Assembly (NCBI GenBank): GCA_030950905.1
Contig: JAUZQQ010000019.1
Location: 1 to 40,724 of the forward strand
Source of the DNA: Mariprofundaceae bacterium
Lineage (GTDB): Bacteria; Pseudomonadota; Zetaproteobacteria; Mariprofundales; Mariprofundaceae
Direction of reading: 5' to 3'
Length of the DNA stretch: 40,724 bases
Part shown: in pieces, positions 1-40,724 of the stretch
Position numbering within the stretch: position 1 is the stretch's first letter
Layout: every line of letters begins with the position of its first letter
Made by a program: the position numbers and the translations under genes
Notes under the pieces: generated by a model
Seen by the model: only the letters and a program-made list of their open reading frames with translations
Told to the model about the DNA's origin: nothing
The model's database searches: none

Positions 1-1217
1 TTCTTTCCGCTGCTGCATTCGCTGTTGCTGGCGTTTCTGCTGTGGCGATCATGCCTACCACTTCCGAGGCTATCCCGGCGTTTGCGCGTCAAACAGGTGC
101 AGCTTGCCTAAGCTGTCATTTCCAGACCTTCCCAGCCTTAACCTCTTTTGGTCGTTCGTTTAAATTAAACGCATTCACCGATGTGGGCGAGCAAGCGTTG
201 ATTGAAGACGAAGGTCTTTCTTTGCCATCAGTCATGAATGCCTCACTTGTTTTGCGTGCAGGTTATACGATTAGTAAAGTTACGACTACTGCTACTGCTA
301 CTGCTCCAGCTAGTACAGTATCTACCCGTAACTGGGCTGTTCCTACCGACAGCAACTTATTGTTGGCGGGTCGTGTTGGTGCCAATGTAGGTGCTTTTGT
401 TGAGTTTGCTGGTGGTGCTGGTAACTGGCAGATGATGAGTTCCTTTGACTTTGATGGCATCAAGGCTGGTTTGAATATTGCAAACACAGGTTTTGGCCCT
501 ACCGCAGCATTGGAAACAACTGCTGTTTATGGTCAACATAGTGGTAAATTAGGCGGCGGCAATGTTTCTGCTGTCAACACTATTATTGGTGGTTTGGGTC
601 AAACAACTTCTGTTGCACTATGGACAGGCAACGAAACATTCACCTTGCAAGGCGCAATGGTTGCTTATGCTGATGCAAGAGCTACCACCGACCCTAGTTT
701 TATCCCTTTGATTCGTGGCACCTATGTCGCTGATCTTGGTGGTGCAGAGCTGTTGATTGGTGCGACATTGTCATCAGGCACGCAGTCTGCGAAAATTGGT
801 GGTGCGCCTATTGATTTGGGCGTTGATCTGAAATGGGTTGATGTACAGATTCAAGGTGAAATGGGCGATGCTTCTTATGGTATCTATGCTGACTTTGTAA
901 CGACCAAAGCAAGGTCTGCTGGTGCTGCTGGTGTTTCTAGCAATATATTCGCTCCTGGGTTTGCCAACGCCAAACGCGATGGCTTTGGCATTCGTGCTGA
1001 GTTCAAACCCTTGCACCACATACTGTTTGGTGTGGGTTATATGTCTGATAAAACAACGGCACTTGCAGGTGCTGCTGCTAAAACAACAACAACCCATCTT
1101 GCTGCTACGTATGAACTGTATCAAAACATGGAAATCAACCTTGTTTATGATAATATGAATACACCCAACGGTGGCAAAACAACAACAACATTGCTAGAAA
1201 TGGAAGCATTGCTGTAA
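1..1217 (+). CDS. Cyc2-like outer-membrane monohaem cytochrome/porin, 5'-truncated by window edge
   Basis: Frame is open upstream of the listed GTG and encodes a signal-peptide-like stretch (LSAAAFAVAGVSAVA). Then FARQTGAACLSCHFQTFPALTSFGRSFK with one CXXCH, followed by ~350 aa of Gly/aromatic alternating beta-barrel-like sequence. Confidence 0.65.
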   Translation, partial: LSAAAFAVAGVSAVAIMPTTSEAIPAFARQTGAACLSCHFQTFPALTSFGRSFKLNAFTDVGEQALIEDEGLSLPSVMNASLVLRAGYTISKVTTTATATAPASTVSTRNWAVPTDSNLLLAGRVGANVGAFVEFAGGAGNWQMMSSFDFDGIKAGLNIANTGFGPTAALETTAVYGQHSGKLGGGNVSAVNTIIGGLGQTTSVALWTGNETFTLQGAMVAYADARATTDPSFIPLIRGTYVADLGGAELLIGATLSSGTQSAKIGGAPIDLGVDLKWVDVQIQGEMGDASYGIYADFVTTKARSAGAAGVSSNIFAPGFANAKRDGFGIRAEFKPLHHILFGVGYMSDKTTALAGAAAKTTTTHLAATYELYQNMEINLVYDNMNTPNGGKTTTTLLEMEALL

Positions 1218-1246
1218 CACATTCGGTATAATTATCGGATTTTTTC

Positions 1247-1276
1247 AAAGGGAGGGCTTCGGCTCTCCCTTTTTTT
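1247..1276 (+). terminator. intrinsic terminator after the cytochrome-porin gene
   Basis: AAAGGGAGGGC-TTCG-GCTCTCCCTTT (11-bp stem with one G:T, UUCG-type loop) followed by a T-run. Confidence 0.9.
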
Positions 1277-1317
1277 ATTCGCCGCAGCCCACCATGTTTT
1301 TTCCCACATATTGAAAC

Positions 1318-1338
1318 GTAGGGTGCGCCGTGCGCACA
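1318..1338 (+). repeat. REP-like hairpin with GTAG head
   Basis: GTAG followed by GGTGCGC-CGT-GCGCACA, a 6-bp perfect stem (GTGCGC/GCGCAC). Confidence 0.5.
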
Positions 1339-1404
1339 AAATCAAACACAAAATCAAGGTTTTGAATAACCCCTATCAAAATATTACTTTTTAAGAGATT
1401 TTTC

Positions 1405-3117
1405 ATGTCCGATAACTTACCTATTTCCAACACCAAAAAAAGAAAAATTGATGCCTTGTTGCAACAGGGAAACCTAGCCTTTGCACAATCCAAGATGGCA
1501 TCCTGTGAGAAGATATGCAAAAAAATTGACCGCATCATTGATGGCCTTCCCCATGTATGGAACCTTCGTGGTACAATGGCTGCCAGCCTTGGCAAGTTAG
1601 ACCGTGCGGAAGATTGCTTTTCTCAAGCGCTCAAGGTCGCGCCAAATCAAGTTGAATTCTTAGAAAATCTTGCCCGGGTTTATGCCCTAAAAGGTCAACC
1701 ACGGAAGGCATCAGACCTGTACGAAAAAACCATTCGTTTTCAGCACACAAACAAATTAAACACCGTACTTTCCTATTGCACCATCATGATTGAAGAGCTG
1801 CAAGAAGCAGACAAAGCCGTTGATGTATTGTTGCCCTTGTTAAAAAAACACCCAGAAGAGATTCGATTGTTGGCGATGCTCGCCACGGCCTATTTTAATG
1901 GTGATAAATTTGAACAGTGCGAAGTATACTTGCAACAACTCTTGTCTTTGGATCCCAACCACAGCGTTGGTAACCGTCAAATGGGATTGCTGCAATCACA
2001 ACAAGGTAATATAACACAGGCACAAGATTATTTTCACCACGCTTTAGCAACCCCCACACCGAATGATAGTGTCACCTACGCCAACCTTGTGCTGGTAAAA
2101 AAATACCGTGATCCGAACGATGATGATATTCTTCAAATGAAACGCATTGAGCAATCCACAATCAATGATTCGATCACCCAAGAAAATGTATGCTTTGCCT
2201 TGGGTAAGGTATACAATGATTTGAAAGATACTGAACAGGCTTTTTCCTATTTTCGTCGCGGTAACGCGCTGCGCCGCACACGTAGCAGCTATCAACATGA
2301 GCAAGAAGTGGTGCATATTCAGCAAATTATGGATGCCTATACACCTGCTTTATTTGACAATAACAGCGCACTTACCAGCACCATGCCATTTTTTATTACT
2401 GGCATGCCGCGTTGCGGCACGACATTAATTGAGCAGATTTTAGCATCACACCCCGATGTGCAATCAAAAGGGGAGTGCGACATAATGGAAAACGTCGCAC
2501 TGGCACGCCGCCACTGCGATGCTGCACCGCTTACCTTAGAACGCATCACCCACTTCACCAAACATGAGTGGCAACAGGTTGGTCAAGATTATAGGGATGC
2601 CGTCAGTGACAATACAAACACAGCACACATCACTGACAAAACACTTGGCAACATCCGATTGATTGGTGCTATCCACTGCGCACTACCGCATGCAAAAATA
2701 ATCCACGTTCGCCGCCATCCCTTGGATACGTGCTGGTCTATTTTTAAAAACAACCTGGCTGGTGAGTTATTGGGCTTTGGTTCATCACTAACAGACTTGG
2801 GACAATATTACCGCATGTACCAACAACTCATGGCACACTGGCGTAATGTTTTGCCTGAAGGCGTAATGTATGAAGTCAATTACGAAGATATTGTGCGCAA
2901 TCAGGAAGCAGAAACGAGGCGGTTGTTGGCCTTTTGTGATTTAGAATGGGACGATCACTGCCTGCAATTTCACACACTGCGCAATCAAGTGAAAACTGCC
3001 AGTGTGGCGCAAGTTCGTCGTCCTATTTACAAAGACTCTGTTGCCGCGTGGAAGCCATACGAAAAACATTTGCAAGCATTGATTGATATTATTGGCACAA
3101 AAGGTTGGGATGAATAA
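1405..3117 (+). CDS. TPR-repeat sulfotransferase family protein
   Basis: N-terminal TPR-like repeats; PAPS-binding-type P-loop FFITGMPRCGTTLIEQILASHPDV; IHVRRHPLDTCWSIFKN motif typical of sulfotransferases. Confidence 0.85.
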   Translation: MSDNLPISNTKKRKIDALLQQGNLAFAQSKMASCEKICKKIDRIIDGLPHVWNLRGTMAASLGKLDRAEDCFSQALKVAPNQVEFLENLARVYALKGQPRKASDLYEKTIRFQHTNKLNTVLSYCTIMIEELQEADKAVDVLLPLLKKHPEEIRLLAMLATAYFNGDKFEQCEVYLQQLLSLDPNHSVGNRQMGLLQSQQGNITQAQDYFHHALATPTPNDSVTYANLVLVKKYRDPNDDDILQMKRIEQSTINDSITQENVCFALGKVYNDLKDTEQAFSYFRRGNALRRTRSSYQHEQEVVHIQQIMDAYTPALFDNNSALTSTMPFFITGMPRCGTTLIEQILASHPDVQSKGECDIMENVALARRHCDAAPLTLERITHFTKHEWQQVGQDYRDAVSDNTNTAHITDKTLGNIRLIGAIHCALPHAKIIHVRRHPLDTCWSIFKNNLAGELLGFGSSLTDLGQYYRMYQQLMAHWRNVLPEGVMYEVNYEDIVRNQEAETRRLLAFCDLEWDDHCLQFHTLRNQVKTASVAQVRRPIYKDSVAAWKPYEKHLQALIDIIGTKGWDE

Positions 3118-3200
3118 AAAAAGCAGGGGATAACGGGCATCCTTCATGTCTTGGTTTACACTTTAGTTCACTTGCCCCTCGTTCCCACGCTCCTGCATGT

Positions 3201-3269
3201 AAAGGGGTCAGGCTTGAAAAGTTGACTTTTTAGCAGTCATTTTTTCAAGTATTCAAGCCTGACCCCTTT
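3201..3269. repeat. MITE/REP-like palindromic element
   Basis: Perfect 18-bp inverted repeat AAAGGGGTCAGGCTTGAA (3201-3218) / TTCAAGCCTGACCCCTTT (3252-3269), with a nested TGACT/AGTCA stem in the loop. Confidence 0.8.
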
Positions 3270-3336
3270 ATTTGACCCCTTTACCTTTATTCAGTCAAAA
3301 ATTATCCAGCAGGCCTGATGTGAAAAAATGGCGTGA

Positions 3337-4194
3337 TTATTCACGCTGACTATCACCTTCCCGTAAACGCTGGACTTCCTCTAAGCGCAAACCTGTGCTT
3401 TTGGCAATAGCATGATCATCCAATATCGCTAACAGCGATTGGGCAATATCTATTCTTGCCTTGCTATCCCCTTGTTCCAAACCTTGTTTTTTAGCGAGAG
3501 ACAATGCACCGCGCTGATCTTGGATAAAGATCTCACGATGCTCCTGATCATCCAGCTCTTCAGGGCTTAAGCCTGCTTTGTTGGCAATACGAAAGGCATG
3601 TTGAATCGCGGTATCATCAACCATGCTTTTGGGCACAGCCTCTAAATCAGAAGCGGACTTGAGAAAATAGAACCAACGATCCAAATCATTTTTCAATTCA
3701 TCTTCGCCTTTGTTAAACTTTGGCAGTTCAGCAAACACAAGCTCCAGATCATCATGGTATACATACCCATTTTCTGCACGAAGTTTAAAATCATTCACCA
3801 CGCCAGCAAGCTCTTCAAACATGATGAAATCGGTGATGGTAATGGCGATCACATCGGTGAGTTTATGGTAAGCATCACCACGATGAAGTTGGCCTGCGTA
3901 AGCCTTGCAGGCGTTATACAAAACACGTTGCTCAAAACCTTCAACATTGAGCACCTGCATTTCAATGATATACGATTTTCCCGATTCATCTTTGGCTTTG
4001 ATATCAAGATACGTGTCTTTCATGCCTTTGATTTTGGGCGCAAGGTATGGATCAATAATATCCACCTCAGCGATACGATGCGGTGATTGCAGGCTCAAAA
4101 TCGCATTGAGAAAGCTGATTAAAATATCATTGCTTTCTGCGGAGCCAAAAATCCGCTTAAAGGCAAAATCAGTTTTGGGGTTTAAAAAACGCAT
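3337..4194 (-). CDS. Rpn family recombination-promoting nuclease / PD-(D/E)XK transposase-like protein
   Basis: MRFLNPKTDFAFKRIFGSAESNDILISFLNAIL...DIKAKDESGKSYIIEMQV matches the Rpn/PDDEXK family pattern. Start refined to the ATG at 4194, which has a GGAGG upstream. Confidence 0.85.
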   Translation of the reverse strand: MRFLNPKTDFAFKRIFGSAESNDILISFLNAILSLQSPHRIAEVDIIDPYLAPKIKGMKDTYLDIKAKDESGKSYIIEMQVLNVEGFEQRVLYNACKAYAGQLHRGDAYHKLTDVIAITITDFIMFEELAGVVNDFKLRAENGYVYHDDLELVFAELPKFNKGEDELKNDLDRWFYFLKSASDLEAVPKSMVDDTAIQHAFRIANKAGLSPEELDDQEHREIFIQDQRGALSLAKKQGLEQGDSKARIDIAQSLLAILDDHAIAKSTGLRLEEVQRLREGDSQRE

Positions 4195-4283
4195 GGCAGC
4201 CTCCATGCGGGCGAAGCTAACCCAATTTCCAATTTTCCGCAGTACATTGACCCAAATAGTGTTGACGCAAACAGGATAGGCAT

Positions 4284-4664
4284 TTGGGTATACGGTATTA
4301 CGGCGACAGTTTACTTGATCATTCCATTGATGTAGGCACAAAAAAAGCTTTGGTCGTTCTCAGGGTTCGTATGAATGAAATGTTGAATAAAGGGCAACCA
4401 ATTCAGCTAGAAGACTGTGAATGTATAGGTCTTAAGGTTTGTGAAACGGTTAACGTTGAAAGCACGCATCAAGACTTAGATACGATTTTTGCTCAAGCAG
4501 GATTCCCTGATGCCGTGCTCAAAGACTGCGATTACACCCTCCAAAAGGGAGTGCGGTTACTATCGGAGACGCAAGAAAAGAGCATTCCTGTCATTGAAGA
4601 TATTGGACACGTTATGGCCAGTGCGTTTAAACATGACTATGCCAATCAGAGCCAGCCAAGGTAA
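4284..4664 (+). pseudogene. DDE-type IS transposase fragment
   Basis: GIRYYGDSLLDHSIDVGTKKALVVLRVRM...VLKDCDYTLQKGVRL...VIEDIGHVMASAFKHDY resembles a transposase catalytic core. No complete N- or C-terminus; the 5' end overlaps the Rpn upstream region. Confidence 0.5.
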
Positions 4665-4757
4665 GTTGTCCCTCAACTTGTAGCGAAAACGTTGCCACGA
4701 ACTGCGACGCGCTTTAGGCATAGGAAGGGGATCAATTGTGGTTTCAGGACTTGTCAT
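4560..4757 (-). pseudogene. truncated N-terminus of a membrane-anchored protein downstream of the ABC exporter (possibly HlyD/membrane-fusion type)
   Basis: MTSPETTIDPLPMPKARRSSWQRFRYKLRDNLPWLALIGIVMF: short basic cytoplasmic N-terminus then the start of a TM helix, 23 bp after the exporter stop on the same strand. The remainder is antisense to the transposase fragment. Confidence 0.35.
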
Positions 4758-4780
4758 GAGGCACTATTCCAGTTATAAAT

Positions 4781-6889
4781 TTAAGGGTGAGCAATAAGCA
4801 GCAAAGCGTTACTGCGTTTTAAAACACATTGCAGGGCAATTTTCAGGGTTTCAGGATCAAGGGCAGCAAAGCTTTCATCCAAAATAATAAGGCGTGCGCG
4901 TTGCAACAACGTACGGGCAATAAACAGACGGCTGCGTTCACCATGTGAAAGCCGCCAGCCCGATTCCCCTACCATCTGTTGCATGCCTGCTGGCATACTA
5001 TCCAACAAATCACCCAGGTGTAAATTGCGGCATATCTTATCAGCCTCAATAAGGTCTTCTCGACTCGGCGGCCACTGTCTGCCCATCAATAAATTAAAAG
5101 CGAACGTGGCACTAAGCACGTGATTTTCTTGGAACTGTGGGGCGATAACCACCTGCTTTCGCCAGTGATCATCGCCCCATTGCGCATAAGAAAGCCCCAA
5201 AAGTTGTATGCTACCAGCCTCTGAATGCTGAAGACCTGCGAGCAATGCAGCAAGGGTGGATTTTCCACCACCAGAATCGCCTTCCAGTAGCAGATGTTGA
5301 TGTGCATCAATTCTCAAGTTACAATCATCCAAGATCTGGCGGTGCGAATAGGCAAAAGAGAGTCCTTGCGTGGTAAGCATCGGATGATTTTTTTCGCGTT
5401 GTTCAATCTCTGTGGAGGTAATCAAACGCGGCGATGGCTGTTGTAATCGACGGCTGCTGCTTTGATAAATGTAATGAATCTGCTCCCAAACCACCCATGC
5501 CGCCATAGAATGACGAAAACTCTGCGTCAACTGATCCAATGACAATGCTGCCAGCAGCATTCCCCCGATGCTAATCGTCAGCGATTGAATATCAGCTTGA
5601 GAGGTTGTCAGTGCTGGGTACAACCCAATGCAGCCAACCACCAGCCAGCCACGTCGACCGACAAGGCTCCGCATTATAGCTTCGCTCCGATCAAGCAATT
5701 CAGACAATTTACTGTAATGCGCCAGCAACGCATCTTCATCGGTATGCAACGCATCGGGGTGCTGCTGTGCCAGACGGGTTCGATGGCCCACCATGTTTTC
5801 TGTTAAATCAAAAGACAACTTGCGAGCGTGAAGTATCCATGCCTTCATACGGGAAAAATGTTGAATGGCAAGCCAGAAAAAAACAGCCAGAAAGGCGAGC
5901 AGCAATGAGGCGTGGACCCAGCCACCCACCCCCATAGCTAGCACGCCCACAGCAAGCAACAGTTGCAGCAGTGCCATAAAGGTAACAAACACCATGCTTA
6001 GGCATTGGCCTTCCAAAAACTCAATGTTCATCACTTGACCAAGAAAACTTCCGCTACCCTGATCACGCACCTCCGCCGATTTAAGTTGCAAAACACCATC
6101 CAGCAATCTTTTACGCAGCAAGCAACCGAAATCGAGCGAAATACTGTCTTTGATACGTATACTCAACATTTGCAGTGGTACCGCAGTTAAGAGCAGCAAC
6201 GCCCAGAGGTGCAGCATACCATGAAAACCCGTGGTGTGAAAAATAGTTTCACCGATCACCACCCAGCCCATCAACGCCAACAACTGAGCAGCCAGCATAC
6301 TCAGTACAAAAGCAGAAACCCTGCTCGGAAAACGAATCAGGCAGAGCTGCTTCCAAAAGCTATCACCGGGCAGTAATCGCAAAAGATAACAATGACCAAC
6401 GGGCGCAGATGACAGTTGTTGGCGCAGCATTGCACGCATTGCTTTGTCATACCGCTTTCCTGTAATGGACAACTGGGACAGTGTTTTATTCAAGGTGGGG
6501 CGCAAGGGTGTTTCTAAGTGACCAGCAAGCATATGGCGAACGGTCTCTACTGCCACCTTGCAGATGGTTTGATGGGTATCCATCAACCGCAGTGTTTTTC
6601 GGTTGCCTCCTAACAGCAGTAAAAATCCTGCCTCGTTGGGTAACGGCAAAATGGCAGGGCCAGCATCCTCCAGTACCTGTTCCAGTGTCAGATAATTGAT
6701 TGCAACACCCTGTATACCGACATCCAGTTGTGCCGCACTGTTTGTTAGCCACAAAGATAGTGCATCACTATTCAAGGTCTTGCTATCCAATGGGCTCAAT
6801 ATTCCCAGTTCAGAGGAATAACCTACCCTCTTAAGAAAAGCAGGAAGTGCCTGATGTAGTGCTGAAGCATGCCAGATATAATGTTGCAT
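4781..6889 (-). CDS. peptide/bacteriocin-type ABC exporter (fused TM and ATPase) with an unusual N-terminal domain
   Basis: Walker A GDSGGGKST, signature LSHGERSRL, Walker B LIILDESFAALD, H-loop IAHP. ~200-aa N-terminal region with GPAILPLPNEAGFLLLLGG, resembling a degenerate C39-like domain without an evident catalytic Cys. Confidence 0.8.
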   Translation of the reverse strand: MQHYIWHASALHQALPAFLKRVGYSSELGILSPLDSKTLNSDALSLWLTNSAAQLDVGIQGVAINYLTLEQVLEDAGPAILPLPNEAGFLLLLGGNRKTLRLMDTHQTICKVAVETVRHMLAGHLETPLRPTLNKTLSQLSITGKRYDKAMRAMLRQQLSSAPVGHCYLLRLLPGDSFWKQLCLIRFPSRVSAFVLSMLAAQLLALMGWVVIGETIFHTTGFHGMLHLWALLLLTAVPLQMLSIRIKDSISLDFGCLLRKRLLDGVLQLKSAEVRDQGSGSFLGQVMNIEFLEGQCLSMVFVTFMALLQLLLAVGVLAMGVGGWVHASLLLAFLAVFFWLAIQHFSRMKAWILHARKLSFDLTENMVGHRTRLAQQHPDALHTDEDALLAHYSKLSELLDRSEAIMRSLVGRRGWLVVGCIGLYPALTTSQADIQSLTISIGGMLLAALSLDQLTQSFRHSMAAWVVWEQIHYIYQSSSRRLQQPSPRLITSTEIEQREKNHPMLTTQGLSFAYSHRQILDDCNLRIDAHQHLLLEGDSGGGKSTLAALLAGLQHSEAGSIQLLGLSYAQWGDDHWRKQVVIAPQFQENHVLSATFAFNLLMGRQWPPSREDLIEADKICRNLHLGDLLDSMPAGMQQMVGESGWRLSHGERSRLFIARTLLQRARLIILDESFAALDPETLKIALQCVLKRSNALLLIAHP

Positions 6890-6994
6890 CGCTTGATTCT
6901 CCTAGGAAACTGTCTAAGAATAGCAACGCTAGCGAGCTATTTCTATTTTCGGCCAGCCTCGTATGTGGGACGCATAGAACTGATGTTAGTTATT

Positions 6995-7023
6995 TTGTCA
7001 AGTTTTGAGCAAAAAAATAAATC
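6995..7023 (+). promoter_or_regulatory. candidate sigma70-type promoter for the small peptide ORF
   Basis: TTGTCA (6995-7000), 17-nt spacer, TAAATC (7018-7023), 33 nt upstream of the ATG at 7057. Confidence 0.4.
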
Positions 7024-7056
7024 GAATTGAATGATACATTGATGGAGTGAATTATT

Positions 7057-7251
7057 ATGGAACCTATTTCCTGTTTGTTAATACCAAAGTATATCTTAAG
7101 TAAACTTGGTATCACGAGTGCCTCGGTCGCAAGCCATGGCGCAACGGCGACAACTGCTACTGCCGCCGTTGCGCCAGCAGCAGTTAAGGTTGCAGCAGCC
7201 AGCCAAAGCACTGCTCCTGCTGCAACTGCCACTACGGCAGTTGTCTCCTAA
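7057..7251 (+). CDS. 64-aa Ala/Thr/Ser/Val-rich peptide, candidate exported precursor peptide
   Basis: ATG with upstream GGAG (9-nt spacing): MEPISCLLIPKYILSKLGITSASVASHGATATTATAAVAPAAVKVAAASQSTAPAATATTAVVS. Mixed synonymous Ala/Thr codons argue for coding. Divergent from the ABC exporter. Confidence 0.55.
   Translation: MEPISCLLIPKYILSKLGITSASVASHGATATTATAAVAPAAVKVAAASQSTAPAATATTAVVS
7137..7176. repeat. 13-bp perfect GC-rich inverted repeat inside the small peptide ORF
   Basis: TGGCGCAACGGCG (7137-7149) / CGCCGTTGCGCCA (7164-7176), 14-nt loop. Confidence 0.8.
7223..7243. repeat. 8-bp perfect inverted repeat at the 3' end of the small peptide ORF
   Basis: CAACTGCC-ACTAC-GGCAGTTG. Confidence 0.7.
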
Positions 7252-7279
7252 TTGATGTTTTAGATACATCAGGAGAGTA

Positions 7280-7348
7280 ATGTTGTTTACGGCCTCCGTT
7301 TTAGTCCTCGCTGACGAAGCGGATTGGAATGGTACAGTGCACCCATGA
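7280..7348 (+). CDS. possible 22-aa small ORF
   Basis: AGGAGAGTA-ATG: MLFTASVLVLADEADWNGTVHP. Good SD-like sequence, but very short. Confidence 0.2.
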   Translation: MLFTASVLVLADEADWNGTVHP

Positions 7349-7403
7349 TGGATGTTTCGTTTTTCTGTTCATTTCCGTTAAATACAACCAGCATTCGCCG
7401 CAA

Positions 7404-8237
7404 ATGAATGAAAAAATCGCCCCAATTCCGCCATCCACCACTACGACATCTGTTCTTAGACAGCCGCCTAAACCATTGATTTCTGTTTATATTATGACCT
7501 TTAATGAAGCCGATAAAATTGCTGATGCCATTAAAAGTGTATCATGGGCAGATGAAGTGGTGGTGGTGGATTCTTTTAGCGAAGATGATACCGCTGATAT
7601 AGCTGCCAACCTTGGTGCGCGGATAGAGAATGTTCCGTTTAAGACGTTTGGTCAAATTCGTAATGCTGCGATTGCCACCTGCCGCCATCCGTGGGTATTT
7701 AGCCTTGATGCTGATGAGCGATGTACCCGCAAAGCACAGGATGAAATATTGGCTACGGTTCAAAATTCACAGGCGGATGCTTATTTCGTGCCACGTAAAA
7801 ATTGGTTTCTTGGTCGATGGGTGATGCACAGTGGCTGGTACCCAGATTATCGCCAGCCCCAGTTATTTCGTCAGGGATGCATGCAATTTAATGAACAAGA
7901 TGAAGTGCATGAAAGCTACACTATTTCTGGTACAACAGCGTATTTAACGCAAGATATTATTCAAATACCTTTTAAAGATATTGAGCAAATGCTGCATAAA
8001 ATGCAACGCTATTCGACACTGGGAGCTAAAAAAATTACCCGTCAAGGTCAGACTGGTGGCTTTTGGAAAGGTTTGTTGCATGGCGTGTGGGGCTTTTTTC
8101 GCTTGTATATTCTCAAGCGTGGTTTTTTGGATGGTGCGGCAGGTTTTGTTATTGCTATCGGTAATTTTGAAGGAACCTTCTACCGTTATGCCAAATGTGC
8201 GGCTTACAAAAAACAATCCATGCCGCCTTCAGATTAA
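7404..8237 (+). CDS. glycosyltransferase family 2 (WaaE/KdtX-like)
   Basis: ISVYIMTFNEADKIADAIKSVSWADEVVVVDSFSEDDT...VFSLDADERCT; typical GT2 N-terminus and DAD motif. The alternative start at 7329 adds 25 non-conserved-looking residues. Confidence 0.85.
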   Translation: MNEKIAPIPPSTTTTSVLRQPPKPLISVYIMTFNEADKIADAIKSVSWADEVVVVDSFSEDDTADIAANLGARIENVPFKTFGQIRNAAIATCRHPWVFSLDADERCTRKAQDEILATVQNSQADAYFVPRKNWFLGRWVMHSGWYPDYRQPQLFRQGCMQFNEQDEVHESYTISGTTAYLTQDIIQIPFKDIEQMLHKMQRYSTLGAKKITRQGQTGGFWKGLLHGVWGFFRLYILKRGFLDGAAGFVIAIGNFEGTFYRYAKCAAYKKQSMPPSD

Positions 8238-8337
8238 ACCCATACGCAGTATTGGGTGTATATTCTACGCCTTGTTTGTCGTTTAAGTTTCGAGAATGCT
8301 TGTCTCTGCTTTTATCATGAATAAATAAGGAGAAGTC

Positions 8338-8850
8338 ATGTTGTTACGAATTTTAACTGGGTGTATTGCGGTATTCCTTTCGGTCTCATCGCTGGAAGCA
8401 AATGAATTTCGCAGTGTGAATATTGCCGTATTTCAAAAAGAAGCTGCATCGTTTGAATTTGACCCCATTGTGGTGGGAAGTTTTAAAGATTTTATTGGTG
8501 TCATGGAAGGCTCGCAGGTGTTGTTGATTTCTCATACTTCAGATGCCAAAAATGGCGATGTAATCAACATTCAACAAGATGTATTACGTGAGTCTAATGG
8601 TGAATTTAGCGATACGGGTATTAACTGTCAGTTTTCTTTTTATTCTGAAACAGATGGTGCGAACTTAACATTTTTAATTGCTGGTATTTGCCATATCTTA
8701 GGAAGAAATAATAGCGATTTAAAAGAAGTTATTTCTCCAACCATGTTACCTGATGCATTGCAAGGTGAAGATGCTTGGGTAGAATTGTATGAAAATGAAA
8801 AAACAGGCATCGCTTTTTATGCCAATGTAGGCAAACCCCGCGGCCGTTAA
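8338..8850 (+). CDS. secreted hypothetical protein
   Basis: AAGGAGA RBS; signal peptide MLLRILTGCIAVFLSVSSLEA; no family recognised. Confidence 0.65.
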   Translation: MLLRILTGCIAVFLSVSSLEANEFRSVNIAVFQKEAASFEFDPIVVGSFKDFIGVMEGSQVLLISHTSDAKNGDVINIQQDVLRESNGEFSDTGINCQFSFYSETDGANLTFLIAGICHILGRNNSDLKEVISPTMLPDALQGEDAWVELYENEKTGIAFYANVGKPRGR

Positions 8851-8868
8851 AGTAACGCTGCAACAAAT

Positions 8869-8921
8869 AACAGGCTCTTTAAAACGTAGTTTCCACCTTA
8901 ATGTTTTACAAGAGCCTTGTT
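8869..8921. repeat. imperfect inverted repeat (possible terminator or REP)
   Basis: AACAGGCTCTTTAAAAC / GTTTTACAAGAGCCTTGTT, imperfect pairing. Confidence 0.4.
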
Positions 8922-8984
8922 TGTTGGGCGTCGTCTAAGCGGCTAAGGTATTGGTTCTTGCTAAAACTTCCCTATCATGCGCGC

Positions 8985-10280
8985 ATGACTATGATAGTAA
9001 AAACACTTTTATGCTGCTTACTCTTTGCTGGCCATGCTTGGGCGACAACATTGCCCAGCTTTGAGCGCCAACGTATAATGCAGGCTTTGCATGAAAACAA
9101 ACAAGATGTTATTCAGCAATTGGATGCCAAAGAAAAACTGGTGTTGCAAGTGGCATTAACACTTCAAGACAATACGCCTGAAAAAACCCTTGCCTTAATT
9201 CGCGACATAAAATCAACCCCACTTGACCCATTGTTGGCTGTGATGGCTGCCGAGGCACATCGCCGTTTGGCTATTCGCGCCGTAACTGAGGCTGGGCAAT
9301 ATGCACAAACATTGCAACAGCAACGAAAAAAATTAGAGACCATTGATTTGTCCAGAGGTTTGGCTGAAGCAGATTCCAAGCTTGTGGCCTTGGCTGAAAA
9401 GTTAAAGGGTAGCAAGGCTGTTCCTTTGGCCATACTGCAATTGGGTCATACTGTTGAAAATGTATTTCTTGTTGACAAAACACGCGCGCGTCTGTTTGTT
9501 TACCGACAAAATTCACAGGGAAAATTGTACCGTGATGCTGATGAATATGTGGTGACAGGAACATCAACGGGGGACAAACAAAAAAAAGGGGATAAACGAA
9601 CACCCAATGGCGTATACCATTTTATTCAGCAATTGAATGACCCTGCGCTTCACGCCCGTTATGGGCCTGTATCGTTCCCTATTGATTACCCCAATGCATT
9701 GGATGTTATGCACCATAAAACGGGGTCTGGTATTTGGATGCATGGCTACCAACAAGATCTACAACGCCGTGCGCCACAAGATACCTTGGGTTGTTTTGCC
9801 TTGCCCAACAATAAATTGTTGGCTGTTGCAAAAAAAATTCGCTTGCATCACAGTTGGGTGGTTATCGGTAAAAACATTCAATATGTTGATGACACCGTAC
9901 GCCTAAGCTTGCGGGATAATGTACTTCAAGCCGTCACTGGCTGGGCAAAAGCATGGTCATCGCGCAATCATGCGGCGTATATTGCATTATATGACCCACG
10001 CTTTCATCATGAACGCCATGATTTTACAAGCTGGAACCGTTACAAAAAACGTGTTAATGCTAACAAAACATACATCAAGGTCAGCTTATCTGATATAACC
10101 TTGATTCACGATCCCGAGCGTTGGCCAGAAGGTGAAGTGGTGGTTGCTGAATTTACCCAAGATTACAAATCCAGTAATTTAAACACTGTCGGCAGAAAGC
10201 GTTTATACTGGGTACGTGCCGATGCAGCATCGCCTTGGAAGATTTTAATTGAGCAGTCAATCCCTACCTATGCCCGATAA
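8985..10280 (+). CDS. L,D-transpeptidase family protein (YafK/ErfK-like) with C-terminal NTF2-like domain
   Basis: Signal peptide from the ATG at 8985; IWMHGYQQDL...DTLGCFAL catalytic-type motif; C-terminal SRNHAAYIALYDPRF NTF2-like region. Confidence 0.85.
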   Translation: MTMIVKTLLCCLLFAGHAWATTLPSFERQRIMQALHENKQDVIQQLDAKEKLVLQVALTLQDNTPEKTLALIRDIKSTPLDPLLAVMAAEAHRRLAIRAVTEAGQYAQTLQQQRKKLETIDLSRGLAEADSKLVALAEKLKGSKAVPLAILQLGHTVENVFLVDKTRARLFVYRQNSQGKLYRDADEYVVTGTSTGDKQKKGDKRTPNGVYHFIQQLNDPALHARYGPVSFPIDYPNALDVMHHKTGSGIWMHGYQQDLQRRAPQDTLGCFALPNNKLLAVAKKIRLHHSWVVIGKNIQYVDDTVRLSLRDNVLQAVTGWAKAWSSRNHAAYIALYDPRFHHERHDFTSWNRYKKRVNANKTYIKVSLSDITLIHDPERWPEGEVVVAEFTQDYKSSNLNTVGRKRLYWVRADAASPWKILIEQSIPTYAR

Positions 10281-11352
10281 CAAAACACCAACCCATGATT
10301 CAAGCACTGATTTTGAAGTACGCCGCTTGCATACCATGGCCAGTTCACACCGAGAGCTAAAAGATTATGTGGACTATATCACCCAACACTTGGAAGAAAA
10401 TGAACGTTTGTTTGCCCGTTTGTTTGCCCTTGAAGCGCGATTGCTAAAGGCCAATGATCCTGAAGATGTTTGCCTTGCCTTGCTGCGTGGTTTGCGCGCA
10501 GATTTTGAGTTGGATATGGTGCGCTTGTGGTTTGATCGTGCCAGTTTTATCAGTCAATATTCCTTTCACGGTCTCTCGCCAGAAGACCTTGTATGGGTCG
10601 AAAAGAATGAAATTTCTGAAGTTGGATTGTCACATCAAGCAGTATGGTTGGTGCAACTCGGCAAGGGAGAGCGTTTTGTCTGGTTGGAAAAACAAGATGC
10701 AAAATTAAAATCCATGGCACTGATTTTATTGGGTCCAATAGAACGACCTTATGGGGTGATTGGTTTGGGTTCGTTAAATGATACCCGTTTTGACCCAGAA
10801 CAAGGCACTGATTTTTTACAGCACTTGGCACAGGTTTGTAGTTTGATGCTAGAAAATACCGTAAGCCGTGAGCGTTTATCACGCTTGATGGTAAAAGACC
10901 GCAACAGTGGTGCGCACAAGCAACGTTTTTTTCAACCTTACAGTCATCAGCCTTTATCCCAATGGTTTGGGCGAAACATCCCGGTGGCTTGTTTTTGTAT
11001 TGCTGTGGATGAGCGTGGTGGATCATGTGGCAATGATACACGACAAGCGATTGCTCAAAGCATTACGTCATTGATTCGCCATCAAGATTTGTTAATTTGT
11101 AAGGGTAAAGAAGATTTTATTGTTTTTTTGGCAGGCTTACGTCCCATGCAAGATGTGGATACGGCTGAAGCCATGATGGATGCTTGTTTGACCTTACACG
11201 TGTCTTTGAGTATTGGCGCATCGCTTTCTTCTTGTGATGAAGACCCCTTGATTGTTGATCTTTTGGCACGTGCAGAAAAAGCCATGCAGCAAGCAATAAA
11301 AGCAGGTGGTGCGCGGGTAATTTGCGCCACGGTTGATGATCTTTTAGGGTAG
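10270..11352 (+). CDS. DUF484-like / GAF-type protein with degenerate GGDEF-like C-terminus
   Basis: ELKDYVDYITQHLEENERLFARLFALEARLLKANDPEDVCLALLRGLRADFELD; start overlaps the upstream stop. Confidence 0.6.
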   Translation: MPDNKTPTHDSSTDFEVRRLHTMASSHRELKDYVDYITQHLEENERLFARLFALEARLLKANDPEDVCLALLRGLRADFELDMVRLWFDRASFISQYSFHGLSPEDLVWVEKNEISEVGLSHQAVWLVQLGKGERFVWLEKQDAKLKSMALILLGPIERPYGVIGLGSLNDTRFDPEQGTDFLQHLAQVCSLMLENTVSRERLSRLMVKDRNSGAHKQRFFQPYSHQPLSQWFGRNIPVACFCIAVDERGGSCGNDTRQAIAQSITSLIRHQDLLICKGKEDFIVFLAGLRPMQDVDTAEAMMDACLTLHVSLSIGASLSSCDEDPLIVDLLARAEKAMQQAIKAGGARVICATVDDLLG

Positions 11353-11393
11353 CATTGCATCAACAGATAAGATAAAAAACAAGGAATAGAGCG

Positions 11394-12080
11394 ATGAATA
11401 TTGTTATTACTGGCGCAAACCGAGGACTGGGCTTGGGTCTGGTCGCGCATTACTTGGCACAGGGTCATGAGCTATGGGCTTGCGCCCGAAACCCATGTGA
11501 GGTAACAGCATGGGATGCCTTGGCATCATCATCTTTACACCCCGTGCGCTGGGATGTTGCTGATGATGCCCCGCCCCAATGTATGGGTTCATGCACATGG
11601 CCATCGGCGATTCATGTGTTGATCAACAACGCTGGCATTTATGGCCCTGTTGGAACGGGGCAGTCATTGCAAAATGTAAGCAGCAAATGCATGCTTGATG
11701 TATTTAATGTGGATGCCATTGGCCCTTTGCGCGTGGTGCAGCACCTTCTACCCGCGCTGCGTGAGGGTGATGCCACGGTTGCCAATATTGCTTCAAAAAT
11801 GGGATCAATCTCAGACAATAGCAGTGGCGGAAATTATGCCTACCGTGCAGCAAAGACAGCGTTGATGATGGTTTCTAAATCCATGGCTGTTGATTTGGCA
11901 GACAGTGGTATTCATGTTATCACCTTGCACCCTGGTTGGGTGAAAACAGACATGACAGATCATCATGGTTTGATTAATGTTGCTACATCGGTGCAAGGCA
12001 TGAGCAATGTTATCAGTCGCGCTTGCGATTATTTACCGGGTGATTTTATCGCGTTTGATGGAACACTGATTGGTTTTTAA
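11394..12080 (+). CDS. SDR family oxidoreductase
   Basis: ITGANRGLGLGLVAHYL, NNAGIYG, YRAAKTALMMVSKS (YxxxK). Confidence 0.9.
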   Translation: MNIVITGANRGLGLGLVAHYLAQGHELWACARNPCEVTAWDALASSSLHPVRWDVADDAPPQCMGSCTWPSAIHVLINNAGIYGPVGTGQSLQNVSSKCMLDVFNVDAIGPLRVVQHLLPALREGDATVANIASKMGSISDNSSGGNYAYRAAKTALMMVSKSMAVDLADSGIHVITLHPGWVKTDMTDHHGLINVATSVQGMSNVISRACDYLPGDFIAFDGTLIGF

Positions 12081-12087
12081 TTAAAAA

Positions 12088-12696
12088 ATGGATGCCTTTA
12101 ATGAACTAAGCAATACCTTGGCATTAAGCATGGGCGCGGCATGGGCGAGTGGTATTAACTTGTATGCTGCGGTGCTAATGCTGGGACTGATGGGAAGCAT
12201 GGGTTATATGGAGCTACCCAGCAGCTTGCAGGTATTGCAAGACCCACTTGTGATTGGGGCTGCTGGTTTAATGTATGCCGTTGAGTTCTTTGCCGATAAA
12301 ATTCCAGGTGTTGATACAGCATGGGATGCCATCCATTCTTTTGTCCGCATTCCTGCTGGTGCTATGTTGGCTGCTGCTTCGTTGGGTGACGTTGACCCTG
12401 CAATGGCGATCACTGCGGGCATATTAGGGGGTGGACTAACCGCTGCCACCCATGCCACAAAAGCGGGCAGTCGGGTATTGATCAATACCTCCCCAGAGCC
12501 GTTTTCTAACTGGACAGCGTCTGTGGGAGAAGATGTTGCGGTCTTTGGTGGTTTATGGGCGGCTATTCATTACCCCCTTCTTTTTTCTTCTTTGTTGATT
12601 TTATTTATACTATTAATGGTTTGGTTGCTGCCGCGTTTGTGGCTAAGTATTCAAACGATTGCGCGACGTATTGGCCGTTTTTTTCGTCATGCTTGA
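12088..12696 (+). CDS. DUF4126-like membrane protein
   Basis: GAAWASGINLYAAVLMLGL...VEFFADKIPGVDTAWDAIHSFVRIPAGAML; characteristic motif. Confidence 0.75.
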   Translation: MDAFNELSNTLALSMGAAWASGINLYAAVLMLGLMGSMGYMELPSSLQVLQDPLVIGAAGLMYAVEFFADKIPGVDTAWDAIHSFVRIPAGAMLAAASLGDVDPAMAITAGILGGGLTAATHATKAGSRVLINTSPEPFSNWTASVGEDVAVFGGLWAAIHYPLLFSSLLILFILLMVWLLPRLWLSIQTIARRIGRFFRHA

Positions 12697-12735
12697 TAGG
12701 GGAAAACCAAGGTGGTTCGCAATAAATAATATAGC

Positions 12736-13605
12736 ATGTCAGTTTTAATACTGGGTTGCGGTTATGTCGGCAGTATATTCATGGCTGAAGCCGCCTCTCT
12801 CGGCCTTGACGTTATGCCTGTATCGCGTAGCGAAAAACGTATCTGTGATTGGCGCGACCTAGGCTATTATCCGTTGCTTTTGCGCGGAACACCTGCGACG
12901 TTGGATGCTGCTGTATTGCAAGGCGTAACTGTTATTGTTGACGCTATTCCATTGGATAAAAACAATGGCATGCGCGCCACGCAAAAAGATTGGCTGCCTG
13001 ATTTATTGCGCAAATGCCCAAACCTACAACAAGCTATTTACCTTTCTTCAACGTCTGTTTATGGCAATGCTGATGGACAGTGCGTGCATGAATCATGGCC
13101 TTGTCAACCCAGTGGTATACGTGGTCAGCAACGCCTAAAAGCAGAACGGGCTTGGCATGATGCGATGAAAGTTATAGGACAAAAAGCAAGTATTTTTCGC
13201 TTGGCTGGTATTTATGGACACCAGCGAAATATTTATACTCGATTAAAACAAGGTGGTTATCATGCCATTCGCTGGCAACCTGATCATATAAGCAACCGTA
13301 TTCATGTGGTGGATATTGTGCAGGCACTGTGCATGGCTATCACAAGCACGGTTACAGGTGTTTTTAATATCAGCGATGATACGCCAACATCCCATGTGCA
13401 TTATGTCCTTGCATTGGCAAAACATTTAAACGCCCCTGCGCCCATCATTGTATCACCCGAAGAAGGGAAGCAATACCTATCGCCAGCGATGTTTTCTTTT
13501 TTTCAAGACAGCAAACGTGTGGATAATACGCGCATGCACCGTGAATTGTTGCCCCTGTTGCGCTACCCTTCTTTTATGGATGCACTCAAAGAAGATTTAG
13601 CATAA
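12736..13605 (+). CDS. NAD-dependent epimerase/dehydratase (YeeZ-like)
   Basis: VLILGCGYVGSIFMAEA; YLSSTSVYGN; RLAGIYG. Confidence 0.85.
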   Translation: MSVLILGCGYVGSIFMAEAASLGLDVMPVSRSEKRICDWRDLGYYPLLLRGTPATLDAAVLQGVTVIVDAIPLDKNNGMRATQKDWLPDLLRKCPNLQQAIYLSSTSVYGNADGQCVHESWPCQPSGIRGQQRLKAERAWHDAMKVIGQKASIFRLAGIYGHQRNIYTRLKQGGYHAIRWQPDHISNRIHVVDIVQALCMAITSTVTGVFNISDDTPTSHVHYVLALAKHLNAPAPIIVSPEEGKQYLSPAMFSFFQDSKRVDNTRMHRELLPLLRYPSFMDALKEDLA

Positions 13606-14684
13606 CACAGTATTCCCCTGATCAAACGGTCTTCGCCCAACATCTGTGTTGTTATTTGTTCCAAACGGGGGGCCTCAGCCATGCTTGCAATGCCAAGTCC
13701 ATGCCATAAATTGATGCTTGTTGTGCCGCCAATCAAACAGGGGGCTTGGTACAATACCAGCTCTTGGGTGAATCCGTGTTCAAAAAAAGCAGCGTGCAAT
13801 ATACCGCCACCTTCCAGTAAAATTTGTAAACGCCCCTCATTCGCCAAATGTTGCAGGGCAGCTTTTAATGTTTCAACCCTTACGATTTCCACCCCTTGTT
13901 TTATCCATGGTGCAGCCGCAAGCGGGGCGGATTCTTGCACATAAAAACGCACAGATCCTGCCGCGTATTCGTTTGTCTGTAACAATTTACAAGCAGCGAA
14001 AAATACAGGAACCTGCCGCGCCATGACCACGCGCAACGGTGGTTGGCCAAGCAATGCTGCATCCCTTATAGTAAGCGAGGGGTTATCGGCACGAAGTGTA
14101 CCTGCACCAACGATAATGGCATCAGACGCTGCGCGTAAGGCGTGAGCATGCTGCCGTGATACACCACCACTGATCCATTGTGAATGCCCTTGCCGAGTGG
14201 CCAACTTTCCATCCAACGAAATGGCAGCCTTGCCGATAACATACGGCATTTTATGGTGGATATAATAAAAAAAAGGGCGATTGATTGCATCAGCCTGATC
14301 TTTGCATACCGCTGCTGTCACAGCAATACCTTGTTGTGCCAAGTATGCACCACCACCTTGCATGGCAGGGTTGGGATCATTGGATGCATAAACAACACGC
14401 ATGATACCCGCACGAATAATACACCCAGTACAGGGCGGCGTTCGACCATGGCCAGCGCAAGGCTCTAGGGTGACATAAAGCGTTGCCCCTTGCGCTTGTT
14501 CGTGGGCATCATCTATAGCATGGACTTCAGCATGTGCCTCGCCAGCGCGTTGATGCCAGCCTTTGCCAACAATTTGCCCTTGCTGCACCAGCAATGCGCC
14601 AACACGAGGGTTGGGGTGGGTGCGAGCAATGCCGCGTTTTGCCAATACAATAGCCTGCGTCATCCAATATTCATCGCTCAACAT
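13563..14684 (-). CDS. ribD: bifunctional riboflavin deaminase/reductase RibD
   Basis: HPNPRVGALLVQQGQIVGKGWHQRAGEAHAEVHAI...VTLEPCAGHGRTPPC...GAGTLRADNPSLTIR. Start refined to 14684. Confidence 0.95.
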   Translation of the reverse strand: MLSDEYWMTQAIVLAKRGIARTHPNPRVGALLVQQGQIVGKGWHQRAGEAHAEVHAIDDAHEQAQGATLYVTLEPCAGHGRTPPCTGCIIRAGIMRVVYASNDPNPAMQGGGAYLAQQGIAVTAAVCKDQADAINRPFFYYIHHKMPYVIGKAAISLDGKLATRQGHSQWISGGVSRQHAHALRAASDAIIVGAGTLRADNPSLTIRDAALLGQPPLRVVMARQVPVFFAACKLLQTNEYAAGSVRFYVQESAPLAAAPWIKQGVEIVRVETLKAALQHLANEGRLQILLEGGGILHAAFFEHGFTQELVLYQAPCLIGGTTSINLWHGLGIASMAEAPRLEQITTQMLGEDRLIRGILCYAKSSLSASIKEG

Positions 14685-14759
14685 TATTGCGCCAATACGT
14701 CTTGTGCCAATATTACCACAGTAATCCTCCTTGCCATCATACAACCCCGCGAAGTATAC

Positions 14760-16241
14760 ATGACCACATCCAAGATTTCAGTTACCATGCGCCGCGCCTT
14801 TTTATTCGGCGTAAGGAATGGATTAATGTTATCTGGTATTCGTGAACATCTGTCGGTAAGGCATGCAGGCCTGCTGGCGCTTTGTGTCTTGGCGTGGGTC
14901 TATATGGCTCTTTTTCGTTATGATTTGTATGGTATTGAGGAGGCAGCGGCGCGGGCATTGCTGATTAACTGGTCAATTATTCACCAGATTGCTAGCCCTG
15001 TTGCATTGTTTGGCGTACCCGATATGCGTGGCTTTTTCTTTGTGTTGCTTGATTTACATTGGGCTGGAAGTTTGGTTGCGGCCAAGGTTTTTACCATGCT
15101 GGTATTGTTTGCAAGCATCTTGTTGTTGTACCGTTGGGGCGAGCGCGTGCATGGTGCAGAACCAAGCATGATTGCTTGTGGTTTGTTGCCCTTGTTACCG
15201 ATCAGTATTATGCAAGCTGATTCTGTTGGTGGCGGTGTATATTTGTTTATGGCACTGTTGATTATAGCTTGGTTAAACAAAAACATACAAGCCTCTGAAT
15301 TTCATTTGCCAGGGCAAATATTTTTACAAGGCGTATTGGTAGCATTTGCGATTACCATTCACCCTATCGGATTGGCTGCGGCATTGGTTTTGGCTGTATT
15401 GTGGTGGTTTGATACCGATAAGCTACGGAAAAAACGACGAAATGTATTGATTGCATTGGTCATTGCTGTGACTATTCCTTTGTTATTACGCATGGGTTGG
15501 CCTGATATTGCAGGGATGAATATGGGGTTTTTACCCTTTGTTTCGACTATTTTTCTTGGCCCTGATTTGCTTCCTGTGGCGATCAATATACGCACGGGGG
15601 TTGGCCTAATATGCATGGTTCTACTGCTTGTTATTTTCCTTGTTCATGCAATACGAAAAACATCCGATCCTTTTTCGCTTTTTTTGATGGTTGGCTTAAT
15701 CGTTGGTAGTTTTCATATCAATGCTGTTTGGGTTTTCATGGCTGCTGTTGCATTGTTGTATTTGGGCGCGCCTGTATTGATTGATCTTAATCAACGCTTG
15801 GGTTGGCAAGGTATTCTGGGGCAGCGCGGCGTGGTTTTGATTGTTGTATTTATCATGGCTACCACGGCGATGATTTCAGACCGTTATTACCGCAACATCG
15901 AAAAACAACATTTACTCAGCGAAACCGATCAATTAATTGCCAAACTAGCCAGTGAGGCGAGTGATAAAAAGCAAGAATTTCTCGTTGCCAGTGAATGGCC
16001 AGCGCGAACAATGCTTGCCGTCAAGCGTGATGTTTTACCACTCCCTTATGGCCGTGAAGGTGATGATTCACAAGTATTTTTGCAACGCATTTCCGGGGTT
16101 ACTCACTTTGTCTTTGACCCGACAAAGGAAATCAACAAAGGATTGGTTGTTCAATTCTCTGCTTTAAACGCTTATTATGAAACCATTGCCTTATCCCATA
16201 ACGGGGTTATTTTAAAGATAAGGGAAAACATTGGTGAGTAG
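14760..16241 (+). CDS. polytopic membrane protein, possible GT-C-type glycosyltransferase
   Basis: Many TM segments with a soluble C-terminal domain. Start refined to ATG 14760; the upstream extension is antisense to ribD. Confidence 0.6.
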   Translation: MTTSKISVTMRRAFLFGVRNGLMLSGIREHLSVRHAGLLALCVLAWVYMALFRYDLYGIEEAAARALLINWSIIHQIASPVALFGVPDMRGFFFVLLDLHWAGSLVAAKVFTMLVLFASILLLYRWGERVHGAEPSMIACGLLPLLPISIMQADSVGGGVYLFMALLIIAWLNKNIQASEFHLPGQIFLQGVLVAFAITIHPIGLAAALVLAVLWWFDTDKLRKKRRNVLIALVIAVTIPLLLRMGWPDIAGMNMGFLPFVSTIFLGPDLLPVAINIRTGVGLICMVLLLVIFLVHAIRKTSDPFSLFLMVGLIVGSFHINAVWVFMAAVALLYLGAPVLIDLNQRLGWQGILGQRGVVLIVVFIMATTAMISDRYYRNIEKQHLLSETDQLIAKLASEASDKKQEFLVASEWPARTMLAVKRDVLPLPYGREGDDSQVFLQRISGVTHFVFDPTKEINKGLVVQFSALNAYYETIALSHNGVILKIRENIGE

Positions 16242-16277
16242 AGTATTTTTAATTAATTTTTAGGGAATCAGTACACT

Positions 16278-16826
16278 ATGCATACATTAATCATTTACCA
16301 CTCTGATTACGATCACACCACGCAGATTGCCAAAGCCATTAAAGCGGGTGTTTTGGCCGCAGGTAATGACGCGGATGTGGTGAAACATGAATTGGTTGGT
16401 GACTTCAATATTGATGATTTAAAACATGCTGATGTTATTATCTTTGGTGCGCCTGTTCACATGGGTTCGATGGCATGGCAAATGAAAAAACTTCTTGATG
16501 CCACCGCGAATTTGTGGATGGAAGCTGCATTAGAAGGAAAAGTAGCAGCGGCTTTTGTTACCTGTGGTGGTTTTGGTGGTGCTGGTGGTGGTGCTGAACA
16601 TAGTTTGATAGGCTTGCATTCTCATGCCTTGGAGCATGGGATGCTGGTCATTGGGTTCCCTAAAACATTGCCTGGTTTTTCCGATGCAGGTTTGCAATGG
16701 GGTCTTTGTGTGCGCACGGGCAACCATGAAGGTATGCCAACAGCCATTAACGATAGACAATTATTGGCTGCCCGCAGTTATGGCTCACATGTAAGAGAAA
16801 CAGCGGGTCGTATATTGCGTGACTGA
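16278..16826 (+). CDS. flavodoxin-like / NAD(P)H-quinone oxidoreductase family protein
   Basis: [21 protein letters not shown]...[24 protein letters not shown]. Confidence 0.85.
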
Positions 16827-18846
16827 AATGCAATCACCCATGTATGGACCGCTTTCTTTACCTGTGGAAAATCCACAACATGCCATACAATTACCAACCT
16901 CACGCCAAGCAATGGATTGTTTGGGCTGGAATCAATGCGATATTATTATTGTTACCGGTGATGCTTATGTGGATCACCCCAGTTTTGGCATGGCAGTGAT
17001 TGGGCGCGTCTTGCAAGCACAAGGGTTTCGTGTTGGTATTATTGCACAACCTGACTGGCGTTCGCCTGACGACTTTCGGGTGCTTGGTGCACCGCGATTG
17101 TTTTGGGGCGTAACCTCAGGCAATATGGATTCCATGGTCAATCGTTATACATCAGAACGGCGCACCCGGTCTGATGATGCTTATACACCGAAAAAAGCAG
17201 CGGGGAAACGTCCCGACCGTGCAGTAACCGTGTATGGCCAGCGTTGCCGCGAAGCATTTAAAGGTATCCCTGTGGTGCTGGGTGGTATTGAAGCCAGCTT
17301 GCGGCGTGTCGCGCACTATGACTATTGGTCAGACCGTGTTCGCCGCTCTGTATTGATGGATGCCAAAGCAGATATTTTGGTTTATGGAAATGGTGAACGG
17401 CAGGTCGTAGAAATTGCCCATCGCTTGGCCGCAGGTGAGCATATTCGCGCCATAAAATATATTCGTGGCACAGTTGTAATGTGTTCGGGTACGCCCGAAG
17501 ATTGGTTGGAAGTTGATGCGAAAAACATCGACGAAAGCCACGCTGTACCAACAAAAACAAAACATACACGCCATGTATTGCGCATGCCATCGTATGAAAC
17601 CATCGCCGATGACCCTGTACTGTATGCACATGCTTCACGTTTATTGCACTTAGAAACCAACCCAAATAACGCCCGTGCCTTGATTCAACAACACGCCATG
17701 CGTCATGTTTGGGTCAATCCCCCTGCTTTTCCACTGAGCACGGCCGAACTTGATGCCGTGTTTGATTTACCTTATTCCCGTGTACCCCATGTACAATACG
17801 GCTCGCCCAAAGAGGCGGATATTCCCGCTTACGATATGATCAAACACTCGGTAAATATTATGCGTGGTTGTTTTGGTGGTTGTACGTTTTGTTCTATTAC
17901 CGAACACGAAGGACGGATTATTCAAAACCGTTCAGAAGATTCTATTGCCCGAGAAGTTACAGCCATCGCAAAACTTTCGCCGCAATTCACAGGAACCATC
18001 TCTGACCTTGGTGGCCCCACAGCAAATATGTACCGTTTGGGTTGTGATTCGCCCACAGTTCAAGCGGCCTGCCGTAAGCCTTCATGTATTTTTCCTGAAA
18101 TTTGCAGCCATTTAAATACCGATCATCAACCACTCATTCGTCTTTACCGCCGTATTCGTAAGATGAGAGGGATAAAACGTATCTTGATTGCATCAGGTGT
18201 GCGTTATGATTTGGCAGTACTATCGCCCGACTATGTGCGTGAATTGGTCACCCATCATGTCGGTGGTTATTTAAAAATCGCCCCAGAACATACCGAGTCA
18301 GCACCGTTAAATAAAATGATGAAGCCTGATATGTCCAGCTATTACACTTTTAAGCGAATGTTTGAGCGTTTTTCTCAACAGGCGAAAAAAAAGCAATACC
18401 TTATTCCATATTTTATTGCAGCACACCCTGCAAGCCGTGATGAAGATATGTTGCAATTGGCATTGTGGTTAAAAAAGCACGACTATAAAGCAGATCAAGT
18501 ACAAGCCTTTTTACCATCGCCCATGTCCACCGCTACCGCGATGTACCATAGTGGTCGAAACCCTTTACGCCGGATCAGCCGTGTAAAAAAAGGTTACACT
18601 GAACAGGTATTTACTGCCAAAGGAAAAAAACAACGGGCGTTACAGAAGGCTTTTTTACGCTACCATGACCCTGCCAATTGGCCAGTATTACGCGAGGCTT
18701 TGCGGCTGATGGGGCGCAGTGATTTGATTGGTTCTTCCCCCCACCACCTTGTGCCAACAAACAATGAAAGCGATACTTTAACACAACGAAACCATCACCC
18801 TTTTCGCACCAATGATCGCCCTTTTCGTAAAAATCGTCGTCGATAA
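16819..18846 (+). CDS. ygiQ: YgiQ family radical SAM protein
   Basis: [31 protein letters not shown] (CxxxCxxC); [24 protein letters not shown]. Confidence 0.95.
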
Positions 18847-18849
18847 TTG

Positions 18850-19500
18850 ATGCGTTTGTTTGTGACTGCTGCTGATACCAATGCGGGTAAAACGTGGGCA
18901 AGCATCTATCTTATTCGGCGTTTGCAAGCGCAAGGTAAAAACGCACTGGCGATCAAGCCTATCGTTAGCGGCTATCAAAAAAATGATCCATCAGGTGATG
19001 TGCAACGCTTATTGGCAGCGCAAACTATGCACGATGTCGATGCCATCAATCGCTACCGTTTTACACAACCCGCCGCACCATCTATTGCGGCTGCCAGCGA
19101 GAGCAAACACATTAAGATGGTTACATTACTCACCTGGTGCGAGACAACATTGGCGAATATTGATCATGCTATCATTGAAGGGGTCGGCGGCATCATGGTT
19201 CCATTAAACCATGATAGCTTGGTGCTGGACTGGATGCAGGCATTAGCATTAACCCATATTTTACTGTGCGTAGAATGGAAGCTGGGCTGCATTAACCATG
19301 CGTTGCTCAGTGTCGCCGCTTTGCAAAGTCGAGGCATGACACCCGATTGGGTATTGCTTAATCAACGCCAGCCCATTCATGATTCCAGGCATGCCGCTGC
19401 CATGTGCCAAGAGATTTGTGACCGCTTGCCTAAAAAAACCCGCATACTGCAAGCGGGTGTGAACGAGGCAAGTGAACTTGATATTATTTTTCCAAGGTAG
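18850..19500 (+). CDS. bioD: dethiobiotin synthetase-like ATPase
   Basis: MRLFVTAADTNAGKTWAS; AIKPIVSG; IIEGVGGIMVPL. Confidence 0.85.
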   Translation: MRLFVTAADTNAGKTWASIYLIRRLQAQGKNALAIKPIVSGYQKNDPSGDVQRLLAAQTMHDVDAINRYRFTQPAAPSIAAASESKHIKMVTLLTWCETTLANIDHAIIEGVGGIMVPLNHDSLVLDWMQALALTHILLCVEWKLGCINHALLSVAALQSRGMTPDWVLLNQRQPIHDSRHAAAMCQEICDRLPKKTRILQAGVNEASELDIIFPR

Positions 19501-19539
19501 CTTATAGTAGTAACCGCTGAATGTGAGTTGCCTGATTTT

Positions 19540-20067
19540 TTATCTGTTATTTATTAGACTTTCCAATTCCATATCCGTTAAGCCTGTGATTATTTTTATC
19601 GTTTCTACCTCCAATCCTAGCTCTAAAGATTTTAGAGCTATCTCTAACGCTTTTCTTTTTTCTCCCTCAATACTCCCTATAACATACGTAGCCTCATAAG
19701 CACTCGCTTGCTCGTGTAAGCTTTTTTGATAGTGGTTATAATCTAATCGTTCACTCTCTTCCATTTTTAAATAATCTAATGTTTGTTTGGCTTTTAATAA
19801 ACCTTTTGCTTTGGGATGATCTGAAATCTCTTCGTTTTTTAAGAAATTTATCCATTCATCTAAAGTATCTTTTGAATGATCATTAAAGTTTTTAATTTTG
19901 ATTAAGTAAAATTCTGGGTAAAGTTTTTCTACTTTCTCTGTTTTGTATAATTGTTTCTGTTTTTCATTGAGTTGCAATAAACTTTTGTTATGAAGTCCTA
20001 TAAAATTTGCTTTGTTTCTTAGTATTCTTTTGATTGCCCAATCGAAGCTTATTAATTTTCTTTGCAT
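19540..20067 (-). pseudogene. Rpn family protein with apparent deletion of the nuclease core
   Basis: Family N-terminus MQRKLISFDWAIKRILRNKANF joined directly to the family C-terminal region IGLHNKSLLQLNEKQKQLY...FYLIKIKNFNDHSKDTLDEWINFLKNEEI. AT-rich relative to flanks. Confidence 0.65.
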
Positions 20068-20138
20068 TTTATTTTCTCCACTTCAAATTAACGCCAACGC
20101 TTTACTTGTATCTTTTCCATCTTAAAAAGGAAAGTCAA

Positions 20139-21332
20139 TCAAGCATTTTGTTCATTCACCTCCAGCATTTCATGGGCTATGCGTGAAAGCCCGATGGCTG
20201 GGTTTTGATGGCCCAGTTTTTGTTGCAATTGAACGAAAGCTTGACGCTGCTTTATTGCCTCTTTACTGTTTTTACGTAGCAATGGCTCAAGCAAAGCAAG
20301 AACATGATTGGGTGTTGCATACTCTTGGATGCATTCTGGCATTATAGGTTGATCGCCCAGTAAAATATTGGCCAGCCCAACGCATTGGGTGCCTACTAAT
20401 TTTCGCGCTAGCCATACGGTGATGGGCGTGTTTCGGTATACAAGAACAGTTGGAACATTCCACAATGCAAGCTCCAATGTGGCCGTTCCTGAGACTGCAA
20501 CGGCAGCATCGGCACGCATGGCATAACCTGCTTGCAATCGGTCAACCACCTTGACCCCTTCGGCAATCAATGGCGACAATTGTCCATCGGTAATACCAGG
20601 GGCGCGGCAAGTAACGATTTGTAAGTTTGGTATGCGTTGGCGCATTTCGCGTGATATTTCTGCCAACAGGCTTGCATGCCGCGAAAGTTCGCCATTGCGG
20701 CTGCCAGCAAGTATAGCAAGTACAGGGCCATCTTTATTTAAGCCAGCTTTTGTGCGTAATATTGTCTGCGACCAACCTTGTTGCCAACAGGCATAAGCAC
20801 TGGGGTTGCCCACATAAGACGCATCAATACCATGTTTGCCAAACCAATCGTGTTCAAACGGTAAAATGCTGGCAAGGCGGGTTTGTGCTTGTCGCAACTT
20901 GGCAATGCGCCAGCTTCCCCACGCCCAAAGTTTGGGGGCGATATAGTACAAAACAGGAATGCCAAGGGTGCAAAAATGCGCCCCAATGCGTGTATGAAAG
21001 CCAGGGAAATCAACCAATATAATCAAATCTGGTTGGTGTTTTTTTGCCCAGTCTAAAAGATCACGCGCAATACGGCGAATTCTTGGTAGTGCGCGCAATA
21101 CATCGCCAATTCCCATAACGTTGAGCGATTCCATGCGGGCAATTTCATCACAGCCTTCAGCGCGCATGGCAGGGCCTGCAACGGCTGAGATATGCATCGT
21201 TGGCGATTTTACACGCAATGCGTGAATAACCGCCGCTGCGTGCAAATCACCCGATGTTTCACCTGCGCAAATTAAAACATGATGGTCAATCAGGGGCTCT
21301 TGATTGTTTAAACAATCAAGGCTCAAAACCAT
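20139..21332 (-). CDS. lpxB: lipid-A-disaccharide synthase
   Basis: LICAGETSGDLHAAAVIHAL; DFPGFHTRIG; YYIAPKLWAWG. Confidence 0.95.
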   Translation of the reverse strand: MVLSLDCLNNQEPLIDHHVLICAGETSGDLHAAAVIHALRVKSPTMHISAVAGPAMRAEGCDEIARMESLNVMGIGDVLRALPRIRRIARDLLDWAKKHQPDLIILVDFPGFHTRIGAHFCTLGIPVLYYIAPKLWAWGSWRIAKLRQAQTRLASILPFEHDWFGKHGIDASYVGNPSAYACWQQGWSQTILRTKAGLNKDGPVLAILAGSRNGELSRHASLLAEISREMRQRIPNLQIVTCRAPGITDGQLSPLIAEGVKVVDRLQAGYAMRADAAVAVSGTATLELALWNVPTVLVYRNTPITVWLARKLVGTQCVGLANILLGDQPIMPECIQEYATPNHVLALLEPLLRKNSKEAIKQRQAFVQLQQKLGHQNPAIGLSRIAHEMLEVNEQNA

Positions 21333-22170
21333 ATACCGTTATTTTTAATTTATTCGCCAATGCCGCCAATTTTTCGCGCTCAATTAATAATGTTACGCCT
21401 GCTTGTATGGCAATAGCAATACAGCCTGAGGCGTGCATATTATGCAAAGTATCAGGACCTATCGCTGGAACGTCAAACCGCAAATCTTGATTTGGCTTGG
21501 CAATTTTAATAACCACGGCCTTACCATTACCCAAAGCACCACCACGACGAATGGCTTCATCGGTTCCTTCAATGGCCTCCACCGCCAGTACCGCGCCTTG
21601 CTGTATGACAATGGTTTGACCAATATCCAAGGCAGCAATGCCATGGGCTTGCTCAATACCAAAGGGAAGATCATGCAAGGTTGCCTTGCTTGGTTTTGGG
21701 CCAAACAAGTGACCACCTCCAGCCAGCATATCACCAGCCAACGCTACTTGGGAGCAAACGCGAATGCCTGCTTCTTGCAATAAACGGGTGATTTCTAACA
21801 TCAGCGTATCATCTTTACGATTGGGTAGACTCAACAAAGATTTTAACGCCACCAGATCAGGGCGGAAGTTACGGAAAAGGTGAAGTTTGCGCACTTTCCC
21901 CGCCATGATGACTTCATCCACCTTGGCTTTTTGGAGTGCTTTGATCATGCTGCCTATTTGACCCACATGCAGCCATTGTACGCTATCTGCATATTGTTCA
22001 ATGGTTTTTGATGTTTCTTCTTTGGCTGCGATGGCATGCACGGTATAACCTTGGGCTTTTAACTGTGCGATGACTTCCAATGGAAACATGCCATAACCTG
22101 CAATCAAGCCAATCGCGGGGGCTGCATCAGTCACGGGAAGGGTTATCGCGTCGATGAAGTGTGGTTCCAC
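21316..22170 (-). CDS. lpxI: UDP-2,3-diacylglucosamine diphosphatase LpxI (DUF1009)
   Basis: IGLIAGYGMFPLEVIAQLKAQG; DIGQTIVIQQGAVLAVEAIEGTDEAIRRGG. Confidence 0.9.
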   Translation of the reverse strand: MEPHFIDAITLPVTDAAPAIGLIAGYGMFPLEVIAQLKAQGYTVHAIAAKEETSKTIEQYADSVQWLHVGQIGSMIKALQKAKVDEVIMAGKVRKLHLFRNFRPDLVALKSLLSLPNRKDDTLMLEITRLLQEAGIRVCSQVALAGDMLAGGGHLFGPKPSKATLHDLPFGIEQAHGIAALDIGQTIVIQQGAVLAVEAIEGTDEAIRRGGALGNGKAVVIKIAKPNQDLRFDVPAIGPDTLHNMHASGCIAIAIQAGVTLLIEREKLAALANKLKITVYGFEP

Positions 22171-22939
22171 GCTTGGCTGTGGCTACAAAATCGATCAAGT
22201 GAAGTGCGTGTTCATCACTCTCTGCGCAAGCGCGTGCTTCTTGCAAGCGTTGCTGTATATCGCCCACAGTTTGCAACAATAAGCGATAAATATTTTTTAA
22301 TTTTCGTATTTGTTCGCGAGAAAGCCCATGACGCTTCAAGCCAACAAGGTTTAACCCTGCAAGTCCAGGGCGATAACCACCAGCCGTTAAACTGTATGGT
22401 GGAATATCTTTAACAATACCACTCATCCCACCAACCATCGACATGCGGCCAATCCGAAGAAATTGATGAATAGCTGACATGCCACCAATAATAGCATCAT
22501 CATCTATCAATACATGACCTGCCAATGTTGCACAGTTAGCCAACACAATACGATCACCAAGCAAGCAGTCATGGGCAATATGAACGTATGCCATCAACAA
22601 ATTGCCATCGCCAATACGGGTAAGCATGCCGCCACCTTCCGTACCCGTGTTAATGGTCACGTTTTCACGAATGGTATTATCATTGCCAATAACAATTTTT
22701 GATGCTTCGCCATGGTATTTAAGGTCTTGTGGCTCATGACCAATACTACAAAAGGGGAAAAAGCGATTTCGGCAACCGATATGGGTCAAACCACTGATTG
22801 CCACATGTGATATTAAACGGGTATCGTCACCGATACAAACATCCGCATCAACAGTGCAAAATGGGCCAATAGCAACACGCTCACCAAGTTCTACACCTGC
22901 CGCAAGCACGGCGGTTGGGTGTATGCTGGTGCATGTCAT
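22127..22939 (-). CDS. lpxA: UDP-N-acetylglucosamine acyltransferase
   Basis: Left-handed beta-helix hexapeptides; IHPTAVLAAGVELGERVAIGPFC; TINTGTEGGG; VHIAHDC. Confidence 0.95.
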   Translation of the reverse strand: MTCTSIHPTAVLAAGVELGERVAIGPFCTVDADVCIGDDTRLISHVAISGLTHIGCRNRFFPFCSIGHEPQDLKYHGEASKIVIGNDNTIRENVTINTGTEGGGMLTRIGDGNLLMAYVHIAHDCLLGDRIVLANCATLAGHVLIDDDAIIGGMSAIHQFLRIGRMSMVGGMSGIVKDIPPYSLTAGGYRPGLAGLNLVGLKRHGLSREQIRKLKNIYRLLLQTVGDIQQRLQEARACAESDEHALHLIDFVATAKRGTTLHRRDNPSRD

Positions 22940-23379
22940 GCCTTCTCTTGTAACATCAATGTTGCCATTAATGTGCCAGAACAAACCAGTTTTTCATCGA
23001 CAAAGGCTTCACCCTTAAACTTCCACATCTGACCACGCCGGTGTAAACATGTTAATTGAAAGATGATTTGATCGCCAGGCCTTACAGGCTTGCGAAAGCG
23101 AATGCCATCAATGCCCGTAAAGTAAACCAAATAATCTTCATCTTTGGGGGCGGATTGAAAAGCAAGAATACCGCCCGCTTGTGCCATCGCCTCAACAATC
23201 AATACGCCAGGCATTACAGGAAACTCAGGGAAATGTCCCATGAAATGGGGTTCGTTTATGGTGACATTTTTTAAGGCGCGGATAGAAACACCCGCCTCAT
23301 AGGCTAAAATTTTATCGACCAACAAAAAGGGGTATCGATGGGGTAAATGTTTTAAAATATCATCAATTGATAATTCCAT
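22936..23379 (-). CDS. fabZ: 3-hydroxyacyl-ACP dehydratase
   Basis: LPHRYPFLLVDKI; FMGHFPEFPVMPGVLIVEAMAQAGG. Confidence 0.97.
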   Translation of the reverse strand: MELSIDDILKHLPHRYPFLLVDKILAYEAGVSIRALKNVTINEPHFMGHFPEFPVMPGVLIVEAMAQAGGILAFQSAPKDEDYLVYFTGIDGIRFRKPVRPGDQIIFQLTCLHRRGQMWKFKGEAFVDEKLVCSGTLMATLMLQEKA

Positions 23380-23448
23380 GGGGTACCTTTGGGTTCAAGT
23401 ATAGGGGCGGAAATGGTTGGGAATGCAGTGGTGAACAGTAGCAAGGTT

Positions 23449-24471
23449 TTAACCTGCTTTTTTAAACAACTCAGGCAGCCGATTAACCAAGGCTACGCCT
23501 TTTAACCACATACGATGGGGCATGGCAGGACTTCCACCGTACACACCCGTTGCATCCAGATTATTAATAACGCCGCTTTGCCCAGCGATTTTACAGCCAT
23601 CAGCAATACGCAAATGGCCTGCGATACCAACTTGCCCGCCGAGTTGACAGCCTTTACCGATATGGGATGACCCTGCAACACCTGCTTGGCTAACGATCAC
23701 GGTGCTGGCACCAATTTCAACACTGTGACCGAGTTGCACCAAATTATCAATTTTTACTTGGTGGTATACAATGGTATTTGCCAATGCACCACGGTCTATG
23801 CAGGTATTGGCACCAATTTCGACATCATCATGCAGTACAACACTACCCGTTTGCGGGATTTTAATATGCGATTTGCCATCCCATGCATAACCAAACCCAT
23901 CGGATCCGATCACTGCACCTGATTGTAAAATAACCCGCTTACCCAAAGTGCAACCATCACCAACAACCGAGCGAGCATGAAGAAGGCAGCCTTCTCCAAG
24001 ACTGCAATGATCACCAATGATCACCCCAGCGCCAATAATGCAAGCCCTGGCAATATATGTTCCTTGACCGATAACAGCCAGCGCATCAACATCAACATCA
24101 TCAGCCAAAACAGCGTCAGGGTGGATGATTGCAGAAGCATGACGCAAACCTGATGAAACGGGTTCAGGGTGAAAAAAACGTTGCACCATAGCAAAAGCAA
24201 GGTAGGGATCGCGACAAGGGATCAATAACGCAGAACAACTAAAAGATTTATTTTCCCATGCAGCATGGGTGGCAGCATCAACCAATACTGCGACAGCCTT
24301 GGTGGTGGAAAGTTCTTTTTTATAACGCTTGTTGGCAAGAAAAGAGACTTGCTTATTGCTTGCCGTTGCCAGCGTAGCAATACCATCCACCATGGTATGA
24401 TCAACAGAAGCAGCATTGGTACAACCAATCAATGCTGTTAATTGCGACAATGGAACCGTTTTTAAGGTCAC
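23449..24471 (-). CDS. lpxD: UDP-3-O-acylglucosamine N-acyltransferase
   Basis: Hexapeptide repeats; GFGYAWDGKSHIKIPQTGSVVLHDDVEIGANTCIDRGAL. GTG start at 24471, just after the upstream stop. Confidence 0.95.
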   Translation of the reverse strand: MTLKTVPLSQLTALIGCTNAASVDHTMVDGIATLATASNKQVSFLANKRYKKELSTTKAVAVLVDAATHAAWENKSFSCSALLIPCRDPYLAFAMVQRFFHPEPVSSGLRHASAIIHPDAVLADDVDVDALAVIGQGTYIARACIIGAGVIIGDHCSLGEGCLLHARSVVGDGCTLGKRVILQSGAVIGSDGFGYAWDGKSHIKIPQTGSVVLHDDVEIGANTCIDRGALANTIVYHQVKIDNLVQLGHSVEIGASTVIVSQAGVAGSSHIGKGCQLGGQVGIAGHLRIADGCKIAGQSGVINNLDATGVYGGSPAMPHRMWLKGVALVNRLPELFKKAG

Positions 24472-24475
24472 GTAT

Positions 24476-25003
24476 TTATTTTTTCTTGTCCAGTATTTTG
24501 GTGATTTCTGGGGTAATATCGTATTTTGGATCCACGTAAAACATCGCCGATTTTTGCAATAACATATCGTAGTGTTTCTCTTTACCATAGGTGCGAACCA
24601 CTTTGTAAAAGTTCATAAGAATGCCTTCATCCAAAGCATTCTTTTTACTCAAAAGCTCTTCTTGTGCATCTTGTTGTTTGCGCGTAAAAGACTTGCGTAA
24701 TTCTTTTAATTTACCTTGTTTTTTGTTCAATCGATCAGGCGACATGGCCATGGATTGCCCCATGATATCACTTTCAACTTGATTGATTCTTTTGCGAAGC
24801 GAATCCAATTCTGCTTTTTTTTGTTCTTTTAATGCACGCACACGGGCGAATCCATTTTGGTACCGCTTGGTATTTTCAATGGCTGCTTTCAAATCAACAT
24901 AACCAATCGTTAATTCAGCCGCGTTGGCCGATGGTGTGATGATCATTGGTACCGCAAACACGAAGGCGACAGCAACAGCATTCAACAAAGTTTTTTTCAA
25001 CAT
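24476..25003 (-). CDS. skp: periplasmic chaperone OmpH/Skp
   Basis: Signal peptide MLKKTLLNAVAVAFVFAVPM; IGYVDLKAAIENTKRYQNG; coiled-coil charged region; between bamA and lpxD. Confidence 0.9.
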   Translation of the reverse strand: MLKKTLLNAVAVAFVFAVPMIITPSANAAELTIGYVDLKAAIENTKRYQNGFARVRALKEQKKAELDSLRKRINQVESDIMGQSMAMSPDRLNKKQGKLKELRKSFTRKQQDAQEELLSKKNALDEGILMNFYKVVRTYGKEKHYDMLLQKSAMFYVDPKYDITPEITKILDKKK

Positions 25004-25074
25004 ACATGCTCCACTCAAAAACTGCCGTGATGATAGGCAAGCTTTTGTTCTTTTCAAGTTATCCAAGTAGTTTC

Positions 25075-27390
25075 TCAAAATGATTGGCCTAATCCAAACT
25101 CAAAGGTTCGCGTAAGGTCGCCCGGCTGTTGGCGTTGTGCCTTGCCCCACGTAAGGGTAATGGGCCCGACAGGTGATGCCCACTCTAAGCCAAAACCATA
25201 AGATGCACGAACCTTTGCTGTTGAAAACTGCTCCGAAACATTCAGCTTTAAGCCACCGACAGTGCCTTTTGCCGTTCCCCAAATAGTGCCTGCATCAGCA
25301 AAAAGAACCCCGCGAATGCCTGCCGTATCCATATAGGGAAGTGGGAAAAACAAATCAAGCGAGGCCGTTGCTTGTCGGTCACCACCAACAGGGTCAAGTG
25401 GCGATGCAGGATCACGCAATGATATACCAAAATAATCATAACCGCGCAGACTACCCACGCCACCCAATGAATAGCGGCGATAAATCGGCACGCTTTTTTT
25501 CGCATAACCTGCAATGACCCGACCGCCTAATTTCCCTCTTAAGGTAAAATCATCGCTTAATGGCAAATAAGCAGCCAATGATAATGCGGACTCAACAAAA
25601 CGATTCGCCCCCCCAATGCCCGCAACACTGACATTAAAACTGTGTTGAAAACCACGTGTCGTACCAATAACACGATCGCGACTGTCCCAAGACAAACCTT
25701 GTGACAATTCTCCTGTGGTTTGAACCCCTTCTTGAGAACGCAGAACCAGTGATGCTGTGACTGGAATATTGGTGAGTTTGGCTCGCAGGTAATCGTACCC
25801 TATATTGTAATAGGCATACTCGGACAAGGCAAAACTAAAATTAACGCCACCGCCCACATTGTTTTGTTTGTATTGGGTAATCGTTTGCAACTGGGTTTGC
25901 GTTTTGTTGATGCGTATGCTTGCAGCGATTTCTTTGTTCATGAAATAAGGGTCAGTAATACTGGCACTAATGTTTTGCGTTTTCGCACCAGCATCAAGGA
26001 CTAGGCTGGTATTATAACCCTTGCCCAAGAAGTTTTTTTCTGAAACTTTTAAGCGCAACAATACTTTTTCCAACTGTGAAAAACCAGCCCCCACGATCAA
26101 TGAACCCGTACGGTCTTCTTCTACTTTAATGTTAAGATCGACTTGATCATCAGCACCAGCTGCAGGCATGGATATCCGAACATCTTTAAATAATTGCGAA
26201 CGCTTTAAACGCTCTTTGCTTAGGCGCATGCCCTCTGCTGAAAATCGCGCACTTTCATCCAAGCGCATTTCTCTGCGGATAACATCATCGTTGGTTTTTT
26301 GATTGCCACTGATCTCAATGCGCTGAATGTATACTTCACGGCCTTTTCGAATATCAAAAGTTATGGCGACTTCTTTGGCTGCAAGGTTTCGTTTAAACAA
26401 CGGGGTGACTGTGGCAAAAGCAAAACCCTCGTTGCCCACCACTTCAGTAAGCTGCTGGATGCTATTGCGCAAAGTTGAAAGCGAATAAATTTCACCCGCA
26501 TGCATCGCCAAGGCGGCATCGAGTGCTTCTTTGGTGGGCACAATATCACCACTAAAATCAACGGCATTGACCGTATAAACAGGGCCTTCATGCAAATTGA
26601 AGGTAAGGTAAAAAGCTTCTTTCCCTGGCACCAATGACAATTGCGCAGAATTGACCTTGGCATCCAAGTAACCATTTTCTTGGTAGTATTGACCAAGGAT
26701 TTGAATATCGTTGCCAAAGCGTTTGTTATCAACAATATCACGATCGGAAAACCAACTCATAAAATCAGTTTCACGGGCATGAATTTCGCCGCGTAAATGT
26801 TTGTCGGTGAAGGCATTGTTACCAACAAAGCGAATTTGCTCCACATGGGTTTTTTTGCCCTCATCCAAGAGCAAGGTGATATCAATACGCCCATCATTCA
26901 AAAGCTTTTTCTTCACATCAATATTGAGTTGGTAAAAACCATCCTTCATGTACAATTTACGAATATTGTTTATATCAATACGTAATTTAGAATCGCTAAA
27001 AATAAGCCCTTCTTTCATTTTTAAACGTTTCTTTAAATCTTTAACCGTTACAGCATCATTACCTTTGATTTTAAAGTGGGCAACAAGCGGGTTCTCGACC
27101 ACTTTTATGTGTAATATCAACTGCTGGTTTTTCACGATTCCTTCCGCTTGAATGCTGGAAAAAAAACCTGTTTTGTACAAGCGGCGAATATCTTTACTCA
27201 GTGTCTTACGGTCAAACACCTTGCCTACATGACTGTCCATTTCGGCTTGAATAGCACCATCTTCAACAAATTTATTGCCGTTGAAAATAATCTTTTGAAT
27301 GTTTGGTGGCGCGGCAAATACAGGCGTTGCAAAAAAACAGAGTAGCGCCAAAAGGATCCATCTACAAGCGGGGGTGTGTATACGCTTCAT
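25075..27390 (-). CDS. bamA: outer membrane assembly factor BamA
   Basis: POTRA repeats; C-terminal barrel with SLGGVGSLRGYDYFG; FEFGLGQSF terminal beta-signal. Confidence 0.96.
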   Translation of the reverse strand: MKRIHTPACRWILLALLCFFATPVFAAPPNIQKIIFNGNKFVEDGAIQAEMDSHVGKVFDRKTLSKDIRRLYKTGFFSSIQAEGIVKNQQLILHIKVVENPLVAHFKIKGNDAVTVKDLKKRLKMKEGLIFSDSKLRIDINNIRKLYMKDGFYQLNIDVKKKLLNDGRIDITLLLDEGKKTHVEQIRFVGNNAFTDKHLRGEIHARETDFMSWFSDRDIVDNKRFGNDIQILGQYYQENGYLDAKVNSAQLSLVPGKEAFYLTFNLHEGPVYTVNAVDFSGDIVPTKEALDAALAMHAGEIYSLSTLRNSIQQLTEVVGNEGFAFATVTPLFKRNLAAKEVAITFDIRKGREVYIQRIEISGNQKTNDDVIRREMRLDESARFSAEGMRLSKERLKRSQLFKDVRISMPAAGADDQVDLNIKVEEDRTGSLIVGAGFSQLEKVLLRLKVSEKNFLGKGYNTSLVLDAGAKTQNISASITDPYFMNKEIAASIRINKTQTQLQTITQYKQNNVGGGVNFSFALSEYAYYNIGYDYLRAKLTNIPVTASLVLRSQEGVQTTGELSQGLSWDSRDRVIGTTRGFQHSFNVSVAGIGGANRFVESALSLAAYLPLSDDFTLRGKLGGRVIAGYAKKSVPIYRRYSLGGVGSLRGYDYFGISLRDPASPLDPVGGDRQATASLDLFFPLPYMDTAGIRGVLFADAGTIWGTAKGTVGGLKLNVSEQFSTAKVRASYGFGLEWASPVGPITLTWGKAQRQQPGDLTRTFEFGLGQSF

Positions 27391-28769
27391 CCTTGTAAAA
27401 ACCTCGCAATATCATTATAAAAAGCAAAAATCATCAGTGCTGCAATCATCAATACACCCACCAATTGGGTTTTTTCGATGGTTTCTGGGGACAATGGTCG
27501 ACCGCGCAATGCCTCAATACTTAAATAAGTTAAATGACCACCATCCAAGATCGGCACTGGCAGTAAGTTGAGTACACCAAGATTCACTGAAAAAAGTGCC
27601 AGAAAAAGCAAATAAGGAATGACACCATATTCTGCTGTTTTTCCTGCCATTTGTGCAATAGCAATAGGGCCACCAAGGTTGGATGGTGAAATAGCATTCA
27701 CCATCATTTTACCCAGCACCTCGAAGGTAAGCGTGGTCATATCCCACGTACGGGTGAAGCCATAGGCTGCGCCCTCAAACCTACCCATACGGTAGACCAC
27801 GGGTGCTTGTATGCTACGCGCATTAAGCAATATGCCTATTCGCCCCCGCTGTGTTTTAGCATCTGCTTGTGGGGTGATTTTTAAATTCATTTTCAGGTCG
27901 CCACGCATCACCCCCAAGGTGATAGCCATGCCCGCATGGGACTGAATATATTGAATCAAGCTGCGCACATCATCAACGGTTTGTTGATCCATGCGAATAA
28001 TTTCATCGCCGTCTTTTAAACCCGCTTGCGCCGCTGCCGAATGGGGTGTGATTTGTTGGGCAAATACCCGCTGACCGGCCGCAAAGCCCAGCAGCGAGCC
28101 ACCAATATTACTCAATAAAGCATCTTTCTCTGGCATGGGAACATCCATATGCACGTCCATGACCATGCCTGTACGATCAATGGTTAATGTTAATGGCTGG
28201 CCAACCGTTTTTTTAAGCGCTTCCTCAACATGCTGCCAAGCATAAACAGAATGGCCATTGACTTTCTTGATAACATCAGCAGGCAAGATACCTGCTTGTT
28301 CGGCGATTGAATCTGGCGTAATATGACCCACCATGGGTGGAATAACCTGTTGCCCAGCCCAGCCAACGATCATGTAGGCTATAATGGCAAATATAAAATT
28401 AAAGGCAGGCCCTGCAACGGCAATCGCAGCCCGCTTCCATACCGCTTGGGTGTGAAAAGCGCGTTTCAAGTCTTCTGGTGTTAATTCGTCTGCGTTGCTA
28501 TCTTTTTGTTGATCGGGGTTATCGCTTTGTTTGCTGGGACTTTCACCCAGCATTTTGACGTAACCACCCAAGGGAATCGCTGCAATGATATACTCTACTT
28601 CACCATCACGGCTATACCAAGAAAACAAGGAAGGGCCAAAGCCAACAGAAAATTTTTCAACCCGTACCCCCAACTTTCGTGCCACAATAAAATGACCGAA
28701 CTCATGAATGGCGATCAATAGGGCAATGGCAACAATAAATGCCGCTGTTGCGATTAAAAATTCTATCAT
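27387..28769 (-). CDS. rseP: site-2 zinc metalloprotease RseP
   Basis: IAIHEFGHFIVARKLGVRVEKFSVGFGP; two PDZ-like regions; LLPVPILDGGHL. Confidence 0.96.
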   Translation of the reverse strand: MIEFLIATAAFIVAIALLIAIHEFGHFIVARKLGVRVEKFSVGFGPSLFSWYSRDGEVEYIIAAIPLGGYVKMLGESPSKQSDNPDQQKDSNADELTPEDLKRAFHTQAVWKRAAIAVAGPAFNFIFAIIAYMIVGWAGQQVIPPMVGHITPDSIAEQAGILPADVIKKVNGHSVYAWQHVEEALKKTVGQPLTLTIDRTGMVMDVHMDVPMPEKDALLSNIGGSLLGFAAGQRVFAQQITPHSAAAQAGLKDGDEIIRMDQQTVDDVRSLIQYIQSHAGMAITLGVMRGDLKMNLKITPQADAKTQRGRIGILLNARSIQAPVVYRMGRFEGAAYGFTRTWDMTTLTFEVLGKMMVNAISPSNLGGPIAIAQMAGKTAEYGVIPYLLFLALFSVNLGVLNLLPVPILDGGHLTYLSIEALRGRPLSPETIEKTQLVGVLMIAALMIFAFYNDIARFLQG

Positions 28770-29911
28770 CAGTGGATAAACTCCTCAGTTTTGATGCGGG
28801 TATGTTGATCCAAAGCCCATATATCATGCAGTTGATGCACGGGGGTGATCGCTATATCGGTCAACGCACGTTCGACCAATGGCAGAATATCCATAAAACC
28901 GATACGCCGCTGGCGGAAGGCAGCATTGGCGATTTCGTTCGCAGCATTCATAACCACTGCGTGACCATCATCGCCGCGCATCACTTCTGCCACCATATTC
29001 ATGGCAGGAAAACGTGCAACATCGATAGCAAAAAAAGACAAATCTTGTTGCATCGCCAATTCAAGCCACGCTACCCCTGAATGAATGCGCAAATGCGGTT
29101 GCAAGGCATAAGCGATGGGCGCGCGCATATCAGGCATGGCCATTTGAGCCAACACATTGCCATCGGTGTACTCGACCATGGCATGAACAATACTTTGTGG
29201 GTGAATAATGGCTTCCAATTGATCAGGCGCAATATCAAACAACCAGCGAGCCTCAATCAATTCCAAAGCCTTATTCATCATGGTAGCAGAATCAATGCTG
29301 ATTTTTGCCCCCATAGCCCAATTGGGGTGGGCAATGGCCTCTTCTGGCGTAATGTTGTGCAACGATTCAACAGAACGCAGACGAAAAGGGCCACCCGATG
29401 CCGTTAAAATAATACGCCGTACCGAGTCATGATCATGCCCTTGTAACGCTTGGTGGACGGCAGCATGCTCTGAATCAATGGGGATAATCCGCGCATGGTG
29501 CTTTTTTGCAGCATCCATAAACAAACGCCCTGCTGTAACCAAACATTCTTTGTTGGCAAGGCACACATCTTTGCCAGCGGTAACGGCGGCTAGCGTGGCT
29601 GGTAGACCCGCAGCACCAACCATGGCCGCAACAACCGTATCTGAAAGGCTGCTTTTTGCCGCAGCAATAGCAGCATCCATGCCAGATTCAATCGTTGTAC
29701 TGCTTGTGTTTTGTGTCAGCAAGGCCTTGGCAGCCAAGTCGTCGGTCATGATAGCAGAGCGGGGGTGAAATTTTTTAATCAGTGCCAGCATGCCATCCAC
29801 ATTACGGTGGGCAACCAAGGTATCGAGCTGAAATATTTCGGGGTGTTGATCGATGACATCCAGCGTGCTTAAGCCAATGGAGCCAGTTGCGCCAAGAATA
29901 CTAATATGTTT
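28769..29911 (-). CDS. dxr: 1-deoxy-D-xylulose-5-phosphate reductoisomerase
   Basis: MKHISILGATGSIGLSTLDVI; IPIDSEHAA; LTASGGPF; HPNWAMGAKISIDSATMMNK. Confidence 0.97.
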   Translation of the reverse strand, partial: KHISILGATGSIGLSTLDVIDQHPEIFQLDTLVAHRNVDGMLALIKKFHPRSAIMTDDLAAKALLTQNTSSTTIESGMDAAIAAAKSSLSDTVVAAMVGAAGLPATLAAVTAGKDVCLANKECLVTAGRLFMDAAKKHHARIIPIDSEHAAVHQALQGHDHDSVRRIILTASGGPFRLRSVESLHNITPEEAIAHPNWAMGAKISIDSATMMNKALELIEARWLFDIAPDQLEAIIHPQSIVHAMVEYTDGNVLAQMAMPDMRAPIAYALQPHLRIHSGVAWLELAMQQDLSFFAIDVARFPAMNMVAEVMRGDDGHAVVMNAANEIANAAFRQRRIGFMDILPLVERALTDIAITPVHQLHDIWALDQHTRIKTEEFIH

Positions 29912-30708
29912 CATACGCCCAAACACCACGGTGACAATGCGGCAACCATAGGAATAGCGGGCAACAATGCATCCATGCGGTCAAGAAAACCACCGTGACC
30001 CGGTAAAATTCTGCCGCTATCTTTTACACCAACGGCGCGTTTTAATGCCGATTCATTTAAATCACCAAGGATCGCGCAACAGACCAGCAATACAGCCAAG
30101 GGTAATGCCGTCCACCATGGTGCATTCAAGCCCCACAGCCAAACAGTCATCGCTGCAAGTGTACCGCCAATCAAACCACCAACAATACCTTCGATGGTTT
30201 TACCGGGACTGATGGCAGGACAAAGCTTGTGTTTGCCCCAACGCTTGCCCGTGAAATAAGCTGCAATATCGGCGACCCACACACCTGCGCAAGTGCCAGC
30301 CACCAACCACAAGCCATGGTTGCGTCCATGCATATCAACAAGCGACCAAGCAAACAGGATCAACCAACCCATCATCCATTGCGCCCATGCCAAACGGGTC
30401 ATGGCATCAGGCAACGCTTTCGCCTCCGTGACCAATACAAGCGTCAACAACGACCAAAGAATCATCACCCATAAAAGAGCCACAGCAACAGGAACGGCAA
30501 GAAACAAGCCCAGCCAAGCCATAACAGCAACAGTTAAAAACAACAAACGCCGAGGCATCGACAACATGCGTAACAATTCTTCTGAGGCAAGAAGGCCGAT
30601 CAATGCCAATATACCAACAAAGAACGGCTCTGGCATCCAAAACAACCAAGCAACGGCAAAAACCAAAAGCCCAGTGCCCGTTAATATACGCAGTTGCAAC
30701 TCGGTCAT
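29911..30708 (-). CDS. cdsA: phosphatidate cytidylyltransferase
   Basis: WVADIAAYFTGKRWGKHKLCPAISPGKTIEG...GDLNESALKRAVGVKDSGRILPGHGGFLDRMD. Confidence 0.97.
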   Translation of the reverse strand: MTELQLRILTGTGLLVFAVAWLFWMPEPFFVGILALIGLLASEELLRMLSMPRRLLFLTVAVMAWLGLFLAVPVAVALLWVMILWSLLTLVLVTEAKALPDAMTRLAWAQWMMGWLILFAWSLVDMHGRNHGLWLVAGTCAGVWVADIAAYFTGKRWGKHKLCPAISPGKTIEGIVGGLIGGTLAAMTVWLWGLNAPWWTALPLAVLLVCCAILGDLNESALKRAVGVKDSGRILPGHGGFLDRMDALLPAIPMVAALSPWCLGV

Positions 30709-31484
30709 GGTGATGGTTTACTTTTTATTTGTGCCGAAGTTAAGCCAAAACGCCGTTCACGTTCGGAATAGGCTGCGATCGCCTGATAAAATGCTTCTTT
30801 GTTGTAGTCAGGCCAAAATAAATCACTGAAATATAATTCAGCATAGGCGGCATCCCAAAGATGAAAATTGGAAATGCGGCATTCCCCTCCCGTGCGAATA
30901 AGCAAATCAACGGGCAACAATGTATCACGCCACAGCAAGCGGCGAAAATCTTCAGGGCGAAAGGAATCAAGGGCTTCTTCTGTGATTGAACCTTCATGAA
31001 ATTGCCGTGCAAGGGTACGTGCGGCATCAACGATTTCTTGCTGGCCGCCGTAATTGAGACAAAGAATAAAGTCAATGCGCTCACCCTCTGCCGTTGCTGC
31101 TACCGTGCGTTGAATAACAGTACGGGTGATGGTTGGCAGGGCAGACATATCACCCAGTATGCGCAAGCGAACGCCTTTTTTTCGCATATTACCCAGTTGT
31201 GCGGTAAGTATCGTCGCAAGCAAGGCCATTAATCCATTCACTTCATCTTGTGGTCGTTCCCAATTTTCAGTGGAGAATGCATAAAGCGATATTTGGCGAA
31301 TATGGGCATCAGCAGCCCATTCTACAATATTACGGGCGACATCAGCACCACGACGATGACCTTCTAAGCGTGGCAAGTTGCGGGATCTTGCCCATCGACC
31401 GTTACCATCCATGATCACAGCAACATGTGATGGTACATTGTCCTTTGTAAAAGGCAGTGAAGTACCGTTCCCTAGCAGCATCAA
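30705..31484 (-). CDS. uppS: undecaprenyl diphosphate synthase
   Basis: PSHVAVIMDGNGRWARSRNLPRLEGHRRG; YAFSTENWERP; IRTGGECRISNFHLWDAAYAELYF. Confidence 0.97.
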   Translation of the reverse strand: MMLLGNGTSLPFTKDNVPSHVAVIMDGNGRWARSRNLPRLEGHRRGADVARNIVEWAADAHIRQISLYAFSTENWERPQDEVNGLMALLATILTAQLGNMRKKGVRLRILGDMSALPTITRTVIQRTVAATAEGERIDFILCLNYGGQQEIVDAARTLARQFHEGSITEEALDSFRPEDFRRLLWRDTLLPVDLLIRTGGECRISNFHLWDAAYAELYFSDLFWPDYNKEAFYQAIAAYSERERRFGLTSAQIKSKPSP

Positions 31485-32026
31485 ATGGTTAAAATATCTT
31501 CTTCTTTGCGTTGGACTACTTGATCCACTTCAGCAATAAAACGATCTGTTATTTTTTGAATTGCAGTTTGCCGTTGTTTCAATTCGTCTTCAGAAAGGCC
31601 TTCTTTTTTCATTTCAGCTTTGGCTTTATCATTGGCATCACGGCGAACACTTCTTACAGAAACCCGTGACTTTTCACCCATTTGACGTGCTTGTTTAACC
31701 AAGTCCTTGCGCCGATCTTCGTTTAATTCAGGCATGATGAGGCGAATCACTATGCCATCATTGTTTGGGTTCAAACCCAAGTCAGAGGCGAGAATTGCTT
31801 TTTCCATGACGCTTAACATGGGTTTTTCCCATGGTGTAATCATCAACATGCGAGGTTCAGGAACGCTTACACTGCCCACCTGAGTGAGCGGTACATCAGA
31901 GCCGTAATAAGATACGCGAATATGATCCAACAAGGCTGCATTGGCACGCCCTGTTCGGATGGTCGCCAATTCAGTTTTTAATGCTTGAATGGTTTTACCC
32001 ATCCGTGCTTCAAGTTCTGTACTCAT
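31481..32026 (-). CDS. frr: ribosome recycling factor
   Basis: LATIRTGRANAALLDHIRVSYYGSDVPLTQVGSVSVPEPRMLMITPWE. Confidence 0.97.
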   Translation of the reverse strand: MSTELEARMGKTIQALKTELATIRTGRANAALLDHIRVSYYGSDVPLTQVGSVSVPEPRMLMITPWEKPMLSVMEKAILASDLGLNPNNDGIVIRLIMPELNEDRRKDLVKQARQMGEKSRVSVRSVRRDANDKAKAEMKKEGLSEDELKQRQTAIQKITDRFIAEVDQVVQRKEEDILTI

Positions 32027-32046
32027 GATACATGCTCCCTAAGCAA

Positions 32047-32778
32047 TTATTCTTTCACCAATGTACCAACAGCAGGATCACCGCTGATCACTTTCATCAT
32101 TTCCCCTTCGCGGGTTACATCAAAAACGATAATTGGCATTTCATTATCACGGCATAGCGACAGTGCCGTAGAATCCATCACGCCGAGTTGTTTTTCCAGT
32201 GCTTCACTGAACGTTAATTGCTTGTACCGCACGGCAGCAGGATCAAGGTTTGGGTCAGCGGAATAAACACCATCAACTTTCGTTCCTTTTAGAACCACAT
32301 CAGCGTGGATTTCCATGGCGCGTAAACTGGCAGCAGTATCGGTGGTGAAATAGGGGTTTCCTGTACCAGCAGCAAAAATAACCATACGATCTTTTTCTAA
32401 ATGGCGCACCACACGACGACGAATATAAGGCTCGGCAATCTCCTTAATATGAAGTGCGGACACCATACGCACTGCCACGCCTTGTTGTTCAATGGCATCT
32501 TGCAAGGCGATGGCATTCATAATCGTCGCCAGCATTCCCATGTAATCGGCACTGGTACGTTCCATGCCATCTGCTGCACCACTCATGCCACGAAAGATAT
32601 TTCCACCACCAATTACAATCGCCAATTGCACACCCAAACGGTGCAATGCAATCAATTCTGTCGAAAGGCGCACCATGGTTTTTTGATTGATACCATAAGC
32701 ACTATCACCCATCAACACTTCGCCAGAAAGCTTTAATAATACACGGGAATAAGCAGGAACTGTAGGGTGGGCGGTCAT
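32047..32778 (-). CDS. pyrH: UMP kinase
   Basis: [42 protein letters not shown]. Confidence 0.97.
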
Positions 32779-32786
32779 GGTTATAC

Positions 32787-33680
32787 TTAAGCGTTCTGAA
32801 TTTGGGCGGCAACTTCCGCAGCAAAATCAGACACTTCTTTTTCAATACCTTCGCCAAGCTCGTAACGTATAACATCAACAATTTGTCCATCGTCCGCTGC
32901 CTGTTTTAAGGCTTCTTTCACGGTAAGGTCAGTATTGATCACAAAAGCTTGCTCCAGCAAACAACTTTCAGCATAGAATTTATTCAATTGACCCTGCACA
33001 ATTTTATCAATAATTTTTGCAGGTTTGCCTGTTGCCAATGCGCGTTCACTCAATACAGCACGTTCGCGTTCAATCGCATCAGCAGGCATCGCGTCACGGG
33101 AAATACATAAAGGGTTTATCGCGGCAACATGCATGGCAATGCCGCGCGCTACTTCACGCAGCGCATCACAAGCTTGCCCTTTGATGTTCACCAATACACC
33201 AATACGCCCACCACCATGAATATAAGTACCAAGAACATCGCCTTTCAGAAAAGAGAAACGTCGAATATTCATGTTCTCACCGATGGTGGCAATGCGTTGC
33301 GACAAGGCTTCACCAACGGTATTTTCAGCATCAAAAGGCAATGCCTTTAAGGCTGAAACATCTACAGGGTTTTGGGTTAAAATAATAGTCCCAATGCGCG
33401 CAACAAAATCATTAAACTGATCGTTCTTGCTAACAAAATCAGTTTCAGCATTGACTTCCAATAAGACACCAGCACAATCATTGATCCATGCAGTAACACT
33501 ACCCTCAGCTGCAACACGACCTGCTTTTTTTGAGGCTGCGCCCAGACCTTTTTTGCGTAAAAAATCAACAGCAGCCTCAGCATCACCGTCACAGGCAGTT
33601 AAAGCTTTTTTGCAATCCATCATGCCCGCGCCACTTAGTTCGCGCAGTTTTTTTACATCAGCAGCCGTAATTTTGGCCAT
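32787..33680 (-). CDS. tsf: elongation factor Ts
   Basis: [42 protein letters not shown]. Start refined to 33680. Confidence 0.97.
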
Positions 33681-33720
33681 GGTTCCTCCACACCCCCAAT
33701 CGGGTAGAAAAAAATAATTT

Positions 33721-33743
33721 GATGGGGTAATAACCCAGCCATC
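33721..33743 (-). terminator. candidate attenuator between rpsB and tsf
   Basis: On the minus strand: GATG-gct-GGGT-tatt-ACCC-CATC followed by an A/T-rich stretch ending in a T-run. Confidence 0.35.
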
Positions 33744-33777
33744 ATCTAAAACATTCAACCGCTATGCGAGCGAGCCG

Positions 33778-34584
33778 TTACTTGCTTTCTTTGTCCGCAG
33801 GTTCAGCTATAGGTTCAGCCGCATCACTTTCTTTGCTGCCTTCAACCACTTCACCCATTGCTTCGACAAAGTCTTCGCCGTCTTCAGCATTTTCAAGGTT
33901 CCAGCTTTCAACGCCTTCCATTACAGCGGTCGCAGTTTTGTTGCAAAACAAACGAACGGCACGAATAGCATCGTCATTGCCTGGAATAATATAATCAACA
34001 TCGCTGGGGTCACAGTTACTATCAACGACAGCGACAACGGGAATACCCAGCTTCTTGGCTTCGGTAATTGCCAGCTCTTCTTTTTTAACATCAATAACCA
34101 ACAAGCAATCAGGCAAGTGCAGCATGTCTTTAATGCCGCCCAATGAACGCTCTAATTTGTCCAAATCACGTTGCATTACGAGGGCTTCTTTTTTGGTCAT
34201 CAAATCAAATACGCCTTCTTCTTTCTGGCGTTGTAGGTCTTTCATTTTTCGTACAGACTTTTGCACGGTTGAAAAATTGGTAAGCATGCCACCCAACCAA
34301 CGGTGATTAACATAAAATTGCCCCGAACGAGAAGCCTCTTCACGAATGGCTTCTGCCGCTTGGCGTTTGGTACCAACAAATAAAATGCGACCGCCAGCAG
34401 CAGCCAGTTCACGGGTGAACGAATAAGCTTCATTGGCCATACGCAGCGTTTTTTGCAAATCAATAATATGAATGCCATTGCGCTGACCAAAAATATAGGG
34501 TTTCATCTTAGGGTTCCAGCGGCGCGTTTGATGACCGAAATGAACGCCTGCCTCAAGCAGTTGTTTCATGGTATAATTGGACAT
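33778..34584 (-). CDS. rpsB: 30S ribosomal protein S2
   Basis: [47 protein letters not shown]. Start refined to 34584. Confidence 0.97.
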
Positions 34585-34611
34585 GAATTCTCCAGTTTTG
34601 TTAAATAAGGC

Positions 34612-34636
34612 AACAGTGCCTACCTCCGCCACTGTT
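34612..34636 (-). promoter_or_regulatory. hairpin in rpsB 5' leader, possible S2 autoregulatory element
   Basis: AACAGTG / CACTGTT perfect 7-bp inverted repeat with 11-nt loop GCGGAGGTAGG, upstream of the rpsB start. Confidence 0.4.
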
Positions 34637-34762
34637 AATCCCAAAAAAGGATACAATATACTGAACCAGTGGCGTGCGAAGTGGCGCGCTTTCTAGCAAC
34701 ATTATGATTTTTTGCAAGGCAATATTTTTTTAACGTGAATTATTCGGGCGATAAAAAAATTT

Positions 34763-35689
34763 TTAAGACTGCTTGGTGCGTGCATGTTCGGGCAATGGCT
34801 CGATTAAACCTGACGGGTCTTGATGAATCAAAATATCAGCCGAAGGGTATGCTTGCTGAATCTGTGCTTCTACTTCATCGGCAACCCGATGTGCATCACG
34901 CAGTGCCATATTGGCATCAAGCACCAAATGCAATTGAATATAATAGCGCAGCCCTGCTTTTCGGGTGCGCAGATCGTGCACGCTTTCAGCCTTAGGGTGC
35001 AACAAGGCCAAACCTTCAATTTTTTCGCGATCTTCATCTGGCAACTCGCGATCCATCAATTCATCCCATGCTTGATGAATAATTCCCCATGCACCATACA
35101 AAATAAAACAGGCAATAGCCAAACCAAATAGCGCATCAAAACCGATCCATCCCCATGCTGCCAAAACAAGGGCTAAGATAACAGCCGCATTGGCATACAA
35201 ATCACTTTGATAATGCAGCGCATCAGCGCGAATGGCGGTGGAGTTGGTTTGCTTGATGACATAGCGTTGAAAAGTGAGCAACGCTATGGTTAAAACAATG
35301 GATAAAATCATAACCATGATACCAATATCCACTTGTTGAATGGCTTGAGGATGCCATAATCGACGCAGACTTTCTAAAATAAGAAAAAGTGCCGAACCCG
35401 TAATAAACATAGATTGTGCCAGCCCTGATAAGGCCTCAGCTTTACCATGTCCAAAACGGTGTTCTTCATCGGGTGGCATCAAAGCATGGCGTACGGCAAG
35501 CATATTCAGCAGTGAGGCAAACACATCCAAACACGAATCCAACAATGTTGCCAAGACACTCACCGCATCGGTGATGAACCATGCCAACAATTTAGCCAAA
35601 ATCAAAAGGCTGGCCACGGATACCGATGCCCACGTCGCCCAGCGCATCAAACGCTTGGTTTCATCCGAGACACGAATGACATCATTCAT
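34763..35689 (-). CDS. cation diffusion facilitator family transporter (FieF-like)
   Basis: LLDSCLDVFASLLNMLAVRHALMPPDEEHRFGHGKAEALSGLAQ; HYQSDLYANAAV. Confidence 0.93.
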   Translation of the reverse strand: MNDVIRVSDETKRLMRWATWASVSVASLLILAKLLAWFITDAVSVLATLLDSCLDVFASLLNMLAVRHALMPPDEEHRFGHGKAEALSGLAQSMFITGSALFLILESLRRLWHPQAIQQVDIGIMVMILSIVLTIALLTFQRYVIKQTNSTAIRADALHYQSDLYANAAVILALVLAAWGWIGFDALFGLAIACFILYGAWGIIHQAWDELMDRELPDEDREKIEGLALLHPKAESVHDLRTRKAGLRYYIQLHLVLDANMALRDAHRVADEVEAQIQQAYPSADILIHQDPSGLIEPLPEHARTKQS

Positions 35690-35694
35690 GCTTG

Positions 35695-36216
35695 TTAGAG
35701 GGGTGCTTTATTGTGCTGTCTTGGCTGCTCGAAAGGTTCGTGATCCAACAATGACTGCCAAAGAACAAGCGAAGCACATACGGCAAGTGTCACCCCTATA
35801 CTTAAGAGTAAATAATCATTGTTAGGGTTGGCTAACTGCTGACCCATGGGTAAAAAAATAAGCATCGCAGGCAACAACAAAGCCAAACGAGTCCAGCGAA
35901 CCGATTGTTTTAACAAAACACAGGCAGCACCGGGAACAGAAAGCAAGGCAAACAGGGTTAATGCAATCCAATGGTTCTCTGGGTCAACCATGGTTAAACG
36001 ATCCATGATAGAGGCATTACTGCCGCCCATTCGCACATCAAATGCCGCAGCCAAGATTAGCAACAAGCAGCCAAGCAAAGACCATAAAACCCAGCCAAGC
36101 CAACGCTTGCGACGCACGACGTGATTAACCCATACGCCATTGCCTATCACATACATCAACCCCGCAAAAAAAATTCCCCATGGGGCAAATTCAAAATTAA
36201 TCACTGGCAACTCCAA
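35695..36216 (-). CDS. hypothetical membrane protein
   Basis: Several TM-like segments; no family recognised; 5 bp from the CDF gene. Confidence 0.6.
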   Translation of the reverse strand: MELPVINFEFAPWGIFFAGLMYVIGNGVWVNHVVRRKRWLGWVLWSLLGCLLLILAAAFDVRMGGSNASIMDRLTMVDPENHWIALTLFALLSVPGAACVLLKQSVRWTRLALLLPAMLIFLPMGQQLANPNNDYLLLSIGVTLAVCASLVLWQSLLDHEPFEQPRQHNKAPL

Positions 36217-36302
36217 GAATACAATAAATTGTAATTATTTGTTTCATAACTGGTTTGTTTCATCATGGGGCTTTTGTTTTATATGCTTGAGAGAAAAAGC
36301 CA

Positions 36303-36779
36303 TTAGGGGCTTACATGCTTGAGCCATACTTGCCACTCGGGGTCTTCTAAGCCAAAAAGCTCGGGGAATTCTTGATACAGCCAACCTTCATAAACAATAT
36401 GTTCGTGTTTGAATATGCGCACAAAAGCTGCAGGGTTATTGACGCTTTGGTCTTCAATATAACCTGCTGCACCAACACGCAAATATTGCGACACACCCAA
36501 CAGTTCAATCGTTAAATTGCGATGCTTAACAGAAACATCCTTTGTTAGGTGGTATGACCATGTTTGCGCACGGCTTTTACTCAAAAGCATGATGTCTATG
36601 GCCATGCCCTCTTTTTCAGCCCAGTCAGGCATGGTTTTATCCAGTGCTGATGTTGTATGCTGGTCATTGCTCGGCTGCATAGGGATCATCCACTCAATTT
36701 GGGTGACATTATCATTTTCGCAGGAAGACAATAAAAACAATGCGAAAAAAAGAAAGATAGTACGACCCAAAAAACTCAA
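36303..36779 (-). CDS. DUF2155-like lipoprotein
   Basis: Lipobox LLSSC; ARTWSYHL-type region and IVYEGWLYQEFPELFGLEDPEWQVWLKHV, reminiscent of DUF2155. Confidence 0.6.
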   Translation of the reverse strand: MSFLGRTIFLFFALFLLSSCENDNVTQIEWMIPMQPSNDQHTTSALDKTMPDWAEKEGMAIDIMLLSKSRAQTWSYHLTKDVSVKHRNLTIELLGVSQYLRVGAAGYIEDQSVNNPAAFVRIFKHEHIVYEGWLYQEFPELFGLEDPEWQVWLKHVSP

Positions 36780-36974
36780 AGAAGCACCCCTTTATTTTAT
36801 TCTCAAGATTGTAAATTCAAGATGTAAATTTAATAAGACGCAGAACCTTAGCCAATTAAATTGAAAATACTATAAGTGTTGCGATCGCCTCCGTTGTGCA
36901 GCAATAGAAGCAAAAAAACTAGGGGATGGTAGCGTCGCTTTATAGTGGATCTCAATTCAAGGACAGTACAAACG

Positions 36975-37994
36975 ATGAATATAGGTGGAAAACACTGCCG
37001 CGCAGTGGCGTGGAATGCTGCATCAAAATGCCCCCGATGGTTAAATCAATGCGCGCTTCCTTTTGCTGTAATATGGCGAGAGTCATGCAAGCCAGAAGTC
37101 ATTGCACAGGCCATTGAAACTATGGAGGTGCGCGGTGCGCCTTGTATTGGGGCTTTTGCGGCATTTGGGCTGGCACTGGCTTATGCAAAACACCCCAACG
37201 ATTTTATAAATCACTGGCTTCCCCGCTTTCGGGCAACGCGTCCTACGGCGGTTAATTTATTTCATGCCTGTGATTACATGGAAGCATTTGCCCGTAGCCA
37301 TACAGCAACACCCCAGACCATGGTGGAAGCAGCATGTCATTATGCGGATCAAGAAGTAGCATCCAACCGTGCCATAGGCACGCATCTGGCTGAAAAATTA
37401 GCTGTCGGTGAACGGCGTATTTTAACCCATTGTAATGCTGGATGGTTGGCTGCTGTTGACTGGGGAACGGCATTGTCAGGTATTTACCAATTGCATCGCC
37501 AAGGTGAAAAACCTTTTGTCTGGGTTGATGAAACCCGCCCTAGGTTGCAAGGCGCACGTTTAACCGCATGGGAGTTGATGCAAGAAGGTGTGGATTGCTG
37601 CCTACAAGCCGATGTCGCTGCGGCATGGATGATGGCACAGGGCAAGGTTGATGCCATTGTAACAGGGGCAGATCGTATTGCTGCCAATGGTGATGTGGCG
37701 AATAAAATCGGTACCTATGCGTTGGCATTGGCAGCCAAAGCACATGGTATTCCTTTTTATATTGCCGCTCCGCGTAGTACCATGGATGCTGATTGTGCCC
37801 ATGGGCAAGCTATTCCTATAGAACAACGCAGTGATTACGAAGTGACCCACGCACAGGTTTTAAACAGCGAAGGGAATATTGAAGAGGCGATGATTGCCGC
37901 CCCAGGTATTTGTGCCAACAACCCCGCTTTTGATGTTACCCCCTACGATTATATTACGGCTATTGTTTGTGAAGATGGAATCTGGGAGCCTTGA
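36975..37994 (+). CDS. mtnA: S-methyl-5-thioribose-1-phosphate isomerase
   Basis: METMEVRGAPCIGA-like motif; ILTHCNAGWLAAVDWGTALSGI (catalytic Cys); VTGADRIAANGDVANKIGTY (catalytic Asp). Confidence 0.94.
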   Translation: MNIGGKHCRAVAWNAASKCPRWLNQCALPFAVIWRESCKPEVIAQAIETMEVRGAPCIGAFAAFGLALAYAKHPNDFINHWLPRFRATRPTAVNLFHACDYMEAFARSHTATPQTMVEAACHYADQEVASNRAIGTHLAEKLAVGERRILTHCNAGWLAAVDWGTALSGIYQLHRQGEKPFVWVDETRPRLQGARLTAWELMQEGVDCCLQADVAAAWMMAQGKVDAIVTGADRIAANGDVANKIGTYALALAAKAHGIPFYIAAPRSTMDADCAHGQAIPIEQRSDYEVTHAQVLNSEGNIEEAMIAAPGICANNPAFDVTPYDYITAIVCEDGIWEP

Positions 37995-37999
37995 TTTAA

Positions 38000-38881
38000 G
38001 TGCCGTCATCAACCATAAAAGAAACATTACAAGAAGCAGTCACGTTGCTGCGAAAGGCGGGCTGTGAGTCACCACGCTTGGATGCAGAAGTATTATGGAT
38101 GCATGTTAGTGGACAATCCAAAACCGAAACAATCATGGCGGCCTATGAAGCAGTGCCATTAAAAAACAAACAGCTATACATGGCTTCTATAAAACGCCGC
38201 TGCTTGCGCGAGCCTGTGGCCTATATTACCGGCAAAAAAGAATTTTGGAGCCGTTCTTTTATGGTTAATGCTGATGTGTTGATCCCTAGGCCTGAAACAG
38301 AACATATGATTGAATGGGTGCTTGGGCATTACCCACAACAAGATCATGCTTGGTATTTTGCCGATGTCGGAACAGGGTCAGGCTGTATCGCTGTGACGTT
38401 GGCATGTGAATACCCGAAATCACGCATCCTTGCCTGTGATATATCCCTTGCTGCGATTGAGACTGCGAGGTCAAACGCGATTTATCATGGTGTCGAAGAC
38501 CGTATAGATTTTGTTGTGTCTGATTTGTTGTTGGGCTATGCAGAACCCGCCTTGTTTGATGCCATTATCTCTAACCCGCCTTATGTTAGTGCAGAAGAAA
38601 TGCATCAATTGCCACCTGATCTGGCATACGAGCCTAAAGCTGCATTAACCGATCATGGGGATGGTCTTCAATGTATGCGCAAGCTATTAAATCAATCTAT
38701 TTTGTTGCTGAAAAACAAGGGTCATTTATGTGTTGAAACAGGGCCTTGTGGTTATATAAAAACACCCCCCCCTCCCATAACATTGCAATCAACATACCGT
38801 GATTTAGCGGGGCATCTTCGGGGTGCAGTGTATTGTTGTAGGAGAGTAGATCAGACTGGACAAATGGACATTTTGAAATGA
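38000..38881 (+). CDS. prmC: peptide chain release factor N5-glutamine methyltransferase
   Basis: FWSRSFMVNADVLIPRPETEHMIEWVL; DVGTGSGCIAVTLA; ISNPPYV. Confidence 0.93.
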   Translation: MPSSTIKETLQEAVTLLRKAGCESPRLDAEVLWMHVSGQSKTETIMAAYEAVPLKNKQLYMASIKRRCLREPVAYITGKKEFWSRSFMVNADVLIPRPETEHMIEWVLGHYPQQDHAWYFADVGTGSGCIAVTLACEYPKSRILACDISLAAIETARSNAIYHGVEDRIDFVVSDLLLGYAEPALFDAIISNPPYVSAEEMHQLPPDLAYEPKAALTDHGDGLQCMRKLLNQSILLLKNKGHLCVETGPCGYIKTPPPPITLQSTYRDLAGHLRGAVYCCRRVDQTGQMDILK

Positions 38882-38893
38882 CTTGTTCGGTTG

Positions 38894-39010
38894 GGCTCCC
38901 TTTTAAGACGGGACAAGCCCATGTGTGAAATTACAGAAAACAAATTCCGTCATTCTCGCGAAGGCGGGAATGACGCGTGTTTTGCTTTGTCCCGCCTTAA
39001 AAGGGAAGCC
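38894..39010. repeat. nested-palindrome MITE-like element after prmC
   Basis: Outer near-perfect IR GGCTCCCTTTTAAGACGGGACAA / TTGTCCCGCCTTAAAAGGGAAGCC, enclosing CGTCATTCTCGC-GAAG-GCGGGAATGACG (12-bp stem, one mismatch/wobble). Confidence 0.8.
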
Positions 39011-39037
39011 AAACATATTTCAGAATCATTGCACCAC

Positions 39038-39060
39038 TATCGCAAATATGCTTTGCGATA
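39038..39060. repeat. 9-bp perfect hairpin
   Basis: TATCGCAAA-TATGC-TTTGCGATA. Confidence 0.7.
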
Positions 39061-39086
39061 TAGGCTGAACATTTGAGGGAATTACT

Positions 39087-39245
39087 TTGACAGAGTTGAG
39101 TATTGGCAAACAAAAGCACCTGGTTTTGTCGCCATTAACAGATGTTCAGCAGAAAATTTTAAGCCTTGCAGGCATGCCTTTTGAGATATATGCCATGCTG
39201 ACAGGGTCTTTCTCTGAACTCCTTCCAAAAATGCGCGAACGGTGA
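39087..39245 (+). CDS. possible 52-aa small ORF, TTG start
   Basis: GAGGGA 6 nt upstream of TTG: (M)TELSIGKQKHLVLSPLTDVQQKILSLAGMPFEIYAMLTGSFSELLPKMRER. No family recognised; may be a relic. Confidence 0.25.
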   Translation: MTELSIGKQKHLVLSPLTDVQQKILSLAGMPFEIYAMLTGSFSELLPKMRER

Positions 39246-39339
39246 ATTCAAAAACTAGAGATACGCTTTTACCAAAGTTAATCAGCGGGCAAGTGAGAGT
39301 AGAAGGGAAAGCATCATGCCCCAACACCATACGCCCCAT

Positions 39340-39364
39340 GTAGGGGCATCCCTTGTGGATGCCC
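39340..39364 (+). repeat. REP copy a (GTAG-headed)
   Basis: GTAGGGGCATCCCTTGTGGATGCCC. Confidence 0.85.
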
Positions 39365-39372
39365 ATTTCACA

Positions 39373-39978
39373 ATGAACAATCCCAATCAATGGGAAACGG
39401 CATTGCGGACTATCCCTACGGTAACATCGCAAACCAACGCGCAACCACAACGGAAATCCATTCGTTTGAAGGGATATGATTATTCGCAGGCAGGCGCATA
39501 TTTTATCACCATTTGTACAAAAAACCGTGTGCATTTATTCGGTGAAATTATCAATGGAGAAATGATGCCCAATGATGCGGGGGTGATGTTAGAAAACCAA
39601 TGGGTGGGATTACAGCAACGATTTCATACCATTCAACTGCATGAATACAGTGTGATGCCTAATCATTTTCATGGCATTATTACAATCCAGCGGGCAACCA
39701 CAAGGGTTGCCCCTACGCTGGGTGATATGGTCGGGGCATTCAAATCATTATCGACTTATGCGTATATTCAGGGTGTAAAACAATCAGGGTGGGCGCGATT
39801 TCAACAAACACTATGGCAGCGCAATTATTGGGAACATATTATCCGTAACGCACAGGTATTTGAAAAAATCAGCCAATATATACGAAATAATCCTGCGCAA
39901 TGGCAATATGACCAATTAAATTCCCGTAGGGGCAACCCTTGTGGTTGCCCAAATCATCAAGAGGAATGGATGACATGA
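39373..39978 (+). CDS. REP-associated tyrosine (Y1/IS200-like) transposase
   Basis: RKSIRLKGYDYSQAGAYFITICTKNR; HUH-type MPNHFHGI; LWQRNYWEHIIRNAQVFEKISQYIRNNPAQW (catalytic Tyr). Alternative start at 39316. Confidence 0.9.
   Translation: MNNPNQWETALRTIPTVTSQTNAQPQRKSIRLKGYDYSQAGAYFITICTKNRVHLFGEIINGEMMPNDAGVMLENQWVGLQQRFHTIQLHEYSVMPNHFHGIITIQRATTRVAPTLGDMVGAFKSLSTYAYIQGVKQSGWARFQQTLWQRNYWEHIIRNAQVFEKISQYIRNNPAQWQYDQLNSRRGNPCGCPNHQEEWMT
39692..39716 (-). repeat. REP copy b inside the transposase CDS (inverted)
   Basis: GGGCAACCACAAGGGTTGCCCCTAC, exact reverse complement of copy c; encodes part of RATTRVAPT. Confidence 0.95.
39926..39950 (+). repeat. REP copy c inside the 3' end of the transposase CDS
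   Basis: GTAGGGGCAACCCTTGTGGTTGCCC; encodes RRGNPCGCP. Confidence 0.95.
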
Positions 39979-40211
39979 CCTATCCCCCACCTTTTTCCAT
40001 CACCACCGAAAGCATTGATTTCATCAGTGAGCAGGTTGGCTTTGTACAACGGTATTTTCTTGATGCCCCTGTAAATTTCAATACGAAACCGTACATCGAC
40101 CAAGTAAGCGACTATGTGAGCGACCAAGTGGAAAGTTCAGTATGTAGGTATTTCCGACATGTTGGGGTAGACGGGCTAAAAAGCTGTGGTTTCTATTTTG
40201 GAAACAACTGA
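39975..40211 (+). pseudogene. Fic-like N-terminal remnant fused to DQV-repeat C-terminal remnant
   Basis: MTYPPPFSITTESIDFISEQVGFVQ resembles the Fic-family N-terminal PFxIT...ILxLIxEIxxxIG pattern. YIDQVSDYVSDQV resembles C-terminal DQVTDQV-type repeats. Far too short for a full Fic protein. Confidence 0.3.
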
Positions 40212-40240
40212 AATGTGCATAGTAAGTGGTGGGGATAAAG

Positions 40241-40606
40241 ATGAGTGATTTAACTGAAGATGATGTTGAACAAAACTTAATCGACCTACTGCAAGAGCAG
40301 GGGTATACCTACTTCAATGATTCAACCATTAACCCGACAAGTGATAATCCACAACGTGATGCCTTTGATAGTGTTGTATTAGAAAAGCAATTTCATGCTT
40401 CGCTCAGGAAGCTGAACCCTGACCTGCCAGAGCCAGCTTTGCATGAAGCTTTCCAGCATGTGCTGCACCTTGGCACCAATGACATCATGACCAATAATGA
40501 GAAGTTTCATCAAATGCTTAGTCCGGGTCAGCAATTGGTAGTCCGGGTCAGTGTTGACAATTGGGTGTTTTTGTCCGGGTCAGGAGATATTGATTGCCGT
40601 TTGTAA
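40241..40606 (+). pseudogene. truncated type I restriction HsdR N-terminus
   Basis: TEDDVEQNLIDLLQEQGYTYFNDSTINPTSDNPQRDAFDSVVLEKQFHASLRKLNPDLPEPALHEAFQHVLHLGTNDIMTNNEKFHQML is HsdR-N-like. It then runs into repeat-derived sequence and stops. Confidence 0.65.
40521..40583 (+). repeat. three copies of GTCCGGGTCAG at the HsdR breakpoint
   Basis: Copies at 40521-40531, 40541-40551 and 40573-40583. Confidence 0.85.
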
Positions 40607-40724
40607 TGAGTTTGGCGTGAAACGTTCTTTGATATACGAACCGGGAAATGGCAAGCCATGTTCAGAGCTCAGGGCTATGGCAGCTTTGATTATTCAGGAT
40701 TATGAGGATATTACGCTTTCGGCG
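40581..40724 (+). pseudogene. fragment resembling a RAYT DnaA-like C-terminal domain, runs off the window
   Basis: LIAVCNEFGVKRSLIYEPGNGKPCSELRAMAALIIQDYEDITLSA resembles the (V)C..FGV...L....R...ARA..A.L..EY..ISL pattern after the catalytic domain of some RAYTs. No upstream catalytic domain present. Confidence 0.35.

Follow-up and report, generated by a model that had tools for sequence, protein, structure and literature searches.

A 64-codon open reading frame divergent from a degenerate C39-type ABC exporter in a Mariprofundaceae genome: a candidate peptide gene in a rearranged copy of the edge of a larger cluster

Genes and features of the locus

The DNA studied here, which we refer to as the window, is a stretch of 40,724 nucleotides forming part of contig C26 of a 1.6 Mb, 82%-complete genome (G000) of the Mariprofundaceae, an iron-oxidising family. 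Reading of the sequence identified an intact ABC exporter gene (702 aa; 4781–6889, minus strand) and, divergent from it, a 64-codon open reading frame (ORF; 7057–7251, plus strand), both exactly as the original prediction had described them. The good ribosome-binding site claimed for the small ORF was also found: a GGAG at 7044–7047 lies 9 nt 5' of the ATG and is identical in a second copy of the ORF on contig C45 of the same genome. The plausible promoter claimed alongside it was not supported, as sigma-70-like matches numbered 7 against 4.1 ± 1.8 expected and none was well placed for the ORF. A sigma-70 promoter was dropped, the match count being not clearly above chance.

The first 28 codons of the ORF (MEPISCLLIPKYILSKLGITSASVASHG) are conserved in the C45 copy and are followed by an Ala/Thr/Ser-rich tail. 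Between the exporter and the ORF lies a degenerate, dispersed palindromic repeat of REP-like character (6909–6968; second copy at C45:3520–3579), to which a hairpin in genome G002, accompanied there by several short copies, is related. A hairpin across the ORF stop codon (7244–7276, plus strand; fold z-score −2.9; C45 alignment) is a weak candidate for a terminator, having no good T-run and a stem that is partly broken in C45. On the far side of the exporter, at the left end of a duplicated block, an SPFH/Band-7 gene survives as a 5' fragment of approximately 40 codons (4633–4757, minus strand). The original prediction, with its left edge at 4560, also spanned this truncated gene and had not recognized it. 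An association of the downstream glycosyltransferase (7329–8237) with the peptide was rejected; in G002, G003 and G062–G064 a GT4-like gene precedes the glycosyltransferase. Elsewhere, palindromic repeats (GGGGTCAGGCTTG) were observed at window 3201–3265, adjoining a PD-(D/E)XK (Rpn-type) transposase gene (3337–4341), and on C45 (locus L003, 140–244).

The exporter has recognizable nucleotide-binding motifs (Walker A GDSGGGKST, signature LSHGE and Walker B LIILDE) and, like its homologues, ends just past the H-loop (IAHP). An alignment of five homologues (A4) delineated the subfamily motifs PQFxxNHV...FNxLMGxxWP and GWRLSHGE. The N-terminal 171 residues (6377–6889, minus strand) were modelled with AF2 at a pLDDT of 84.6, and the best Foldseek match of this domain was the C39 peptidase domain of PCAT1 (7n87; E 5e-4, probability 1.0, TM 0.47–0.53), the top 16 matches all being PCAT structures or PCAT peptidase domains. 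This predicted fold bears out the bacteriocin-exporter-like N-terminus that had been claimed. A model of the whole exporter (pLDDT 43.6) was left out. The domain is nonetheless degenerate: set against the catalytic C39 domains of the cluster described below, it shows that the catalytic Cys and His are absent, there is no Cys in the first helix, the HF motif has become GF or TF in both Mariprofundaceae orthologues, and the Pfam C39 profile found no match in the domain. An hhalign comparison with the catalytic C39 exporter described below gave an alignment limited to the ATPase domain, from too few sequences. Assignment of the exporter to NHLM, LssB, HlyB or CydC was rejected, with scores far under the cut-offs. 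Based on its having a C39 fold without the catalytic residues, and on the pairing of its homologues with C39 exporters, the exporter is probably the partner without proteolytic activity in a peptide export pair of two ABC proteins.

Origin of the block and its parent cluster

Comparisons within the genome indicated that window 4633–7280 was duplicated, with rearrangement, from the margin of a larger cluster of the Mariprofundaceae. Window 4633–4996 matches the end of contig C64 (9803–10166) at 97.3% identity; a full SPFH gene (8908–9927) precedes the final part of the same exporter there. The exporter start (6829–6897) and the repeat with the ORF (6909–7280) each have a match on C45, at two sites between which a sulfotransferase and a P-type ATPase lie, and the duplication/deletion junction in the window is at 6898–6908. 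The simplest history would be one in which the ORF of the parent locus was divergent from a series of P-ATPase, sulfotransferase, exporter and SPFH genes, and in which the copy lost the sulfotransferase and P-ATPase (approximately 3.2 kb), along with the greater part of the SPFH gene, then sat at C26. The block is taken to be an insertion because the downstream glycosyltransferase follows another glycosyltransferase gene in relatives. The ancestral divergent neighbor of the peptide gene was thus probably a P-type ATPase operon and not the exporter alone, and the suggestion that the exporter is dedicated to the ORF was not upheld, their adjacency having arisen via duplication and deletion. Only the first ~20 codons of the exporter are left on C45, beside the repeat shared with window 3201–3265, and C64 breaks off within the exporter; the window exporter is therefore the only intact assembled copy. 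The parent exporter may have been cut by repeats or by contig ends, the assembly being compatible with either a broken or a whole parent copy.

Based on the exporter pieces at the contig ends and the gene order in a same-genus relative (G003, Mariprofundaceae MAG S012_146, contig WFOJ01000107), where P-ATPase, sulfotransferase, exporter and SPFH genes follow one another on one strand, we infer that C64 and C45 carry one cluster. The cluster, with its C64 part (L078, 562–9927) and its C45 part (L003, 407–12116), is partly conserved in G003 (C107, C124, C131) and G149 (C11). The C64 part encodes a MamK-family actin (NCBIfam 381.6 bits, just under the cut-off of 400), a 95-aa protein, a C39-peptidase ABC exporter with the catalytic Cys, His and Asp in place, a short protein that is putatively HlyD-like (by position and general look, with no library match), a substrate-binding/TSP3/OmpA protein, a DUF697 protein, a small membrane protein and SPFH; the C39, DUF697 and Band_7 domains were assigned by Pfam on the G003 counterparts. 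Small conserved membrane proteins of 55 and 95 aa lie beside SPFH and MamK. A conserved ORF of 53–58 aa (M-[SA]-QRTNIK-x-GN-x-L-x-DFW) was also observed beside the DUF697 gene in both genus members (L078 7775–7936; L034 3056–3232). The C45 part encodes a sulfotransferase, three P-type ATPases, a radical-SAM protein weakly related to TIGR01210, a NodU-type carbamoyltransferase and a DUF481 protein. The ATPases are P1B-like, without the CPx metal motif before DKTGT (L003 1431–3482, 7149–9152 and 10212–12116; L034 8402–10423; L062 294–2297; L061 415–2514; L108 2234–4339). Five of the seven examined, that of G149 included, carry N-[AG]-H there, which is missing from L003 10212–12116 and L061 415–2514.

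Exporter homologues were recovered by profile search from G149, with 843 bits, and from G156, with 524 bits, and each lies directly after a C39 exporter gene. G149 also shares the P-ATPase, substrate-binding protein, DUF697 protein, short HlyD-like protein, SPFH and a 54-aa membrane protein. The homologues in G003 and G149 lie within clusters of P-ATPase, sulfotransferase, SPFH and C39-exporter genes that have no counterpart of the ORF; the original prediction had named the lack of a conserved small ORF beside orthologous exporters as an outcome that would refute it, and for these two orthologues that is the outcome. No peptide homologue was found beside the orthologues of G003, G149 or G156. 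In G003 (C107; L034, L052) the genes ahead of the exporter operon encode an adenylation/reductase (NRPS-like) protein, an aldo-keto reductase, another sulfotransferase-like protein and an argininosuccinate-synthase-like protein. A Piscinibacter gummiphilus plasmid (NZ_CP136338) encodes a more distant homologue (29% over the full length), whose gene comes after those for HlyD and a C39 exporter; the cluster there also has an MNIO (DUF692) RiPP-maturase relative, a TfuA-like protein and a carbamoyltransferase, and looks like a RiPP cluster. The plasmid locus (L103, 82–14253) contains HlyD, two ABC exporters, the MNIO/DUF692 and TfuA-like proteins, a large carbamoyltransferase-domain protein and a 57-aa ORF.

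The small ORF and its possible roles

The ORF has a sole paralogue in its own genome, the 73-aa C45 copy (C45:3667–3888), which ties it to the larger cluster. Searches of 100 relatives and of 299 genomes of the phylum (two overlapping sets), together with G149, G156, plasmids and viral contigs (approximately 400 in all, genomes included), identified no other homologue. Weak tblastn matches in G070 and G084 were rejected, having stops or lying inside or opposite other genes, and the remaining weak matches among the 100 relatives were at chance level. The claim that the peptide matches no family was sustained, with Pfam, NCBIfam and PHROGs all giving no match, and there was none to RiPP or bacteriocin families. 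As the tail is of low complexity, a diverged homologue could be missed by these searches. The ORF has no double-glycine motif (a leader ending in GG, GA or GS), the only approach to one being HG-A at residues 27–29, and inspection did not reveal the hydrophobic pattern at −4/−7/−12 expected of such a leader. The tail is without Cys or aromatic residues. With regard to the conserved leader and variable core of a RiPP precursor, 27 of the 28 front residues are identical and the middle of the tail varies, but the last 21 codons are nearly identical as well, in a comparison of two sequences only. The window has no modification enzymes by the ORF, because its GT2 neighbor belongs to another locus.

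Whether the ORF is a gene at all was weighed from the paralogue pair. The two copies differ by a 27-nt in-frame indel that keeps the frame and by substitutions at 6 of 159 alignable ORF positions (3.8%), compared with 18 of 176 (10.2%) in the flanking non-coding DNA (Fisher p = 0.032). The lower divergence of the ORF indicates that it is probably coding, although a single paralogue pair makes this modest evidence. It could instead be a frame without function that happens to be open where the divergent operon has its promoter, its two copies alike through recent duplication. In keeping with this, an ATG-initiated frame of 64 codons or more arises on the plus strand in approximately 6% of random sequences with matching dinucleotide composition, so that its length is weak evidence and other support is needed; the tail is of low complexity, the opposite strand is also open (80–86 codons), no homologues occur elsewhere and there is no good promoter. 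The lower divergence from the paralogue, the survival of the frame through the indel and the kept ribosome-binding site all argue against a chance frame, and we consider it unlikely. We similarly doubt that the ORF encodes a small, non-exported accessory protein, for example a membrane-associated protein or scaffold acting alongside the CPx-less P-type ATPases or the filament of the MamK family, in which the hydrophobic front would bind the membrane and the Ala/Thr/Lys tail would serve as a flexible linker. The divergence of the parent-locus ORF from a P-ATPase operon, the other small conserved membrane proteins of the cluster (55 and 95 aa) and the basic tail (calculated pI 10.5 in the paralogue) would suit such a role. 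However, the P-ATPases of G003 and G149 have no counterpart of the ORF nearby, and the front has a mean hydropathy of only ~1.0–1.2 over 15 residues with two Lys inside, which is not a clear transmembrane segment.

A further explanation, concerning the window copy only and overlapping with the others, is that the block is a decaying, non-functional relic moved via recombination at dispersed repeats or by nearby transposase genes, so that only the C45 and C64 copies matter. The truncation of SPFH at 4633, the Rpn-type transposase (3337–4341), the repeat (3201–3265) common to both loci and the status of the block as an insertion, judged by glycosyltransferase order in relatives, are consistent with this. 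We regard it as rather improbable, as the exporter and ORF of the window are both intact and it is the parent-locus exporter that is cut by repeats or contig ends. The reading we favor, at a probability of roughly 40%, is that the ORF encodes a precursor-like peptide that is specific to the lineage and is exported through a two-ABC system. The window would then carry, in a derived second version, the edge of a cluster for peptide modification and export, and the peptide, with its conserved 28-residue front and variable Ala/Thr/Ser/Lys tail, would be translated, modified, exported and cleaved. The possible modifying enzymes are those adjoining the paralogous peptide on C45 (the radical-SAM protein, the NodU-type carbamoyltransferase and the sulfotransferase), none of which is of a recognized peptide-modifying family; export might be by the catalytic C39 exporter and short HlyD-like protein, in the same inferred cluster on a different contig (C64), together with the degenerate-C39 exporter. 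This precursor reading is favored by the retention of the ORF in two copies with coding-like constraint, by the combination of the degenerate-C39 exporter with the C39 exporter and HlyD-like protein of the parent cluster, by the pairing of exporter homologues with C39 exporters in G149, G156 and the Piscinibacter plasmid, and by the three enzymes surrounding the C45 copy. It is weakened by the lack of a peptide homologue beside exporter orthologues, of a double-glycine motif and of any family match, by the probable ancestry of the divergent partner as a P-ATPase operon and by the dependence of the constraint evidence on one paralogue pair.

If the ORF product is exported, it would be a peptide outside every searched family whose likely modification enzymes and two-ABC exporter were identified by comparison. 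More speculatively, and in our judgment unlikely as a whole, the parent locus could be a so far undescribed system that modifies and exports peptides, or builds a compartment, and in which CPx-less P1B-like ATPases (several with N-[AG]-H), a catalytic and pseudo-peptidase ABC pair, SPFH, MamK-family actin, radical SAM and carbamoyl- and sulfotransferases act on Ala/Thr/Ser-rich peptides such as that of the ORF. The cluster joins a MamK-family actin, metal-type P-ATPases without the metal motif and a peptide export pair, and we know of no described system with this combination, which recurs partly outside the Zetaproteobacteria (G149). Literature searches for a MamK/P-ATPase/carbamoyltransferase cluster, and for bacteriocins of the Mariprofundaceae, found no papers.

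Comparison with known systems

The MamK-family actin is shared with magnetosome gene clusters, from which the other gene content of the parent cluster differs. MamO, the sole core gene queried besides MamK, gave only weak protease matches in G000 (82% complete) and G003; since no MamO-type protein was found, the parent cluster is, as far as tested, not of the canonical magnetosome kind. The occurrence of MamK in genomes that are not magnetotactic was noted earlier (PMC5955933). G010, another member of the family, has an apparent true magnetosome cluster (L081, C2:12001–32000) with MamK, MamO-like and cation-diffusion genes and a second MamK on C40, and G149 has three MamK-like genes with 37–40% identity (C318, C262, C293; L112, L114, L115).

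The window exporter has the same domain order and predicted N-terminal fold as the peptidase-containing ABC transporters (PCAT1, ComA and the C39 exporters of bacteriocins and RiPPs), but has lost the catalytic Cys and His, and the neighboring ORF has no GG leader. A true C39 exporter is also present in the parent cluster. HlyB and LssB of type I secretion likewise join a degenerate C39-like N-domain to an ABC exporter, and the HlyB/D structure was among the Foldseek matches of the N-domain; however, the NCBIfam scores were 99 bits for LssB and 75 for HlyB, against cut-offs of 693 and 726, and no RTX-type substrate or TolC gene was seen here. The NHLM/NHLP export systems combine a peptidase ABC protein, a non-peptidase ABC protein and an HlyD-like protein in the same architecture, whereas the NHLM cut-offs (TIGR03796 and TIGR03797) are well above the scores of the window exporter (94.6 of 853 and 92.5 of 709 bits) and the C39 exporter (168.9 of 853), and the NHLP leader is absent from the ORF. 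Although the 57-aa candidate ORF of the Piscinibacter cluster (NZ_CP136338) is unrelated to the 64-codon ORF, and its MNIO and TfuA proteins were not seen on the Mariprofundaceae contigs, that cluster brings together an exporter homologue, a C39 exporter, HlyD and a carbamoyltransferase, as in the Mariprofundaceae.
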